A stretch of DNA of 64,000 nucleotides from Clostridia bacterium. GTDB lineage: Bacteria > Bacillota > Clostridia > Lachnospirales > Anaerotignaceae. The translations under genes were made by a program, and so were the position numbers. The notes below the pieces were generated by a model that was not told the origin of the DNA, ran no database searches, and was given only the letters and a program-made list of their open reading frames with translations. Position 1 is the first letter of the stretch; each line of letters opens with the position of its first letter. The DNA lies in assembly GCA_022651385.1 (NCBI GenBank), contig JALCQR010000001.1, positions 1 to 64,000 of the forward strand, written 5' to 3'. Positions 1 through 64,000 of the stretch are shown piece after piece.

Positions 1-113
<113 letters not shown>

Positions 114-176
114 TGGAGAACATGGTTTTAATGTACGTTATTCTTTTTTGAACGCTCACAGGGCGTTATATAATAT

Positions 177-259
177 GGATGGGTTCCCGAGTGGCCAATG
201 GGGTCAGACTGTAAATCTGCTGCAATTTTGCTTCGAAGGTTCGAATCCTTCCCCATCCA
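177..259 (+). tRNA. tRNA-Tyr (anticodon GTA)
   Basis: This is a class II tRNA of 83 bases. The acceptor arms GGATGGG and CCCATCC pair, the anticodon loop reads CTGTAAA, there is a long variable arm as expected for bacterial tRNA-Tyr, and the T loop reads GGTTCGAATCC. The discriminator base is A. CCA is not fully encoded. It lies just downstream of the 16S 3' end and may be co-transcribed with it. Confidence 0.95.
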
Positions 260-440
260 TTTTTAATCAATCTTTTTTAGTATATAAGCTAAAGGGGATT
301 TTTTTTGCAAAAAAATTATAAAAGGTATTATACTACTTTCTTATAAAGTTTTCTTAAACAGCAATGCTCTTGACTGTTATTGAAATTTAAAGCCCCTGAA
401 CAAAGCAATGTTCGGAGGCTTATATTGATTTTAGGAGATT
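260..440. other. Spacer after tRNA-Tyr with weak hairpin
   Basis: No 23S rRNA begins here. The stretch is AT-rich with T runs after the tRNA. An imperfect hairpin at about 390-421 (arms AAGCCCCTGAACA and TGTTCGGAGGCTT, one mismatch) lies between the convergent rRNA/tRNA unit and the amidohydrolase gene and may act as a weak terminator for one or both. No other gene is seen. Confidence 0.5.
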
Positions 441-1187
441 TTATATTTTAAGGTTATAAATTCTTACAGCATTTTTATAAAGCACATTATCAAGGTCATC
501 TTTATTTTTAATTAATTCTCTGTATTTTGCAAGCTCAACAGGCATATTATGAACGTTGTCTGATGAATAAAGAATTTTTGTACAGCCAACCTGTTTAATC
601 ATATTTGAAACACCTATTACGCCAACCCAGCTTGGTTCAAGAAATACATTTTCAAACTTTCTTGCAAGATAAGTTGCCTGCTGATTATGCATCTCGCTTC
701 CTGCATGTGCCAATACACATGTGACATCAGGAAAAGCTTCAAGTGCTTTTTCAACTGATATAGGGTCGGAAAACGGAATACCTGCGCCTGTATGTATCAT
801 AATTGGTACTTTAAGCTCACGGCAGACTTCCCATACATGAAAGGCATCCTTTGAAGAAGGATGTGTTGCATGGCCGATAGGCGTTATTTTAATGCCGACA
901 AATCCAAGTTCTTTTATACATCTGTATGCTTCTTTATCATAGTCATCCGGTCTAAAATGCGGATTTATTGAAGCCATTCCCCAGATTTTCTTTTCCTTTG
1001 TTTTTGTAAGCTCATAGATTCTATTATGTATTGCAACATGATCCTCCATATATATTCTTGGAAGGTACGGCTGAACTATGCCTCCGTCAACACCGTTTCT
1101 TTCATATGCATCAAGAAGGCCTCTTTCGTCAAGCTCTTCATCAAATACACAATCTTCACCAAGATGTGAATGAACATCTATTATCAT
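441..1187 (-). CDS. Amidohydrolase-family metal-dependent hydrolase
   Basis: This 248-residue protein looks like a compact TIM-barrel amidohydrolase of the amidohydrolase-2 type. An HSH metal-binding motif sits at residues 6-8 (IIDVHSHLG), a further His in IMIHTGAG near the middle, LAHAG after it, and a late SSDN Asp that would be the catalytic acid. No signal peptide is present, so it should be cytoplasmic. GGAGG precedes the ATG. It is the last gene of the minus-strand run after the two permease genes, 29 bases from the nearest, so it probably processes the imported substrate or a product of it. The substrate cannot be read from the sequence; lactone or decarboxylase activity is possible in this family. 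Confidence 0.8.
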   Translation of the reverse strand: MIIDVHSHLGEDCVFDEELDERGLLDAYERNGVDGGIVQPYLPRIYMEDHVAIHNRIYELTKTKEKKIWGMASINPHFRPDDYDKEAYRCIKELGFVGIKITPIGHATHPSSKDAFHVWEVCRELKVPIMIHTGAGIPFSDPISVEKALEAFPDVTCVLAHAGSEMHNQQATYLARKFENVFLEPSWVGVIGVSNMIKQVGCTKILYSSDNVHNMPVELAKYRELIKNKDDLDNVLYKNAVRIYNLKI

Positions 1188-1216
1188 TTTTATTCCTCCT
1201 TTTTATTCATAATTTT

Positions 1217-2170
1217 TTATTTAGCCGACTTTTTCTGGAATGTTCCAAGCATGAGTACAAGTATTATAAGTGCGCCTTTTGCAATGTTTTGCGCTCCTAC
1301 AGAACATCCTATTACCTGCATTGCGGCACTTATAAGGCCAAGGAAGAGACATCCTACCAATGTTCCAGGAACGTTGGCACGTCCGCCTGAAATTAGCGTA
1401 CCGCCTATAACTATGCTGGCAACGGTATCCATTGTGTATGTATCGCCCATGCCAAGAACGGCACTGCCTACTCGAGCTGATACAAGTATGCCTGCTATTC
1501 CTGTAAGAACAGAACACAATATATATGTTACCATCTCAACTCTTGCTGTTTTAACTCCAGCAAGGCTTGCGGCATTTTTGTTCTGACCAAGGGCAAGAAG
1601 TGATTTCCCATACGATGTTTTCCTTAATAAAAACCAGAAAAACACACCAAGGAGTATTACTAAAATTATGCTGAAATATATACCGAATATTTTTCCTTTA
1701 AGAAAAGCTTTTAACACAGGTGCAACTGTAAATATTGAGAAGTGTTTATTTATAAGCAAAGCTGCTGTTGTAAGTATATAGTTCATAGCCATTGTTGCGA
1801 TTATGGCCGGTATCTGAAGATATATTACCATAAGACTGTTTATAAAGCCTATAGCGGCACATATTGCTATAACTGCTATAAAAGCAGGGACAATCATAGA
1901 GTTTTTGCCGTTTATTATACTCATGGATATAAAGGCCATAAGGGTAAGAACACCGGGTATTGAAAGGTCGATTGCTCCTCGTCCGGATGTAACTACAAGC
2001 ATTTGTCCGAAAGCCATTATGGCAAGAAACGCAGCTGTGTTTGCATTTGATATAAGACTGCTGAATCCAAGCTGTCCCGAAGAAATACCCATTGCAAGCC
2101 AAAGAATAGTAGAGCCTATAAGCGCCCATATCCACGTATTTTCTTTTATGTAACTTAACGCTTTATTCAT
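1217..2170 (-). CDS. Sugar-type ABC transporter permease (RbsC-like)
   Basis: A 317-residue hydrophobic protein of the branched-chain amino acid/ribose (BPD_transp_2) permease family, with about eight to ten membrane segments. The conserved motif GRGAIDLSIPG near residue 63 is the family's GxIDLSVG-like signature. Its ATG overlaps the stop of the upstream fused ATPase-permease gene by 8 bases, so translation is coupled. It probably pairs with the permease half of that fusion to make a heterodimeric channel fed by the lipoprotein encoded at the head of the operon. Confidence 0.9.
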   Translation of the reverse strand: MNKALSYIKENTWIWALIGSTILWLAMGISSGQLGFSSLISNANTAAFLAIMAFGQMLVVTSGRGAIDLSIPGVLTLMAFISMSIINGKNSMIVPAFIAVIAICAAIGFINSLMVIYLQIPAIIATMAMNYILTTAALLINKHFSIFTVAPVLKAFLKGKIFGIYFSIILVILLGVFFWFLLRKTSYGKSLLALGQNKNAASLAGVKTARVEMVTYILCSVLTGIAGILVSARVGSAVLGMGDTYTMDTVASIVIGGTLISGGRANVPGTLVGCLFLGLISAAMQVIGCSVGAQNIAKGALIILVLMLGTFQKKSAK

Positions 2171-4592
2171 TAGCCTTTTCCCCCTTTTTAATAAGTCTTA
2201 TTGAAAGTATTATTATAAGCACAAGCCCCTGAACAGTTGCTGTGAAATCTGTATTTACCTTTAGCAGACCAAGAAGGATACTTACCATTGTAAGCGATAT
2301 TGCACCGCATACGGAGCCGAAATGTGTAACGACACCGCCGCTGAAATATCCGCCGCCGATTATGACAGCCGCAACTGTAAGCATCGTATATGTACTTGAA
2401 GCGTTTACGTCTGAGGCACCGGTTATTCCGGATTGTGCAAAACCGCCCATCATTGCAAAGCAGCCGGCAATAAAATAAATCATAAAATAAGCTTTTGCCT
2501 TTGACCAACCGCTGTTTTTCATTGCGGTTTCATTATTTCCATAGCCCCTTAATGCTGTGCCGTATTTGGAACGATATATAAGTATTGATGCAATAATGCA
2601 GATTATAAGCCATATAAGAATACCGTTTAAAACAGGATTTTTAAAATTAAATAAATTTACCATCCATTCAGGCACATGTCCGCCGGGCATATCCTGAAGG
2701 TTATATGCTATGCCTGTCCATACAAACGACATACCAAGGGTTACTATTATAGGCGGGACATTTCTCCAATAAATGAAAAGTCCCATAAGCGAATATGCCG
2801 CAAGCAAAACTATAAGCACAAATATTCCGAAAGCCGTATTATGGTCAAGTATTGTTGCTGTAACAACATTTACAAGACCCATAAATGCGCCTACGCTAAG
2901 GTCGATATGACCAAGGCCGATTATAAACGTCTGTGAAAGTGCGCAGAATATAAACGGAGCATAACCAACCGCAAGAAGCTCTACTCCTCTTTTTGAAAGA
3001 ACTGTAGGGGAAAGAATACCACATATTGTGTACAGTATAATTGTTGTTATAAGTGCAAAAAGGTAAAGCTTAGGCTGTTTTGCCTTTTTCTCAAGTGCCT
3101 TTTTAAGGTCTTTCTTTTCCTGATTTTCAAAAGCAACTTTAAGTATATCGCTGTGTTCATATTTTCCGTGTTCAAACTCAGCGCCTATAGTGCCTCTTGT
3201 CATTACAAAAAGTCTTGTGCAATATTCAAGTTCGGCGTCGTCGGATGTTCTCCAAATAATAAGCTTTCCGTTTTCGGCAGCCTCATGAAATACCTCATAA
3301 AGCTCAAGTTTTGTCTCAACATCAACGCCTCTTGTAGGGTCATCAAGAATGATTATATCTGCGTCAACGGCCATGGCTCTGGCTATAAGAACTTTTTGCT
3401 GATTGCCGCCGCTCAGACTCATTATAGACTCATCTGTACTGTTGCATTTTGTTTTAAGACGGCCGTTCCATCGGTTTACTAAATCATTTACATTTTTTGT
3501 GTTAAGCGGTTTAAATAAAAGGCTGTTTGCGAGATTTGAAATTATTGTATTGTCTTTTATAGACCATAATGGGAAGTTGCCGTCTTTTTTTCTGTCACCT
3601 GCTACATACGCAACTTTACCGTTTATTTCAAGCCCGTTTTTATTTCTCTTTCTTGCTTTATAGAATATTTCTTGTATAAATTCAAGCTGACCATTGCCCT
3701 CAAGACCTGTAAGACATATTATTTCGCCGCCGTACATCTGCGCTGATATATTTTTAAGGGATTTTGAGGAATAGTTATCCATTTTGATTGAAACTTTTTC
3801 ATTTAAAGCAGGGGTATTAAATTCCAATTTCTTATTTTGGCTGCCTATGCCGCTGCCCATTCGTTCAACCATATCCTGCTCATTGGTTTCACTTATAAGA
3901 CATTCATGCTTTTTGCTTCCGTTTTGCATAATGAATACTCTGTCTGCAAGATACATGATTTCTTTAAGACGATGGGATATATATACATACGCAATACCAT
4001 TTGCCGCTGTTTTTTTGATATATTCCTGAAGCTGATTTGTTTCCTCGGTAGGAAGGGAACTTGTAGGTTCATCCAGCACAAGCATTTTAAGATCCGGCGT
4101 ACTTGTGGCTCTTGCAATTTCTACCATTTGCTGCTGAGCTATGGTGAGTGTGTTAAGACCTGCGTTTACATCTATTGTGTTTCCCGGAAAAACATTGTCG
4201 AGTGCCTTTTTTGCAAGCTCCTTTGCAGTTTTTCGCCAGTTATGGCTTTTGTAAAACTGCTGATACTGTTCAACATAGAAGTTTTCATAAACTGTAAGAT
4301 TTTTACACAGAGAAAGCTCCTGATGGACTACAAATATACCTTTTTTTCTTGCGTCTGCCGTTGAATACTTATTTGTATCAATGGCTTCTCCATCTATTGT
4401 TATTGAACCGCTGTCGCAGTTTATAACACCGGAAAGTATTTTTGTTATTGTGCTTTTACCGGCGCCGTTTCCGCCTACAAGAGCCAGAACCTCACCTTTA
4501 TTTATAGTTATATCAAGATGATTTACGGCAATGGTGGGGCCATATATTTTCAAAATATCTTTTGCTTCAATAAAGCACTTGTTATTTTCCAA
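2163..4592 (-). CDS. Sugar ABC transporter ATPase fused to permease (RbsA-RbsC-like)
   Basis: This 809-residue protein joins components usually encoded separately. Residues about 1-500 are a tandem ATPase like RbsA/MglA: Walker A GGNGAGKST, a degenerate first signature around QQQMVEIARA, Walker B LVLDEPTSSL, then a second cassette with a degenerate Walker A (GLEGNGQLEF) and a canonical LSGGNQQKV signature, the asymmetry normal for RbsA. Residues about 515-809 are a full RbsC-like permease with an IGLGHIDLSVGAF motif. The start is TTG. An intercistronic hairpin separates it from the SBP gene, which should lower its expression relative to the binding protein. The single open frame argues against a sequencing fusion. 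Confidence 0.9.
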   Translation of the reverse strand: MENNKCFIEAKDILKIYGPTIAVNHLDITINKGEVLALVGGNGAGKSTITKILSGVINCDSGSITIDGEAIDTNKYSTADARKKGIFVVHQELSLCKNLTVYENFYVEQYQQFYKSHNWRKTAKELAKKALDNVFPGNTIDVNAGLNTLTIAQQQMVEIARATSTPDLKMLVLDEPTSSLPTEETNQLQEYIKKTAANGIAYVYISHRLKEIMYLADRVFIMQNGSKKHECLISETNEQDMVERMGSGIGSQNKKLEFNTPALNEKVSIKMDNYSSKSLKNISAQMYGGEIICLTGLEGNGQLEFIQEIFYKARKRNKNGLEINGKVAYVAGDRKKDGNFPLWSIKDNTIISNLANSLLFKPLNTKNVNDLVNRWNGRLKTKCNSTDESIMSLSGGNQQKVLIARAMAVDADIIILDDPTRGVDVETKLELYEVFHEAAENGKLIIWRTSDDAELEYCTRLFVMTRGTIGAEFEHGKYEHSDILKVAFENQEKKDLKKALEKKAKQPKLYLFALITTIILYTICGILSPTVLSKRGVELLAVGYAPFIFCALSQTFIIGLGHIDLSVGAFMGLVNVVTATILDHNTAFGIFVLIVLLAAYSLMGLFIYWRNVPPIIVTLGMSFVWTGIAYNLQDMPGGHVPEWMVNLFNFKNPVLNGILIWLIICIIASILIYRSKYGTALRGYGNNETAMKNSGWSKAKAYFMIYFIAGCFAMMGGFAQSGITGASDVNASSTYTMLTVAAVIIGGGYFSGGVVTHFGSVCGAISLTMVSILLGLLKVNTDFTATVQGLVLIIILSIRLIKKGEKANE

Positions 4593-4626
4593 TTAAGCTC
4601 ACATCCTTTACAAATCATTAATTATT

Positions 4627-4662
4627 TAAAAAAACAGCTGCGCTATACAGCAGCAGCTGTTT
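4627..4662 (-). terminator. Intercistronic terminator/attenuator between SBP and transporter genes
   Basis: Ten-base arms AAACAGCTGC and GCAGCTGTTT flank an 11-base loop, followed on the minus strand by a T run. It lies after the SBP stop and before the fused transporter gene, a position that commonly gives excess binding protein with partial read-through. Confidence 0.8.
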
Positions 4663-4670
4663 AAGATTTT

Positions 4671-5834
4671 TTATTTTGATTTTGCAGCGTCTATAATGTT
4701 TTTGATTACGTATTCATTTGTAAAATCAGGTGAAATAAACTCTCCTGCTTTTAAGTCTTTATAATCCTGAAGATTATCTGTAGTAACACGCGGTATTGAA
4801 AGCATCATGCTTTGAGGCACGTCATATCCGTTTAGTATATCAAGAGCTACCCAAAAAGCAGCACCTCCGCAGCCCGGTGTTGAACCTTGGCTTAATGTTT
4901 CATAACCGTCTTGCTTTAACCACCACTGTATAAATTCGCCTGTATTATCACCTATTATTGTAGGCATTTTTCTGTTAAGCTGGTCGAATGCATTTACAAC
5001 ACCTATAGCATCGCCGCCGCAGTGTGTGATAACACCGTCAACGTCAGGATAGCTGTCAAGAATCTTAAGAAGTTCCTGCTGTGTGACAGTTGCGCTTGCC
5101 TGGCCTATAACCTGTGCTTCAATATTCATATCAGGATATTTTTTTAATTCTTCTGTTATGCCGCTGTAAATTCCTTGGTCAGGAGCGGCGCCTGATACAC
5201 CTCTTACAACAATATATTTTCCTTTTCCGTCATATTTTTTTGCCATAAAATCTACGCTTGCCTTGCCTATATCAGCCCAAGGGTAGTCCATTTTATAAAC
5301 ACCGTCAAGATTTACAACAGAGTCAAATGATACTACTGTTATACCGGCATCAAGAGCCTGCTGGATAGAACTGTTAAGAGCTGTTTCAGAAGCTGAATCA
5401 ATAACTATTGCGTCTACTCCCTCAAGAATAAAACTGTTAATCTGTGCAATCTGTGAATTTACTGTTCCGTCACCATTTTGTATTTCATAATCTTTTATGT
5501 AACCGTCTGTCTTTGCCTTTTCGGCAGCATTCGTAAAACAATCTACCATTTGTTTTCTCCAAGTGTTTCCAAAATACGCATTTGAAAGGCCAATTACATA
5601 ATTGCCTTTCTTAAGTTTGAAATCACCGGTATCTGATGCCGAAGATTCAGAAGATGAAGCTTTAGAAGATGATGAGTTGGCCGATGAAGATTCAGAAGAT
5701 GAAGCTTTTGCTGAGGATACTGAAGATGCTGAACTTTTAACGTTAGATGAAGCCGTACTTGACGAACCGCATCCAGCAAGTGCAGAAACAGCAAAAAATG
5801 AACATACTATAAAACCCAAAATTCTCTTTTTCAT
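4671..5834 (-). CDS. Sugar-type ABC transporter substrate-binding lipoprotein
   Basis: A 387-residue periplasmic-binding-protein type 1 family member (RbsB/Peripla_BP_4-like). The N-terminus is a lipoprotein signal peptide with lipobox LAGC at about residues 18-21. A linker of about 50 residues made almost only of Ser, Ala, Glu and Lys separates the lipid anchor from the binding domain. The domain shows the typical QINSFILEGVDAIVIDSASE segment. It starts with ATG behind GGAGG. It is the first gene of the ABC operon and should deliver a sugar or related small molecule to the downstream permeases; the ligand is not identifiable. Confidence 0.92.
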   Translation of the reverse strand: MKKRILGFIVCSFFAVSALAGCGSSSTASSNVKSSASSVSSAKASSSESSSANSSSSKASSSESSASDTGDFKLKKGNYVIGLSNAYFGNTWRKQMVDCFTNAAEKAKTDGYIKDYEIQNGDGTVNSQIAQINSFILEGVDAIVIDSASETALNSSIQQALDAGITVVSFDSVVNLDGVYKMDYPWADIGKASVDFMAKKYDGKGKYIVVRGVSGAAPDQGIYSGITEELKKYPDMNIEAQVIGQASATVTQQELLKILDSYPDVDGVITHCGGDAIGVVNAFDQLNRKMPTIIGDNTGEFIQWWLKQDGYETLSQGSTPGCGGAAFWVALDILNGYDVPQSMMLSIPRVTTDNLQDYKDLKAGEFISPDFTNEYVIKNIIDAAKSK

Positions 5835-5899
5835 AAAATCGCCTCCGCTGTAAATAATGTTTCATTATAATTAATTAAAAAAATCGGCTATAACATCAT

Positions 5900-5966
5900 A
5901 CAACTGTTGTAATTCATCTTATGAATTCGTTGTCACTAATATATAATATATGTAATAAAATGTCAA
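5900..5966 (-). promoter_or_regulatory. Promoter and palindromic leader of the ABC operon
   Basis: On the minus strand TTGACA (5961-5966) and TATATT (5938-5943) are spaced 17 bases apart. The leader just downstream holds two palindromes, ACAACTGTTGT (5900-5910) and AATTCAT-CTT-ATGAATT (5911-5927), which are good candidates for operator sites near +1. The remaining intergenic DNA to 6319 is very AT-rich and I see nothing else in it. Confidence 0.7.
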
Positions 5967-6319
5967 CCGTAATTCATATTTTTACTCAATAACGTCATTT
6001 TCAACAAAAATATTTGTGAGATTTGTTCAAATAAACATCTTTATAAATGGAATTTATATTGTAGAAAAAAATTGGATATATCAACCATTTTTGTAATTAT
6101 TATACAAATGACAATGCTGATATTTTAGATTAATATGTGTATAATTTCAAAAGAAGAGTTATTTTAATAAAATGAAAATGGCAGCAGTCTTTTACTATTG
6201 GTTCACATAAATTGTGATTAAATTTGTGTATTTATTAAAAATTTTATAGTTTAATATAGAGGAATTAATAAAAAGAAAAAAGAAAAATTTTATATAAGTA
6301 TTTTATATGTTTGCGGTAC

Positions 6320-7186
6320 TTAAATGTTTTTTTCTCTGAATTTTGTAGGTGAAACATGAAAGTATTTTTTAAATAAACGGCTGTAATAATTTATATCGTC
6401 AAATCCGCATTTTAATGCAATTTCAGAAATGTTTAGTTCACTTGTTTTTAAGTATTTTGCAGACTTTTTAAGCCTGACTTCATTTATATAAGCTGTCGGT
6501 TTTTTACCGGTTATTTGTTTAAACGTACGGCAAAAATAACATTCTGATATATGTGCATTTTTTGCAAGAATTCTTGATGATATTTTTTCCGTATAGTGTC
6601 CTTCAATGTAGTTTAAAATTGAATCAAAGCGCTTTAAGCTGCTGATTTTTGAGGAAAGTTCAGTATTTGTAATAACTTTATCCATGTGCCCCCTCAGCAA
6701 AAAAACAATCAATTCATAAATAGTTGATTTAACCTCAAGCTCAAAGCCTATTTTCTTTTCATGGTATTCGCTTATCATTTTGTTTACGCAGTTTAACACT
6801 TCTGCGTCATTTTGTATTAAATTACGAAATGTTATGCGATTTTGAGACAGAGGAGCCAAAAATTTTGTCTGACATAAATCCACCTGATTACTGAACAAAA
6901 AAGGCAGGTTAATGCGAATGACGTAAAATTTCAGGTTGTCTGAAAGGCTCTTCATATAGTGAAGTTCACTGCTGTTAATTATAACGATATCGTTTAATTG
7001 GACGTGAAAACGTTTTTTGCCGCATTCAAGAATTGCTGTTCCAGAGATAAAATAATATGCCTGCATATGCTCGTGCCAATGCATTTTCAGTTCTTTTCCA
7101 TGTTTTAAATCTGTTTTCAAAAATATATCGACACCGAAAAATGAATACGGCATCTCTTTGTAATAGTATGTTTTATAATCTTTCAT
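6320..7186 (-). CDS. AraC-family transcriptional regulator
   Basis: A 288-residue protein with an N-terminal cupin-like ligand domain (MHWHEHMQAYYFISG, residues about 35-50) and a C-terminal double helix-turn-helix AraC domain (residues about 185-288, with the signature ISEIALKCGFDDINYYSRLF and ending FRE). It lies upstream of the ABC-amidohydrolase operon on the same strand and diverges from the MFS exporter. The operon is the more likely target because AraC proteins of this layout usually control sugar-uptake genes beside them, but control of the exporter is also possible. Confidence 0.9.
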   Translation of the reverse strand: MKDYKTYYYKEMPYSFFGVDIFLKTDLKHGKELKMHWHEHMQAYYFISGTAILECGKKRFHVQLNDIVIINSSELHYMKSLSDNLKFYVIRINLPFLFSNQVDLCQTKFLAPLSQNRITFRNLIQNDAEVLNCVNKMISEYHEKKIGFELEVKSTIYELIVFLLRGHMDKVITNTELSSKISSLKRFDSILNYIEGHYTEKISSRILAKNAHISECYFCRTFKQITGKKPTAYINEVRLKKSAKYLKTSELNISEIALKCGFDDINYYSRLFKKYFHVSPTKFREKNI

Positions 7187-7324
7187 TTTCAGCCTCTATG
7201 TCAATTTTGTACTAAATTTAAGCAATATAATTATAGAAATAATAGGAATTTTCTATTATTATAAATTCCGTTGTAAAACTTGTAAACCGCAAAATTGAAC
7301 TAATAATGAAAGAAGCTGAAAAAA

Positions 7325-8758
7325 TTGAATGAACTTAAAGAAATACGGAAAAATGGAATTACTCTGACTGTTGTAGTGGCTATGTCGTTTTTGGCTACAT
7401 TGGACTCAAGCATTGTAAATATTGCCCTTCCGGTAATGGCTGACAGCCTCAAAGTCACGCTTTTTTCTATAGAATGGGTTGTGGCAAGCTATGTAATGAT
7501 TATTTGCTCTACGCTTTTATTTTTTGGCAGGCTGGGAGACATTATAGGAAAATCGAAAGTGTTCCGTTTTGGTACACTCTTATTTATAATCGGCACGCTT
7601 CTTTGTGGGCTTTGCAATTCATTTTTTATGCTTATAGTGTGCCGGTTTATTGAAGGAATAGGTGCTTCGGCTTATATGGCCAACAACCAAGGCATAATTA
7701 CTCAGCTTTACCCAAATGAGGGAAGGGGGAAAGCCCTTGGTATTTTAGCTGCCGCCGTGGCTCTTGGTACAATGACCGGCTTGCCTGTTGGCGGAATGAT
7801 AGTTTCAGTGCTTAGCTGGAATTATATATTTTATGTTAATGTTCCTATAGGAATTGTGTTTTTTATTCTTGGTTTTAAATATCTTCCAAATGATAAAGAA
7901 ATCAAAGGACAGCATATTGATAAGGCAGGTTCCGTTCTTTCGTTTTTGGGGACTATACTTTTATTTGGAGCGCTTATTTTTGCTCAGAAAGTTGGATTTT
8001 CAAATTTTTATATATTGGGAGCAATATTTCTTTCTGTTATAATTATTGTTTATTTTATCATTTTAGAAAAGAAGAAAGCACAGCCGCTTTTGGATATCAA
8101 TATTTTTAAAAACCGTTTGTTTTCTGTAAGCCTTATTTGTACTTTTATCTCATTTGTTTGTATTGCCGCTTATACACTTCTTATGCCGTTTTATTTGCAG
8201 GATACACTGAAAATGTCACCGTCCAACTCAGGGTTGTTAATGATGATTACTCCAATTATAATTGCTATTCTTTCTGCATTTTGCGGTACTTTGGCGGACA
8301 AAATCGGTGCAGAAATATTAACGGTAATCGGACTGTCCGTAATGGCATTTAGCTTTTTTATGATGTCGTTTTTAAATGTTAATTCATCATGTTTTTCATG
8401 TGCGATTTTTTTAGGAATGATGGCGGTGGGGCAGTCGTTTTTTCAACCGGCAAACAATTCTCTTATTATGTCGGCCTGTCCTAAAAACAAACTTGGCATA
8501 GGCGGAAGCGTAAATTCTTTAGTGCGCAATCTTGGACAATATGCAGGAATTGTGCTTTCAACAACTTTTCTGTATTGTTTTATGAGTCACAAAATTGGAT
8601 ATGAGGTACTCGATTATGTAAAAGGAAGAGACGACGTATTTGTTTACGGAATGAAAAATAATTGCTTGATTTTGATGTCACTTTGTATTTTGGGAATATT
8701 TATCACTGTATATCGATTTATACAATCAAAAAAATTGATAGATAATGCAAGTCATTAA
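7325..8758 (+). CDS. MFS drug:H+ antiporter, DHA2 (EmrB/QacA) family
   Basis: A 477-residue membrane protein with a predicted 14 transmembrane helices. Family marks are the N-terminal ATLDSSIVNIALP (motif D1), the loop 2-3 motif GRLGDIIGKSKVF (motif A), and GTMTGLPVGGMI (motif C, antiporter signature). The start is a TTG; the nearby ATG is out of frame. It diverges from the araC-type gene with a 138-base intergenic region. It likely exports a hydrophobic drug or metabolite; the substrate is unknown. Confidence 0.92.
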   Translation: MNELKEIRKNGITLTVVVAMSFLATLDSSIVNIALPVMADSLKVTLFSIEWVVASYVMIICSTLLFFGRLGDIIGKSKVFRFGTLLFIIGTLLCGLCNSFFMLIVCRFIEGIGASAYMANNQGIITQLYPNEGRGKALGILAAAVALGTMTGLPVGGMIVSVLSWNYIFYVNVPIGIVFFILGFKYLPNDKEIKGQHIDKAGSVLSFLGTILLFGALIFAQKVGFSNFYILGAIFLSVIIIVYFIILEKKKAQPLLDINIFKNRLFSVSLICTFISFVCIAAYTLLMPFYLQDTLKMSPSNSGLLMMITPIIIAILSAFCGTLADKIGAEILTVIGLSVMAFSFFMMSFLNVNSSCFSCAIFLGMMAVGQSFFQPANNSLIMSACPKNKLGIGGSVNSLVRNLGQYAGIVLSTTFLYCFMSHKIGYEVLDYVKGRDDVFVYGMKNNCLILMSLCILGIFITVYRFIQSKKLIDNASH

Positions 8759-8854
8759 AGCATAGAAAGTAGAGGATATCAATTATATCTTGTTATATAT
8801 GTTTTATAAAAAACATAAAATAATAATGTTTATATTGATAGAGGGGTACTACTT

Positions 8855-9937
8855 TTGAAAAGTAAAATAGGAATCAAACATATAATTATTTTGCAGCTTG
8901 TTGTATTATTTGTACTGTCGGCCGCTCTGGTTGTTCGTAAAGTGGACAGCGCAGCGTCATATACCGTTTCATCAAGTTCATCAAGCACTGAAAAAAAATT
9001 TATAAAATGGATGGAGTTTAATGTTTGCTATAAGGCTCTTGACAAGGCATATACATATGATGTCAAATCACAAACACAGGATGTAAAGCTTAATTGGATT
9101 GAATTGCTTGCATACCTTGGTACCAAATACGGCGGAGATTTTTCAAAATATAAAGATAAAGATATGAATGCTCTTGTTAAAAAGCTTCAGTCAAAAAATG
9201 AGACAATTAATTCTCTTACAAAAAAAATGAAACATTATCCGTATTATTATGAAATTTACTCGGCTGTTCTCGGCGGATTAGTTGGTGAATATGAAATAGA
9301 AATTCCCGACAAGGAAAACCCAAAAGAAAAGATATGGGTTAAAAAATATGGATTAAAAGGATTTTCTCCTATTGCCAAGAATTTTCCTTACAGTGATTAT
9401 GATGATTTCGGGGTATCAAGATCATATGGCTATAAAAGAAGGCATTTGGGACATGATATGATGGGGCAGGTAGGTACTCCGATTATTGCTGTTGAATCCG
9501 GATATGTTGAGTGTTTGGGCTGGAATCAGTACGGCGGCTGGAGGATAGGCATACGAAGCTTTGATAAAAAGAGATATTATTATTACGCACATCTTAGAAA
9601 AAACTATCCTTATGTTAAAACGTTAAAAGAAGGAGACGTTGTTCAGGCCGGGGATGTTATCGGATATCTTGGAAGAACAGGCTACAGCAGCAAGGAAAAT
9701 GCAAACAATATTGATACATCTCATTTGCATTTTGGAATGGAAATTATTTTTGATGAGTCACAGAAAGAATGCAATAATGAAATTTGGATTAACTGCTATA
9801 ATCTTATAAGATTTCTGTATAAAAACAGGTCGGAAACAGCTAAAAATACGGAAACAAAAGAATGGTATAGGCTTTATAATATTAAGGACCCTGCTGCTGA
9901 GGCATATTTGCAGGAAGAACAAAATACGGCAGATTAA
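8855..9937 (+). CDS. M23 (LytM-like) metallopeptidase, membrane anchored
   Basis: A 360-residue protein with an N-terminal signal anchor (residues about 9-27), a short Ser-rich linker, an all-alpha region, and a C-terminal M23 domain at about 175-330. The zinc ligands are visible in RRHLGHDMMG (HxxxD) and in HLHFGM (HxH), with YYYYAHL between. It should act on peptidoglycan cross-bridges outside the membrane. Clostridial homologues of this form are often expressed in vegetative cells. It starts with TTG eight bases after GAGGGG. Confidence 0.88.
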   Translation: MKSKIGIKHIIILQLVVLFVLSAALVVRKVDSAASYTVSSSSSSTEKKFIKWMEFNVCYKALDKAYTYDVKSQTQDVKLNWIELLAYLGTKYGGDFSKYKDKDMNALVKKLQSKNETINSLTKKMKHYPYYYEIYSAVLGGLVGEYEIEIPDKENPKEKIWVKKYGLKGFSPIAKNFPYSDYDDFGVSRSYGYKRRHLGHDMMGQVGTPIIAVESGYVECLGWNQYGGWRIGIRSFDKKRYYYYAHLRKNYPYVKTLKEGDVVQAGDVIGYLGRTGYSSKENANNIDTSHLHFGMEIIFDESQKECNNEIWINCYNLIRFLYKNRSETAKNTETKEWYRLYNIKDPAAEAYLQEEQNTAD

Positions 9938-10046
9938 AATAAGACTTACTGAAACTGAATGCGTACAGTTAAGATAATGTATGTGTACTTTTAAAACCGA
10001 GTAAAATAGAGTAAGTGATATAATTTAAAATAATAAAAATTTAGGG

Positions 10047-10075
10047 TTGACAACCTCTGCTCTTTTTGTTATTAT
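10047..10075 (+). promoter_or_regulatory. Promoter of the tRNA operon
   Basis: TTGACA (10047-10052), a 17-base spacer and TATTAT (10070-10075) form a near-consensus sigma-A promoter about 80 bases upstream of the Leu-Phe-Gly tRNA cluster. Confidence 0.8.
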
Positions 10076-10152
10076 GTTTAAGCGGTCAATTGAAACATAA
10101 GATTGTAAAAAATTGTAAAATTCAAGCGATTTTGTGCTAATTTGATTTTTAT

Positions 10153-10236
10153 GCCCGAGTGGCGGAACTGGCAGACGCACAGGACTTAAAATCCTGCGGG
10201 GTAACACTCGTACCGGTTCGATTCCGGTCTCGGGCA
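10153..10236 (+). tRNA. tRNA-Leu (anticodon TAA)
   Basis: An 84-base class II tRNA. Acceptor arms GCCCGAG and CTCGGGC pair, the anticodon loop reads CTTAAAA, a long variable arm is present, and the T loop is GGTTCGATTCC. The discriminator is A. First gene of the tRNA operon. Confidence 0.96.
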
Positions 10237-10255
10237 CATTTTTTTTAAACAATAT

Positions 10256-10328
<73 letters not shown>

Positions 10329-10341
10329 TTGTTTATTATAT

Positions 10342-10413
10342 GCGCGAATGGCTCAGAGGTAGAGCATCGCCTTGCCAAGGCGAGGGCCGCGAGTTCGAAT
10401 CTCGTTTCGCGCT
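10342..10413 (+). tRNA. tRNA-Gly (anticodon GCC)
   Basis: A 72-base tRNA with acceptor arms GCGCGAA and TTCGCGC, anticodon loop TTGCCAA and T loop AGTTCGAATCT. The discriminator is T. Last gene of the tRNA operon, followed by a terminator. Confidence 0.95.
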
Positions 10414-10418
10414 TCTTA

Positions 10419-10452
10419 ATCCATATGTATGTATTGCATATGGATTTTTTTG
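10419..10452 (+). terminator. Terminator of the tRNA operon
   Basis: Nine-base perfect arms ATCCATATG and CATATGGAT followed by seven T. Confidence 0.88.
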
Positions 10453-10481
10453 TATTGTTTTATATCTAAGGGGTGATTTGT

Positions 10482-10811
10482 TTGCCGTCTGATAAAGAAT
10501 ACCTTGATTTTTTGCTTGACCAGCTAAACGGGATTGACGACATAGCGTCAAGAAAAATGATGGGCGAATATATATTATATTACCGCGAAAAAGTATTCGG
10601 CGGAATATATGACAACCGTTTTCTTGTAAAAATAACGGAAGCCGGAAAAAATCTTATGCCGGATTGCCGCAAAGAAATACCATATGAAGGTGCAAAACCT
10701 ATGTTTTTGGTTGAAGAAATAGAAAACAGGGATTTTCTGAAAGAACTTATAACTAAAATGTATGATGAGCTGCCTGATATAAAAAAGAAAAGAAAGCGAG
10801 TGGTTAAATGA
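10482..10811 (+). CDS. TfoX N-terminal-domain protein
   Basis: A protein of about 109 residues that matches the TfoX-N fold seen in many small bacterial proteins (IASRKMMGEYILYY followed by a short beta sheet and a C-terminal helix pair). The C-terminus is very basic. TTG at 10482 is preferred because AAGGGG lies eight bases upstream; a GTG nine bases earlier would overlap that site. It overlaps the next gene by ATGA, so the two are coupled. Full-length TfoX regulates competence in gamma-proteobacteria, but stand-alone TfoX-N proteins have no settled role. Confidence 0.8.
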   Translation: MPSDKEYLDFLLDQLNGIDDIASRKMMGEYILYYREKVFGGIYDNRFLVKITEAGKNLMPDCRKEIPYEGAKPMFLVEEIENRDFLKELITKMYDELPDIKKKRKRVVK

Positions 10812-11278
10812 AGTACAAAAATACGCTTTTGGCCGTAAAAGATATGGAAAAGAGCAAAAAATTTTATAAGGAAGTATTGGGCCTTCATGTCTGCGCTGAT
10901 TTTGGGGCAAATGTCACTCTTACAGGAGGAATTTCTCTGCAAACCATTGATACTTGGAAAGGCTTTATTGACGAAAAAAATGTTTTGTTTAAAAGCAATT
11001 CATACGAGCTTTATTTTGAAGAGGATAATTTTGACTTCTTTATAGATAACCTTAAAAGCAGAACAGATATCGAATATGTGCATGGAGTAAAAGAACACTC
11101 TTGGGGCCAAAGAGTTGTAAGAATATATGACTGTGACGGTCATATAATTGAAATCGGCGAAAATATGATAAATGTTGTTAAAAGATTTGAAAAAAGCGGT
11201 TTAAGCGTGACTCAAATTTCTGAAAGAATGGACGTACCGGAAAAGTACGTTATTAATTGTTTAAAATCAAACAAGTAA
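10808..11278 (+). CDS. VOC/glyoxalase-superfamily protein with C-terminal helix-turn-helix-like tail
   Basis: A 156-residue protein. Residues 1-120 follow the vicinal-oxygen-chelate pattern: an opening NTLLAVKDMEKSKKFYKEVL segment and a closing DCDGHIIEIGE strand with a metal-type Glu. The last 35 residues (LSVTQISERMDVPEKYV) read like a small helix-turn-helix, an addition not usual for simple glyoxalase-fold proteins. It is coupled to the TfoX-N gene. The ligand or reaction is unknown; resistance or aromatic-binding roles are possible in the family. Confidence 0.78.
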   Translation: MKYKNTLLAVKDMEKSKKFYKEVLGLHVCADFGANVTLTGGISLQTIDTWKGFIDEKNVLFKSNSYELYFEEDNFDFFIDNLKSRTDIEYVHGVKEHSWGQRVVRIYDCDGHIIEIGENMINVVKRFEKSGLSVTQISERMDVPEKYVINCLKSNK

Positions 11279-11290
11279 TCAAAACAAAAG

Positions 11291-11340
11291 CACAGCTTGA
11301 GTATTTTATTGACAAATACTTCAGGCTGTGTTTGTGTTTT
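11291..11340 (+). terminator. Terminator after the VOC gene
   Basis: A long stem, CACAGC and GAGTATTT pairing with AAATACTTC and GCTGTG, is followed by a T-rich stretch. The DNA from here to 11526 holds no convincing gene; a 65-codon frame at 11297-11494 runs through the terminator. Confidence 0.8.
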
Positions 11341-11526
11341 AATATCATTCGGCTTTGTAGCTGTGAAGAGAGCATATTATCTGTCTGTGCCAAGATTTTC
11401 TCCCTTAGATACCATATTTGATTACGTTTATATTAACTTATATATATTATTTGTCAATGAAGCTTATTTTAATATACGTATTTTTGTTATATAATCAATA
11501 ATAATAGTTTTAGGAGATGATTTTAA

Positions 11527-12636
11527 TTGGATGAAAGAATAAAAATTTTAGCAAAAAACCTTGTTAATTATTCATGCAGGGTAAAAAAAGGCGAAAACGT
11601 ACTTATAAGCTGCCACGGCACGGCGCCTATTCCGCTTGTAAGGCGAATAATTAAGGAAGTTTACAAAGCAGGTGGAACTCCGTTTTTTGATATGACCACA
11701 AGCTCCGTTGAACGTGATATGCTTATGGGTATGACTAAGGAACAGCTTAAACTTAAATCTGAGCTTGAATGTGAAAAAATGCGTCATATGAATGCATATA
11801 TAGGTGTAAGGGGCGATGAAAACATAAGTGAGCTGTCTGATGTTCCGTCTGAAAAAATTAATATGTATTCCAAATATTTTATTGGCCCTGTAAACGATAT
11901 ACGTGTTCCAAACACAAAATGGGTGGTGCTTAGGTATCCGTGTGCATCAATGGCACAGTCGGCGTCAATGAGTATGGAGGCTTTTGAGGATTACTATTTT
12001 TCAGTATGCAATCTTGACTATGGAAAAATGAGTAAAGCTATGGATAAACTTAAAGAACTTATGGAAAAAACAGATAAGGTGCGTATTGTTGCAAAAAACA
12101 CTGATATTTCATTTTCAATAAAAAATATACCTGCTGTAAAATGTGCCGGGGAATGTAATATACCCGACGGTGAAGTTTATACGGCCCCTGTTAAAGAAAG
12201 TATAAACGGAACAATATCATATAATACCCCAAGCGACTATAATTCATTTACTTTTGAAAATATCGTACTTACATTTAAAGACGGAAAAATAATCGGAGCC
12301 GAAGCCAACGACAGCAAAAGATTAAATGAAATACTGGATACTGATGAAGGTGCAAGATATGTGGGAGAGTTTTCACTTGGTGTAAATCCATATATTAAAA
12401 AACCTATGAATAATATACTCTTTGATGAAAAAATAATGGGCAGTATTCATTTTACACCGGGCTGCTGCTATGACGACGCGCCAAATGGTAATAAAAGCGC
12501 CGTACACTGGGATCTGGTGCTTATACAGACTCCTGAATACGGCGGGGGCGAAATCTATTTTGACGATGTAATTATAAGAAAAGACGGAAGATTTTTAAAT
12601 GAGCTTGAAGTTCTCAATCCTGAAAATCTGATCTAA
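11527..12636 (+). CDS. M29-family aminopeptidase
   Basis: A 369-residue protein of the thermophilic/AmpS-type M29 leucine aminopeptidases. It begins with the family's KILAKNLVNYSCRVKKGENV segment and carries acidic and His metal ligands in the C-terminal half (GECNIPDGEVYTAP, AKNTDISFS, SAVHWDLVLI, GGGEIYFDD). Length is slightly short of the usual 400-410. TTG at 11527 follows GGAGATG; the ATG four bases on is out of frame. It should be a cytoplasmic metallo-aminopeptidase that finishes peptide breakdown. Its 3' end overlaps a convergent hypothetical gene by 23 bases. Confidence 0.92.
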   Translation: MDERIKILAKNLVNYSCRVKKGENVLISCHGTAPIPLVRRIIKEVYKAGGTPFFDMTTSSVERDMLMGMTKEQLKLKSELECEKMRHMNAYIGVRGDENISELSDVPSEKINMYSKYFIGPVNDIRVPNTKWVVLRYPCASMAQSASMSMEAFEDYYFSVCNLDYGKMSKAMDKLKELMEKTDKVRIVAKNTDISFSIKNIPAVKCAGECNIPDGEVYTAPVKESINGTISYNTPSDYNSFTFENIVLTFKDGKIIGAEANDSKRLNEILDTDEGARYVGEFSLGVNPYIKKPMNNILFDEKIMGSIHFTPGCCYDDAPNGNKSAVHWDLVLIQTPEYGGGEIYFDDVIIRKDGRFLNELEVLNPENLI

Positions 12637-13036
12637 TTGAATCGGCAAAATATTTTAAAATGATAAATTCTGACATCCGTGCAAGTGCTGCTGAATTGCC
12701 GTCGGGTGTCTTTTTGCTTTTCATTTCTATATGTGATGTATTTTCAAGACTGGTTTTAATGTTTGAAAAAGCAGACATCATATTCAGCATTTTTATGCAG
12801 GCATCAAAATTTTTATGTGACTGTGGCGGAGAATAATTTTTTAAAGCACTTAAAAGCAGCACTTCTCTTGACGGTCTGTGTTTTGTTTTATCCTCCTCAT
12901 TTTTTGCTGCGGCGTAAAGACGTTTTATATAATTGTTTTCAAGGCTTCTACGAAGTGACTGTGCAGCAAGGGAAATATCTTCATTTATTGGATTAAACAT
13001 ATCAATCATGTCTGGGATATCTTTTTTGTCCGGCAT
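12614..13036 (-). CDS. Hypothetical protein, convergent with aminopeptidase
   Basis: I do not recognise this 140-residue protein. It looks soluble and mainly helical, with a polar N-terminus (PDKKDIPDMIDMFNPI), a central basic stretch and no signal peptide. ATG at 13036 is preferred to the TTG at 13042 because GAGG lies eight bases before it. It is 51 bases from the S8 protease gene on the same strand, downstream of it, so the two probably form a unit; a regulatory or chaperone partner of the protease is one possibility but nothing shows it. Confidence 0.65.
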   Translation of the reverse strand: MPDKKDIPDMIDMFNPINEDISLAAQSLRRSLENNYIKRLYAAAKNEEDKTKHRPSREVLLLSALKNYSPPQSHKNFDACIKMLNMMSAFSNIKTSLENTSHIEMKSKKTPDGNSAALARMSEFIILKYFADSIRSDFQD

Positions 13037-13087
13037 TGTCAAAACCTCTATTTTTATCTTTATATTAATTATATGGTTTTAAGTGTG

Positions 13088-13960
13088 TCATTTATGAAAG
13101 ATATCTGCAATATTAAGAAGATATTTATTATTATTCATAGATGCCTCTATTATGGCTCTTTTTATTTGTGAGGGGGAGTATTCCGGATACTTCTGCAATA
13201 TAAGCGCGCATGTACCGGATACCATTGGAGTGGCCATAGAGGTTCCGCTCATGCGTATATAATTGCTGTCTACAATAAGGCTTTCTTCTCGTTTTGGACT
13301 GTCGAATGAAAATGAAAGAGAACGGCAGGACACTATATTTTCTGATGGAGCGAATATATCGGGCTTATAATAAACTTTTCCTCCCATGTTTATTCTGAAT
13401 CTTCGGTGTTCTTCCCATGAGCCTACGGTTATTACGTTTGGACTGATTCCGGGTGATGTTATTACAGAGGAGTTTTCGTTTCCTGAAGCTGCGCATACAG
13501 TTATGCCATCGTTAAAAAGAGCGGTGCAGGCCATGAGGAGTGATGCCGATATGCTTTTATCTACGGTACCTATTGACATATTTACTATATGAATACCGTA
13601 TTTTCTGTAGTTTCTGTGTATCCAGTTTATGGCTTCAAGGGCTGCGGCTGCGTTTCCGTGGCCTGCGTCATCAAGTATTTTAAGACTTACTATATTGCAT
13701 TGGGGTGCAACGCCTCTATATTTTCCGTTGCTTAAAATGCCGTTTGATGCTGCTATGCCGCACACATGTGTACCGTGTCCGTTATCATCATACGGCTCTC
13801 TTAAGCCGTTTACAAAATCGTGAAAGGCTATTATCCTGTTATTTGGGTATATAAAATCGGCTAAAGGACATATACCTGTATCAAGAAAAGCTATACAAAT
13901 ACCTTTACCTGTTATGCCTTGCGGCGGATAAGCGTTTATTGTATTTAATGCTCTATCCAT
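13088..13960 (-). CDS. Subtilisin-like serine protease (S8), no signal peptide
   Basis: A protease of about 290 residues with a complete catalytic triad: Asp in FLDTGICP, His in DNGHGTHVCG, Ser in SGTSMATPMVSG, plus the oxyanion Asn in AASGNENSS. There is no signal peptide or long prodomain, so it resembles intracellular subtilisins or the Csp-type proteases of clostridia. ATG at 13960 fits GGAG at 10 bases; an ATG three codons earlier is too close to that site. It is divergent from the Cys-rich peptide gene across a 159-base region. Substrates are unknown; a sporulation or germination role would be a guess. Confidence 0.9.
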   Translation of the reverse strand: MDRALNTINAYPPQGITGKGICIAFLDTGICPLADFIYPNNRIIAFHDFVNGLREPYDDNGHGTHVCGIAASNGILSNGKYRGVAPQCNIVSLKILDDAGHGNAAAALEAINWIHRNYRKYGIHIVNMSIGTVDKSISASLLMACTALFNDGITVCAASGNENSSVITSPGISPNVITVGSWEEHRRFRINMGGKVYYKPDIFAPSENIVSCRSLSFSFDSPKREESLIVDSNYIRMSGTSMATPMVSGTCALILQKYPEYSPSQIKRAIIEASMNNNKYLLNIADIFHK

Positions 13961-14119
13961 TAAAATCATGCTCCACAGTGTTTGTCTGTATCATTTTATG
14001 GGAAAAGCCTAATATGTGTGAATGAGCAAAATAATTTAAATTACAGGTAATAACAGGTAATATTAGTTTGAACCGATACATATAATCGTTTATGTAAAAA
14101 CCTTTCGGAGGTATGAAAA

Positions 14120-14371
14120 ATGAATTGTGGATGTGGAAATGGTAGTAATAGTTTTTTGTGGATTATTATTCTTATTTTCCTTATTGGAGGATGCGGTGGC
14201 GGAAACAGTTTCGGTTTCTTTGGTAATTCCGGATGCAATGACGGCTGCGGAGGAAATAACAATGAGTGCTCTTGGATAATCATACTTATTCTCCTTCTTT
14301 GCTGCTGCGGTTCAAATGGAAACTGCGGAACCTGTGCTTCCAACAACGGATGCAGTATGTGTGAAGCTTGA
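14120..14371 (+). CDS. Small Cys/Gly-rich protein with duplicated hydrophobic segment
   Basis: An 83-residue protein with 13 Cys and many Gly and Asn. It contains two copies of the same unit: a hydrophobic run WIIILI(F/L)L followed by a Cys/Gly cluster, at about residues 14-28 and 52-68, each flanked by Asn/Ser/Cys-rich spacers. GGAGG precedes the ATG and a terminator follows, so it is a real monocistronic gene. The composition recalls small YjcZ-like or coat-associated proteins of spore formers, but I cannot assign a family. A surface, coat or metal-binding role is inference. Confidence 0.8.
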   Translation: MNCGCGNGSNSFLWIIILIFLIGGCGGGNSFGFFGNSGCNDGCGGNNNECSWIIILILLLCCCGSNGNCGTCASNNGCSMCEA

Positions 14372-14382
14372 TATCAAAAAAG

Positions 14383-14408
14383 GGCTGCTGTTTTAGCGGC
14401 CTTTTTTT
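14383..14408 (+). terminator. Terminator after the Cys-rich gene
   Basis: Arms GGCTGCT and AGCGGCC (one G-T pair) followed by seven T. Confidence 0.85.
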
Positions 14409-14435
14409 ATACAAAAAAATCAAGGAGGAATACCA

Positions 14436-15842
14436 ATGGACCAAGCGGTGCTTTATACAAACTATGGGGCACAATATGTGTATTGCAAAAACGGGAATTT
14501 ATATATTTCTGAAATACATGAAAAACCTAAAAATCTTTCGCCTGTGTTGATATCAGGCGCTGAAAGTTTTGATATATTTTATGAAGCCGATGAAAAGATG
14601 GCGCTTTTTTTGAGGACAAGAAAAGATACTTGGACAAAAATGCTTATTGTCAAAAACAGATTGATGTATTACGGAAACTCGGAAGGCAGCTTCTCAATGT
14701 CGGATGTCAACCTTTTAGGATACTCTGCTTTAAAAAAAGAATTGTTTTTGTTTTCAGTGCCGAAAAACAGCCTTATAAAACTTAATACTGAAAACGGAAA
14801 AAATGATGTTGTAGAACAAGACATAGAAATTTTTGACGGCGGAGTGTATCATTATGGAAGCAAAACGCTGATTTCATACATCAAAAACGGAAAACTTTGT
14901 CTATATGATACTGAAAACGGAAAAAAATTAATAGTGAGTGACAATGCAAGAAACATAAAGGACATGTCCTTATGTATGAATAACGGGAAAATATGTGTAT
15001 TGATGATTGTTAGAAACGGATATGCTTTTAACCTAAATCTATATATGCAGGGTGAACGTCCTATACACCTATTGAAGCTTAAAAGCGCAAAAAACTGCAT
15101 TATCACGTCAAACAACGGTACTTTAAACGTAGGAATATGTGATGAAAAGCATATGGCTTTTATGCGTTCCGAAAAAAGCAGGACTGCCTTTTCTCCTGTT
15201 ACCGAGGAAGAAATACCTGATGTAATAAAAATAAGCTATATAACAGATAATGCAGAATTTTCAGCATCGCATATATTTGCAGATTCTACAGGCAGACTGC
15301 TTATGCCGGATGTTTTAAGTCCTGAATTTAAAATAATTGAAAAAGATGACGATATAACCGAAAAACTTAAAAGCAAGCTGAATATTCTTGAAACTGAACT
15401 TAAGAACAAAGAAAAAATAATAAACAGTATATCGACCGAATTTTCACAAAAACAGGTAAATGACGGAAGCGTTATTACACGGCTTAGAAAAAGTCTTGAA
15501 AATGCGGAAAAAAAGAATAAAGAACTTATGAATGCAGTATCACAATTGGAAAATGAGAAACGCAAATTTGAAAATGTTGAAAAAGAAATAATGAAAATGT
15601 CTGACAAATCTTCAAATCAAAAATTAATAGAACAAAATCAAGAAAAAAAGACGTTAGAAGAAATACTTCCGAATAAAAAGCCAATGGAGCTGGTGCTTCC
15701 GGATAAAAAGCCAGTGGAACAAAAGCCAATAGAGCAAGTGATTCCGGATAAAAGGCCAATGGAACAAAAGCCAATAGAGCAGGTGCTTCCAGAGCAAAAA
15801 CCAATAGAGCAAAAACAGGAACAAAAAGAAACAGACGAATAA
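14436..15842 (+). CDS. Hypothetical protein: beta-rich N-terminus, coiled coil, charged repeat tail
   Basis: A 468-residue protein that I cannot place in a family. Residues about 1-295 alternate short beta strands with Asn-Gly turns (NGKLCLYDTENGKKLIV-like units), which suggests a beta-propeller. Residues about 305-400 are a long coiled coil rich in Lys, Glu, Leu and Asn. The last 60 residues are an imperfect tandem repeat built on P(I/V)EQ(V/K)(L/I)P(D/E)(K/Q)(K/R)P. No signal peptide or membrane segment is seen. GGAGG precedes the ATG and a terminator follows. A scaffold role in a multiprotein structure would suit this layout. Confidence 0.8.
   Translation: MDQAVLYTNYGAQYVYCKNGNLYISEIHEKPKNLSPVLISGAESFDIFYEADEKMALFLRTRKDTWTKMLIVKNRLMYYGNSEGSFSMSDVNLLGYSALKKELFLFSVPKNSLIKLNTENGKNDVVEQDIEIFDGGVYHYGSKTLISYIKNGKLCLYDTENGKKLIVSDNARNIKDMSLCMNNGKICVLMIVRNGYAFNLNLYMQGERPIHLLKLKSAKNCIITSNNGTLNVGICDEKHMAFMRSEKSRTAFSPVTEEEIPDVIKISYITDNAEFSASHIFADSTGRLLMPDVLSPEFKIIEKDDDITEKLKSKLNILETELKNKEKIINSISTEFSQKQVNDGSVITRLRKSLENAEKKNKELMNAVSQLENEKRKFENVEKEIMKMSDKSSNQKLIEQNQEKKTLEEILPNKKPMELVLPDKKPVEQKPIEQVIPDKRPMEQKPIEQVLPEQKPIEQKQEQKETDE
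15660..15835 (+). repeat. Intragenic tandem repeat coding for a Pro/Glu/Lys tail
   Basis: Imperfect copies of a roughly 30-base unit containing AAAAGCCAATGGAACA and variants such as AAAAGCCAATAGAGCA occur in the 3' end of the coiled-coil gene. Copies stay in frame, so changes in copy number would only lengthen or shorten the tail. Confidence 0.8.
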
Positions 15843-15881
15843 GACAGAAAACTTAAAGAATTTATAATAAACAGAATTACA

Positions 15882-15935
15882 AAAGTTCGATTTCATCGGT
15901 TTTTAAACCTATTATTGAGAAATCGGACTTTTTTT
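15882..15935 (+). terminator. Terminator after the coiled-coil gene
   Basis: Thirteen-base arms AAAGTTCGATTTC and GAAATCGGACTTT (one G-T pair) with a T run. The rest of the gap to 16089 shows only the GGGGG binding site of the next gene. Confidence 0.88.
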
Positions 15936-16089
15936 AATAAATGAAATAAGTTGGTATTAAATGCACATTTTTACATGATTTTGTGGTAAAATAAAAACGT
16001 TTCGTATTTTATTTTTTATACAGAGTATCAGTTTTGATTTTTGCTGAACGATTGACCAAAACGGCCTAAATATAAAGGGGGACATTATT

Positions 16090-16491
16090 ATGTCGGCTTA
16101 TTCATTTACAGTACATACGGAAAATCATTCTCAAATGATAGATATTACACAGCAAGTTCGTCAGGCGATTTCTGAAAGCGGTGTCAAAAGCGGTATAGCT
16201 GTTATTTTTACATCGCATACAACTGCCGGTATAACTATAAACGAAAATGCTGATCCGGATGTCAAAAGGGATTTGCTTTATGCACTTGAAAAAGCTGTGC
16301 CTTGGGAAAACGGATATCATCATTCTGAGGGAAATTCTGCAGCGCATCTTAAATCTTCTATCGTGGGATGTTCACAGGCAGTAATTATAAACAACGGTAA
16401 TGCTGTGCTTGGCACATGGCAGGGCATATACTTCTGTGAGTTTGACGGACCGAGAACAAGAACTGTGTTTGTTAAAATTGTTGAAGGATAA
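16090..16491 (+). CDS. yjbQ: YjbQ (UPF0047) family protein
   Basis: A 133-residue single-domain protein of the YjbQ/UPF0047 family, with the conserved FTSHTTAGITINENADPDV segment, a HH pair plus HSEGNSAAHLKSSI, and GTWQGIYFCEFDGPR near the C-terminus. The clustered His residues form the metal or substrate pocket known in the family. Members have been described as having weak thiamine-phosphate synthase activity, but their real role is unsettled. It is a single-gene unit closed by a strong terminator. Confidence 0.93.
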   Translation: MSAYSFTVHTENHSQMIDITQQVRQAISESGVKSGIAVIFTSHTTAGITINENADPDVKRDLLYALEKAVPWENGYHHSEGNSAAHLKSSIVGCSQAVIINNGNAVLGTWQGIYFCEFDGPRTRTVFVKIVEG

Positions 16492-16511
16492 CTTAATTTT
16501 TTTTATTTTGG

Positions 16512-16538
16512 GCCTCCTGTTATTACAGGAGGCTTTTT
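16512..16538 (+). terminator. Terminator after yjbQ
   Basis: Nine-base perfect arms GCCTCCTGT and ACAGGAGGC with a tetraloop-like TATT and a T run. Confidence 0.93.
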
Positions 16539-16558
16539 ATGTTGACAAAATGTGTAAT

Positions 16559-16622
16559 TTATGCACTTATCCACATATAAACTGTGCATAAATTGTGAAC
16601 AATGCATGTTTTATGTGGATAA
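16559..16622. promoter_or_regulatory. Cluster of DnaA boxes
   Basis: Within 64 bases there are three exact TTATNCACA sites: TTATCCACA at 16567-16575 on the plus strand, and TGTGCATAA (16583-16591) and TGTGGATAA (16614-16622) as reverse complements. Near matches TTATGCACT (16559-16567) and TGTGAACAA (16594-16602) fill the spaces. The flanks are AT-rich. It sits between yjbQ and the RND operon, with no dnaA or dnaN nearby, so it is more likely a DnaA-binding regulatory or titration site than the main origin. Confidence 0.75.
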
Positions 16623-16767
16623 TTTTTACATTTTTGGAACGATTAAGAAATTTTAAGAAATGTAACAGGTTTGTTTAAGATGTAGAGATAATAATCTAAA
16701 AACATAAGCTTTTTTAAATAATAATCTTTATTATAATTGAGATTTGGAAATGAGGAGGTAGTTTTTA

Positions 16768-18264
16768 GTGAAAAAAATGTTATGGCTGCCCATAGGCTTA
16801 ATTTGTGCGTCAGTTGTTTTTTCCGGCTGCGGCTCAAAGCAGGCCGGTGCAGGCACAAAAGGACAGATGCCCGGAGCAAAACAGCAGTCAAGTGCTACTG
16901 CTGTTGAGACATGTACTGCCGAAAAAAAACTGATTCAGGATACAGCAACGTTTACAGGCACCATAAATCCTTATGATACTGTTAATGTAATCAGTACGCA
17001 GACTTCAGAAAAAGTTACAAGTGTAAATTTTGACGTTGGTGACAAAGTTAAAGCAGGAGATGTGCTTTTTACTCTTGATACTACGGATATTCAAAATAAT
17101 ATTGACGTTTTGAAAGCAAATATTGCTTCTGCCGATGCGAACATAAAAAGTGCGCAGACATCTTTAGAGCAGGTCAAAGGCTCAAGCAGCAAAAGTCAGA
17201 TAGAGACTTATAAAAACAGTATTTCAACTGCAAAACGAAACCTTGAATCTGCCAAATCGGACCTTGAAACGTCCAAATCCGATTATGATTCGGCTCAGTC
17301 TTTATTTAAACTTGGAGGTGTGTCACAATATGACCTCAATAACGACAAAATAAAATATGAAAATGCGCAAAGAAGCGTAGACGCTGCTCAGCAGACTCTT
17401 GATAATGCAAATTATCAATATAATTTGTATGTAAATGAAACTCTTAAGGAGAATACTGAAAAAGCTCAAGACAGCCTTAATTCCGCTGTGGCTTCCAAAA
17501 ATTCAACGGCGGCTCAGATGAAATCTTATGAAAAACAGCTTTCAGATTGTACTGTTACATCACCTATAAGCGGAACTGTTCTTCAACGAAACGCGACTGT
17601 TGGCTCGGTTTTGGGCTCAGGTACACCTTTTGTTATAGTTAATCTTGATACTGTAAAAGTAAAAGTAAATGTTGCGGAAGATATGATAAACAAAATAAAA
17701 GTGGGCGATACAGTAAAGATAAAAGTTGCTTCATATTCTGATAAAGAATTTGAAGGACATATTTCAACAATTGCTCCTGGTGCTGATGACGGAACTTATC
17801 CTGTTGAAATAGATATTCCCAACAGTGACGGGCTTTTAAAAAGCGGAATGTTTGCTCAGGTTACATTTGCTAAAGAGTCAGGCGACAGTGATATAGTAAT
17901 TGACCGTGACGCTTTGCTTACAACTACCGACGGAAACTATGTATTTATTGTAGAAGACGGAAAGGCAAAGAAGGTAGATGTAACTACGGGTATAGATAAC
18001 GGTGATGAAATACAGATACTTAGCGGTCTTAATGAGGGCGACTAAGTTGTATACAGCGGCAATACATATCTTAACGACGGAGATTCGGTAAACGTTGTAA
18101 CCGGCGTGTCAGACAGCAATTCAGACAGTACTTCGGCAGATAAAAGCGCTGATTCTTCCGCAGAACCTAAATCTTCTTCCAAAGACTTGAAAACTCAAAG
18201 CGACAATGAATCTCAAAGTGATACGATTAAGAAAACTGCTCCTGAAAGTTCAAAGGGGGAGTAA
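16768..18264 (+). pseudogene. RND efflux adaptor (membrane fusion) lipoprotein, interrupted by in-frame TAA
   Basis: The frame encodes a membrane-fusion protein: lipobox FSGC at about residues 17-20, a biotinyl-lipoyl half motif, a long coiled-coil hairpin at about 105-250, the second lipoyl half (TSPISGTVLQRNATVGS), and a beta-barrel domain. A TAA at 18043-18045 ends it after 425 residues, just after the GLNEGD turn. The same frame then continues open for 72 codons (VVYSGNTYLNDGDSV, then a Ser/Asp-rich tail) to a TAA at 18262, three bases before the RND pump gene. The normal reading would be GLNEGD-x-VVYSG, so one codon has become a stop. Most of the adaptor is intact and may still work, or the stop may be read through. 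GTG start behind AGGAGGT. Confidence 0.85.
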
Positions 18265-18267
18265 AGA

Positions 18268-21200
18268 ATGATTAATCTTTCTATAAGACGTCCTGTAACA
18301 ACAGTAATGATTACGCTTATAGTTTTTATTGCAGGCATTGTTTCTTATAATGCTCTTGACCTTTCTTTCCTGCCTTCAACGGATTTACCAATGGTTATGG
18401 TATCGACAACATATACAGGCTGCGGTCCTGAGGAAATAGAGGAGCTTGTTACAAAGCCCATTGAAGAGCAGCTTGCAACGCTTTCGGACGTTGACACAAT
18501 AACATCAACTTCGTCACTTGGCTCGTCAAGTGTAATGGTACAATTTAATGACGGAGTTGTTGTTAATGACAAAATGAATGATATCCGTGATAAAATAGAC
18601 CAAGTGTCACGTCAGCTTCCTGATGATGCCAAAACTCCTTCCATTATGAAAATGGATATGAATCAGGAAAGCATGTACGTATCTATAACAAGTGACAAAT
18701 ATAACTCGGATACTCTTTATAACTTTATAAAAAATAACATTAAAACTAAATTTGAGGGAATTAGCGGTGTTGCTTCCGTTGATATGATGGGCGGCACGCA
18801 ATATGAAATAGATATAACCGTTGACCCTGTAAAACTGCAAAATTACGGTATTACAATAAGCACGATTTCCAGAGCGCTTAGTGCCGAAAATACAAATGCA
18901 CCGGCTGGCTCCATCCAGCAGGGAAGCACAGACATGGATATACGTGCTGTTGGAAAGTTCGGCTCTATAGATGATATTAAAAACTTGCCTATAACCACAG
19001 GTAACGGCAATGCTATATGTGTAAAAGATGTGGCGACTGTTGCAAAAAAACCTGTTGACCAGTCTATGATTGCTCTTATAAACGGCAAGGAAGGCGTTAT
19101 AATGTCTATTGACAAACAGTCAGACGCCAATATTGTTACAGTAAGCGATAATATAAATGAAACTGTAAACGAAATAATGCAGGAATATCCAAGCCTTGAT
19201 ATTCAGCTTATGTCTACAACTGCCGACTATATTAAGACATCTCTTTCAAACGTAACGAAAACAGCTATTGAAAGTGCTTTAATAGCTGTATTGATACTTC
19301 TTATTTTCTTACGTGACTGGAAATCGTCTTTAATAATAGGTATTTCAATACCTACATCAATTATGGCAACATTTGCTCTCATGTATGTTTCGGGAATGTC
19401 GATGAATACAATATCAATGGGTGCTGTAGTTATTGCAATAGGTATGCTTGTCGATAACTCGGTTGTTGTGCTTGAAAATATTAATACGTTCCACCAGCGA
19501 GGCTTTTCACCTAAAGAAGCGGCGCTTAAAGGAACTCAGGAAGTGGCTATGCCTGTAATGGCTTCAACACTTACAACCGTTGCAGTTTTTCTTCCTCTTA
19601 CATTTGTGTCTGGCATGATGGGAACGTACCTCAAACAGCTTGGATACGTAATATGCTTTGCTCTTATTGCGTCATATATTGTATCTATTACATTTGTGCC
19701 TATGGCTTCGGCTCTTTTGCTTTCGTCGAGCGACAAGAAGATAAAGAGAAAGAAAACTATTTTTACTTATATAGGCGGACTTGTGCTGTTCTTCCTTACA
19801 GGCCTTGATAATTTTTACAGAAAAATACTCAAAGCTTCTTTAAGACACAGAATAATAACAATCATAATAGTTTTGGCTGTATTTTTAGGTTCTCTGTCAA
19901 CACTGAAATTCATGGGTATGGATCTTATGAGCAACATTGATCAAGGCGTATGCTCGGTTTCTATAGAGCTTCCTAACGGCACTGTATTTGAAAAAAGTGA
20001 AGAAATGCTCTATCAGGCACTTGATGCTATAGGCGAAATTCCTGAAAAGAAAAACATGTTTGCAATGGTAAACGGTTCGGGCTCATGTCAGATAATCTAT
20101 AACCTTGTTGACAAAGAAGAAAGAACCCGTTCTACAGATGATATATGTGCTTATATAAGAAAGAAAGTTACAAACATAGCCGGAGCAAAAATTACAGTTT
20201 CTGCTTCGTCAGGCGCAATGGGTTCAATGGGTGGTGCCAACGGTTTTTCGCTTGAAATAAAAGGCGACGATACCGCTACTTTACGTAAAGTCGGCGACGA
20301 CTGCATATCGCTTATTTCTCAGATACCGGGAATGTATGACCTTGAAAACTCAATGGATGACGCCGTCCCTGAAACGGATGTTACCATAGACAGAGCAAAG
20401 GCCTCAAAGTACGGCGTTACCACAACAAGTATTGCTTCTACTATTTCTGCAGCAGTAAGCGGTGTTAAGTCTACAACATTTAAAGAAAACGGTAATGAAC
20501 TTGACATAAAAATAAAATATGCCAAAGACAGTGTAAAGTATCTTGATGATATTAAAAAACTTACTGTTACTACTTCGTCTGGAGCAGTAATACCGATAAC
20601 TAATGTATGCGATTTTGATGTAGGCGAAAGCGCTGTTTCAATAAACCGTGAGGACCAACACAGATACATAGATATAAGTGGCTCATATGAGCAGAGCTAC
20701 GGCTATACTTCAACGCAGATACAATCGCTTATTGAGCAAAAACTTGCAAATTATGTATTCCCTGAAGGATGCAGCTACTCATTCGGCGGCCAAATGAAAA
20801 TGCTTAAACAGGTTTCATCAAACCTTATTATAGTTCTTATCGTAGCCATACTTTTGGTTTATATGATAATGGCTTCGCAGTTTGAATCTCTTATATATCC
20901 TTTTATAATAATGTTTTCAATGCCTATTTCACTTACAGGCGGTTTGCTTGGACTGTTTATTACAGGCCAGAGCGTTACAATGACGTCTCTTATGGGCATG
21001 ATTATGCTTGTAGGAATGGTTGTTAACAACGCCATCGTTCTTGTTGACTATACAAACCAGCTTAGATTTATACATGGCAAGGATTACATGGAGGCATTGT
21101 TGGAAGCAGGCCCGGCCAGACTCCGTCCTATACTTATGACTGTTCTTACAACGGTTATCGGACTTTTGCCAATGGCAGTTGCAACATCTTCAGGTATGGA

Positions 21201-21384
21201 AATGGTGCAGCCTCTTGGCATAACCGTTATTTTCGGCCTTTCTCTTTCAACATTAGTAACGCTTGTGTTTATACCTGTACTGTATTCTTATGTAACAGAA
21301 TTTGAAATGTTTATCAAAAAGAAAATACATAACTGGCAGGATAAGCACTATGAATATTATGATGACGATGTAAAAGACAATTAA
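18268..21384 (+). CDS. RND-family efflux pump (AcrB/SwrC-like)
   Basis: A 1038-residue protein with the full RND architecture: TM1 near residue 12, a large extracytoplasmic domain, TM2-6, then a second repeat of the same plan after about residue 530. The proton-relay Asp of TM4 is seen in AIGMLVDNSVVVLENI and the matching segment of the second half is GMVVNNAIVLVDYTNQ. It begins three bases after the end of the interrupted adaptor frame, and its binding site overlaps that frame's end. As in other Firmicutes there is no outer-membrane channel. Likely exports drugs, lipids or peptides across the membrane. Confidence 0.95.
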   Translation: MINLSIRRPVTTVMITLIVFIAGIVSYNALDLSFLPSTDLPMVMVSTTYTGCGPEEIEELVTKPIEEQLATLSDVDTITSTSSLGSSSVMVQFNDGVVVNDKMNDIRDKIDQVSRQLPDDAKTPSIMKMDMNQESMYVSITSDKYNSDTLYNFIKNNIKTKFEGISGVASVDMMGGTQYEIDITVDPVKLQNYGITISTISRALSAENTNAPAGSIQQGSTDMDIRAVGKFGSIDDIKNLPITTGNGNAICVKDVATVAKKPVDQSMIALINGKEGVIMSIDKQSDANIVTVSDNINETVNEIMQEYPSLDIQLMSTTADYIKTSLSNVTKTAIESALIAVLILLIFLRDWKSSLIIGISIPTSIMATFALMYVSGMSMNTISMGAVVIAIGMLVDNSVVVLENINTFHQRGFSPKEAALKGTQEVAMPVMASTLTTVAVFLPLTFVSGMMGTYLKQLGYVICFALIASYIVSITFVPMASALLLSSSDKKIKRKKTIFTYIGGLVLFFLTGLDNFYRKILKASLRHRIITIIIVLAVFLGSLSTLKFMGMDLMSNIDQGVCSVSIELPNGTVFEKSEEMLYQALDAIGEIPEKKNMFAMVNGSGSCQIIYNLVDKEERTRSTDDICAYIRKKVTNIAGAKITVSASSGAMGSMGGANGFSLEIKGDDTATLRKVGDDCISLISQIPGMYDLENSMDDAVPETDVTIDRAKASKYGVTTTSIASTISAAVSGVKSTTFKENGNELDIKIKYAKDSVKYLDDIKKLTVTTSSGAVIPITNVCDFDVGESAVSINREDQHRYIDISGSYEQSYGYTSTQIQSLIEQKLANYVFPEGCSYSFGGQMKMLKQVSSNLIIVLIVAILLVYMIMASQFESLIYPFIIMFSMPISLTGGLLGLFITGQSVTMTSLMGMIMLVGMVVNNAIVLVDYTNQLRFIHGKDYMEALLEAGPARLRPILMTVLTTVIGLLPMAVATSSGMEMVQPLGITVIFGLSLSTLVTLVFIPVLYSYVTEFEMFIKKKIHNWQDKHYEYYDDDVKDN

Positions 21385-21431
21385 TTAAAAAGTTCGTTTT
21401 TTTTGTTAATTATGATATAATTAAAACAGAT

Positions 21432-21467
21432 AAAAGGCGGCTGTGGCATATTTTCAGCCGCCTTTTG
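21432..21467 (+). terminator. Terminator of the RND operon
   Basis: Twelve-base perfect arms AAAAGGCGGCTG and CAGCCGCCTTTT with an 11-base loop. The T run is short but the arms are strong. Confidence 0.85.
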
Positions 21468-21500
21468 TAAAATATTTTATGATGGCAAGGGGGCTTTAAA

Positions 21501-22133
21501 ATGAAAAATTATGTTATAACTATAGGCAGACAATTTGGGAGCAATGGGCACGAAATTGGAAAAAGACTTGCCAAAAGACTTGAAATACCGTTTTATGACA
21601 GGGATATTATTACAAAAGCGGCTTCAGAAAGCAATTATGACGAGGAAACGTTTAAAAAGCTTGATGAAAATAGAAGTACAAGTTTTTTGTTCTCAGTTGC
21701 AATGAATATTTTCCCTTATACCAGTAAAATGGAAAATATTGACCAGCTTTCAATATCTGACAAACTTTTTACAATCCAAAAAAAAGTCATTATTGAAATG
21801 GCGGAAAAGAGCCCTTGCGTTATAGTAGGCAGATGCAGCAACTTTATTTTAAAAGAAAAGTTTAACTGTATAAACATTTTTGTATACGGTGATAGGCATG
21901 AAAGAATTGAAAAAATAGCTAAAAACGAGAACATTCCGTTTTTAAAATCTGAAGAAATTGTTTCGAAAGTAGACAAAAGACGTGCTGCATATTACAATTA
22001 TTATACAGGAGAAAAATGGGGAGCTGTGGAAAACTATGATGTTTGCATAAGCAGTTCCGTTATAGGACTTGACGGGTGTGTGGATGCTCTTGAGCGTTAT
22101 ACTAAGGCAAGGCTTGCTGACGAAATAAACTAA
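21501..22133 (+). CDS. Cytidylate kinase-like family protein
   Basis: A 210-residue P-loop protein of the cytidylate-kinase-2 family. The P loop is the unusual ITIGRQFGSNGHEIGK, followed by IPFYDRDII and a lid-type segment DKRRAAYYNYYTGEKWG. These proteins are distinct from Cmk and their substrate is generally unproven. It lies 33 bases before the response-regulator gene with no terminator between, so it may lead the signalling operon. Confidence 0.88.
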   Translation: MKNYVITIGRQFGSNGHEIGKRLAKRLEIPFYDRDIITKAASESNYDEETFKKLDENRSTSFLFSVAMNIFPYTSKMENIDQLSISDKLFTIQKKVIIEMAEKSPCVIVGRCSNFILKEKFNCINIFVYGDRHERIEKIAKNENIPFLKSEEIVSKVDKRRAAYYNYYTGEKWGAVENYDVCISSSVIGLDGCVDALERYTKARLADEIN

Positions 22134-22166
22134 TGAATGTTTTATTTTTTAAGGAGATTTTATAGT

Positions 22167-22865
22167 ATGGAAAAGAAAAATAAAATATTGGTTACAGACG
22201 ACAATTCTGAAATAAGAGAAGTTATTAAAATTCTTCTTCAGGGAGAGGGATATGATGTTATTGAGGCAGGCGACGGCAAAGAAGCAATAGCACTTCTCGA
22301 TGACAGCGTTGATCTTATAATACTTGACATAATGATGCCGGGTATGGACGGTTTCAGATGCTGTGCCGAAATACGAAAAAAATCTAATGTACCGATACTT
22401 TTTTTGACTGCTAAAACAGAGGATTCAGATAAAACCATGGGCTTTACTCTTGGCGGCGACGATTATCTGGTTAAGCCTTTTTCTTATACCGAAATGCTTG
22501 CCAGAGTAAAAGCTCTTTTAAGAAGGTACTATGTTTATCAGGGAAAAGAAAAAAATGATGAAAACAGTATAATAGATTTGGGAGGACTTGTGATAGACAG
22601 GAAGCTTAGCTCCGTTACGGTTGACGGAAAAGAAGTTGCCCTTTCCGATTTGGAATATAATATACTGCTTTTAATGGCTTCTCACCGGAAAAAAATATTT
22701 TCGGCTCAAAATCTTTATGAATCGCTTTGGAATGAACCGTATTATTATACTGCAAACAACACTATTATGGTACACATAAGAAAGCTGAGGACAAAAATAG
22801 AAAAAGATCCTCAGAATCCGAAATATATCAAGACTATATGGGGACGGGGATACAGGATTGAATAA
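22167..22865 (+). CDS. OmpR-family response regulator
   Basis: A 232-residue regulator. The receiver domain (1-120) has the acidic pocket DDNSE, phosphoacceptor Asp54 in LILDIMMPGMDG, and the Lys of GGDDYLVKPFSY. The C-terminal winged helix (about 135-230) ends with the standard IKTIWGRGYRIE. ATG at 22167 follows AAGGAG. It overlaps the kinase gene by eight bases and opens a tight operon: regulator, kinase, alarmone synthetase, regulator, kinase. Confidence 0.95.
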   Translation: MEKKNKILVTDDNSEIREVIKILLQGEGYDVIEAGDGKEAIALLDDSVDLIILDIMMPGMDGFRCCAEIRKKSNVPILFLTAKTEDSDKTMGFTLGGDDYLVKPFSYTEMLARVKALLRRYYVYQGKEKNDENSIIDLGGLVIDRKLSSVTVDGKEVALSDLEYNILLLMASHRKKIFSAQNLYESLWNEPYYYTANNTIMVHIRKLRTKIEKDPQNPKYIKTIWGRGYRIE

Positions 22866-24204
22866 TAATGATAAGATTAACAAAAAAAGATTTTGGCAGA
22901 CAAAACTCGGTGCAGAGCTGATTTTGACTACGCTCATATCGCTTTTAGCAGCTGTGGGCGTTTTTTTTGTATTGTCGTTTGTTGAGTTTAAAATAGTCGT
23001 ACATTTTATGCAGGATGAGTCTTTTGTTGACAAAAATACTGCATTTGTTATTGAAAAACTTCAAAAATACATTGACGACAACAATATTTCAAGCATGGAA
23101 ATGTATAAGGTTAACGACTGGGTGCGAAAAAAAAGAGGGGTTTCTCTTGTTATAATTGATAATTCAAGAGTTATTTATGATTCCACACTTATAAGACCGT
23201 TTGATGTTGGTGGTGATGACAACGATCCTTTCCATAAAAGCAAAGACTCGAAAGGCCAAAGAAAGATATATGAGCTGAAATTTACCGATAAAACACTTGA
23301 TGCTATGATGATAGTGTTTTTTGGCTATCATTTTAGCGATATTGCCTCATATATTAAGATAATTTTATCTTCGGGTGTGTTTTCACTGATAATTATTTTG
23401 CTTATAAAACGAAAGACGGATTATATAAATCAGCTTGCCGATGAAATAAGTATTCTTGAAGGAGGAGACTTAGAGTACAGCATTACTGTAAAAGGCGTTG
23501 ATGAAATTACATATCTTGCAAGAAATATTGAGGACATGAGAAAGGCGTTTATTGAGAGAATTAAAAATGAAAGAGAAGTTATAAATGCCAGCAGCAGTCT
23601 TGTTACAGCTATGAGCCATGACCTTAGAACACCGCTTACGGTTCTTATGGGATATATGGATATACTTGACAATAACAAAAACATAAGCGATGAGGACAGA
23701 CAGCTTTTTATTTCAAAAAGCAGGAAAAAGGCATATCAGATTAAACAGCTTTCCGACAAACTTTTTGAGTATTTTCTTGCGGTTGAGCCGTATGATGATA
23801 AAATGGATAAGGAATACTATACTGTAGATGTAATAAATGAAATAGCAGAGGATTATATTTTTACCCTTAATGAAAAAGGTTATGATATCGAATACAAAAA
23901 TACTGCCGAAAATGTTAAACTGTATATTGATGTTCAGCTTATACACAGAGTGTTTGACAATATATTTTCAAACATATTAAAGTATTCCGATAAAGACAGA
24001 AAGATACTTATACAGACGGAAACATACAATAACAATCTGAAATTTTCGGCTAAAAATTATATAAATAAAAATAATGCAAAAGTTGAAAGCAGCCATATCG
24101 GCATTGAGGTGTGCAGAAGAATAATGTCAAGACACGACGGAGTGTTTGATATTTTTGATGATGGAGAGTGTTTTGAGGCGGTTATTATATTCAAAACGGA
24201 GTGA
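22858..24204 (+). CDS. Sensor histidine kinase with degenerate ATPase domain
   Basis: A 448-residue membrane kinase: TM1 at about 20-45, an extracytoplasmic sensor to about 155, TM2 at about 160-182, a HAMP-like linker, the phosphoacceptor His254 in MSHDLRTPLTVL, then a short ATPase domain. The N box is FDNIFSNILKYSD, but the G1 motif DxGxG is missing (FSAKNYINKNN in its place) and G2 reads SSHIGIEVCRRIM. ATP use may therefore be altered, although some Firmicute kinases vary here. TTG start overlapping the regulator stop; partner regulator is the gene before it. Confidence 0.88.
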   Translation: MNNNDKINKKRFWQTKLGAELILTTLISLLAAVGVFFVLSFVEFKIVVHFMQDESFVDKNTAFVIEKLQKYIDDNNISSMEMYKVNDWVRKKRGVSLVIIDNSRVIYDSTLIRPFDVGGDDNDPFHKSKDSKGQRKIYELKFTDKTLDAMMIVFFGYHFSDIASYIKIILSSGVFSLIIILLIKRKTDYINQLADEISILEGGDLEYSITVKGVDEITYLARNIEDMRKAFIERIKNEREVINASSSLVTAMSHDLRTPLTVLMGYMDILDNNKNISDEDRQLFISKSRKKAYQIKQLSDKLFEYFLAVEPYDDKMDKEYYTVDVINEIAEDYIFTLNEKGYDIEYKNTAENVKLYIDVQLIHRVFDNIFSNILKYSDKDRKILIQTETYNNNLKFSAKNYINKNNAKVESSHIGIEVCRRIMSRHDGVFDIFDDGECFEAVIIFKTE

Positions 24205-24209
24205 TTTTT

Positions 24210-24851
24210 ATGGATGATGAGAAAATTGTGGCAAACTATGGGTTTTACGGCGAAAGTCTGATTCTTCTTGAGGGAGCTATTACCGAAGTCATAACTCGTA
24301 TAGACATTATACGCAGATATATAAAAATTAAAGGTTTTAGAGATCCTATAGAGCATGTAAAAACCAGAATAAAATCTGAGGAAAGCATGAAGGAAAAACT
24401 TATCAGAAAGGGACTTGCTCCTACATGTGAAAATGCGGTTACAAAAGTTTATGACGCAGCCGGAATAAGAGTTATATGCACGTTTGTAGACGATGTATAC
24501 AGAATTGTGGAACTTTTAAAATCACAGCAGGATATTAAAATTATAGAAGAAAAAGACTATATATCAAATCCTAAGCCAAGCGGATACAGAAGTTTTCATC
24601 TTATAATAAAAGTGCCGATACATCTTCCAAAAGGTATTAGATATGTTAATGCGGAAATCCAAATACGAACAATAGCTATGGACTGCTGGGCAAGTCTTGA
24701 GCATGAAATGCGATATAAAAAAGATGTACCGAATACTGAATTGATTGCCGGAGAACTCAAAAGATGCGCAGACGAGATTGCTTCAACAGATTTAACACTT
24801 CAGGCAATTAGGGATATGATTGATTCAGAAGGAACAGGAGGACATAAATGA
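24210..24851 (+). CDS. Small alarmone synthetase (GTP pyrophosphokinase, RelQ/YjbM-like)
   Basis: A 213-residue single-domain RelA/SpoT synthetase without the HD hydrolase, TGS or ACT domains. Conserved elements are the nucleotide-binding DAAGIRVICTFVDDVYRI, KPSGYRSFHLII, and the GTP-binding EIQIRTIAMDCWASLEHEM. It makes (p)ppGpp or pGpp from ATP and GDP/GTP in the cytoplasm. ATG at 24210 is preferred because GGAG ends eight bases before it; a GTG at 24201 sits inside that site. It lies between the two two-component systems and overlaps the second regulator by ATGA, so it is translated with them. Confidence 0.92.
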   Translation: MDDEKIVANYGFYGESLILLEGAITEVITRIDIIRRYIKIKGFRDPIEHVKTRIKSEESMKEKLIRKGLAPTCENAVTKVYDAAGIRVICTFVDDVYRIVELLKSQQDIKIIEEKDYISNPKPSGYRSFHLIIKVPIHLPKGIRYVNAEIQIRTIAMDCWASLEHEMRYKKDVPNTELIAGELKRCADEIASTDLTLQAIRDMIDSEGTGGHK

Positions 24852-25510
24852 AACTTTTGCTTGCTGAAGATGAAAAAGAACTTTCAAATGCTCTTTGTGC
24901 CATACTTAAACACAGCGGATATGAGATAAATGCTGCATATGACGGAAAATCAGCTTTGGATTTAGCTCTTTCAAATGAATATGACGTTATGATACTTGAT
25001 ATAATGATGCCTAAGATGAATGGCCTTGAGGTACTCGAAAATATACGTGCAAACAACATAGATACTCCTGTGCTGCTGCTTACAGCAAAAGCTCAGGCAG
25101 AAGATAAAATAACAGGCCTTGATGCCGGTGCCGATGACTATCTGGCTAAGCCGTTTAATATGGGTGAACTGCTTGCCCGTTTAAGAGCTATGACAAGGCG
25201 AAGTGAGAAAAAAACAGAAAATTCGGATATTATTTGCGGCAACAGCAAACTTGACAGAACAACGTTTGAATTATCAGGCCCCAAGGCGTCTTTTAGGCTT
25301 GCAAAACAGGAATTTCAGCTTTTGGATATTCTTATTAAGAACAAAAATAAGAAAACAGAGGCTTTAAAAACGGCAAAATTAATTTGGGGTGAAAAAGCTA
25401 AGGAAGACGTGATAGTAATTTACATAGCGTATCTTAGAAAAAAACTTGAGTCGGCCGGTTCTAATCTGATTATTTCAGACACTAAGGGAGGATACATATT
25501 GGAGGGATAA
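24848..25510 (+). CDS. OmpR-family response regulator (second)
   Basis: A 220-residue regulator with acidic pocket AEDEKE, phosphoacceptor Asp51 in MILDIMMPKMNG, and DDYLAKPF, followed by a winged-helix domain ending SDTKGGYILEG. It overlaps the alarmone synthetase stop by four bases (ATGA) and is one base from the next kinase gene. Probably phosphorylated by that kinase. Confidence 0.95.
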   Translation: MKLLLAEDEKELSNALCAILKHSGYEINAAYDGKSALDLALSNEYDVMILDIMMPKMNGLEVLENIRANNIDTPVLLLTAKAQAEDKITGLDAGADDYLAKPFNMGELLARLRAMTRRSEKKTENSDIICGNSKLDRTTFELSGPKASFRLAKQEFQLLDILIKNKNKKTEALKTAKLIWGEKAKEDVIVIYIAYLRKKLESAGSNLIISDTKGGYILEG

Positions 25511-25511
25511 A

Positions 25512-26798
25512 ATGGTTAAAAGACTTAAAAGAAAATTTGTAATGACTTCAATGCTGTCTCTTCTTGCTGTGCTCGTTTTCTTATCCTGTACGATTAATTT
25601 TCTTTTTGATTTGCAGGTTAATAAAGGAGCCGATGTGATTTTAACTCTTATTTCTGAAAATAACGGCAAATTTCCGGAATTTGAGCCGAATATGGAAGTG
25701 AAACTGAAAAACCATGAAATTAATGTTCAGGGAAAAAATGACGGCACCATCAATGTTAATATGAAAAACAGCAACAGCAATATAAACATTACCGCTGAAA
25801 CAAAATTTGAAACAAGATACTTTACTCTTTTTACCGACAAAAATGGAGATGTATCACAAATGGACCTGACTTCTGTTGCTGCTATTGATAGGGAAAATGC
25901 AGAGAGCTATGCTAAAGCGGTCTTGAATTCCGGAAAAGAAAGCGGTATTTTCAAGTATTACCGTTTTATGATAACAGATACAGATAATGGAAAAATGATT
26001 GTGTTTCTTGACTGCCATGACCGTATATCCACAAAAAAACAGGTGATGGCTTTAAGTTTAGTTGTAGGTGCTCTTTGTCTTGCCATAATGTTTGTGATTG
26101 TTTCGCTTGTTTCGGGAAAAGTTGTTAAACAAACAGCGGAAGCAATAGAGAGCCAAAAGCAGTTTATAACTGATGCAAGCCACGAAATAAAGACGCCGCT
26201 TGCTATAATTTCCGCAAATGCGGATGTACTTGAGCTTGAGCACGGCAGAAGCGAATGGCTTGACAGTATAAGAAACCAAACAACACGCCTTGGAGAACTT
26301 GTTAAAGTACTGCTTACACTGTCAAAAATGAGTGAGGAACAAAGTGTGGTGTTCAGGGAGTTTAACCTGTCAAAAACAGCGACGGAGGCATTTGAGCCTT
26401 TTTATGTGCTTGCAAACAGCAAAGGAAAGAAAACTCAGACCGATATACAGGAAGGCATAATGTATAACGGTGACGAGGAATATATTAAACAAATGGTTTC
26501 AATACTTGCAGATAATGCTGTGAAATATGCGTCTGAAAACGGAACTATTAAACTTACATTGAAGAAAACTGCGTTAAACAAAATAGAACTGTCTGTTTTT
26601 AATACGTGTGATCCTATGTCACAGGAACAGCTTTACAGGCTTTTTGATAGGTTCTATAGGGCTGACAGCTCAAGAAACCGTGCTACAGGAGGATATGGAA
26701 TAGGTCTTTCTATCGCAAAAGCTATTGTTGAAAAACACAGGGGAACAATAAAGGCGGAAAATATTGACGGCGGAGTTATATTTACCGCTAAATTATAG
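25512..26798 (+). CDS. Sensor histidine kinase (second)
   Basis: A 428-residue membrane kinase: TM1 at about 14-34, an extracytoplasmic domain of about 140 residues rich in Asn and Lys (MKNSNSNINI), TM2 at about 178-200, phosphoacceptor His224 in TDASHEIKTPLAII, N box ADNAVKYASENG, and an intact GGYGIGLSIAKAIV G2 box with the FDRFYRADSSR segment before it. Unlike the first kinase its ATPase domain looks complete. Last gene of the operon. Confidence 0.94.
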   Translation: MVKRLKRKFVMTSMLSLLAVLVFLSCTINFLFDLQVNKGADVILTLISENNGKFPEFEPNMEVKLKNHEINVQGKNDGTINVNMKNSNSNINITAETKFETRYFTLFTDKNGDVSQMDLTSVAAIDRENAESYAKAVLNSGKESGIFKYYRFMITDTDNGKMIVFLDCHDRISTKKQVMALSLVVGALCLAIMFVIVSLVSGKVVKQTAEAIESQKQFITDASHEIKTPLAIISANADVLELEHGRSEWLDSIRNQTTRLGELVKVLLTLSKMSEEQSVVFREFNLSKTATEAFEPFYVLANSKGKKTQTDIQEGIMYNGDEEYIKQMVSILADNAVKYASENGTIKLTLKKTALNKIELSVFNTCDPMSQEQLYRLFDRFYRADSSRNRATGGYGIGLSIAKAIVEKHRGTIKAENIDGGVIFTAKL

Positions 26799-27103
26799 AA
26801 AATAATTAGCCATTTTTGTAAACTTATAAGGTTTGGGAAACATAGATATTCCAACTTTCCGCATATCTTTGTGGTAATAAAAGGCTTGCAGGGTTGGCGG
26901 GACAGAGTCATGGTTTTTATTACTTTTAAGCGCATATTTAAAGGGGGAGGGGGAGCTTTTTGCAAGTTAAAAAGTTCTCCAGAATTATATATAGGTTTTT
27001 GATAATCTAAAGCAATGACATTTTTCGTCATTGTTTTTTGTATTTCTTTACTTTTATGTAAAATAGTATTATGATTTATGAATAGGAATTAAGGGGGAAT
27101 CAT
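26799..27103 (+). repeat. Intergenic region with dispersed repeat copy 1 (26878-26985)
   Basis: The part at 26878-26985 (from AATAAAAGGCTTGCAGGGTT to AAAAGTTCTCC) is the reverse complement of DNA at about 34880-34988, with about 100 bases in near alignment: shared blocks include ATGCGCTTAAAAG, GACTCTGTCCC and AAGCCTTT. A simple terminator, CAATGAC-GTCATTG with six T (27013-27039), lies between it and the next gene. No gene is seen. Confidence 0.75.
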
Positions 27104-27973
27104 ATGCTTAATAAAATATCAGCAAAAAACAGGGGAATAATTTTTATAATAAGCGAGGCATTTTTCTTTGCACTTATGAGTACTTTCATAAGACTCTCAG
27201 GTGATTTGCCTGTAATGCAGAAGAGTTTTTTCAGAAATTTTGTGGCTGTAATTGTAACGGCGGCTGTGCTTATAAAAAAACGTGAAAATCCAATTCCGTC
27301 TAAAAAAGCGATTACTCCTCTTTTAGTGCGTTCTATTGCTGGTACAATGGGCATATTATGTAATTTTTATGCTGTTGACCATTTAGCATTGGCCGACGCA
27401 ACAATGTTAAATAAACTTTCTCCGTTTTTTGTAATTATTTTTTCATTTATTATTCTTTATGAAAAAGTATCGTTTCCTCAGATAGTGGCTGTATTTATTG
27501 CTTTTGCGGGCAGTCTTTTTATAATTAAACCGGGAATGAACAGCGCTGTATTTGCTTCAACTTTAGGTTTATGCGGCTCAATGACGGCAGGGCTTGCCTA
27601 TACCATGGTGAGGCTATGCAACAAAAGGGGAGCAAAAGGTACGCAGATAGTATTCTTTTTTTCATGTTTTTCATGTCTTTTTTCATTGCCGTATCTTATT
27701 TTTGCTTATCACCAAATGACGCTGAGACAGGTTATGTTTCTTATACTTGCCGGATGCTCCGCAACGGGAGGTCAGTTTTCGCTGACTGAGGCATATTCCA
27801 GCGCTCCTGCAAAGGAGATTTCGATTTATGATTATTCACAGGTTATATTTGCATCTATTATAGGCTTCTTCTTATTTAACGATATTCCGGATATTTGGAG
27901 CGTTGTCGGTTATATTGTTATATGTGGAGCATCTGCCGTTATGTTTATATATAACAACAAAAGTACTGAATAA
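27104..27973 (+). CDS. DMT-superfamily (EamA) transporter
   Basis: A 289-residue membrane protein with ten predicted helices in two EamA repeats. The first repeat has the typical LALADATMLNKLSPFFVIIF segment (here beginning DHLALADA), the second ends with EISIYDYSQVIFASIIGF. ATG follows AAGGGGG. Family members export or import metabolites such as amino acids, sugars or nucleosides; the substrate here is unknown. Monocistronic. Confidence 0.92.
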   Translation: MLNKISAKNRGIIFIISEAFFFALMSTFIRLSGDLPVMQKSFFRNFVAVIVTAAVLIKKRENPIPSKKAITPLLVRSIAGTMGILCNFYAVDHLALADATMLNKLSPFFVIIFSFIILYEKVSFPQIVAVFIAFAGSLFIIKPGMNSAVFASTLGLCGSMTAGLAYTMVRLCNKRGAKGTQIVFFFSCFSCLFSLPYLIFAYHQMTLRQVMFLILAGCSATGGQFSLTEAYSSAPAKEISIYDYSQVIFASIIGFFLFNDIPDIWSVVGYIVICGASAVMFIYNNKSTE

Positions 27974-28037
27974 AACATTGAATATACATTTAAAACTGCA
28001 TATTTAATTAAAAGCACTTTATTTTTATACAAATGTG

Positions 28038-28065
28038 TTGAATTTATTTGTTTTTACTGTATAAT
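28038..28065 (+). promoter_or_regulatory. Promoter of the amino acid ABC operon
   Basis: TTGAAT (28038-28043), a 16-base spacer and a perfect TATAAT (28060-28065), about 35 bases upstream of the SBP start. Confidence 0.7.
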
Positions 28066-28100
28066 AATAAGAAGTTAAAACTATGAAAGGGAGAGGTATT

Positions 28101-28961
28101 ATGAAAAAAGCATTATCACTTATTATTGCTTCTGTATTAGGGTTTACGCTTCTTACAGGCTGCGGCAGCTCAGCATCAAAGCCGTCTGAAACTGCATCAG
28201 GCAGTGCAGGCGCAGCTCAATCAGCCGCATCTTCTGGAGCTGCAGGAGCTGCATCATCTGGTGAAAAAGCTGAGACAGCCAGTGTAAAAACTGTCGAGGA
28301 CGGCGTTCTTACAATGGCAACAAACGCATATTTCCCACCGTATGAATATTATGACGGTGACAAAGTTGTGGGTATTGATCCTGATATAGCTCAGGCAATT
28401 GCCGATAAGCTTGGCCTTAAGCTTAAAATTGAGGATATGGAATTTGATTCAATAATTACTGCTGTTCAGACAGGCAAAGCTGATTTAGGCCTTGCCGGAA
28501 TGACCGTTACTCCGGACAGACTTAAAAACATCAATTTCTCAGATAGCTATGCCGAAGGCGTACAGTTAATAATTGTAAAAGATGACAGTGATATTACAAA
28601 ACCTGATGACCTTAAGGGTAAAAAAATAGGTGTTCAGCTTTCAACTACAGGTGATATCTATGCGTCACAGGATTACGGTGATGACAATGTTGAGAAATAC
28701 AATAAAGGTGCAGATGCCGTTATGGCTCTTATTCAGGGCAAGGTTGACGCTGTAATTATAGATAGAGAGCCTGCTAAGTCATATGTTGCTGCCAATAAAG
28801 GTCTTAAACTGCTTGACACAAGTTATGTAACGGAAAATTATGCAGCATGTATATCAAAAGACAATGAAGATCTTCTTAACGCTGTAAACGGAGCACTTAA
28901 AGAGCTTAAAGAAGACGGAACCATCCAGTCTATACTTGATAAGTATATAAATTCTAAATAA
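28101..28961 (+). CDS. Amino acid ABC transporter substrate-binding lipoprotein
   Basis: A 286-residue SBP family 3 protein. Lipobox LTGC at about residues 18-21, a Ser/Ala/Gly linker to about 65, then the two-lobed domain with FPPYEYYDGDKVVGIDPDI, DLGLAGMTVTPDR and KGKKIGVQLSTTG. The family binds polar or basic amino acids (His, Gln, Arg, Cys). ATG at 28101 follows GGGAGAG; an ATG six codons earlier lacks a site. First gene of an SBP-permease-ATPase operon. Confidence 0.94.
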   Translation: MKKALSLIIASVLGFTLLTGCGSSASKPSETASGSAGAAQSAASSGAAGAASSGEKAETASVKTVEDGVLTMATNAYFPPYEYYDGDKVVGIDPDIAQAIADKLGLKLKIEDMEFDSIITAVQTGKADLGLAGMTVTPDRLKNINFSDSYAEGVQLIIVKDDSDITKPDDLKGKKIGVQLSTTGDIYASQDYGDDNVEKYNKGADAVMALIQGKVDAVIIDREPAKSYVAANKGLKLLDTSYVTENYAACISKDNEDLLNAVNGALKELKEDGTIQSILDKYINSK

Positions 28962-28983
28962 TTTTAATTAGTTGACATTTGAT

Positions 28984-29016
28984 GGGGCGTGCATTTTTTT
29001 GGTGTCGCCCCTTTGT
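28984..29016 (+). terminator. Intercistronic attenuator after the SBP gene
   Basis: Arms GGGGCG and CGCCCC with a T-containing loop and a short T stretch after it. As with the first ABC operon it lies between SBP and transporter genes, which would favour more binding protein than transporter. Confidence 0.65.
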
Positions 29017-29047
29017 TATGTGTTTATTATTTTGGAGGTATCTTTGA

Positions 29048-29770
29048 ATGTGGTTTGACACTCTTAAGGGAAAATTCGTATCGGATTTTATTGAAAAAGC
29101 CAGATGGCAGTATATTACAAAGGGCCTTTTTGTAACATTTGAAGTAACCATTATAGCGCTGATTTTGGGAATTGCTATTGGTACAATTATAGCTATTATA
29201 AGAGCTGGTCATGACCAAAACAGCAAAAATGGACTTCACGGCTTTGGCGGATTTTTGCTTAAAGTTGCCAATCTGCTCTGCCGTGTATATATTACGGTTA
29301 TAAGAGGAACTCCTACGCTTGTACAGCTGCTGCTTATGTTTTTTGTATTTCTTCCAAACTGTTCCAAAATATTTGTTGCCATGCTTACATTTGGTGTTAA
29401 CAGCGGTGCTTATGTGGCTGAAATAATACGTTCAGGAATAATGAGTGTTGACGCAGGACAGATGGAAGCTGGACGTTCTCTCGGCCTCAGTTATTCAAAA
29501 ACAATGAGAAAAATAATTATGCCTCAGGCATTTAAAAATATTATGCCGGCTCTTGTAAATGAATGGATAACGCTTTTTAAGGAAACATCCATAAGTGGAT
29601 ACATAGGCTTGAATGAGTTAACCAGAGGTGGCGATATAATAAGAGGCGTAACATTTGATGCTCTGCTTCCGCTTCTTGCCGTTGCCGCAATTTATCTTGT
29701 ATTTGTAATGCTGTTTACTGCTATTATGAGCAAACTTGAAAGGAGGCTGAGGGAAAGTGATAAACGTTAA
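29048..29770 (+). CDS. Amino acid ABC transporter permease (HisM/GlnP-like)
   Basis: A 240-residue permease of the polar amino acid family. The HEQRxxALG-type EAA loop is visible as [23 protein letters not shown], preceded by the [13 protein letters not shown] motif. About five transmembrane helices. GGAGG lies upstream. Overlaps the ATPase gene by 14 bases. Confidence 0.95.
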
Positions 29771-30482
29771 CAAACTTACTAAAAGTTTTGGAGACCATGT
29801 AGTTTTAAACGGTATAACCGAAAATATTGAACATGGCGAGAAAGTTGTTATTATCGGCCCTTCCGGTTCAGGGAAATCGACTTTTTTAAGATGCATGACG
29901 CTTCTTGAGGTTCCGACATCGGGGCAAATTTTATTTGAAGGTCAAGATATAATGGAAAAAGGTGTCAATATCAATAAAATTCGTGAACAAATGGGTATGG
30001 TTTTTCAGCACTTTAATCTTTTCCCGCATCTTTCTATAATGGATAACCTGACTCTTGCCCCTATTATTCTTAAGCGTATGAACAAAGAGGAAGCAAAAGA
30101 AGAAGCAATCAGGCTTTTAAAAAGAGTAAACCTTTTAGACAAGGCAGACGCATATCCCGGACAGCTTTCCGGCGGACAAAAACAGCGTATAGCCATTGTA
30201 CGGGCTCTTGCTATGAAGCCGAAAGTTATGCTTTTTGATGAACCTACATCTGCTCTTGACCCTGAAATGGTTGGAGAAGTTTTGGATGTAATGAAAGAGC
30301 TTGCTCACGACGGAATGACAATGGTTGTTGTTACTCACGAAATGGGATTTGCAAGAGAAGTTGCAACAAGAGTTATGTTTATGGACGGAGGAGGAATACT
30401 TGAACAGGGTAAGCCTGATGAGATTTTCTCAAATCCGAAAAACAAAAGAACGCAGGACTTTTTGTCAAAAGTTATTGTGTAA
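29757..30482 (+). CDS. Amino acid ABC transporter ATPase (GlnQ/HisP-like)
   Basis: A 241-residue ATPase with Walker [11 protein letters not shown]-loop QHFNLFPHL, signature [11 protein letters not shown], Walker [15 protein letters not shown] and switch His in VVTHEMGFA. All motifs are intact. GTG start inside the permease's last codons behind AAAGGAGG. It powers uptake with the two preceding gene products. Confidence 0.96.
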
Positions 30483-30491
30483 TTTATAGTA

Positions 30492-30530
30492 AGAGAGTAG
30501 CTGCTATTATTGGCATACTCTCTTTTTTAT
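30492..30530 (+). terminator. Terminator of the amino acid ABC operon
   Basis: Arms AGAGAGTA and TACTCTCT with a T run. The remaining DNA to 30940 is about 400 bases of very AT-rich sequence; apart from the GGGGGAAG binding site of the next gene I see nothing in it. Confidence 0.85.
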
Positions 30531-30940
30531 TTTTAATCAAATAATAAATAAATATCTTTTTATGTAAAAGTGTACTATTTATTGATAATATTTTAATTTT
30601 GTGCTATATTGATTGCGATATAATAAAAATTTATGATTATAATGATTTATATTGAATTTTTAAATGTATTTTTATGCGTATCAATTATTTTAAAATCAAC
30701 TTATATTCAATAAATTGATTTTAAGTAAAGTATAATTTTATAAATATCTATGAGTTTAAGTTTTGGAGACCGAAAATTTTTTATTCAAAATAATTAGTTA
30801 TAATATCTAAAATGTTAAGAAGTATTTGGAAATCAGAAAGTTTTAAAGCTATATGTCTTTGGAACTTATCTATTAATAGCTTATTATATATGTCTGAATA
30901 TATAAAGCTGTTACATAATTGATTTTGGGGGAAGTGAAAA

Positions 30941-33900
30941 TTGGACATTTCGAGGAGACTACAGGAATTCAGGAACTGCTATGACAACAGTCCGCTTGCA
31001 TTCTGTATTATTAAGGCTGTAAAAGGGAAAAAAAACACTGCAAAAGATTTTGAAGTGATTTATGCTAACCAGAAACTTGCCGATATCGGCAAAACAGATA
31101 TAGGCAACTTAATTGGACAGCATGTATCAAAACTTTATGACACTCATGATAACGTACATAATGACTTTATAAGCAAACTAAATGCATTAAATGAAGGAGA
31201 CTATACATTTTCAGTTTATTATCCTAAAACTGAAAAATACTGGAATATACACTGCTATAATGTTGATTTTGGATACGGCTGTATAATTAATGAAACTACT
31301 GAAAAACAAAGCCTTCAGCTTGATTTGAAGGATACACTTAACACTTTTGACGGTGGATTTTGCATATTGAAATGTACATGCGCGGAAGATTTGGATGTCA
31401 TATATATAAGTGACGGGTTTTGCCGTATGTTTGGCAAAAAAAAGGATGAAGTGATGTGCCTTTACAAACGTCATATTTTCGGCGGCTCAAATACGGATAC
31501 GGCTGAGGAATGTAAGAAAATTTTTATTAACAATATGTTTGATGGGGCACATTTTACCGGATGTTTCAGAATTGTATTTAATTCCGATTATAAATGGATT
31601 AAATTTAATGGTGCTGTAAAAAAACAATCTTCGCATTTTATGTATTATATTAATTATACCGACATAACCAAGCAGGTAGGAAATGATATTAAATCTGAAA
31701 ATGACACATATAAATCTGTTACAGAAGATAACGATATTAATATCTGGCAGTATGATATTGTAAATGATGAAATGTACAATACTGAAAATTCGCTTCATGC
31801 TCATTTTCAAGATGGACACATGATTATGAAGAATTTTCTTTCAAATATACTTAAATCAGGTAAAATTAGACCTGATTGCATAAGCAGTTTTAAAGAATTA
31901 TATGACAGCGTAAAACATGGTAAGAAAAAAGTAAGCGCTGATATTTGGTTTAAAACGAGTGATGACATGGGATGGTGGTGTGAAAGAACTACTTACTTCA
32001 CACTATTTAATGAAGATGGAATGCCTATAAGTGCCATAGGTATTGGAAAAGACGTTACAGAAGATGCAAACAACAGAGAAGAAAACGAAAAAATTGATAT
32101 TATATTTGCTAATTCAGATTTAATGATATGGGAATACAATATATTTGACAATGCCAATATGCAGCAGCCTAAAATTATGGACTATTTTTCAATCCCTAAA
32201 ATTATGGAAGGTGTTCCGCGTTCCATAGTTGGCGCCGGATGTATACATCCGGATTCAATCGAGACGTTTTATCGTCTTAACAAGGCGGTAGCTAACGGTG
32301 CTAAAGTTGCTTCTGATAATGTTCAGTTTATTGACGGCAATGGAAATTCCGCTTGGTTTAGGCTGTCTTTTAAAACTATATTTGACAAAAATAAAAAGCC
32401 TGTGCGTGCAATTTGTTATTGCACCAATATAACCGAGTTTAAAGAAGCTCAAAATAAATATGAAAGAGAAATGCACTATTTAGAAGAAATACATGCTGAA
32501 AAGCTTCTTGGAAAGTGCCGTGCAAATGTTTCTAAAGATATTGTAGACAACTACAGCGGAAACGAAAACTTAATTATTAATGATGAAAAAACGGCATATT
32601 TTGATGCCGTCAACAATATAGCATCACTTTTTTTAGATGAAAGTTTAGCAGAAGAATTTAAAGCTAACATGAACCCAAAAGTTCTTATGAAAAAATTTTA
32701 TGAGGGCATTTACGAGTACAATGTTGAGTATCAGCGTAAAATGAAAGATAATACTGCCTGTTGGGTGCGCACATTGGCTAAGACGTTTCTTAATCCTGAC
32801 ACTAATGATATTATGTGTTTCATGTATACATATAACATTAACGAGGAAATGACAGCAAGAATAATTGTAGACAGAGCATTAGCCATGGATTACGAATATC
32901 TTGGGCTTCTTAATGTTTCTGATGCAAGGCTCAGACTGTTTCGCCGCTCTAAATCGGAATACAATCTGGCGCTTTCAGAAGACATTGACTATAAAAAAGA
33001 CATACAGAAATTTATTGATAAATATATTGAGGACTACAATAAAAAAGAGGCTTCAAATGCTTTGAGCCTATCGACAATATGTGAAAGACTGAAGAAAAAT
33101 AAAACTTATGCATTCTCTTTTACTATTGTTGCGGACGGCAAAAAGTACCGTAAGAAATGGAAATTTATATATCTTGATCAAACAAAAAATGTAATTGTTT
33201 TTACACGTTCTGATATTACGGATATTTTCCGCCAGCAGGAACAGCAGCGTGAAACTCTGCGAAATGCATTGGTTCAGGCTGAACAGGCAAATCATGCAAA
33301 AAGTGATTTTCTCTCACGCATGAGTCATGAAATACGAACGCCTATGAATGCTATTATAGGTATGTCTGCTTTGGCGGCACAAAATGTAAACGATCCGGAA
33401 CAGGTATCAGATTGTATATCGAAAATCGGAATTTCGGCGCGTTTTCTGCTTTCGCTTATCAATGACATATTGGATATGTCACGCATTGAAAATGGAAAAA
33501 TGATAATTAAAAACGAGAAGATTCCTTTTGAGGAGTTTGTTAACGGTATAAATGCCATATGCTACGAGCTTGCGGAAAACAAGGGAGTTGACTATGATTC
33601 TATAATAACGAGCGTTACAGAAGACTACTATGTGGGCGACCCTATGAAACTTCAGCAAGTTATTGTAAATTTGCTTAACAATGCTGTTAAGTTTACTCCG
33701 GCCGGCGGTAAAGTACAGCTTATAATCCAGCAGGAAAAGATTAAAAAGGGAAAAGCATATATGAAATTCATAGTTAATGACACAGGAATTGGAATGAGCG
33801 AAGAATTTCAAAAGAATATGTTTGAACCGTTTGAACAGGCAAATAACAGTACAACTACGCCTTATGGAGGCACAGGGCTTGGACTTGCCATATGCAAGAG

Positions 33901-34840
33901 TCTTGTTGACCTTATGGGAGGGCATATACGTGTAAACAGCATAGAAGGCATAGGCAGTGAGTTTACAGTTGAAATAGCGCTTGGCCTATGCGAAGAAACA
34001 AGAGAAAAAATGAAAAAGGCAGTAGGCTTACAGTTTGACAAGATGTACGCTCTTGTTGTGGATGATGAGATTATAATATGCCAAAACACAAAAGAATTGC
34101 TTACAGATATGGGTATAAAAGCCGAGTGGGCGGACAGCGGTAAAAAAGCCGTTGACTTGGTACAGCTTAAATGGAACGCAAATAAACCTTATGATATTAT
34201 ATTAATTGATTGGAAAATGCCTGAAATGGACGGAATTGAAACGACTCGTCAAATACGTAAAATAGTTGGTCCTGATGTCACAATAATTATTATGACGGCT
34301 TATGACTGGATGTCAATTGAACAGGAAGCAAGAGCTGCCGGAGTTAATATGCTTATTTCAAAACCGCTTTTTAAATCTTCGCTTATTTCGGCATTTGAAA
34401 AAATATATTCGCAGCGTGAGCAGAAAATAAGTGAAAATATCACGGTGGAGTATAATTTTAAGGGAAAACGCGCTTTGCTTGTAGAAGACCATATTATGAA
34501 TGTCGAGGTTGCAAAGCGTCTGCTTGAGTCTAAGGGAATGGAAGTAGAGGTTGCGGAAAACGGTCTTGTGGCAATCGAAACTTTTGCTACGGCGCCGCTT
34601 GGACATTTTGATGTAATACTTATGGATATACGTATGCCGGTTATGGACGGCTTGACTGCTGCAAAATCAATAAGACAGCTTAAAAAGAAAACGGCAAAAA
34701 CGATACCTATTATTGCAATGAGTGCCAATGCTTTTGAAGAAGATGTTGAAAAATCAAAAGCGGCTGGTATGAATGAGCATCTTTCTAAACCTATTGAACC
34801 GGCGGTTTTGTTCCAGACATTGAAATATTTTCTTGATTAA
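30941..34840 (+). CDS. Soluble hybrid histidine kinase with several PAS-like domains and two receiver domains
   Basis: A 1299-residue protein. Residues about 1-780 hold several PAS/PAC-like sensor segments (for example [30 protein letters not shown], and a repeated [20 protein letters not shown]-type PAC end). Then HisKA with His796 in [11 protein letters not shown], a full HATPase ([31 protein letters not shown]), a first receiver with Asp1090 ([11 protein letters not shown]) and a second with Asp1229 ([11 protein letters not shown]). No transmembrane helix is apparent, so it senses a cytoplasmic signal. There is no DNA-binding output domain and no neighbour regulator gene; it may pass phosphate to a distant protein. 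TTG start behind GGGGGAAG. Confidence 0.93.
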
Positions 34841-35105
34841 AATGTTTTGCAACATTTCTGACGAGGGCCTTCGGTCTTTATGGGAGTTTTTTCACTTGCA
34901 AAAAGCTCCCATAACCTTTTAAAAATGCGCTTAAAAGCAATGAAAACCGGCAGGACTCTGTCCCACCAACCCGGCAAGCCTTTAAAAAGGCTTGAACTAA
35001 ACTTCGATAGGCTTCGCCCAAGTAATTACTATTGTGCAGAATTACTTTTGATGATAACTTTTTCGACAGTCTGAGACGAGGGCCTTCGGCTTTCATCCGA
35101 AATTT
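34841..35105 (+). repeat. Dispersed intergenic repeat copy 2, flanked by short direct repeats
   Basis: This copy shares its left part (34880-34988) with the reverse complement of copy 1. Its right part (CTTGAACTAAACTTCGATAG near 34995) matches copy 3 at about 43425-43460 in reverse complement. The block is bracketed by two copies of GACGAGGGCCTTCGG at 34860-34874 and 35075-35089. No gene is seen; short frames here are not conserved between copies. Confidence 0.8.
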
Positions 35106-36083
35106 TTAAGAAATTGATTTATTAAACAATTCTATCAGTTCTTTTTTTGTTATACTTTTGATTCCCAATAGCCACATCATTTTTGTGTATACAGCTTCTA
35201 TTGTCATATCATGTGCTTCAACAAAATCAATTTTGCCCTTTAATTGCTGACCTACCTCATACAGATCCGTATTTGTACCCTCATACGTAACCTGCGTTGC
35301 CAAAACTACTATTTTTTTGTTGCAGCTTTCTGCAACGCTGTCAAGTGCCTCGGCTATGCTCTTTGGTATTCCGCCTACACCGAAGCTTTCCAGTATAAGG
35401 CAGTCATATTTACGTAATATTTTAGTTATAATGTCAGCCGACATTCCGGGTACAAGCTTCAAAAGAAAAACAGAAGTATCGAGGTCCAAATAAAATTTCG
35501 GCTTGTCTTTATATGATTTGCATGGTACAAACCACTTAACTTTTCCGTCTTGTATTTGAGCTAAAAGAGGATAATTTATGCTCTCAAAAGCGTCATAGCT
35601 TTGTGTTCTTATTTTTTTGGCTCTTGTTCCGGATATGGCTTTGCCGTTAAACACTATCATGACACCGTGAGTGCTTTCATTTACAGCCAGCAATACACTG
35701 TCACGGATATTCTTTTTTGCATCTGTAATATTAAAAGATATAGGTTTTTGTGAGCCTGTTAAAATTATAGGTTTATTTGAATTTTGAATCATATATGATA
35801 ATGCGGCGGATGTGTATGCCATTGTATCAGTGCCATGACAAATAACGAAGCCGTCAAAAAAATCATAATTAGTTTTTATTGTTTCGGCTATTTTTGTCCA
35901 TAAATACGGAGTCATATTTGTACTGTCTATATTGCATACGGGTATTTCAGAAACGTTGCATAGTGTGTTTATTTCAGGCACATATGACAAAAGCTCGCCT
36001 TTTTTAAGTATCGGGGCAAGGCCGCTGTTGGTTTTGCCTGAGGCAATAGTACCCCCGGTGGTTATAAAAAGAATTTTCTTCAT
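35106..36083 (-). CDS. ansA: L-asparaginase (type I-like)
   Basis: A 325-residue asparaginase/glutaminase-family protein without signal peptide. The first catalytic Thr is in ITTGGTIAS, the second in VICHGTDTMAYTSAAL, followed by the GSQKPI segment. It hydrolyses asparagine to aspartate and ammonia in the cytoplasm. It is downstream of the two lyase-like genes on the same strand but a terminator lies between, so co-transcription would need read-through. Aspartate could feed amino acid fermentation; that link is inference. Confidence 0.94.
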   Translation of the reverse strand: MKKILFITTGGTIASGKTNSGLAPILKKGELLSYVPEINTLCNVSEIPVCNIDSTNMTPYLWTKIAETIKTNYDFFDGFVICHGTDTMAYTSAALSYMIQNSNKPIILTGSQKPISFNITDAKKNIRDSVLLAVNESTHGVMIVFNGKAISGTRAKKIRTQSYDAFESINYPLLAQIQDGKVKWFVPCKSYKDKPKFYLDLDTSVFLLKLVPGMSADIITKILRKYDCLILESFGVGGIPKSIAEALDSVAESCNKKIVVLATQVTYEGTNTDLYEVGQQLKGKIDFVEAHDMTIEAVYTKMMWLLGIKSITKKELIELFNKSIS

Positions 36084-36111
36084 ACAAAAAACACCCTTAT
36101 TCAGTAGTAAT

Positions 36112-36139
36112 AAAAAAAGGCACAGATATAATCTGTGCC
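36112..36139 (-). terminator. Terminator of the lyase gene pair
   Basis: Nine-base perfect arms GGCACAGAT and ATCTGTGCC around a three-base loop, with a run of seven T on the minus strand. Confidence 0.9.
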
Positions 36140-36152
36140 AATTGTGCTTTTA

Positions 36153-36605
36153 TCAGTCAGCAGGATGAACAGCATCTTTGAAGTCTTCACGCTGAGGACC
36201 TCTCTGATCTTTCTTTGCAATATAAAGGCTTCCTGTTGCTTCTGCACATAGTACAGGAGGTACGCATGCCGTAGCTGCTGTATGAGCAACACCTGTCATG
36301 TCCATGTCAGTTCTGTCACACATTGTAGCAACTTTATAAGCTTCAAAATGACATGTATATGACTGATGGCCTACTTTTTCAATCCAGCCTGTGTATTCCA
36401 TAAAATCTCCTACATATACAGGAGCTGTGAATTTAATGTTTTTATATCCAAGGAAAAGGCTGATATCACCGTCTACATATACCATGAGCTCTGTACCAAC
36501 ATCGCCCCACATATCAACTATTCTTGCACCGTTTACAAGGCCGCCTACATAATGTCCGTCTGCGCCTCTCATCATTAAATGATGTGTTACTTTGCTTCCT
36601 ACCAT
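36153..36605 (-). CDS. Beta-alanyl-CoA/3-aminobutyryl-CoA:ammonia lyase-like hotdog protein
   Basis: A 150-residue hotdog-fold protein. It strongly resembles, from memory, the beta-alanyl-CoA:ammonia lyases (Acl) of Clostridium propionicum and the 3-aminobutyryl-CoA lyase (Kal) of lysine fermenters: HYVGGLVNGARIVDMWGDVG, VDGDISLFLGYK and ATGSLYIAKKDQRGP. The reaction removes ammonia from a 3-amino-acyl-CoA to give an enoyl-CoA. It is a close paralogue of the gene before it. No other genes of lysine or beta-alanine fermentation are in the window, so the true substrate is open. Confidence 0.85.
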   Translation of the reverse strand: MVGSKVTHHLMMRGADGHYVGGLVNGARIVDMWGDVGTELMVYVDGDISLFLGYKNIKFTAPVYVGDFMEYTGWIEKVGHQSYTCHFEAYKVATMCDRTDMDMTGVAHTAATACVPPVLCAEATGSLYIAKKDQRGPQREDFKDAVHPAD

Positions 36606-36640
36606 AATTATATCCTCCTAACTTAAGATTTATTATCAAA

Positions 36641-37096
36641 TTATTTTGTTTTAACTGTATGAGTATGTTTGAAAGCAGGATCTGTTTCGCCTCTCTGATC
36701 CTTCTTTGCGATATAAAGGCTTCCTGTGCCTGTTGCGCAAAGTACAGGAGGAACACATGCTGTAGCAGCCGTATGCTCAACACCTGTCATATCCATATCG
36801 GTTCTGTCGCACATTGTAGCAACTTTCCAAGCTTCAAATTTACATGTGTATGAAGTATTTCCTATTTTTTCGATCCAGCCGTGATATTCCATAAAATCTC
36901 CTACATATACGGGAGCTGTAAAATTAATTTCTTCGTATCCAAGGAAAAGGCTGATATCACCGTCAACACGAACCATAAGTTCTGTACCAACATCACCCCA
37001 GTAATGAACTATTCTTGCACCATTTACGAGGCCGCCTACATAATGTCCGTCGCTGCCCTTCATCATAACATGAAGTACTACTTTTTCTCCGATCAT
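36641..37096 (-). CDS. Beta-alanyl-CoA/3-aminobutyryl-CoA:ammonia lyase-like hotdog protein (paralogue)
   Basis: A 151-residue paralogue of the following gene, with most positions identical and the same blocks (HYVGGLVNGARIVHYWGDVG, VDGDISLFLGYE, ATGSLYIAKKDQRG). It differs mainly in the C-terminal tail and a few core positions (for example DMW versus HYW). AAAGGAGG precedes its ATG and 35 bases separate the pair. Two near-identical lyase genes side by side are also known in C. propionicum. The pair could form hetero-oligomers or have different expression or substrate range. Confidence 0.85.
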   Translation of the reverse strand: MIGEKVVLHVMMKGSDGHYVGGLVNGARIVHYWGDVGTELMVRVDGDISLFLGYEEINFTAPVYVGDFMEYHGWIEKIGNTSYTCKFEAWKVATMCDRTDMDMTGVEHTAATACVPPVLCATGTGSLYIAKKDQRGETDPAFKHTHTVKTK

Positions 37097-37160
37097 TGTT
37101 TCTCCTCCTTTAAATAAATAAGATTGCCAATACGCTTAATTTCAACCTTATACGTTTTCT

Positions 37161-37191
37161 ATTATAATGCCTTCTTCAATAAGAGAGTCAA
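37161..37191 (-). promoter_or_regulatory. Possible promoter of the lyase pair
   Basis: On the minus strand TTGACT (37186-37191) and TATAAT (37161-37166) are 19 bases apart, longer than ideal. The remaining divergent intergenic DNA to 37509 is AT-rich with no gene that I can support. Confidence 0.45.
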
Positions 37192-37509
37192 GCACATTTT
37201 AAAAAATTTTTTTTCAGTATATATAAAAAATTGCTGAAAATCTACATTTACAATATAGTTAATGTGCATAATAGTATCAGAAATTATTTACAATTAAAAT
37301 CAAACGAATTTAACATGTATAGGCACATTTTATATAATGGTTATAGTTTTCTGATATTTAGAATTGTTAGCAGGCTAAATATCAGAAATTTACTGGAGAG
37401 TTTTGAAAGAAATTTTAATATTTGTTTTTGTCGAAATATATTGTATTATATAATCCATAATAGTATAATCAGCAATATTATGAATTATTAAGTTTTGGGG
37501 GTACTTAAG

Positions 37510-38469
37510 TTGAATAAAAAGCTGCTTTTTATTATTAATCCTCGCTCCGGAAAAGGCCTTATTAAAAACAAAGTCCTTGATATAGTGGATTTGTTTGTTA
37601 AAGAAGGCTATGACGTGCATGTACACACTACTCAAGCGAGAAGAGATGCTTATGAGATTATAAAAGAGTACGGCAGTCATATGAGTACTGTTGTGGCAAG
37701 CGGAGGCGATGGAACTCTCAGTGAATGTGTAAAGGGAATTATGGAAATTCCAAAAGAAAAACGCCCTATAATGGGATACATTCCGTGCGGTTCTACAAAT
37801 GATTTTGCTGTAAGCCTGAAACTTTCTAAAAATATGCTGCTTGCGGCTGGAGATGTTGTTTACGGCGAACAGTTTAAGTGCGATGTAGGAAAATTTAACA
37901 ATGATTTTTTTACGTATATTGCTGCTTTCGGAGCATTTACAGATGTTTCTTACGAAACGCCCCAGTCGATGAAAAATATGCTTGGACACCTTGCCTATAC
38001 AATGGAAGCTATAAAACGTGTACCTAATTTGGGAAGTTATAAAATGAAAGTTGAGCATGACGGTATTGTTATTGAAGATGAATTTATATACGGCATGATT
38101 TCAAACACTACATCTATAGGAGGCGTGAAAAATTTAGGCAAAGAAAAAGTTCAGCTTGATGACGGGCTTTTTGAAGTTATACTTATTAGAATGCCTAAAA
38201 ACCCTATTGATGTACAAGTTATACTGACTTCTATACTGATGCAGGATTTCAGCGGGAAGTATTTTTATACTTTTAAAGCTTCGGAGGCTACATTTTCATC
38301 TGATGAAGAGGTTAAATGGACTCTCGACGGAGAAGACGGCGGGAAACACAAGACAGTTGTCATAGAGAATTACTGCCAGGCCATTACTATGATGATTAGT
38401 TCAAAAAAGCAGAGGCTTAATGAAAATGTGCCACTGCATAGCATATATAATGCATTTAAAATAAAATAA
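37510..38469 (+). CDS. Diacylglycerol kinase-family lipid kinase (DagK/YegS-like)
   Basis: A 319-residue DAGK-catalytic-domain protein: INPRSGKG at the N-terminus, VVASGGDGTLSECVKGI (the GGDGT nucleotide-binding motif), and GYIPCGSTNDFAVSL. It phosphorylates diacylglycerol or a related lipid and supports phospholipid or lipoteichoic acid turnover. TTG at 37510 is chosen because GGGGG lies about eight bases upstream; a TTG five codons earlier would sit within that site. Single gene before the rplS unit. Confidence 0.9.
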   Translation: MNKKLLFIINPRSGKGLIKNKVLDIVDLFVKEGYDVHVHTTQARRDAYEIIKEYGSHMSTVVASGGDGTLSECVKGIMEIPKEKRPIMGYIPCGSTNDFAVSLKLSKNMLLAAGDVVYGEQFKCDVGKFNNDFFTYIAAFGAFTDVSYETPQSMKNMLGHLAYTMEAIKRVPNLGSYKMKVEHDGIVIEDEFIYGMISNTTSIGGVKNLGKEKVQLDDGLFEVILIRMPKNPIDVQVILTSILMQDFSGKYFYTFKASEATFSSDEEVKWTLDGEDGGKHKTVVIENYCQAITMMISSKKQRLNENVPLHSIYNAFKIK

Positions 38470-38493
38470 TTTTAGTTAAAATAGTAAAAAAAC

Positions 38494-38606
38494 TTGCATA
38501 TATAATTAGCTTATGATACACTACCTTGGTATGCGATAAAAACCGATGGTCCGCTGTCGCTGTATGTATGCGGCAAGAACATCTTGAGAAATTCAGGAGG
38601 AACAGA
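38494..38606 (+). ncRNA. Candidate L19 leader with its promoter
   Basis: A promoter TTGCAT-17-TACACT (38494-38522) precedes an untranslated leader of about 80 bases ending at the rplS binding site. The leader contains GATGGTCCGC, a CCGC...GCGG stem pair, and sits in the position of the Firmicutes L19 leader, a structured RNA through which L19 may repress its own gene. I could not fold it or score it against the family model. Confidence 0.55.
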
Positions 38607-38608
38607 AA

Positions 38609-38953
38609 ATGAACGAAATTATCAAAAACCTCGAAGCTGCACAGCTTAAAGCAGACGTTACGAAATTCAACGTAGGTGACACAATTCGTGTTACAGCCAT
38701 TATTCCAGGAGAAAAAAATAAGAAGCAGGCATTTGAGGGCATCGTTATTAAAAAACAAAACGGTGGCATTCGTGAGACATTCACGGTCAGAAAGATTGCT
38801 TCAGGTGTAGGCGTTGAAAAGACTTGGCCGCTTCATTCACCAAGAATTGACAGTATTGAAGTAATTAAAAAAGGTATTGTTAGACGTGCTAAACTTTACT
38901 ATCTGCGTGACAGAGTTGGCAAAGCTGCCAAAGTTAAAGAAGTATTAAGATAA
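38609..38953 (+). CDS. rplS: 50S ribosomal protein L19
   Basis: A 114-residue protein with the L19 signature: [40 protein letters not shown] and [12 protein letters not shown]-type C-terminus (here [15 protein letters not shown]). It binds between the subunits of the ribosome. AGGAGG precedes the ATG. A terminator follows, then the signal peptidase gene, a common order in Firmicutes. Confidence 0.98.
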
Positions 38954-38967
38954 TTTGAAAAAAATGG

Positions 38968-39003
38968 CCTGACAGACGTTTTACTGTCAGGTCAGATTTT
39001 TTA
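38968..39003 (+). terminator. Terminator after rplS
   Basis: Eight-base perfect arms CCTGACAG and CTGTCAGG followed after a short spacer by six T. It lies just before lepB, whose own binding site GGAGG follows. Confidence 0.85.
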
Positions 39004-39025
39004 TACACATAGCTGGAGGCATGAT

Positions 39026-39583
39026 ATGTCTGAGTTTAAAGAACAAAGGAAAAAAAGAGAAACCATGGAATGGATAATATCGCTTGTAATAGTTATTGTT
39101 GTGGCCTTTGCTGTAAGAACATTTGCTTTCAGAACTGTTATGATAAAAGGTACAAGCATGGAACCGAATTTTATACATGGCGATATCGTACTTGTAAATG
39201 AATTTTTATATAAGTTTAGTAAGCCTAAAAGAGGCGATGTCATTGTATGCGGATACGATGATGTCAATAATGAAAGCATAATTAAAAGAATAGTGGCTCT
39301 TCCCGGCGAAACAATAGATTTCAGGGAAAATGACAGCGGTAATTATGATGTATATATTGACGGCAAAAAACTTCAGGAAGATTATATAAAAGAACCGACG
39401 CAGTTTTACGGAGAAATATTAGATCCTTATACTGTTCCCGACGGATGTTATTTTGTAATGGGCGATAACAGACAAAACAGTACCGACAGCCGATGGTCGT
39501 CAATTGGAGCCATAAAAAGAGAGAATATCGTAGGTAAAGTATGTGTAAAGATCTGGCCGTTTAAGAGCTTTAGTATATACTAA
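39026..39583 (+). CDS. lepB: Type I signal peptidase
   Basis: A 185-residue Gram-positive (SipS-like) signal peptidase. One N-terminal membrane anchor at about 15-35, nucleophile Ser44 in IKGTSMEPNF, general base Lys87 in IIKRIVALPGE, and the GDNRQNSTDSR box near residue 148. It cleaves secretory signal peptides on the outer face of the membrane. Confidence 0.96.
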   Translation: MSEFKEQRKKRETMEWIISLVIVIVVAFAVRTFAFRTVMIKGTSMEPNFIHGDIVLVNEFLYKFSKPKRGDVIVCGYDDVNNESIIKRIVALPGETIDFRENDSGNYDVYIDGKKLQEDYIKEPTQFYGEILDPYTVPDGCYFVMGDNRQNSTDSRWSSIGAIKRENIVGKVCVKIWPFKSFSIY

Positions 39584-39628
39584 AAATTCAAGATTCAAAA
39601 TAAAATCGTCATATATTTTAAAACTCTG

Positions 39629-39656
39629 AAGCCGTGTAAGCCACGGCTTTTTTATT
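39629..39656 (+). terminator. Terminator after lepB
   Basis: Eight-base perfect arms AAGCCGTG and CACGGCTT, loop TAAGC, and seven T. Confidence 0.93.
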
Positions 39657-39690
39657 TTTGGAATATATTTATATAAATTTAATAGAATAA

Positions 39691-39741
39691 TTGACAAAAA
39701 GAATAAGTAATGATAAATTGATACCATACCGGTGTGGGGTA
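39691..39741 (+). promoter_or_regulatory. copA-csoR promoter with CsoR operator
   Basis: TTGACA (39691-39696) is followed after about 16-17 bases by TAAATT/ATAAAT. At 39722-39741 lies TACCATACC-GGTGTGGGGTA, which matches the CsoR operator described in Bacillus (its reverse complement reads TACCATACCCCCGTAGGGTA). It covers the start of transcription, so copper-free CsoR would block the operon and copper would release it. Confidence 0.88.
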
Positions 39742-39755
39742 TAGGAGGAGATAAA

Positions 39756-42290
39756 ATGAAAAAGAAATATGATATTACCGGCATGTCATGCAGTGCATGC
39801 AGTGCTCATGTTGAAAAGAGCGTCAAAAAGATTGAAGGCGTCAAAAGTGTCAATGTCAATCTTCTTACAAACTCAATGCAGGTGGATTTTGATGAAAAAA
39901 ATGTGGGAAGTGATGATATAATAAAGGCTGTTGAAAGCGGTGGATACGGAGCTTCTGAGGCAGGAAAAAACACACAAAATACAAGTACAGCCACATCGGC
40001 CGATACAGAAATAAAGCAAATGAAAAAAAGGCTTATTGTGTCGTTTTGTTTTATGATACCGCTTTTTTATGTAGCTATGGGACATATGGCCGGATGGCCT
40101 TTGCCGGGCATAATTGCGGGACAGGAAAACATTATGGTTTTTGCTTTAACGGAGCTTTTGCTTACGCTTCCGATAATGTACGTAAACAGAAAATATTATA
40201 CCAACGGGTTTAAAAGCCTTTTTACAGGGGCGCCGAATATGGACTCTCTCGTAGCAATAGGTTCTGGAGCTGCAGTTTTATACAGCTTTATAGCTATGTT
40301 TAAAATGGGATATTTTTTAGGCCACGGTATGATGAATGAGGCCCATAATGAAGTAATGGAGCTTTATTTTGAGTCTGCCGGAATGATACTTGCTCTTATT
40401 ACACTCGGAAAATTTCTTGAGACAAGAAGCAAGGGGAAAACAAGCGAAGCAGTTAAAAAACTTATAGACCTTGCGCCTAAAAAGGCTTATGTTATAAGAA
40501 ACGGAGTAGAGACGGAGATACCGGCTGATAAAATAACCGTCGGTGACTTAATAGTTGTTAAGCCCGGGGCCGGAATACCTGCCGACGGAACTGTTGAAGA
40601 AGGAAGCTCGTTTGTAGACGAATCTGCAATTACCGGCGAAAGCATACCTGTTGAAAAAACAAAAGGTAGCAAAGTTGTCTGTGCCACAATAAACAAAAAC
40701 GGCAGTTTTGTATTTAAAGCAGAAAAAACAGGCGATGACACAACACTTTCACAAATTGTACATCTTGTAGAGGAAGCAGGAGGCTCAAAGGCACCTATTG
40801 CAAAACTTGCAGACAAAGTTGCAGGGGTATTTGTGCCGACTGTAATAAGTATTGCGGTTGTTGCGGCTATAGTATGGCTTTTTGCCGGAATGGGTATAAA
40901 TTTTGCCGTATCAATAGGAATTGCTGTTCTTGTAATATCATGCCCATGTGCTTTGGGCCTTGCTACACCTACGGCAATTATGGTAGGAACCGGAAAAGGA
41001 GCACAAAACGGCATACTTATAAAATCGGCCGAAAGCCTTGAAACGGCACATCTCATAGATACCGTTATACTTGATAAAACAGGCACAATAACAGAGGGAA
41101 AGCCCAAAGTGGCCGGAGTATACTCATCAATTGATGAAAAAGAACTGTTTTATATTGCGGCTTCGGCAGAGAAAAAGTCTGAGCATCCGCTTTCTGCGGC
41201 GATTGTGGAAAAAGCTGATAAAATGGGTATTTCTCTTTCAACCGGCTCTGATTTCGAGGCTATATCCGGAAGAGGCATAAAATGCACGGTTGACGGGAAA
41301 AACATAATTGCCGGAAATAAGGAACTTATGAGTGAAAACGGAATTAGTGATACAAAGATGTTTGAAAAAGCAGATGAATTTTCGTCAAAGGGGCAGACAT
41401 CGCTTTTATTTGCCTCAGATAACAAAATTATTGGTATAATATCTGTAGCTGACACCGTTAAGGAAACAAGCAAAGAGGCTATTGAGGAATTTAAAAAAGC
41501 CAAAATGAGTGTGTACATGATGACAGGCGACAACGGCAAAACGGCAAAGGCTATTGCCGATGAAGTCGGAATAAAAAATGTTTTTGCGGGAGTTATGCCT
41601 CAGGACAAGGAAGAAAAAGTACGCTTTTTGCAGTCTGAGGGACGAAAGGTCGCAATGGTAGGTGACGGTATAAATGATGCTCCGGCTCTTGCAAGGGCTG
41701 ATGTGGGTATCGCAATAGGCGCCGGAACCGATATTGCCATAGAATCGGCGGACATTGTGCTTGTAAAAAACGATTTGCTTTCCGCGGCAGCGGCATTTGA
41801 GCTTAGCAAGGCTACGATAAGAAACATAAAGGAAAATCTGTTTTGGGCCTTTATTTATAACATTATAGGCATACCTGTTGCTGCAGGTATATTTTATCCT
41901 TTCTTTGGATTAAAGCTTAATCCTATGATAGGCGCGGCAGCAATGAGCATGAGCTCTGTATTTGTTGTTTCAAATGCTCTTAGATTAAGAGGCTTTACAC
42001 CTTCTTTTATGAAAGGCAAAAAAGCTAATAAAAATGCAGAACCAAATAATAATGAAAAATTAGAGGGATTAAAGGAGGAAAATGAGATGGAAAAAACTAT
42101 TATGATTAATGGAATGATGTGCTCGCATTGCACCGGAAGAGTTCAGAAAGCGCTTACGGATTTAGGTGCAAAAGCAGACGTTAGCCTTGACGAAAAGTGC
42201 GCACATGTTACGGTTAATGATTCAATTACCGATGACATGCTTAAAAAAGCTGTTGAAGATGCCGGTTATGAGGTTACAGGCATAAAATGA
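39756..42290 (+). CDS. copA: Copper-exporting P1B-type ATPase with N- and C-terminal metal-binding domains
   Basis: An 844-residue P-type ATPase. An N-terminal HMA domain has the CxxC of GMSCSACSAHV; the core carries ITGESIPVEK, the transmembrane CPC of ISCPCALGLATP, phosphorylation site ILDKTGTITEG, the SEHP nucleotide motif and VGDGINDAPAL. Unusually a second HMA domain (GMMCSHCTGRV) follows the last membrane helix at about residues 778-844. The ATG at 39756 behind AGGAGGA is preferred to an upstream GTG that lies inside the CsoR operator. It exports Cu(I). csoR overlaps its stop by four bases. Confidence 0.96.
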   Translation: MKKKYDITGMSCSACSAHVEKSVKKIEGVKSVNVNLLTNSMQVDFDEKNVGSDDIIKAVESGGYGASEAGKNTQNTSTATSADTEIKQMKKRLIVSFCFMIPLFYVAMGHMAGWPLPGIIAGQENIMVFALTELLLTLPIMYVNRKYYTNGFKSLFTGAPNMDSLVAIGSGAAVLYSFIAMFKMGYFLGHGMMNEAHNEVMELYFESAGMILALITLGKFLETRSKGKTSEAVKKLIDLAPKKAYVIRNGVETEIPADKITVGDLIVVKPGAGIPADGTVEEGSSFVDESAITGESIPVEKTKGSKVVCATINKNGSFVFKAEKTGDDTTLSQIVHLVEEAGGSKAPIAKLADKVAGVFVPTVISIAVVAAIVWLFAGMGINFAVSIGIAVLVISCPCALGLATPTAIMVGTGKGAQNGILIKSAESLETAHLIDTVILDKTGTITEGKPKVAGVYSSIDEKELFYIAASAEKKSEHPLSAAIVEKADKMGISLSTGSDFEAISGRGIKCTVDGKNIIAGNKELMSENGISDTKMFEKADEFSSKGQTSLLFASDNKIIGIISVADTVKETSKEAIEEFKKAKMSVYMMTGDNGKTAKAIADEVGIKNVFAGVMPQDKEEKVRFLQSEGRKVAMVGDGINDAPALARADVGIAIGAGTDIAIESADIVLVKNDLLSAAAAFELSKATIRNIKENLFWAFIYNIIGIPVAAGIFYPFFGLKLNPMIGAAAMSMSSVFVVSNALRLRGFTPSFMKGKKANKNAEPNNNEKLEGLKEENEMEKTIMINGMMCSHCTGRVQKALTDLGAKADVSLDEKCAHVTVNDSITDDMLKKAVEDAGYEVTGIK
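42071..42290 (+). CDS. Possible internal start: stand-alone CopZ-like chaperone from the 3' end of copA
   Basis: Inside copA and in its frame, AAAGGAGG (42071-42078) lies eight bases before ATG 42087, an ideal initiation site. Translation from it would give a 67-residue HMA protein (MEKTIMINGMMCSHC...), which is the length and form of a free CopZ copper chaperone. The tract between the last helix and this point is polar and Asn/Lys/Glu-rich, like a linker. It could be a former copZ gene fused to copA that still makes a separate product. Confidence 0.5.
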
Positions 42291-42550
42291 AAGCGGATAA
42301 GGAGAAGGTAAAACGTCTTTTAAAAACTGCCAGAGGACAGATAGACGGCATATTAAAAATGATTGATGACGACCGTTACTGTATTGATATTTCCACTCAG
42401 GTAATGGCTACTGAAGCCATTATAAAAAAAGCCAATAGGGAGATTTTAAAAGCCCATATGCTTTGCTGTGTGAGGGAAGCTTTCAAAGAAGGCAAAGAGG
42501 AAGAAAAGCTAGATGAAATACTGGGACTTGTGGAAAAATTGTCGAAATAA
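42287..42550 (+). CDS. csoR: Copper-sensing repressor CsoR
   Basis: An 87-residue all-helical DUF156 protein. The Cu(I) ligands Cys32, His57 and Cys61 keep the 25 and 4 residue spacings of CsoR. The N-terminal RLLKTARGQIDGILKMI segment is the family's DNA-contact helix. It is coupled to copA by ATGA and should repress the operon through the operator at 39722-39741, so the circuit is autoregulated. Confidence 0.95.
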   Translation: MKADKEKVKRLLKTARGQIDGILKMIDDDRYCIDISTQVMATEAIIKKANREILKAHMLCCVREAFKEGKEEEKLDEILGLVEKLSK

Positions 42551-42595
42551 AGCGTTATCTTATTTATAACATATGTCAATAAGAATTATTTCATC

Positions 42596-42630
42596 AAACA
42601 GGCATATTTTTCAATGAAATTGCCTGTTTT
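42596..42630 (+). terminator. Terminator of the copA-csoR operon
   Basis: Nine-base perfect arms AAACAGGCA and TGCCTGTTT with a 16-base loop and a short T run. Confidence 0.85.
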
Positions 42631-42632
42631 CC

Positions 42633-42661
42633 TTGACAAAACACAAATAAAATATTATAAA
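42633..42661 (+). promoter_or_regulatory. Promoter of the HU gene
   Basis: TTGACA (42633-42638), a 17-base spacer and TATAAA (42656-42661). The leader to the HU start is about 105 bases. Confidence 0.8.
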
Positions 42662-42772
42662 TAAGAAAGAGCGCTCTATTAAGAACGTTTGATGAATTCT
42701 CACAGGCAATTTACTGTCTGTTTAAACGTAATAGAGACGGTACAGTTTAATTTTAAGGAGGATAAAAACATA

Positions 42773-43048
42773 ATGAACAAGTCAGAATTAATTGCTGCTA
42801 TCGTGGAAAAAACAGAAATCAGCAAAAAAGATGCAGAGAAGGCTCTTAAGGCTTTTGAAGATGTAATAACAGAAGAACTTAAAAAGGGCGAAAAGGTTCA
42901 GCTTGTTGGTTTCGGCACATTCGAAGTAGCTCAGAGAGCTGAAAGAGAAGGCAGAAATCCTAAAACTGGTGACACTATGAAAATAAGCGCGTCTAAGGCT
43001 CCTAAATTCAAAGCCGGAAAGGCTCTTAAGGATGCTGTAAATGCCTAA
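42773..43048 (+). CDS. hup: HU-family DNA-binding protein
   Basis: A 91-residue histone-like protein: MNKSELIAAIVEKTEISKKD at the N-terminus, VQLVGFGTFEVAQRAEREGR with the RNPKTGDTMKI beta-arm, and the C-terminal helix. It wraps and bends the chromosome. ATG follows AAGGAGG. It precedes rqcP, an order shared with other Firmicutes. Confidence 0.97.
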   Translation: MNKSELIAAIVEKTEISKKDAEKALKAFEDVITEELKKGEKVQLVGFGTFEVAQRAEREGRNPKTGDTMKISASKAPKFKAGKALKDAVNA

Positions 43049-43066
43049 GGTTTAAAACAGAATTTT

Positions 43067-43098
43067 AATCTGCATTCTTAGTGAGTGCAGATTTTTTT
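43067..43098 (+). terminator. Terminator between hup and rqcP
   Basis: Eight-base perfect arms AATCTGCA and TGCAGATT, 11-base loop, six or more T. It ends close to the rqcP binding site, so rqcP is probably made by read-through. Confidence 0.88.
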
Positions 43099-43114
43099 AT
43101 TTGGAGGGGAAAAA

Positions 43115-43357
43115 ATGCGTCTTGATAAATTTTTAAAAGTTTCAAGAATAATTAAAAGAAGAACTGTTGCAAACGAGGCCTGCGATGCAGGAAGGGTTAC
43201 AATAAACGGCAAAGTTGCCAAGGCATCGGTTGATGTTAAAGTAGGCGATGAGATTGAAATACGTTTTGGAAGCAATATGACCAAAATCAAAGTTAAAAGC
43301 TTAAACGAGAATCCAAGAAAAGAAGAAGCCTCACTTATGTATGAAAGCATGCAATAA
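43115..43357 (+). CDS. rqcP: S4-domain RNA-binding protein RqcP (YabO-like)
   Basis: An 80-residue S4-domain protein, MRLDKFLKVSRIIKRRTVANE at the start, GRVTINGKVAKASVDVKVGD in the middle and a short KEEASLMYE tail. The sequence closely follows Bacillus YabO/RqcP, which works with RqcH to add poly-alanine tails to stalled nascent chains on 50S subunits. The hup-rqcP order also fits; the usual yabP-yabQ-divIC genes do not follow here. Confidence 0.9.
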   Translation: MRLDKFLKVSRIIKRRTVANEACDAGRVTINGKVAKASVDVKVGDEIEIRFGSNMTKIKVKSLNENPRKEEASLMYESMQ

Positions 43358-43404
43358 TTGGCATAATACTGGTATTATAAGTGTGTAAGTTTTGGTAAAA
43401 CATT

Positions 43405-43560
43405 CTGGATAGGAGCCGAAGGCATAATAAAGTTTAGGTCAAGCCTTTATGTACCACGAAGATGCGCGGACGCTGTAGGCGGATTTTGCATTGGCAAAAT
43501 TACTGACCATAAAGGCTTGCAAGGGGTATTGGGGGCAGAGCCACTAAGGTCTTAATACTG
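43405..43560 (+). repeat. Dispersed intergenic repeat copy 3
   Basis: Contains AAAGTTTAGGTCAAGCCTTT (43428-43452 region), related to the right part of copy 2 in reverse complement, and ATAAAGGCTTGCAAGGGG...GGCAGAG, related to copy 1. An insert with TGCGCGGACGC lies between. This copy is more divergent than the other two. It fills the space between rqcP and the ileS leader, which otherwise shows no gene to 43652. Confidence 0.7.
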
Positions 43561-43652
43561 CTGCTGAACTGTGTTTTTAATTAAGGTCTTTATGTTTCGC
43601 CTAAAAACTTATGATTTTATATCAATTTTAGTTTAAATTCGATAAAAGACAC

Positions 43653-43957
43653 TTTACAAATTTTTTTTAGTGTTATATAATCAATCCTGTTAAACACTTT
43701 GACAGGGACAGTAGTATATCCTAAAAGCTACAGAGAGGCAGTGGTTAGTGGAAACTGCCGTAAGTAGGGATATATGAAAATCACCCTTGAGTGGCGAAAG
43801 TGAAATGCTTTTTTTGCAGGCACAGTAATTTTCGACGGTTTTTCCACGTTAAAAGGAAGGCATAATCGTTATTACTGTTATGCGCTAAGGTGAGCAATTT
43901 TGCTAAATCAGGTGGTACCGCGTATCCACGTCCTGAAAAGGGATGTGGATTTTTTTA
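43653..43957 (+). ncRNA. T-box leader of ileS (tRNA-Ile sensing), with promoter and terminator
   Basis: Promoter TTTACA-17-TATAAT lies at 43653-43681. The leader has a stem I region with specifier ATC (43780-43782, in GAAAATCACCC), the T-box AGGTGGTACCGCG at 43910-43922 whose TGGT pairs with the tRNA ACCA end, and a terminator ATCCACGTCC/GGGATGTGGAT with seven T at 43924-43957. Uncharged tRNA-Ile should favour the antiterminator and switch ileS on. Confidence 0.95.
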
Positions 43958-43996
43958 TTGTTAAAAATGTTAATTTATATAAACGGAGGTAGGAAA

Positions 43997-46900
43997 ATGT
44001 ATAACAAAGTTTCAACTAATCTCGACTTTGTTAAAAGAGAAAAAGAGGTACTCGATTTCTGGAACAAAAACGAGATATTTAAAAAGACATTTACCGAACG
44101 TGAGGGATGCCCTAAATGGACTTGGTATGACGGACCGCCTACTGCAAACGGCAGACCGCATATAGGCCACGTTATAACAAGAAGCATAAAAGACATTATA
44201 TGCCGTTATCACGTTATGAAAGGCCAGGATGTGTTCCGTAAAGCAGGCTGGGATACTCATGGTCTGCCTGTTGAACTTGAAGTAGAAAAAATGCTTGGGC
44301 TTAACAGCAAGCCTCAGATAGAAAACTACGGCGTTGAACCGTTTATCCAAAAATGCAAGGAAAGCGTTTGGAAATATTCTTCGGAATGGAAAGACATGTC
44401 TGACCGTCTTGGTTTTTGGGCCGATATGGAAAATCCTTATGTAACCTACCACAATGACTATATTGAGTCAGAATGGTGGGCTCTCAAGAAAATTTGGGAA
44501 AAGGGTCTTCTTTACAAAGGACACAAAGTTGTACCGTACTGCCCGAGATGCGGAACCGCTCTTTCAAGCCACGAGGTCGCTCAGGGATACAAAGATGTAA
44601 AAGAAACATCCATTATTGCAAAATTTGCTTTAAGGGATGAAGACACGTTTGTACTTGCATGGACGACAACCCCTTGGACTTTGCCTTCAAATGTTGCTCT
44701 TTGCATGAACCCTGATGTAGATTATGTAAAAGTTGAGGCAAACGGTGAAAAATATATACTTGCGGAAGCTCTATTGGACGCCGTTCTCGGAGAGGATACC
44801 GAAAGAAAAATAATCGAAAAGAAAAAAGGCTCCGAATACGAGGGACTCAGATATTATCCGCTTTTTGATTTCAATACTGATGATGAAAAAGGCTTTAGAA
44901 TTGTATTAGACACATATGTTACAACTGAAGACGGCACGGGCATTGTTCATATTGCTCCTGCTTTTGGTGAAGACGATGCACGTGTGGGACGTGAAAACGG
45001 CCTGCCTTTCCGCCAGTATGTTGATACATTCGGAAAATTTACTAAAGAGGTTACTCCTTGGGAAGGTGTTTTCGTTAAGAAATGTGACAAAGAGATTGAG
45101 GATTATCTTAAAAATGAAAACAGACTTTTTAAAGCCATTCCTTTTGAACACAGTTATCCTCATTGCTGGAGATGCGACACACCGCTTCTTTACTATGCAA
45201 GAAGCACTTGGTTTATAAAAATGACTGCCGTAAGAGACCAGCTTGTGGCAAACAACAGGTCTATAAATTGGTATCCGGACAATATAAAAGAAGGACGTAT
45301 GGGCAATTTTGTTGAAAACGTTATTGACTGGGGCCTTTCAAGAGAAAGATATTGGGGTACTCCTCTCCCTGTTTGGGAATGTGAATGCGGATATCAGCAT
45401 GTAGTGGGCAGCATTGAGGAATTAAAGAGTATGTCCGACGACTGTCCTGATAATATTGAGCTTCATAAGCCATATATAGACAGAGTTCATATAAAATGTC
45501 CGAAATGCGGAAAGCCTATGACTCGTGTGCCTGAAGTTATCGACTGCTGGTTCGATTCAGGCTCAATGCCTTTTGCTCAGTTCCATTATCCGTTTGAAAA
45601 CAAAGAAAAATTTGAAAGCAGATTTCCTGCCGACTATATAACGGAAGCCATTGACCAGACACGTGGATGGTTCTACTCACAGCTTGCCATATCCACTATC
45701 CTTTTTGACAAGAGTGACTTTAAAAACTGTATTGTTATGGGACATGTGCTTGATAAAAACGGCATAAAAATGAGCAAGCATAAGGGCAATGTTGTTTCGC
45801 CTTGGGATATACTCGATAATCAGGGTTCAGACGCCATAAGATGGTTCTTCTTTGTAAACAGTGCGCCTTGGCTTCCTTGCCGATTTGATTCGGAACAGGT
45901 AAACGAAACACAGAGAAAGTTCCTCGGAACACTTTGGAACACATATGCTTTTTATGTGCTTTATGCAGAAATTGACCAATTTAATCCTATGAAATATAAA
46001 CTTGAGTATAATAAGCTTGCACCTATGGACAAGTGGATACTTTCAAAAATGAATACTCTTGTAAAATTTGTTGATGAAAAGCTTAATGCATATGATATTA
46101 CTTCACCGGCAAGAGCGCTCAATGATTTTGTTGATGAGCTTTCAAACTGGTATGTAAGAAGAAGCCGTGAGCGTTTCTGGGCAAAGGGTATGGAGCAGGA
46201 CAAGATAAATGCCTACATGACTTTATATACCGTTCTTGTAACGTTATCTAAAATAGCTGCGCCGTTTGTTCCTTTTATGACAGAAGAAATATATCAAAAC
46301 CTTGTTGTAAATTTTGATAAAAATGCTCCTGAAAGTGTTCATCTTTGCTTATATCCTGAGTATCATTCAGAAATGGTTGACAATGAACTTGAAAAGAACA
46401 TGGAAGTTGTTCTTGATGTTGTTGTTGACGGACGTGCTGCAAGAAACAGCGCAAATATCAAGAATCGTCAGCCTATTGGAAATATGTATGTTAAATGCAA
46501 AGAGCCGCTTCCTCAGATGTATGTTGACATAATAGCCGATGAGCTTAATGTAAAGAATGTTTCTTTCACAAACAGCACGGACGGCCTTACAGGCTACAGC
46601 ATGAAGCCTCAGCTTCGTACTCTTGGACCGAAATACGGAAAACTTATTCCTAAAATCAAAAAATATCTCGCTGAAGCTGACGGAAGCATGATTGTGCCGA
46701 AACTCAGAGCAGGAGAAACTTTTAAGTTTACAATTGACGGAACCGAGATTGCTTTAACGGAAAACGATGTTCTTGTTGAGATAGTTGAAAAGTCCGGATT
46801 TATTACGGAAACAAGCGATGACAGCAACACTGCTATTGTGCTTGATACAAATCTTACTCCTGAGCTTATTGAAGAAGGCTTTGTTCGTGAAATAGTAAGC

Positions 46901-47122
46901 AAGGTTCAGACAATGAGAAAAGAAGCCGGTTTTGAAGTAATGGACAGAATTGTACTCGGATACAAGGGCAACAAGAAAATTTCGGAAATAATCGAGAAAA
47001 ACAAAGATTCTATATGCGGAGATGTTCTTGCAAACAAGCTTAGCACAAATGCAACAAGCGGATATGAGAAAGAATGGAACATCAATGGTGAAGAAGTAAC
47101 TCTTTCAGTTGAAAAGATTTAA
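43997..47122 (+). CDS. ileS: Isoleucyl-tRNA synthetase (type 2-like)
   Basis: A 1041-residue class I synthetase. The HIGH motif appears as GRPHIGHVITR, the KMSKS motif as IKMSKHKGN. Internal Cys-rich zinc-type pairs (YCPRCGTALSSHE, HCWRCDTPLL, ECECGYQHV with IKCPKCGKP) and the length match the IleS2/eukaryote-like class rather than the 930-residue IleS1. ATG at 43997 follows GGAGGT. Type 2 enzymes are often less sensitive to mupirocin, a family-level inference. Controlled by the T-box leader before it. Confidence 0.96.
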   Translation: MYNKVSTNLDFVKREKEVLDFWNKNEIFKKTFTEREGCPKWTWYDGPPTANGRPHIGHVITRSIKDIICRYHVMKGQDVFRKAGWDTHGLPVELEVEKMLGLNSKPQIENYGVEPFIQKCKESVWKYSSEWKDMSDRLGFWADMENPYVTYHNDYIESEWWALKKIWEKGLLYKGHKVVPYCPRCGTALSSHEVAQGYKDVKETSIIAKFALRDEDTFVLAWTTTPWTLPSNVALCMNPDVDYVKVEANGEKYILAEALLDAVLGEDTERKIIEKKKGSEYEGLRYYPLFDFNTDDEKGFRIVLDTYVTTEDGTGIVHIAPAFGEDDARVGRENGLPFRQYVDTFGKFTKEVTPWEGVFVKKCDKEIEDYLKNENRLFKAIPFEHSYPHCWRCDTPLLYYARSTWFIKMTAVRDQLVANNRSINWYPDNIKEGRMGNFVENVIDWGLSRERYWGTPLPVWECECGYQHVVGSIEELKSMSDDCPDNIELHKPYIDRVHIKCPKCGKPMTRVPEVIDCWFDSGSMPFAQFHYPFENKEKFESRFPADYITEAIDQTRGWFYSQLAISTILFDKSDFKNCIVMGHVLDKNGIKMSKHKGNVVSPWDILDNQGSDAIRWFFFVNSAPWLPCRFDSEQVNETQRKFLGTLWNTYAFYVLYAEIDQFNPMKYKLEYNKLAPMDKWILSKMNTLVKFVDEKLNAYDITSPARALNDFVDELSNWYVRRSRERFWAKGMEQDKINAYMTLYTVLVTLSKIAAPFVPFMTEEIYQNLVVNFDKNAPESVHLCLYPEYHSEMVDNELEKNMEVVLDVVVDGRAARNSANIKNRQPIGNMYVKCKEPLPQMYVDIIADELNVKNVSFTNSTDGLTGYSMKPQLRTLGPKYGKLIPKIKKYLAEADGSMIVPKLRAGETFKFTIDGTEIALTENDVLVEIVEKSGFITETSDDSNTAIVLDTNLTPELIEEGFVREIVSKVQTMRKEAGFEVMDRIVLGYKGNKKISEIIEKNKDSICGDVLANKLSTNATSGYEKEWNINGEEVTLSVEKI

Positions 47123-47135
47123 AAAATAATAAATG

Positions 47136-47175
47136 GGGTGCTGACATGATTTAGTTGGCACTCTTTTTGTTTTTT
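47136..47175 (+). terminator. Terminator of ileS
   Basis: GGGTGCTGAC pairs with GTTGGCACTC (two G-T pairs), followed by a T-rich run. Confidence 0.85.
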
Positions 47176-47258
47176 TTATCTGCTAAATAGTGATAAAATG
47201 CAATTAATTAATAATAAAAACTTTGATTTAGAAAACTAAACTGTAATAGGAGGTAACG

Positions 47259-48164
47259 ATGGAACTTAAACAGTTGGAATTTTTTATTAAATGTGTTGAT
47301 TGCGGCAGTCTAAGCAAAGCAGCAGAAAAGCTATATACAACGCAGCCGAATGTAAGCAAGGTTATACGTTTACTTGAAAGCGAGCTTGGGAACAAACTTT
47401 TTGACAGAACAAGCAGAGGTCTTGAGATTACTGATTATGGAAAATCAATATATGAATATGCCTTAAATGTGGTAAAGAATGCAAATCTTATTACAAACAC
47501 AGTTCATACGCAAAATAATAACACATTTTGTATTTCTACTTACCAAAGTCATATACTGGCACACCTGCTTGTTAAGCTTTATAAAGATAATAAAAATATT
47601 ACAATTAAGCATTATCAGGGAACGGTTGAGGAAATAACTGATAATGTATCACACGGAATTTCTGAAATAGGTATACTTTATGTTTCAAAAAAACAACTTA
47701 ATGCTTTTAGAAATGTTATTGCAGGTAAAAAAATTGAATTTGTAGAGATTGCAAAAAGAAGGGCATGTATATTTGTTGGACCAAACAATCCTTTGTACAC
47801 AAAGGACAAGATTACTCTTGACGAATTATCTAAACTTTCATTTGTAAGAGGATTAAGCGACTTTTTCTCTATTGAGTATCATCTTGAAGAAATAAATGTA
47901 GGACTGTTTAGTAGTGAAATGATGCATTCGGCTGTTTATACAAATAGTGAGCATCTTTCAATGGATATGCTTTTGGAAACGGATTTAGCTATACTTGGTA
48001 TTGATGTAAGCAATAAGGCATATACAGACGATAAAATCAAAACTTTGTGGATTGAAGGAGAGAATACTTATTTAACACTTGGATATGTTATTGAAAAAGG
48101 AAAAGTACTAACGGATACCGCAAAAAAATTAATTGAATATCTGCGTGAAATATTAAAGCCATAA
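47259..48164 (+). CDS. LysR-family transcriptional regulator
   Basis: A 301-residue regulator with the N-terminal winged helix-turn-helix (LEFFIKCVDCGSLSKAAEKL, TQPNVSKVIRLLESELG, LFDRTSRGLEITDYG) and a substrate-binding C-terminal domain. AGGAGG precedes the ATG. It is just upstream of the threonine dehydratase gene on the same strand, but a terminator separates them. It is the natural candidate to control that gene. Confidence 0.94.
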   Translation: MELKQLEFFIKCVDCGSLSKAAEKLYTTQPNVSKVIRLLESELGNKLFDRTSRGLEITDYGKSIYEYALNVVKNANLITNTVHTQNNNTFCISTYQSHILAHLLVKLYKDNKNITIKHYQGTVEEITDNVSHGISEIGILYVSKKQLNAFRNVIAGKKIEFVEIAKRRACIFVGPNNPLYTKDKITLDELSKLSFVRGLSDFFSIEYHLEEINVGLFSSEMMHSAVYTNSEHLSMDMLLETDLAILGIDVSNKAYTDDKIKTLWIEGENTYLTLGYVIEKGKVLTDTAKKLIEYLREILKP

Positions 48165-48184
48165 CGATTTGTTATGGCTTTTTG
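48157..48184 (+). terminator. Terminator after the LysR gene
   Basis: Arms AGCCATAAC and GTTATGGCTT with a five-base loop and T run; the left arm overlaps the LysR stop codon. Confidence 0.88.
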
Positions 48185-48270
48185 TATATATATCGATAAT
48201 TGTTAAAAAAGTTTCTAAGTGTATAATTTTTAATATAAACAATAGAAAAAATAAGGAGGAGAGATTTTTA

Positions 48271-49260
48271 ATGGAAAAAACAAACGTAACTATTAATGAC
48301 ATTCATGATGCAGAAGCCCGTATTGATAAGTATATCCGCCATACTCCGCTGTTAAGAGAAAGCCAAATGGATAAAATACTTGGGTGCCAGATTTATTTAA
48401 AGCCTGAGATGCTTCAAATAACAGGTGCTTTTAAGCTAAGAGGAGCACTCAATAAGATTTTATCAATACCAAAGGATGAATTAAAAAAAGGAATTATAAC
48501 AAGTTCATCAGGAAACCATGGACAAGCCTGTGCTTATGCTGGACAAATGCTTAATATTCATGCCACAGTAGTTATACCGGAAGATGCACCAACTGTGAAA
48601 AGTAGAAATGCAAAAAATATGGGTGCAGAAGTAATTTCATGGGACCGCAGTTATGCAGAAAGATGGAAAAAGGTAGATGAAGAGGTTAAAGAACATGGTT
48701 ATACCATAGTTCATCCATTTGAGGACTTTAACGTTATGGCAGGTCAGGGAACTATCGGCTTAGAAATTATGAAAAGCTTGCCAGATGTTGAAACAGTTTT
48801 GGTTCCTATAGGCGGCGGCGGCCTTATATCAGGTATTTCTACTGCAATAAAGGAAACAAATCCCAAAATAAGAGTAGTTGGAGTTCAGGCAGCGGCAAGC
48901 TGTGCTTATTATGCAAGCCGCATAAATGGTAAACGTACAGAATTTGAAAGCAGAGAAACGTTAGCTGACGGAATTACATGTGGAAAAACAGGAACTAATC
49001 CATATCCTATTATTGAAAAATATGTTGACGAAATAGTGGTTGTAAAAGAAGAAACAATAAAAGAAGCAGTTAAACTGATTGCAGATTATGCAAAGCTTAT
49101 TGCAGAGCCTACATCAAGTGTTGTAATTGCGGCATTGCTTGAAGGTAACATAAAGGTTCGCAGTGACGAAAAGGTATGTGCTGTTTTAACTTCTGGGAAT
49201 TGGGATATAGATAAAATTGGTAAGGTATTTAATAATGAGCCAGTAAAGGGTGTTTTATAA
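48271..49260 (+). CDS. PLP-dependent threonine/serine dehydratase
   Basis: A 329-residue fold-type II PLP enzyme. The PLP Lys lies in QITGAFKLRGALNKI, SSGNHGQACAYA follows, and the glycine loop is VPIGGGGLISGI. It lacks the C-terminal ACT-like regulatory domain of biosynthetic IlvA, so it resembles the catabolic short form (TdcB). It makes 2-oxobutyrate and ammonia from threonine (or pyruvate from serine). ATG at 48271 follows AAGGAGGAG. In an amino acid fermenter this would feed energy metabolism. Confidence 0.9.
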   Translation: MEKTNVTINDIHDAEARIDKYIRHTPLLRESQMDKILGCQIYLKPEMLQITGAFKLRGALNKILSIPKDELKKGIITSSSGNHGQACAYAGQMLNIHATVVIPEDAPTVKSRNAKNMGAEVISWDRSYAERWKKVDEEVKEHGYTIVHPFEDFNVMAGQGTIGLEIMKSLPDVETVLVPIGGGGLISGISTAIKETNPKIRVVGVQAAASCAYYASRINGKRTEFESRETLADGITCGKTGTNPYPIIEKYVDEIVVVKEETIKEAVKLIADYAKLIAEPTSSVVIAALLEGNIKVRSDEKVCAVLTSGNWDIDKIGKVFNNEPVKGVL

Positions 49261-49773
49261 ACAATGCTAAGTAAACTATGTTTTTGTTAAAGGTTAAAAT
49301 TGTCGGCAAACGAATGTGTGTTTTATTATAGCTATGCTTTCTTTTATGTAGCACCTATTATAAACAATTGCGAGTTGTTAATTTAATTAGCTAAGTAATT
49401 AATTGAGTTTTTTATAACATTTATGCATTAAAATAATTTATTCATAGGACGAATTATAACTGGAATTTTTTTTAAATTTTCATAAATCTGCAGCATCATA
49501 AATTATGATATTTTAGATATGGATTTTTAAAAATTAACGATTGTTCAAGGTTTCAACGATGTTGAACAACACTATTGATGAATTTTTGAATGAAATTAAA
49601 TAATTAACAAAATATTTTATTTTGAAACAAAGTAAAGTATAAATGACGAATTTTGTAAAATACTAATGTGAAAAGTTCGTCAATTGTTATATTTATTTTT
49701 TTTGAAATTTAGGGTATAATCTATATATGTTTAAGTTATCAAAACAGACAATCATTCAAGGGGGAATTGACAA
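49261..49773. other. Long AT-rich intergenic region with inverted repeat upstream of panB
   Basis: No gene is seen in these 513 bases. An inverted repeat TTGTTCAA (49541-49548) and TTGAACAA (49562-49569) with a 13-base spacer could bind a dimeric regulator. The binding site AAGGGGG for panB lies at the right end. No riboswitch that I recognise is present. Confidence 0.45.
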
Positions 49774-50601
49774 ATGAAAAAGAAAATCACAGTACCTGGA
49801 ATTATGGCAACAAAAGGCTCTGACAAAAAATTATCAATGGTAGCTTGCTACGATTATTCTTCAGCAACTCTTGTTGAAGCAAGTAACGTAGATATGATAC
49901 TTGTTGGAGATTCTCTTGGAATGGCTATGCTTGGATATAAAGGTACGGTTGGTGTAACAGTTGATGATATGGTTTATCATATCAAATCTGTTGTTAAAGG
50001 TGCTCCTAACACATTTGTTGTTGGAGATATGCCTTTTGGCGCTTACAATGCAAGTATCGACAAAGCAGTCGAAAACGCTTCAAGAGTTTTTGCTGAAGGC
50101 GGATGCGACTGTGTTAAGATGGAAGGCGGAATGAACACTGTTCCATATATTGAAGCAGTTGTAAAAGCCGGTATCCCTGTTATGGGCCACATTGGCCTTA
50201 CACCTCAGACATCAGCTCTCATGGGTGGATTCAAGGTTCAGGGCAAGAGTACAGCAGCAGCTCAGCTTCTTGTTGATACAGCTAAAGCTATTGAGGCAGC
50301 AGGTGCTTTCCTTATTAATCTTGAAGGTATTCCTGTTGGTGTTGCTAAGAGAATTACTGAAGAACTTAAGATTCCTACAATGGGTATTGGTGCTGGCCCT
50401 TACTGCGATTCTCAGGACCTTGTATGGGTTGACATAATGGGATACAATGAATGGACTCCTAAATTTGCAAAGAAATACTGCAACTTTAGAACATATGTTG
50501 TAGATGGCCTTAACAAATTTGCTGAGGAAGTTAACTCAGGTGCTTTCCCTACAAAAGAGTATTCTTACAACACAGTTGTTGAAGGGTTTGAAGTAGAATG
50601 A
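49774..50601 (+). CDS. panB: 3-methyl-2-oxobutanoate hydroxymethyltransferase
   Basis: A 275-residue PanB: LSMVACYDYSSATLVEASN, VGDSLGMAMLGYKGT, VKMEGG, GHIGLTPQ and the C-terminal GAGPYCDSQDLVWVDIMG all match the family. It adds a hydroxymethyl group to 2-oxoisovalerate in pantothenate synthesis. panC and panD are absent here. Codon choice looks more biased towards common codons than in neighbouring genes, which would suit high expression. It forms its own unit with a long 5' region and a terminator. Confidence 0.95.
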   Translation: MKKKITVPGIMATKGSDKKLSMVACYDYSSATLVEASNVDMILVGDSLGMAMLGYKGTVGVTVDDMVYHIKSVVKGAPNTFVVGDMPFGAYNASIDKAVENASRVFAEGGCDCVKMEGGMNTVPYIEAVVKAGIPVMGHIGLTPQTSALMGGFKVQGKSTAAAQLLVDTAKAIEAAGAFLINLEGIPVGVAKRITEELKIPTMGIGAGPYCDSQDLVWVDIMGYNEWTPKFAKKYCNFRTYVVDGLNKFAEEVNSGAFPTKEYSYNTVVEGFEVE

Positions 50602-50623
50602 TTTTTCTTTGAAATATAATTAT

Positions 50624-50657
50624 GAGACTGCGTCATTTAAAGATGCGGTCTTATTTT
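50624..50657 (+). terminator. Terminator after panB
   Basis: AGACTGCGTC and GATGCGGTCT pair through G-T wobbles and are followed by T-rich DNA. The rest of the 334-base gap before guaB is very AT-rich; no purine riboswitch core is present. Confidence 0.8.
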
Positions 50658-50842
50658 TATTATTTATGTATTGTGTTTTTCAATAATAATTTGTAAGATT
50701 TTTACTTGTTTAATTATATTTTTAAATTTTTTTACATTTTTGTGTAATGTTTGTATATGATACTTATAAAAATCCATAAAATTAAATTTTGGAAAAATAA
50801 AATGTTGTATTTGAAATACACATGTGATACTATATTATCTAA

Positions 50843-52390
<1,548 letters not shown>

Positions 52391-52405
52391 TGGAGGGTAC
52401 CGATT

Positions 52406-53944
52406 ATGAAAAATGAATTGGTAATCGTTCTTGATTTCGGCGGCCAGTATAATCAGCTTATTGCAAGACGTGTAAGAGAATGCCACGTATACTGTGAGGT
52501 AAAGCCTTATACAATGCCTCTTGATGAACTAAAAAAACTAAATCCAAAGGGAATAATTTTTACAGGCGGACCTAACAGTGTATATGATGAAAAATCACCT
52601 CATATAGCAAAAGAAATTTTTAGCTTTGGTATTCCTATTCTTGGTATTTGCTATGGATGTCAGCTTATGGCGTATGCGCTTGGCGGCACTGTTTGCGACG
52701 CTTCCGAAAAAAGCGAATACGGAAAGACAGATGTGTCTATAACCGACAAAAGCGTTTTGTTTAACGGTCTTGAAAAAGAGCAAGTAACTTGGATGAGCCA
52801 TACGGATTATATATCTAAAGTGCCTGAGGGTTTTAAGGTAACTGCTGTTACGCCTTCATGCCCTGTTGCGGCCATGGAATGTGCTGAAAAGAAACTTTAC
52901 GGAACTCAGTTTCATCCTGAGGTAAACCATACACCAAAGGGCAAAGAAATGCTTAGGAATTTTCTTTTTGAAGTTTGCAAATGCAGCGGCGACTGGAAGA
53001 TGTCAAGCTTTATTGATGACCAGATAAAGATTATAAGAGAAAAAGTCGGTGACGGAAAAGCACTCTGTGCTCTTTCAGGCGGTGTTGATTCAAGTGTTGT
53101 TGCAGCTCTTATGAGTAAAGCTATAGGCAAACAGCTTACGTGTGTATTTGTTGATAACGGCCTTATGAGGAAAAATGAAGGCGATGAGGTTGAGGCTGCA
53201 TTTAAAGATACTTTTAACTCGAATTTTGTCAGGGCAAATGCGCAGGAAAGATTTTTAAGTAAGCTTAAGGGTGTAACAGAGCCTGAAAAAAAGAGAAAAA
53301 TAATAGGCGAGGAATTTATACGTGTTTTTGAAGGCGAAGCTAAAAAAATAGGCAAGGTAGATTTTCTTGTTCAGGGAACGATATATCCTGACGTTATAGA
53401 AAGCGGGCTTGGAAACAGTGCTACAATAAAGAGCCACCATAACGTAGGCGGACTTCCAGACGTAGTTGATTTTAAAGAGCTTATAGAGCCCTTGAGAATG
53501 TTGTTTAAAGACGAAGTAAGAGAAATGGGAAAACACCTTGGGCTTCCAGAGTACCTTGTTTGGCGTCAGCCGTTTCCGGGACCGGGGCTTGGAATAAGGG
53601 TTATCGGTGAAGTTACTGAAGAAAAACTTGCAGTTTTAAGAGAAGCGGATGCAATTTTCAGAGAAGAAATAGCAAATGCCGGACTTAACAGAAGCATTAA
53701 CCAATATTTTGCGGTTATGACTGATATGCGTTCAGTTGGTGTAATGGGTGATGAGAGAACATATGACTATACTCTTGCACTTAGAGGAGTAACTACAAGC
53801 GATTTTATGACTGCTGACTGGGCAAGGATTCCTTATGATGTACTTGACAAGGTAAGCATAAGAATTGTAAACGAAGTAAAACACATAAACAGAATAGTGT
53901 ACGATATAACAAGTAAGCCACCAGCAACAATTGAGTGGGAATGA
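52406..53944 (+). CDS. guaA: GMP synthase (glutamine hydrolysing)
   Basis: A 512-residue protein. Class I glutamine amidotransferase domain first ([15 protein letters not shown] with the Cys nucleophile, FHPEV with the His), then the ATP-pyrophosphatase domain with the P loop [13 protein letters not shown], and the dimer domain ending KPPATIEWE. It aminates XMP to GMP. The 3' end of guaA is a known integration site for genomic islands, and one begins right after this gene. Confidence 0.98.
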
Positions 53945-54055
53945 TTTGAGAGAGCCCTTGAACCAAGTAGTTATGCGGGTTCGTGGCTTATTGAGGTTCC
54001 CAATGGCAACGGTTTGGCAACACTGATTCCAGAATTCATAAAAAGAGCTAGCTGA
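53945..54055 (+). other. In-frame coding remnant directly after the guaA stop
   Basis: Reading on past the guaA TGA in the same frame gives 36 codons and a TGA, with a protein-like sequence (LEPSSYAGSWLIEVP, then LATLIPEFIKRAS). It has no start or binding site. It could be the 3' end of a gene broken when the island or an earlier element integrated here; chance is possible. Confidence 0.4.
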
Positions 54056-54083
54056 TTTTAACCGATCAGTTAGCTCCTTTTTT
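54045..54083 (+). terminator. Terminator of guaBA at the island boundary
   Basis: Twelve-base arms GAGCTAGCTGAT and ATCAGTTAGCTC (one G-T pair) followed by T7. Confidence 0.9.
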
Positions 54084-54137
54084 ATTGAATGCCCATGTGC
54101 TAAGCAACATAATTTAATAAAGCGTTATTCGGACAGT

Positions 54138-54305
54138 CTAGTTTTTACATCCATTTTTGTCGCATGTAATAGCCTCAGTAGTTAAAACCCAGTCCTCGGG
54201 ATTGTCATCTATTCTCGCTCCGCAACCAGTGTAATTACCGTTTTTGAGATGTATTTTACCTTTTTCCGATTTTGTTGTGTCATTACCAATGTATTTAATG
54301 TTCAT
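54138..54305 (-). CDS. Small hypothetical protein (55 aa) coupled to the XRE repressor
   Basis: A 55-residue frame from ATG 54305 to TAG 54138, with Gly-Cys-Gly-Ala in the middle and a C-terminal TCDKNGCKN motif. Its perfect binding site AAAGGAGGTG is formed by the last codons of the XRE gene, so it is translationally coupled to it. Three Cys, two of them in a CxxxxxC pair, suggest a metal site or disulfide, which is a guess. I do not know the family. It belongs to the island's regulatory unit. Confidence 0.65.
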   Translation of the reverse strand: MNIKYIGNDTTKSEKGKIHLKNGNYTGCGARIDDNPEDWVLTTEAITCDKNGCKN

Positions 54306-54310
54306 TATGT

Positions 54311-54763
54311 TCACCTCCTTTGTATGCTCGGATAATTATACCGCCAAGTATTATATTCCTCTTGGGTAATTTCTCCGTTTCTAAACTTTTCAGCCTCATG
54401 CTGCCAAGCACTGAACATATCAAGCATAGAAAGATAGGTTGTATCCTTGGATTTATCAAGTCTAAGGCAAAGCTCTCCATCAATTTCGCCAACTTTGATA
54501 CCATATAAATCTTCCAATGCGAAAAAGGTGTGCATCAGACCAATATATGAGTCGATTTCAGGGACAGTGAGGGCTTTTGGTGATACTTCCAGTGCCTCCG
54601 CCAAGGCATTCACCAGATTTTCTTTTGGAGTGCGGGTGCCTGATTCGTATTGCGCCATGCGCACGTCGGCATTCCGCTTATCAAAGCCGACTTTTATTCC
54701 CAGCATTTTCTGCGTCATGCCGCGGAGATTTCGGATAAACCGAATTCGTTCACCGATAGCCAT
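54311..54763 (-). CDS. XRE-family transcriptional regulator of the island
   Basis: A 150-residue regulator. The N-terminal 65 residues form an XRE helix-turn-helix (ERIRFIRNLRGMTQKMLG, then ADVRMAQYESGTRTP), the rest is helical and acidic with no peptidase motif. It is divergent from the excision-integration genes. Matching 14-base sites occur in its own promoter and at the start of the xis transcript (see the control region), so it likely represses both. Confidence 0.88.
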   Translation of the reverse strand: MAIGERIRFIRNLRGMTQKMLGIKVGFDKRNADVRMAQYESGTRTPKENLVNALAEALEVSPKALTVPEIDSYIGLMHTFFALEDLYGIKVGEIDGELCLRLDKSKDTTYLSMLDMFSAWQHEAEKFRNGEITQEEYNTWRYNYPSIQRR

Positions 54764-54807
54764 AACCGTCTATCCCCTGTTCTGTGTAAGATTGAACTTG
54801 TAAATTC

Positions 54808-54930
54808 ATTATAGCTTATTTGTTTAAGAATCGTCAAGATATATTAAACAAAAAAGTTAAATATTTTGAAGGAGAAGCCATTGACACAAGCAAATATGCT
54901 TAGTATAATAAAAATAGTTAAACAAATAAG
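54808..54930. promoter_or_regulatory. Divergent promoters of the island switch with paired operators
   Basis: Rightward: TTGACA (54881-54886), 17-base spacer, TATAAT (54904-54909), a full consensus promoter. Leftward: TTGACG (54832-54837), 18-base spacer, TATAAT (54808-54813 on the complementary strand). The site CTTAAACAAATAAG lies, as its reverse complement, at 54815-54828 within the leftward spacer, and with one change (G first) at 54917-54930 near the rightward +1. A weaker version is seen at 54843-54860. Such a layout suits mutual repression by the XRE protein. Confidence 0.78.
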
Positions 54931-54945
54931 TTTAATACAAAGTGA

Positions 54946-55089
54946 ATGATCGTCCAAACAGATACCTTCCGGGGAAGCAGGCCAAGACCTTTTGATAACA
55001 CAAGCGAGCCTGCCAAGGAGGAAAAAACGGCACAGTGCCCAAAAAGGTTGCCTGCCAGGAAAACGCGCGGGGAGAACGACGTAACTTAG
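54946..55089 (+). CDS. Small basic ORF (47 aa) before xis
   Basis: ATG 54946 to TAG 55087-55089 gives a 47-residue basic, Pro/Arg/Lys-rich polypeptide (MIVQTDTFRGSRPRP start, ending ARKTRGENDVT). The binding site is weak (AAAGTG). It starts about 30 bases after the predicted transcript start and ends 21 bases before xis. It could be a small DNA-binding or coupling peptide, or simply a structured leader for xis. The family is unknown to me. Confidence 0.45.
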   Translation: MIVQTDTFRGSRPRPFDNTSEPAKEEKTAQCPKRLPARKTRGENDVT

Positions 55090-55110
55090 AGAACGAAAGG
55101 AGAGGCTTTT

Positions 55111-55305
55111 ATGAGCAATTTCTTTATGGGAGTGGACGAGGTGGCAACGGAACTGGAGGTGTCGAAATCCTTCGCCTACAAAATTATGCGTGAACTCAAT
55201 GTCGAGCTGAAAAAGAAGGGGTATCTGACCGTTTCCGGCAAAGTCAGCCGAAAGTATTTTTTGGAGAAGCTTTGTTACGGCGAATCCAAAAGCGAAAAGG
55301 AGTGA
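55111..55305 (+). CDS. xis: Excisionase-like small DNA-binding protein
   Basis: A 64-residue protein with a MerR/Xis-type helix-turn-helix (MGVDEVATELEVSKSFAYKI) and a basic wing. AAAGGAGAGG precedes the ATG. It ends six bases before the integrase start, the standard xis-int order. It should bend DNA at the attachment site and favour excision. Confidence 0.88.
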   Translation: MSNFFMGVDEVATELEVSKSFAYKIMRELNVELKKKGYLTVSGKVSRKYFLEKLCYGESKSEKE

Positions 55306-55310
55306 TACGG

Positions 55311-56414
55311 GTGGCTGCTTATAAAGAGCCCCAAACAAACACATGGCGCGTAGTTTACCGCTATACCGACTGGAAAGGAGAACGAAAACAGACCCAGAAA
55401 CGTGGGTTCCCAACCAAAAGAGAGGCCCTTGCGTGGGAACGCGAACAGCTTCAGAAGGTGAAAGCCGATCTGGACATGACATTTGAAAGTTTCGTGGCGG
55501 TTTACACAGAGGATATGCAAAACCGGATGAAGGAAAATACTTGGGCTACTAAGGAACATATCATTCGTACAAAACTGGTTCCATTCTTCGGAAAGCGGAA
55601 AATAAGCGAAATTCAGCCAAAAGACATTATTGCCTGGCAAAATACCATGATTCGGTATCGGGATGAGCATGGCAAGCCTTATTCGCCGGTTTATCTGAAA
55701 ACACTCCACAATCAGCTCAGCTGCCTTTTCAATCATGCGGTGAAATATTACGGGCTTTCACAAAATCCGGCGGCCAAGGTCGGAAACATGGGTAAGGCGA
55801 AAAACCGGGAAATGCAGTTTTGGACAAAAGACGAGTATCTGAAATTTGCCGATGCTATGATGGACAAGCCGATGTCTTACTATGCGTTTGAAATGCTGTA
55901 CTGGTGCGGCATCCGGGAAGGTGAGCTGTTGGCTTTAACGCCATCCGACTTCGATTTCAAAAAGAATGTGCTTTCCATCACAAAATCCTATCAGCGACTG
56001 AAAGGCAAGGACTTGATTACGACGCCGAAGACGCCAAAAAGCAACCGGGTGATTAAAATGCCGCAGTTTTTGAGTGATGAAATGCAGGATTTTCTCAAGA
56101 CTTTATATGGGATTCAGCCGACAGATCGGATTTTTACTGTCACGAAATATTACCTTCATCATGAAATGAAACGGGGCGCGGCGACTGCCGGGGTAAAACG
56201 TATCCGCATCCATGATTTGAGGCATTCACACGTTTCGCTGCTAATTGAAATGGGCTTTTCCGCCGTAGCTATCGCCGACCGGCTCGGTCATGAGAGTATT
56301 GAAATTACATATAATTACGCCCATCTGTTTCCGTCGGAGCAGAAAGAAATGGCGGATAAGCTGGATATTGAGCGTACTGGAAGGAGTGCTAAAGATGTTC
56401 CTGAAAAATCGTGA
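55311..56414 (+). CDS. int: Tyrosine recombinase/integrase of the island
   Basis: A 367-residue integrase with an N-terminal AP2-like arm-binding domain (TNTWRVVYRYTDWKGERKQ), a SAM-like core-binding domain, and a catalytic domain. Catalytic residues are Arg202 (CGIREGEL), His301 and Arg304 (IHDLRHSHV), His327 (LGHESIEIT) and Tyr336. GTG at 55311 is preferred because AAAAGGAG ends eight bases before it. G+C and codon use (CGG, CCG, GCG) are clearly higher than in the chromosome. Position beside guaA fits insertion at the guaA 3' end. Confidence 0.94.
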   Translation: MAAYKEPQTNTWRVVYRYTDWKGERKQTQKRGFPTKREALAWEREQLQKVKADLDMTFESFVAVYTEDMQNRMKENTWATKEHIIRTKLVPFFGKRKISEIQPKDIIAWQNTMIRYRDEHGKPYSPVYLKTLHNQLSCLFNHAVKYYGLSQNPAAKVGNMGKAKNREMQFWTKDEYLKFADAMMDKPMSYYAFEMLYWCGIREGELLALTPSDFDFKKNVLSITKSYQRLKGKDLITTPKTPKSNRVIKMPQFLSDEMQDFLKTLYGIQPTDRIFTVTKYYLHHEMKRGAATAGVKRIRIHDLRHSHVSLLIEMGFSAVAIADRLGHESIEITYNYAHLFPSEQKEMADKLDIERTGRSAKDVPEKS

Positions 56415-56718
56415 TGAAAAGGGTCGGTGGAGAAATAAAACTGTGGCGTTCCGGGCTTCACCGGAGGAGGATGAGCAGATTGAAACAGCGGTTCGGCTTT
56501 CCGGCCTAACCAAACAGGACTATATCATCCGGCGGCTGCAAAACCGCGATGTTGTGGTAGTTGGAAACCCGAGAGTCTATAAGGCACTTCGGAATCAGCT
56601 TGCGGCGGTGCTTACGGAGTTGCAGCGGATTAACGCCGGTGCAACGGTCAACAGTGAATTGCTGGACACAATTCGATTGATTGCTATCAGCATGGACGGC
56701 ATGAAGGAGGACCGATAG
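56395..56718 (+). CDS. MobC-like relaxosome accessory protein
   Basis: A 107-residue protein. The N-terminus has a ribbon-helix-helix-like segment (NKTVAFRASPEEDEQIETAV, then LTKQDYIIRRL) and the rest is helical, as in MobC-type accessory proteins that help a relaxase nick oriT. ATG at 56395 overlaps the integrase end by 20 bases, so it is coupled. GGAAGGAG precedes it. The family call is by pattern and position. Confidence 0.72.
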   Translation: MFLKNRDEKGRWRNKTVAFRASPEEDEQIETAVRLSGLTKQDYIIRRLQNRDVVVVGNPRVYKALRNQLAAVLTELQRINAGATVNSELLDTIRLIAISMDGMKEDR

Positions 56719-56719
56719 A

Positions 56720-57865
56720 ATGGGTTTATCCAAAGAAAAAACGACTGCCCTTGATTCATCTGTTGGCGCAGACGATGGGCAGCCGCTTCATAACACTACT
56801 GACAAAATTATAGCAGATGAGGATTCGGAAAGCAAGGAAACCGAAAAGTATTTGGAAGCGTATCAACGAGATGTACTCCGAATGATGGACCCGGCTTACC
56901 TTCACTCGGTTTCCATGAACGAGCTTTATGAAACGGTCTATCCGAGCCGACCGCCGTTGATTGACGGACTGCTCTATCCGGGTACATATCTGTTTGTGGG
57001 CGCGCCGAAACTCGGTAAGAGTTTCTTTATGGCACAGCTTGCTTACCACATCAGCACGGGACTCCCGCTCTGGAATTTTTCCGTTAAACAGGGCACAGTG
57101 CTATATTTGGCGCTTGAGGATGATTATAAACGGTTGCAGGAGCGTTTGTTCCGGATGTTCGGTACAGACAGCGCGGAGAATCTCTACTTTTCCATTGCCG
57201 CTAAGCAGCTCGGAAACGGTCTGGAAGAACAGCTCCAGAGATTCACACAAGAGCACTCCGGAACGAACCTGATTATTATCGACACGTTACAGAAAATCCG
57301 GGAGATCGGCGGAGATTCTTATAGCTACGCGAACGACTATGAAATTATCACGAGGCTGAAGCAGTTTGCAAATGACTCCGGCGTTTGCCTGTTGTTGGTG
57401 CACCATACCCGGAAGCAACAGGCCAATGATCGATTCGATATGATTTCAGGCACCAACGGCTTGCTAGGCGCGGCGGACGGTGCTTTCCTATTGCAAAAGG
57501 AAAAGCGCACAAGTAACGACGCTACGCTGGATATATCCGGACGTGACCAGCAGGATCAACGGCTGTATCTTAAGCGTGATCCGGAAACGCTGGCATGGAT
57601 ATTGGAAAAAGCTGAAACGGAATTGTGGAGGGAACCGCCAGATCCCATACTGGAGGCAGTGGCTTCTATTGTTACGCAAGAGCAGTCGGTTTGGAATGGA
57701 ACTCCAACAGAACTTGTGAAACGGTTGGGACTAAATATGAAGCCGAACGCGTTGACTCTGCGGCTGAATGTGAAAGCCGGGCGGTTGCTCAATGAGCATG
57801 GAATCCGTTATGAGAGCAGCCGTAATCATACCGGGAGAAATATCCGACTGACGCGGGAGAAATAG
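56720..57865 (+). CDS. RepA-like AAA ATPase/helicase of the island
   Basis: A 381-residue protein with a RecA-type ATPase: Walker A FVGAPKLGKSFF, Walker B NLIIIDTLQK, and sensor-like VHHTRKQ, in the order of the plasmid RepA/DnaB-type family (AAA_25). The C-terminal 90 residues look like a winged helix. It overlaps no gene but begins one base after the MobC-like stop behind GAAGGAGG. It probably supports replication of the excised circle. Confidence 0.82.
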   Translation: MGLSKEKTTALDSSVGADDGQPLHNTTDKIIADEDSESKETEKYLEAYQRDVLRMMDPAYLHSVSMNELYETVYPSRPPLIDGLLYPGTYLFVGAPKLGKSFFMAQLAYHISTGLPLWNFSVKQGTVLYLALEDDYKRLQERLFRMFGTDSAENLYFSIAAKQLGNGLEEQLQRFTQEHSGTNLIIIDTLQKIREIGGDSYSYANDYEIITRLKQFANDSGVCLLLVHHTRKQQANDRFDMISGTNGLLGAADGAFLLQKEKRTSNDATLDISGRDQQDQRLYLKRDPETLAWILEKAETELWREPPDPILEAVASIVTQEQSVWNGTPTELVKRLGLNMKPNALTLRLNVKAGRLLNEHGIRYESSRNHTGRNIRLTREK

Positions 57866-58176
57866 GAAAAGGCGTGACGATGGTGACGGTATTTCAGATA
57901 GTGGGCCCGGTGTCTCAGACATCGACACCATCGTCACAGCCGTCACGGAGAGTTTGGGTGGAGTGCAAGGATGCCCTTTTTAAAGGGCGTCCCCCTGTTG
58001 GGGGCACTGTCCGCAGACAGTGGGGCAAAGCCCCAACCGCTGCAGGCGGATAACTACCTCGTAGGGCGCAAAGGCACTTTTGATGCGAAGTGTCAAAAGT
58101 GCTTTTGCGTTACTTTTGACAAAAGTAACAAAACCCGGCATTCGCCGAATATTAGCCGACAAAGAAAGGAGAGTCA
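57866..58176 (+). other. oriT-like palindrome block upstream of the relaxase gene
   Basis: The 311-base gap holds stacked hairpins: CACTGTC-CGCA-GACAGTG, GGGGC-AAA-GCCCC, GCACTTTTGA/TCAAAAGTGC (58074-58102, perfect ten-base arms, nine-base loop) and GTTACTTTTG/CAAAAGTAAC around a single A (58109-58129). Nested palindromes just upstream of a MobV relaxase are typical of its origin of transfer. A 69-codon frame through this block is probably not a gene. Confidence 0.7.
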
Positions 58177-59412
58177 ATGAAGCGGACAATCAGCGTCATG
58201 ATCGGGAAAGGGTGCCTCAACCATAACGAGCGGAAATTCCATGCAAAAAATACCGACCCAGAACGTACATATTTGAATCAGACTTATTGCAATGAGCGGA
58301 TTCAGAATGTCTATCATGAACTGTTTGATGATGCGGTAAAGCGCTATAACGCCAAACAGAAACGGAGCGACCGCTGCATTTCCGACTATTACCGTAAAAT
58401 CCGCACGGGTAAACAGGAAAAGCCGTTCCATGAAGTAATCATCCAAATCGGAAATAAGGATAATACCGGCGTCCTGACGGAGAACGGCAAGGTTGCTGTT
58501 AGCGCTCTGAATGAGTATATGGAAGACTTTAAAAAGCGAAACCCGTATCTCCGGGTCTTTTCTGCTCATCTGCATATGGATGAGGCCACGCCACATTTAC
58601 ATATCGATTTTGTTCCGTTTACCACCGGCAGCAAGCGCGGTTTGGATTCGCGGGTATCGCTGAAACAGGCGCTGGCGGCGCAGGGTTTCAAGGGTGGCAG
58701 CCGGCAGGATACGGAGTGGAACCAATGGGTCGATGCGGAGAAACAGCAGCTTGCCCTTGTGATGGAGCGCCATGGTATTGAGTGGGAAAAACTCGGAACG
58801 CATGAAAAACATCTCAGCGTTTTGAATTTTGAAAAGCAGGAGCGGGAAAAAGAGGTTGTCCGGCTGGATGACCAGATTGGAAAGCAGCTCACTGATTTGC
58901 AACGGTTGGATACCAAACAGAAAAGCCTGCAAGCCGGTATCGGACAGACGGAAAAATCGCTGGAGGTGGTGCAGAAGAAGCTGAATCGCCTGCAAAAACA
59001 AGAATCGTTGGTAAATCTCAATGTGGACCGTTATGACACCGAGAAAAAATGGCAACTTCCTGAGCCGGGAGCGTTGATGTCGGCCAGAAGCTACAAAATC
59101 AAGATTGTGGAGCCGTTTATTTCCAAACTGAAAGACATAATTCGAAGTATTGTGGCGCAGTATCTGCGGCTGAAAGGAAAGACGGATGATCTGGAAAATC
59201 AGCTTGCCAGCGCCAACGAGCGACTTGGCACACTGAATGCCTCATTTGACCGTATGGCACAGGAAACACTGACTCTCCGTCGGACTCTCGTGGATTACAA
59301 ACGGATTCGGCGTGCGTTTGGGGAGCAGCAGGCCGATCGGCTGCTGGAACAGGCAAAAAAGGAAGAACGGAGCAGAAATATATTCTCGAAAACGAGAAGA
59401 ATAGATAGATGA
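58177..59412 (+). CDS. MobV-family relaxase (plasmid recombination enzyme)
   Basis: A 411-residue Mob_Pre protein. The relaxase motif HLHMDEATPHLHIDFVPF, with its HxDExTPHxH core, is at about residues 129-146. The N-terminus and the NP(Y)LRVFSAHLHMDE lead-in also match. The C-terminal half is coiled coil (about 220-390). It should nick the oriT block just upstream and lead the strand in conjugation, helped by a coupling system supplied by another element. AAAGGAGAG precedes the ATG. Last gene of the mobilization module before an AT-rich boundary. Confidence 0.92.
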   Translation: MKRTISVMIGKGCLNHNERKFHAKNTDPERTYLNQTYCNERIQNVYHELFDDAVKRYNAKQKRSDRCISDYYRKIRTGKQEKPFHEVIIQIGNKDNTGVLTENGKVAVSALNEYMEDFKKRNPYLRVFSAHLHMDEATPHLHIDFVPFTTGSKRGLDSRVSLKQALAAQGFKGGSRQDTEWNQWVDAEKQQLALVMERHGIEWEKLGTHEKHLSVLNFEKQEREKEVVRLDDQIGKQLTDLQRLDTKQKSLQAGIGQTEKSLEVVQKKLNRLQKQESLVNLNVDRYDTEKKWQLPEPGALMSARSYKIKIVEPFISKLKDIIRSIVAQYLRLKGKTDDLENQLASANERLGTLNASFDRMAQETLTLRRTLVDYKRIRRAFGEQQADRLLEQAKKEERSRNIFSKTRRIDR

Positions 59413-59678
59413 GGCAGATGTGCAATAGAAGACAAAGAACATAAATGTAAGTTAAAATAAGTTATGCATAGAACATGACAAAAAATAATGTAAAAAATAT
59501 TGACACGAGAAAAAATATATGATATATTCTATACAGGACAAGAAAATACCGTCAAAAGCAGTGGCAACTACTCTTGACGGTACCCTCATTGATATACTTC
59601 AATCTAATTGCATGATAGCAAAATTCCATCGATTTGTCAATGAAGGCTTGTTACTTTGGCAAGAAGGAGGACACTATC
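59413..59678 (+). promoter_or_regulatory. Promoter and stem-loop leader of the restriction-modification cargo
   Basis: TTGACA (59500-59505), 17-base spacer, TATATT (59523-59528). The leader then holds a perfect nine-base inverted repeat TACCGTCAA (59547-59555) and TTGACGGTA (59574-59582). The DNA is much more AT-rich than the mobilization module before it. The stem-loop has no T run and could be an operator or attenuation structure. Confidence 0.65.
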
Positions 59679-59882
59679 ATGCGATTTTATGCTAATAAAA
59701 ATGCACAGTCGAATGGGGATCACGAAGTTCATCGCTCGACATGCAACTGGTTACCAGATGCCGAAAATCGGTTATACTTAGGCGATTTTTTGACGTCACA
59801 GGACGCAGTAAGAGAAGCAAAGCAATACTATGACCGTGCTGACGGTTGTGCCTATTGCTGCCCTGAGTCGCATACATCCTAA
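59679..59882 (+). CDS. Small Cys/His-rich putative zinc-binding protein
   Basis: A 67-residue protein. The spacing HRSTCNWLPDAENRLYLGDF ... GCAYCCPE resembles the zinc-binding fold of the Ada N-terminal domain (a Cys, an Asn-Arg-Leu turn, then a CxxC-like pair). AAGGAGG precedes the ATG at 59679. It starts the cargo operon before the type I R-M genes. Relation to Ada is pattern-level only; a DNA-damage or DNA-binding role is a guess. Confidence 0.65.
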   Translation: MRFYANKNAQSNGDHEVHRSTCNWLPDAENRLYLGDFLTSQDAVREAKQYYDRADGCAYCCPESHTS

Positions 59883-59889
59883 TTCTTTT

Positions 59890-59917
59890 CAGCCCGTCCG
59901 CATTTGTGGGCGGGCTG
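59890..59917 (+). other. Strong hairpin between the small zinc-type gene and the half hsdS
   Basis: CAGCCCGTCCGCA and TGGGCGGGCTG pair nearly fully (one bulge each side), without a T run. It could be a transcript-processing or weak terminator site. Confidence 0.5.
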
Positions 59918-59938
59918 AGACTTAATAAGGAGCATTCT

Positions 59939-60535
59939 ATGGAAAAGTTGAAACTGTCAAGGATTGCGACTGTGCAGAGTGGTTTAGTTCTGAACCGAAA
60001 AGAAGCCAGAGAATTCGGATTGGTAAAGAAGCAATATAAACGGTTAAGCTTACGCTCGCTTGGCGATAATGGGTCTCTGAAAATTAATGAGTTGGATGAA
60101 TATAATTCTACTGAGATTCTCGACCAAACGGTTTTGACTCAGGAGAAAGATATTGTTGCTAGGTTGTTTGCACCTATTTTTCCAGTAACAATACAAGAAA
60201 ATGAAACCGGGTTTGTCATTCCTTCACAGCTAGCAGTAATCCGGCTAAAGAATGCACGCAAGATCATGCCGGATTATTTAAGGTGGTATTTATCAGTACC
60301 ATTAGTTACAGATAAAATTCTTTTAAAGGAAGGTTGGCAAGTGCAGCGGGCAATAAAGATCAGCACACTGTCTGATATTTATATTCCAATTCCGCCACTA
60401 CAGAAACAGCGGCTTATCGTTCAAATATGCACAACGGGTATGAAACGCGAGAGTCTATATCGCGAGCTTATCGAGCAAGAAAAACTTTATATGAATGCGC
60501 AGATTCAGAAAATAATCGGAGGAACAGTGGAATGA
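59939..60535 (+). CDS. Half-size type I R-M specificity protein (single TRD)
   Basis: A 198-residue protein that matches one half of a type I HsdS: one target-recognition domain and one conserved helical arm (ISTLSDIYIPIPPLQKQRLIVQI, then a coiled-coil tail). Full HsdS proteins have two of each. It ends by overlapping hsdM by four bases (ATGA). Two half subunits can form a functional dimer that recognises a palindromic-like split site, but a full HsdS is also encoded downstream. ATG 59939 follows AAGGAG. Confidence 0.8.
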   Translation: MEKLKLSRIATVQSGLVLNRKEAREFGLVKKQYKRLSLRSLGDNGSLKINELDEYNSTEILDQTVLTQEKDIVARLFAPIFPVTIQENETGFVIPSQLAVIRLKNARKIMPDYLRWYLSVPLVTDKILLKEGWQVQRAIKISTLSDIYIPIPPLQKQRLIVQICTTGMKRESLYRELIEQEKLYMNAQIQKIIGGTVE

Positions 60536-62097
60536 GTACGTCAAAAAAAAATATTGAGAATGCGTTGATGCGTTGCGCGGATTCACTACGGGATACCATT
60601 GATGCAGCAAACTATAAGGACTATGTTCTTCCGCTTATGTTTGTAAAATACCTTAGCGACACATATACGGAAAAAGTGCAGGAACTGGAAAAAGAATATG
60701 AGGGCATACGCTTGGAGAGGCAAAAGCGGTATCTTCCGTTTACTGTTGCGCAGGATTGCTCTTTTTCTACCCTTTATGAACAAAGATATTCGGATAAAAT
60801 CGGCGAAATTATCAATATGGCGATGCGTCAGATTGAAAATGACAATAATCAACAACTTGCCGGTGTTTTAAACACAACCGATTATAACAGCGAAAACGCA
60901 CTTGGCACTCGTGAACATAAAAACGCAATTCTTAGAGAGTTGCTTGAAGATCTGTATCCTCTGGATCTGCGTCCGTCACAGATTGAAGTTACGGAAGGAC
61001 AGGTTCCGGCGGATGTCATTGGTGATGCCTATGAATATATGATCGGTCAGTTCGCGAGCATGGCAGGCAAAAAGGCGGGCTCTTTCTACACACCAGCTGC
61101 GGTGTCGGAATTAATGGCCCGTATTGTTGCTGTCAAACCAGGTGACCGGCTGTACGATCCCACATGCGGTTCCGGCTCCCTCTTGATAAAATGCGCAAAA
61201 CAGGCTCGGTCAAAACAGATTTCCATATATGGTCAAGAGGTTAACGGCTCCTCGGTCGCTATGGCAAAGATGAATATGTATATCCATGAGATAAGCGATG
61301 CAAAGATTGCTTGGGGTGATACCCTCGCCAACCCTATGTTTAAAGATGACGATGGAAATCTTCTTACTTTTGATGCTATCGTTGCAAATATGCCTTTCTC
61401 CAAAGATAAATGGGCTGTCGGTTTTAATCCAGGCGGCGAATCCAGTGGCAAAGGAAAAAAAGAATTCAAGATGGAAGCCACGCTGGATAAGTACCACCGT
61501 TTTGATTGGGGTGTGCCTCCGGCAAGTAAGGGTGACTGGGCTTTCTTGCTTCATATGATTGCCAGTCTTGCTGTTGGCGGAAGAATTGCTGCTGTCGCCC
61601 CACATGGTGTCCTGTTCCGTGGTGCCGCAGAAGGCAGAATCCGCCGGAGAATTGTGGACGAAAACCTATTGGATACAGTTATTGGATTGCCGGAAAATCT
61701 GTTTTATGGTACCAGCATCCCCGCCTGTATTCTTGTATTCAAAAGGGGACGTAAAAACACAGACATCTGCTTTATTGATGCCAGCAAGAAAGATGAGAAC
61801 GGTAATCTCCGTTATGTAAAAGTATCAAACCAGAATGAACTCAGTGAGAAGAACATTAATGATATCGTAACGGCTTATAAGAATCGTGTTGATGTAGAAA
61901 AGTTCGTTCATGTTGCATCTTTGGAAGAAATCAGACAAAATGACTACAATCTAAACATTCCACGCTATGTGGATACCTTCGAAGAGGAAGAACCGATTGA
62001 TATTGAGTCCGTTCAGCAGAATATTGCACATTTAAAAATTGAAATTACTGAAGCAGAAAAGCAAATGGATGCTTATCTAAAGGAGCTTGGTTTATAA
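60532..62097 (+). CDS. hsdM: Type I restriction-modification methyltransferase subunit
   Basis: A 521-residue N6-adenine methyltransferase: N-terminal HsdM helical domain, VIGDAYEYMIGQFASMAGKKAGSFYTP-type entry (GDAYEYMIGQFAS), SAM motif DPTCGSGSLLIKC, and catalytic motif VANMPFSKDKW. NMPF in place of NPPF is a variant also found in HsdM proteins. It overlaps the half hsdS by four bases. It methylates the adenine of the host site chosen by an S subunit. Confidence 0.94.
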   Translation: MSTSKKNIENALMRCADSLRDTIDAANYKDYVLPLMFVKYLSDTYTEKVQELEKEYEGIRLERQKRYLPFTVAQDCSFSTLYEQRYSDKIGEIINMAMRQIENDNNQQLAGVLNTTDYNSENALGTREHKNAILRELLEDLYPLDLRPSQIEVTEGQVPADVIGDAYEYMIGQFASMAGKKAGSFYTPAAVSELMARIVAVKPGDRLYDPTCGSGSLLIKCAKQARSKQISIYGQEVNGSSVAMAKMNMYIHEISDAKIAWGDTLANPMFKDDDGNLLTFDAIVANMPFSKDKWAVGFNPGGESSGKGKKEFKMEATLDKYHRFDWGVPPASKGDWAFLLHMIASLAVGGRIAAVAPHGVLFRGAAEGRIRRRIVDENLLDTVIGLPENLFYGTSIPACILVFKRGRKNTDICFIDASKKDENGNLRYVKVSNQNELSEKNINDIVTAYKNRVDVEKFVHVASLEEIRQNDYNLNIPRYVDTFEEEEPIDIESVQQNIAHLKIEITEAEKQMDAYLKELGL

Positions 62098-62155
62098 GTG
62101 ATATCGTAAAATACAGCGATAAGAGTTTGAAGAAACTGAAAGGGAGGATAAATGA

Positions 62156-62626
62156 ATGTCAAAGCTAAAAGAAGCCGATTTCTATTATGGAGCTGTTTTG
62201 TCAAATCTCCTAAACAACCACATTTGTCCAGCTCTAATTGAGGGCGGAACTGATCGTCAGATTTATGATTTCACAACTGATAATACGGAATTCAGACTTT
62301 TTGTAAAATATCGTTCCGAACCTATAAAAACAAAAACAGTAAATTACTTAAGCTGGCAGTTCGCTTTTTCAGATTCAGATATTCGGGAACTTTCAGACTA
62401 TTATAGTCAGAATATGAATGTTTCACTTGGCCTTGTCTGTGGAGATGTTCCGATGAGGCAAAGCCAATATGCAGTTTTACATAAAGATGAGTTGAAAGAG
62501 CAACTGCTGCAGCCCGGGAAGAAATCCATTACCCTAAGCATAAAAAAATGCGAGCGTGCTTTTAGGCTGTCTGTAGGCGGCGGAAGAGAAAAAGCTATCC
62601 AAATTCCCTCGAACAGGCTGTACTAA
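62156..62626 (+). CDS. Hypothetical protein of the R-M locus
   Basis: A 156-residue soluble protein between hsdM and hsdS. I cannot assign it. It is mixed alpha/beta, with an IYDFTTDNTEFRLFVKYRSEP stretch (first 15 residues IYDFTTDNTEFRLFV) that has the Asp-x(n)-Lys look of a degenerate PD-(D/E)xK fold, and a basic C-terminus. GGGAGG precedes the ATG. Its place in the operon suggests a role in restriction, anti-phage defence or control of the nuclease; this is inference. Confidence 0.65.
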   Translation: MSKLKEADFYYGAVLSNLLNNHICPALIEGGTDRQIYDFTTDNTEFRLFVKYRSEPIKTKTVNYLSWQFAFSDSDIRELSDYYSQNMNVSLGLVCGDVPMRQSQYAVLHKDELKEQLLQPGKKSITLSIKKCERAFRLSVGGGREKAIQIPSNRLY

Positions 62627-62652
62627 GGTTGTTAACTTAAGGAGATTACTTC

Positions 62653-63903
62653 ATGACCGAAGAGATCAAAGCAAGGATAGAACAGATTAAAGCAGGTAAG
62701 GTACCGGAAGGGTACATAAAAACGAGAGCCGGACTTATGCCATCTGACTGGAATATTAATAAAAAAGCTAAAGAAGTCTTCAGACGACATACGGATAAAA
62801 AGCATGATGATTCATTGGAAATATTGGCAGCAACGCAAGAAAACGGGATTGTTCCAAGAAGTCAGATTAACATAGATATTAAGTGTTCAGAAGAAGGCAT
62901 TAATGGGTATAAGAAAGTCGATGCGGGTGACTTTGTAATTAGCCTGCGTTCTTTTCAAGGTGGAATTGAGTATTCTCCATACGACGGTATAGTAAGTCCG
63001 GCATATACAGTCCTGAAACCTGCCATTCCGATATCAAACGAATACTACAAAAATTACTTTAAGACAGAAGAATTTATCAGCAGATTGAATAGCACTATTT
63101 ATGGTATTCGTGATGGAAAACAGATCGGATATGATGATTTTGGGGATTTAATCATTCATAACCCTCCATTGTCGGAGCAGCAGAATATCGCTGATATTCT
63201 GCTGCAATGCGACAAAGTAATTGCTTTAAAAAAAGAGCGTATCAAGGAAGAAAAGAAGCTGAAAAAGTGGCTGATGCAAAAGTTGCTTAATCCGAACAGC
63301 GGAGTAAGGTTGCCAGGATATGAGAAAAGTGAATGGGAAAAAACTAATATTGGTTGTGTTACGATTTCATTTTCTGGTGGAACTCCGGAATCCTCAAAAA
63401 AGGAATATTATTGCGAGAATGGAATTCCGTTTATAAGGTCTGGTGAAATTAGCTCCACAAAAACAGAATTATTTCTTACACAGAAAGGGTATCAAAACTC
63501 CTCTGCGAAAATGGTTAACAAAGGAGATTTACTGTATGCGTTATATGGAGCCAATAGTGGTGATTGTTTCATCTCACAAATTCATGGAGCAATCAATCAA
63601 GCCATTCTATGTATAAGAAGTACAAAAGTCAATATTGTTTTTCTCTATTATGTTCTAAAAAATGCCCAAAATCACATTGTCTCCACTTATTTACAAGGCG
63701 GTCAGGGAAATTTATCGGCGGCCATAATTAAAAAAATAAGTGCATTTATTCCAATACAAAATGAGCAAATTGCTATTTGCAAAGTCCTTTCTACACAAGA
63801 CGAAAAAATTCATAGATTAGAACAAGAACTTGCCCAATGGCAGCAAAAGAAAAAAGCCCTGATGCAGCTTCTACTGACTGGGATTGCGAGGGTTCCAATA
63901 TGA
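62653..63903 (+). CDS. hsdS: Type I R-M specificity subunit (two TRDs)
   Basis: A 416-residue HsdS. Two target-recognition domains (about 25-170 and 230-375) are each followed by a conserved helical spacer: PPLSEQQNIADILLQCDKVI near 180 and IQNEQIAICKVLSTQDEKI near 380. With HsdM it would choose a bipartite site. AAGGAGATT precedes its ATG. A following gene overlaps its stop by ATGA. Confidence 0.93.
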   Translation: MTEEIKARIEQIKAGKVPEGYIKTRAGLMPSDWNINKKAKEVFRRHTDKKHDDSLEILAATQENGIVPRSQINIDIKCSEEGINGYKKVDAGDFVISLRSFQGGIEYSPYDGIVSPAYTVLKPAIPISNEYYKNYFKTEEFISRLNSTIYGIRDGKQIGYDDFGDLIIHNPPLSEQQNIADILLQCDKVIALKKERIKEEKKLKKWLMQKLLNPNSGVRLPGYEKSEWEKTNIGCVTISFSGGTPESSKKEYYCENGIPFIRSGEISSTKTELFLTQKGYQNSSAKMVNKGDLLYALYGANSGDCFISQIHGAINQAILCIRSTKVNIVFLYYVLKNAQNHIVSTYLQGGQGNLSAAIIKKISAFIPIQNEQIAICKVLSTQDEKIHRLEQELAQWQQKKKALMQLLLTGIARVPI

Positions 63904-64000
63904 CTAAAACTTTTAAAGCAACATGCCCGTATTGTGGCACAAGAGTATATTTAGAATTATGGGGTGAAGGATACAAGGAACAAAAAGAAACGAAAAGCGG
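63900..64000 (+). CDS. Partial gene with zinc-ribbon start, cut by the window edge
   Basis: ATG 63900 overlaps the hsdS stop, so the gene is coupled to it. The 33 visible residues begin MTKTFKATCPYCGTRVYLE, with a CxxC as in small zinc ribbons. The rest is outside the window; a nuclease or another defence protein could follow. Confidence 0.6.
   Translation, partial: MTKTFKATCPYCGTRVYLELWGEGYKEQKETKS

Follow-up and report, generated by a model that had tools for sequence, protein, structure and literature searches.

A small alarmone synthetase gene (SAS) of a clostridial genome forms, together with the response regulator RR2 and the histidine kinase HK2, a putative relPRS-type cassette. We read it as a cassette under the control of HK2-RR2 which is perhaps also read through from a second two-component system (TCS), RR1-HK1, standing directly in front of it, the two modules being separate elsewhere; the probability of this reading is roughly 0.8. 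The window, i.e. the whole stretch of DNA that was analysed, comprises 64,000 nucleotides of contig JALCQR010000001.1. Renewed reading of the ORFs and Pfam domains confirmed the order RR1-HK1-SAS-RR2-HK2 at 22167-26798, as the earlier note had described it with its coordinates. The features are summarized in Table 1.

Table 1. Features of the window in and around the synthetase locus.
Feature	Position	Strand	Basis
RND-pump membrane-fusion (HlyD-type) protein	16768..18045	+	Pfam HlyD_D23 E 2.7e-27
RND efflux permease, 1038 aa	18268..21384	+	Pfam ACR_tran E 5.2e-252
Terminator-like hairpin between pump genes and Cytidylate_kin2 gene	21430..21468	.	14 pairs, T-rich after; -22.8 kcal/mol
Cytidylate_kin2 gene	21501..22133	+	Pfam PF13189 E 1.2e-55
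RR1, OmpR-type response regulator, pump-linked kind	22167..22865	+	Pfam Response_reg + Trans_reg_C
HK1, membrane histidine kinase, short-lid ATP domain	22858..24204	+	Pfam HisKA, HAMP over cut-off; HATPase_c under
SAS, RelP-type small (p)ppGpp synthetase (predicted)	24201..24851	+	RelA_SpoT E 8.6e-34
RR2, OmpR-type response regulator of SAS cassette	24848..25510	+	Pfam; best-hit relation to Bacilli cassette
HK2, membrane histidine kinase of SAS cassette	25512..26798	+	Pfam; best-hit relation to Bacilli cassette
Terminator-like hairpin after HK2	27009..27037	.	window scan; fold -11.2 kcal/mol

All junctions between the five genes are overlaps or very short gaps. HK1 starts with TTG at 22858 and overlaps the end of RR1 (22865) by 8 bases. 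Two starts come into question for the SAS, GTG 24201, which overlaps HK1 by 4 bases, and ATG 24210, which lies behind a 5-base gap with GGAG ahead and is the likely start. SAS and RR2 overlap by 4 bases (24848 to 24851), and a one-base gap separates RR2 from HK2 (25510/25512). Upstream, 33 bases lie between the end of the Cytidylate_kin2 gene and RR1. The frame of the HlyD-type gene is closed by TAA at 18043-18045, yet a further tail remains open in the frames read.

By its sequence the 216-aa SAS is a RelP-type synthetase. RelA_SpoT is the sole domain found by Pfam, which detects no hydrolase domain. The closest solved relative is YwaC (168 bits), followed by the RelP chains 6ewz (159) and 6fgj (157), by 3l9d (132) and 2be3 (120), which we take to be RelQ-type, and by YjbM (RelQ, 115 bits). 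Among the SAS models of NCBIfam the YjbM model alone matches, with 166.9 of 320. In a tree rooted on four RelQ rows, which form a group of their own, the window SAS and Staphylococcus aureus RelP fall into a group of 130 (support 0.69), and a group of 161 also takes in YwaC (support 0.93). The proline of the RelP G-loop is present (KDYISNPKPSGYRS), and the alignment matches R78, K80, S84, K88, R91, D107, R112, Y151, E174 and H190 of SaRelP, a list of G-loop and ATP-site residues taken from the accessible part of PMC5794853.

Within the SAS tree the window belongs to a clade of 19 members from Clostridia and Bacilli (support 1.0). A co-oriented RR of the RR2 type lies at most two genes from the SAS in 19/19 of them. 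Outside the clade a co-oriented RR or HK match was found in 6 of the 158 loci; counted were matches of at least 17 bits to RR1, RR2, HK1 or HK2 on the same strand and at most two genes away, a rule that misses other kinds of TCS and by which loci ended by a contig edge are scored as without one. The association of SAS and RR2 is beyond chance. The six exceptions are L087, L092 and L121 and, with weaker matches, L093, L131 and L150, the last with a 1047-aa protein carrying a receiver-like match 7 bases ahead of the SAS; in five further loci (L119, L122, L163, L178, L268) the opposite strand alone gives a match. A synthetase standing alone in relatives, which the earlier note had named as evidence against its proposal, is thus what most of the RelP-type SAS examined show; the clade of the window does not show it.

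The clade members are arranged as SAS-RR-HK in 14 cases (the window counted, and L113 with a 107-aa ORF between SAS and RR), as RR-HK-SAS in two, and as SAS-RR without a found HK in two, one of which (L116) has the RR only as a 110-aa piece; one locus ends with its contig. Of the 18 other members, 16 have the SAS at the head of the cassette. RR1-HK1 is absent ahead of the SAS in all 17 of these 18 whose front is visible (that of L117 is not). The proposed survey for the complete five-gene order found it once, in this genome (1/19), in a sample without further species of the genus. A conserved five-gene module is rejected on present evidence.

The tree has 182 rows, namely the window, 5 references and 176 loci (18 of the clade and 158 others), and the loci are best-scoring matches (the best 80 in one set, the 60 best-scoring in another), not a census. 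Nine duplicate proteins and further identical ones are omitted, as are L254, L256 and L278, which are shorter copies of included loci, and L124, L141, L147, L152 and L156, for which the ORF caller gave no SAS frame. The Bacilli loci L255-L283 were read with at most 1.5 kb on each side.

The SAS is followed by a co-oriented OmpR-type RR and an HK, which is the order relP-relR-relS. Searched in one direction against the whole genome of the window, the RR of the Bacilli cassette L285 (used alone of L284 and L285) hits RR2 first with 178.7 bits (next 113.4) and its HK hits HK2 first with 138.7 bits (next 68.6). By these hits the TCS of SAS-RR2-HK2 appears to be orthologous to the TCS of the other cassettes. 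According to the accessible parts of the publications, relP of Streptococcus mutans is co-transcribed with the relRS TCS, which is said to activate it (PMC4963387, PMC7545056, PMC7674665, PMC6563777); oxidative stressors are proposed as the signal, and relPRS lies downstream of the exporter genes rcrPQ. With this operon in print the link between TCS and alarmone is already known, and the arrangement can no longer be called, as it had been, a system not yet described. The window resembles S. mutans relPRS in combining a RelP synthetase and a TCS in one operon, the S. mutans order being taken from the operon name, and in having exporter genes upstream. It differs by the second, RND-pump-type TCS in front and by the clostridial host. 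The comparison draws on published descriptions and on the Bacilli cassettes L284 and L285.

WalKR and VraRS are general cell-wall TCSs whose genes are not known to stand next to the SAS gene. As far as the accessible parts of the literature tell, RelP/YwaC (SasA) of Bacillus subtilis and RelP of S. aureus are under WalKR or VraRS. These are like the window in that a RelP-type gene is under TCS control, whereas in the window the TCS is encoded beside the SAS. A limited search of the open-licence literature (titles and abstract openings) found no SAS-TCS cassettes in Clostridia, and the terms 'two-component' and 'histidine kinase' have no match in the accessible part of PMC3153485. Besides the published streptococcal case, clostridial lineages possess such a cassette of RelP and a dedicated TCS, which falls into the same clade as the Bacilli cassettes, so that in these lineages a particular sensor can be linked to the alarmone level.

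By its closest relatives RR1-HK1 is a TCS of the RND-pump kind. An RND gene precedes the relatives of this pair in 15 of the 28 loci read, and these are the 15 best-scoring; 26 weaker matches are outside the count. RR1 retains the receiver Asp, Thr and Lys and is 60-69% identical to the RRs of these 15 loci, whose RND genes give best tblastn pieces 49-60% identical to the window permease. The OmpR-type TCSs of these loci are the closest to RR1-HK1, and the window likewise has HlyD-type and RND genes upstream of RR1. However, a gene of 354-397 aa stands between RND and RR in 14 of the 15 (an OEP in both that were scanned, L223 and L226), while in the window the terminator-like hairpin and the Cytidylate_kin2 gene intervene, and a SAS cassette comes after RR1-HK1. 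In the window's own family all eight RR1-HK1 loci are without a visible RND gene, L098, L107 and L108 being cut nearby. An SAS of the window clade stands beside the relatives of RR1-HK1 in 0/28 loci, as far as the contigs reach; the notion of a synthetase locked between two TCSs in fixed order does not agree with these counts. A VanRS-type resistance TCS was considered and rejected, as the NCBIfam scores for VanR (255.5 of 350) and VanS (92.9 of 400) are both under cut-off. No HK1 relatives in viral contigs were confirmed.

HK1, the presumed partner of RR1, had been regarded as degenerate and hence as a possible modulator. It retains the H and N boxes and lacks the ATP lid. The H-box His is found in 28/28 relatives and the N-box Asn in 27/27, and of the 27 relatives that extend to this region none has the lid stretch (L108 keeps two residues). 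The short lid is a trait of the family and not a sign of decay, and we discarded the idea of a decayed non-kinase.

Both kinases have two hydrophobic spans with an intervening loop, which makes outside signals plausible. HK2 would sense something outside the membrane and phosphorylate RR2, which would act on transcription at its DNA targets, its own operon included. An increase in RelP-type synthetase would raise (p)ppGpp and, during envelope or redox stress, slow growth. The RND-efflux-type pair RR1-HK1 would have come to stand directly before the cassette, and the odds are about even that the SAS is now also transcribed through RR1-HK1. Should this read-through be true, a pump-type TCS would be coupled to alarmone synthesis and efflux-type signals linked to slow growth. 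Of the suggestion that both kinases set (p)ppGpp, the coupling of a TCS to the synthetase is supported for RR2-HK2, which accompanies the SAS throughout the clade; any influence of RR1-HK1 on the alarmone level is hypothetical.

A scan of the window for loops of 3-8 bases revealed no terminator-like site on the + strand from RR1 through the end of HK2. The hairpin at 21430-21468, with a loop of 11 bases, probably separates the pump genes from the RR1-HK2 transcript. HK1 contains a promoter-like site of 10 of 12 (23954-23983), and another of equal score precedes RR2 (24792-24820); the five genes may therefore be transcribed in more than one unit. Conserved signals were not found: neither an SAS promoter common to 16 loci, of which four (L243, L245, L247, L248) are clearly above shuffles and the other 12 are not, nor, upstream of the SAS, a common binding repeat for RR2; there the window has no repeat at all, and several loci exceed a mononucleotide shuffle with no sequence in common. 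The SAS is not always the head of its transcript, for a co-oriented gene stops 2 bases ahead of it in L113 and 11 bases ahead of it in L115.

It is possible, if clearly less probable than the reading preferred here, that RR1-HK1 is a chance neighbour which merely stands ahead of the cassette, with its own signals and no functional link. The single occurrence of the five-gene order and the several contexts of RR1-HK1 relatives agree with this, and the site inside HK1 could serve the SAS alone. However, the overlap or 5-base gap at the HK1/SAS junction leaves no room for a promoter, and the best site within 150 bases before the SAS is weak (9 of 12, equalled in 57/300 shuffles). Unlikely, in our opinion, is that the five genes are one unit evolved in the genus, in which two kinases with two outside signals both set one alarmone synthetase. 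The tight overlaps and the lack of terminator-like sites in the scan would suit such a unit, but not its restriction to one clade member nor the location of RR1-HK1 relatives elsewhere, more than half of them behind RND genes.

A related family, f5, carries a receiver-only regulator together with a kinase at 18 of the 22 SAS loci read. These RR-HK-SAS cassettes, whose RR is without a DNA-binding domain, hint at non-transcriptional control. The f5 loci L316-L335 are outside the SAS tree; L087 and L092 are f5 SAS within it. Control by direct contact of the TCS proteins instead of transcription, which the f5 cassettes would suggest, is very improbable for the window, as RR1 and RR2 both carry a DNA-binding domain and as L087 and L092 branch outside the clade of the window. 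Scarcely better are the chances that TCS proteins set (p)ppGpp by touching the SAS in the window besides transcription (RR2-HK2, perhaps RR1-HK1) and in f5 by contact alone. To our knowledge no directly TCS-gated alarmone synthetase is known. The limited search of open-licence titles and abstract openings likewise found no such synthetase and no receiver-only RR with an SAS. The receiver-only cassettes of f5 offer a direct test case for a TCS gating an alarmone synthetase by contact.

The five genes reported in the earlier note, two pairs of an OmpR-type response regulator and a membrane histidine kinase (RR1-HK1 and RR2-HK2) flanking a RelP-type small (p)ppGpp synthetase (SAS), were recovered in that order and at that place. 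RR1 and HK1 overlap by 8 bases, SAS and RR2 by 4, and one base separates RR2 from HK2; HK1 and SAS likewise overlap by 4 bases with a GTG start, and the ATG at 24210 would leave a gap of 5 bases instead. The supposed fixed order is not supported: among the loci read it occurs in the window only. We read it as a single case of two modules joined end to end, because the 28 relatives of RR1-HK1 that were read have no SAS of the window's clade beside them and the other clade members with a visible front have no RR1-HK1 there.

Features in and around the five-gene locus of the window
Feature	Position	Strand	Remark
Terminator-like hairpin	16510-16535
Membrane-fusion protein gene	16768-18045		RND pump
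RND permease gene	18268-21384		ACR_tran
Terminator-like hairpin	21430-21468		11-base loop; found by folding, the scan does not allow such a loop
Cytidylate_kin2 gene	21501-22133		upstream of RR1, between pump and two-component system
RR1-HK1-SAS-RR2-HK2	22167-26798	+	five genes
HK2	25512-26798
Terminator-like hairpin	27009-27037

The synthetase is most similar to YwaC/RelP among solved structures (168, 159 and 157 bits); RelQ-type chains, to which we take 3l9d and 2be3 to belong, scored 115-132 bits. The proline of the G-loop is present, as are the ATP-site residues listed for RelP in PMC5794853. In the tree it groups with S. aureus RelP among 130 sequences (support 0.69) and, with YwaC added, among 161 (support 0.93), and the four RelQ rows are set apart. 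RelA_SpoT matches at three places in the 2.6 Mb genome: the SAS studied here, one that is RelQ-like, and a long frame of the Rel type. A SAS match was present in 97 of 98 genomes, the own genome counted; most SAS genes in the 60 best-scoring loci, whose flanks were read, adjoin genes without regulator or kinase matches. Anaerotignum lactatifermentans and Tyzzerella sp. An114 belong to its family, for two of the family genomes have SAS proteins identical to theirs (L162 = L061; L126 = L042), and the genomes drawn include no second species of the window genus.

SAS relatives were taken from the best 80 matches of a genome-contig scan, from a class-wide search, in which 12 of 391 genomes (the own genome counted) matched at E of 1e-58 or below, and from the class to which a Gemella genome belongs, where 179 of 250 genomes matched at E of 1e-32 or below and 30 loci and 12 longer stretches were read. 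The FastTree of 182 rows places the window SAS in a 19-member clade (support 1.0), and every member has an RR2-type regulator on the same strand no more than two genes away. The order SAS-RR-HK is found in 14, including the window and the Bacilli loci L284 and L285; at L113 a 107-aa ORF separates SAS from the regulator. No kinase was found after SAS-RR at L114 and at L116, where the regulator is a 110-aa piece only, and the cassette of L115 reaches the contig end. Two members, L072 and L077, carry the reversed order RR-HK-SAS. Outside the clade a co-oriented regulator or kinase match lies within two genes in 6 of 158 locus rows (L087, L092, L121 and, with weaker matches, L093, L131 and L150), and 5 of the 158 have such matches on the opposite strand only. 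The regulator and kinase of L285 find RR2 (178.7 bits, next 113.4) and HK2 (138.7 bits, next 68.6) as their best matches in the whole window genome. SAS-RR2-HK2 is thus a cassette common to Clostridia and Bacilli. An IS110-type transposase gene (L284:3310-4455) stands 410 bases in front of one Bacilli cassette. The G1 box of histidine kinases usually has Asp; HK2 and the other eight cassette kinases compared have Asn.

RR1-HK1 is absent in front of SAS in all 17 other clade members with a visible front (18 others in all). Among the 16 SAS-first members besides the window, 15 show the preceding gene; it lies on the opposite strand in seven, is co-oriented and at least 67 bases off in six, and is co-oriented and 2 or 11 bases off at L113 and L115. 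In searches for HK1 relatives, 8 of 58 genomes of the family matched at E of 1e-25 or below and 48 of 392 genomes of the order at E of 1e-45 or below, the own genome counted in both. The 28 loci read with flanks comprise 20 from the order search, which score above its 26 further matches, and the eight of the window's family. None has a clade SAS beside the pair; at L039 a SAS of the stand-alone type lies about 2.5 kb off and points away.

The 15 best-scoring of these 28 loci have a same-side RND gene upstream, whose best pieces are 49-60% identical to the window RND; 14 of them also show a co-oriented gene in front of the RND gene, which in L235 lies at a contig edge and spans 163 aa. No RND gene was seen at the other 13, including all eight of the window's family; at three of them (L098, L107, L108) the contig is cut close upstream. 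Fourteen of the 15 pump loci have a gene of 354-397 aa between RND and regulator, with an OEP domain in both that were scanned, whereas the window has the Cytidylate_kin2 gene there. In the window the membrane-fusion frame stops at an in-frame TAA (18043-18045), past which the same frame is open with a further tail reaching just before the RND start; the final part of the protein may be missing. The hairpin 3' of the RND gene is stable, has a T-rich tail and lies just downstream of a TATAAT-like box, a candidate terminator or attenuator.

The first kinase had been called degenerate. Decay is rejected, as the H-box His (28/28) and N-box Asn (27/27) are kept in an alignment of HK1 with 28 relatives, and the lid stretch present in HK2 is missing in HK1 and the same 27 relatives alike, apart from two residues in L108. 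HATPase_c falls below the Pfam cut-off in HK1 and likewise in L223. On these alignments HK1 is a member of a short-lid kinase family.

The proposed link between two-component signalling and alarmone synthesis is real at the window but of a known kind. Papers on Streptococcus mutans describe relP in an operon with relRS (PMC4963387) and co-transcribed with RelRS (PMC7545056), with rcrRPQ upstream of relPRS and mutations in either affecting the other (PMC6563777); relRS is also said to activate relP. By analogy, HK2 and RR2 probably control transcription of the cassette and would thereby set the (p)ppGpp level. The interpretation in the earlier note is therefore partly supported: of the two systems proposed to act on the synthetase, RR2-HK2 is tied to it, and RR1-HK1 is, by the loci compared, a neighbour seen once. 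A transcript from Cytidylate_kin2 through RR1, HK1, SAS and RR2 to HK2 is likely, although further ones could start at promoter-like sites that lie within HK1 and in front of RR2. RR1-HK1 may give SAS a second input via read-through, which has about even odds.

In a related family of the same order, searched with the L092 SAS, 26 of 38 genomes matched at E up to 1e-45, and 22 were read with flanks (20 plus L087 and L092). A receiver-only regulator, a membrane kinase and SAS stand in a row at 18 of them (L316, L317, L320-L329, L331-L334, L087 and L092), two of which (L323, L332) were recognised by tblastn. L319 keeps regulator and SAS around a 57-aa kinase remnant; the two-component system is absent at L318, L330 and L335. 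The 17 receivers aligned (126-159 aa) keep the phospho-Asp, Thr (Ser in L322) and Lys, and Pfam finds a receiver but no DNA-binding domain in the two submitted. A two-component system without DNA-binding output beside SAS suggests that it acts on the synthetase by contact; no paper on such an arrangement was among those listed by our searches of an open-licence library. A separate SAS-RR-HK set outside the relPRS clade lies at L121:8917-11908, where a Beta-lactamase2-domain gene in front overlaps the SAS start. The non-clade SAS of L150 follows, at 7 bases, the end of a 1047-aa protein that is perhaps a hybrid kinase, since part of it resembles a receiver (77 bits).
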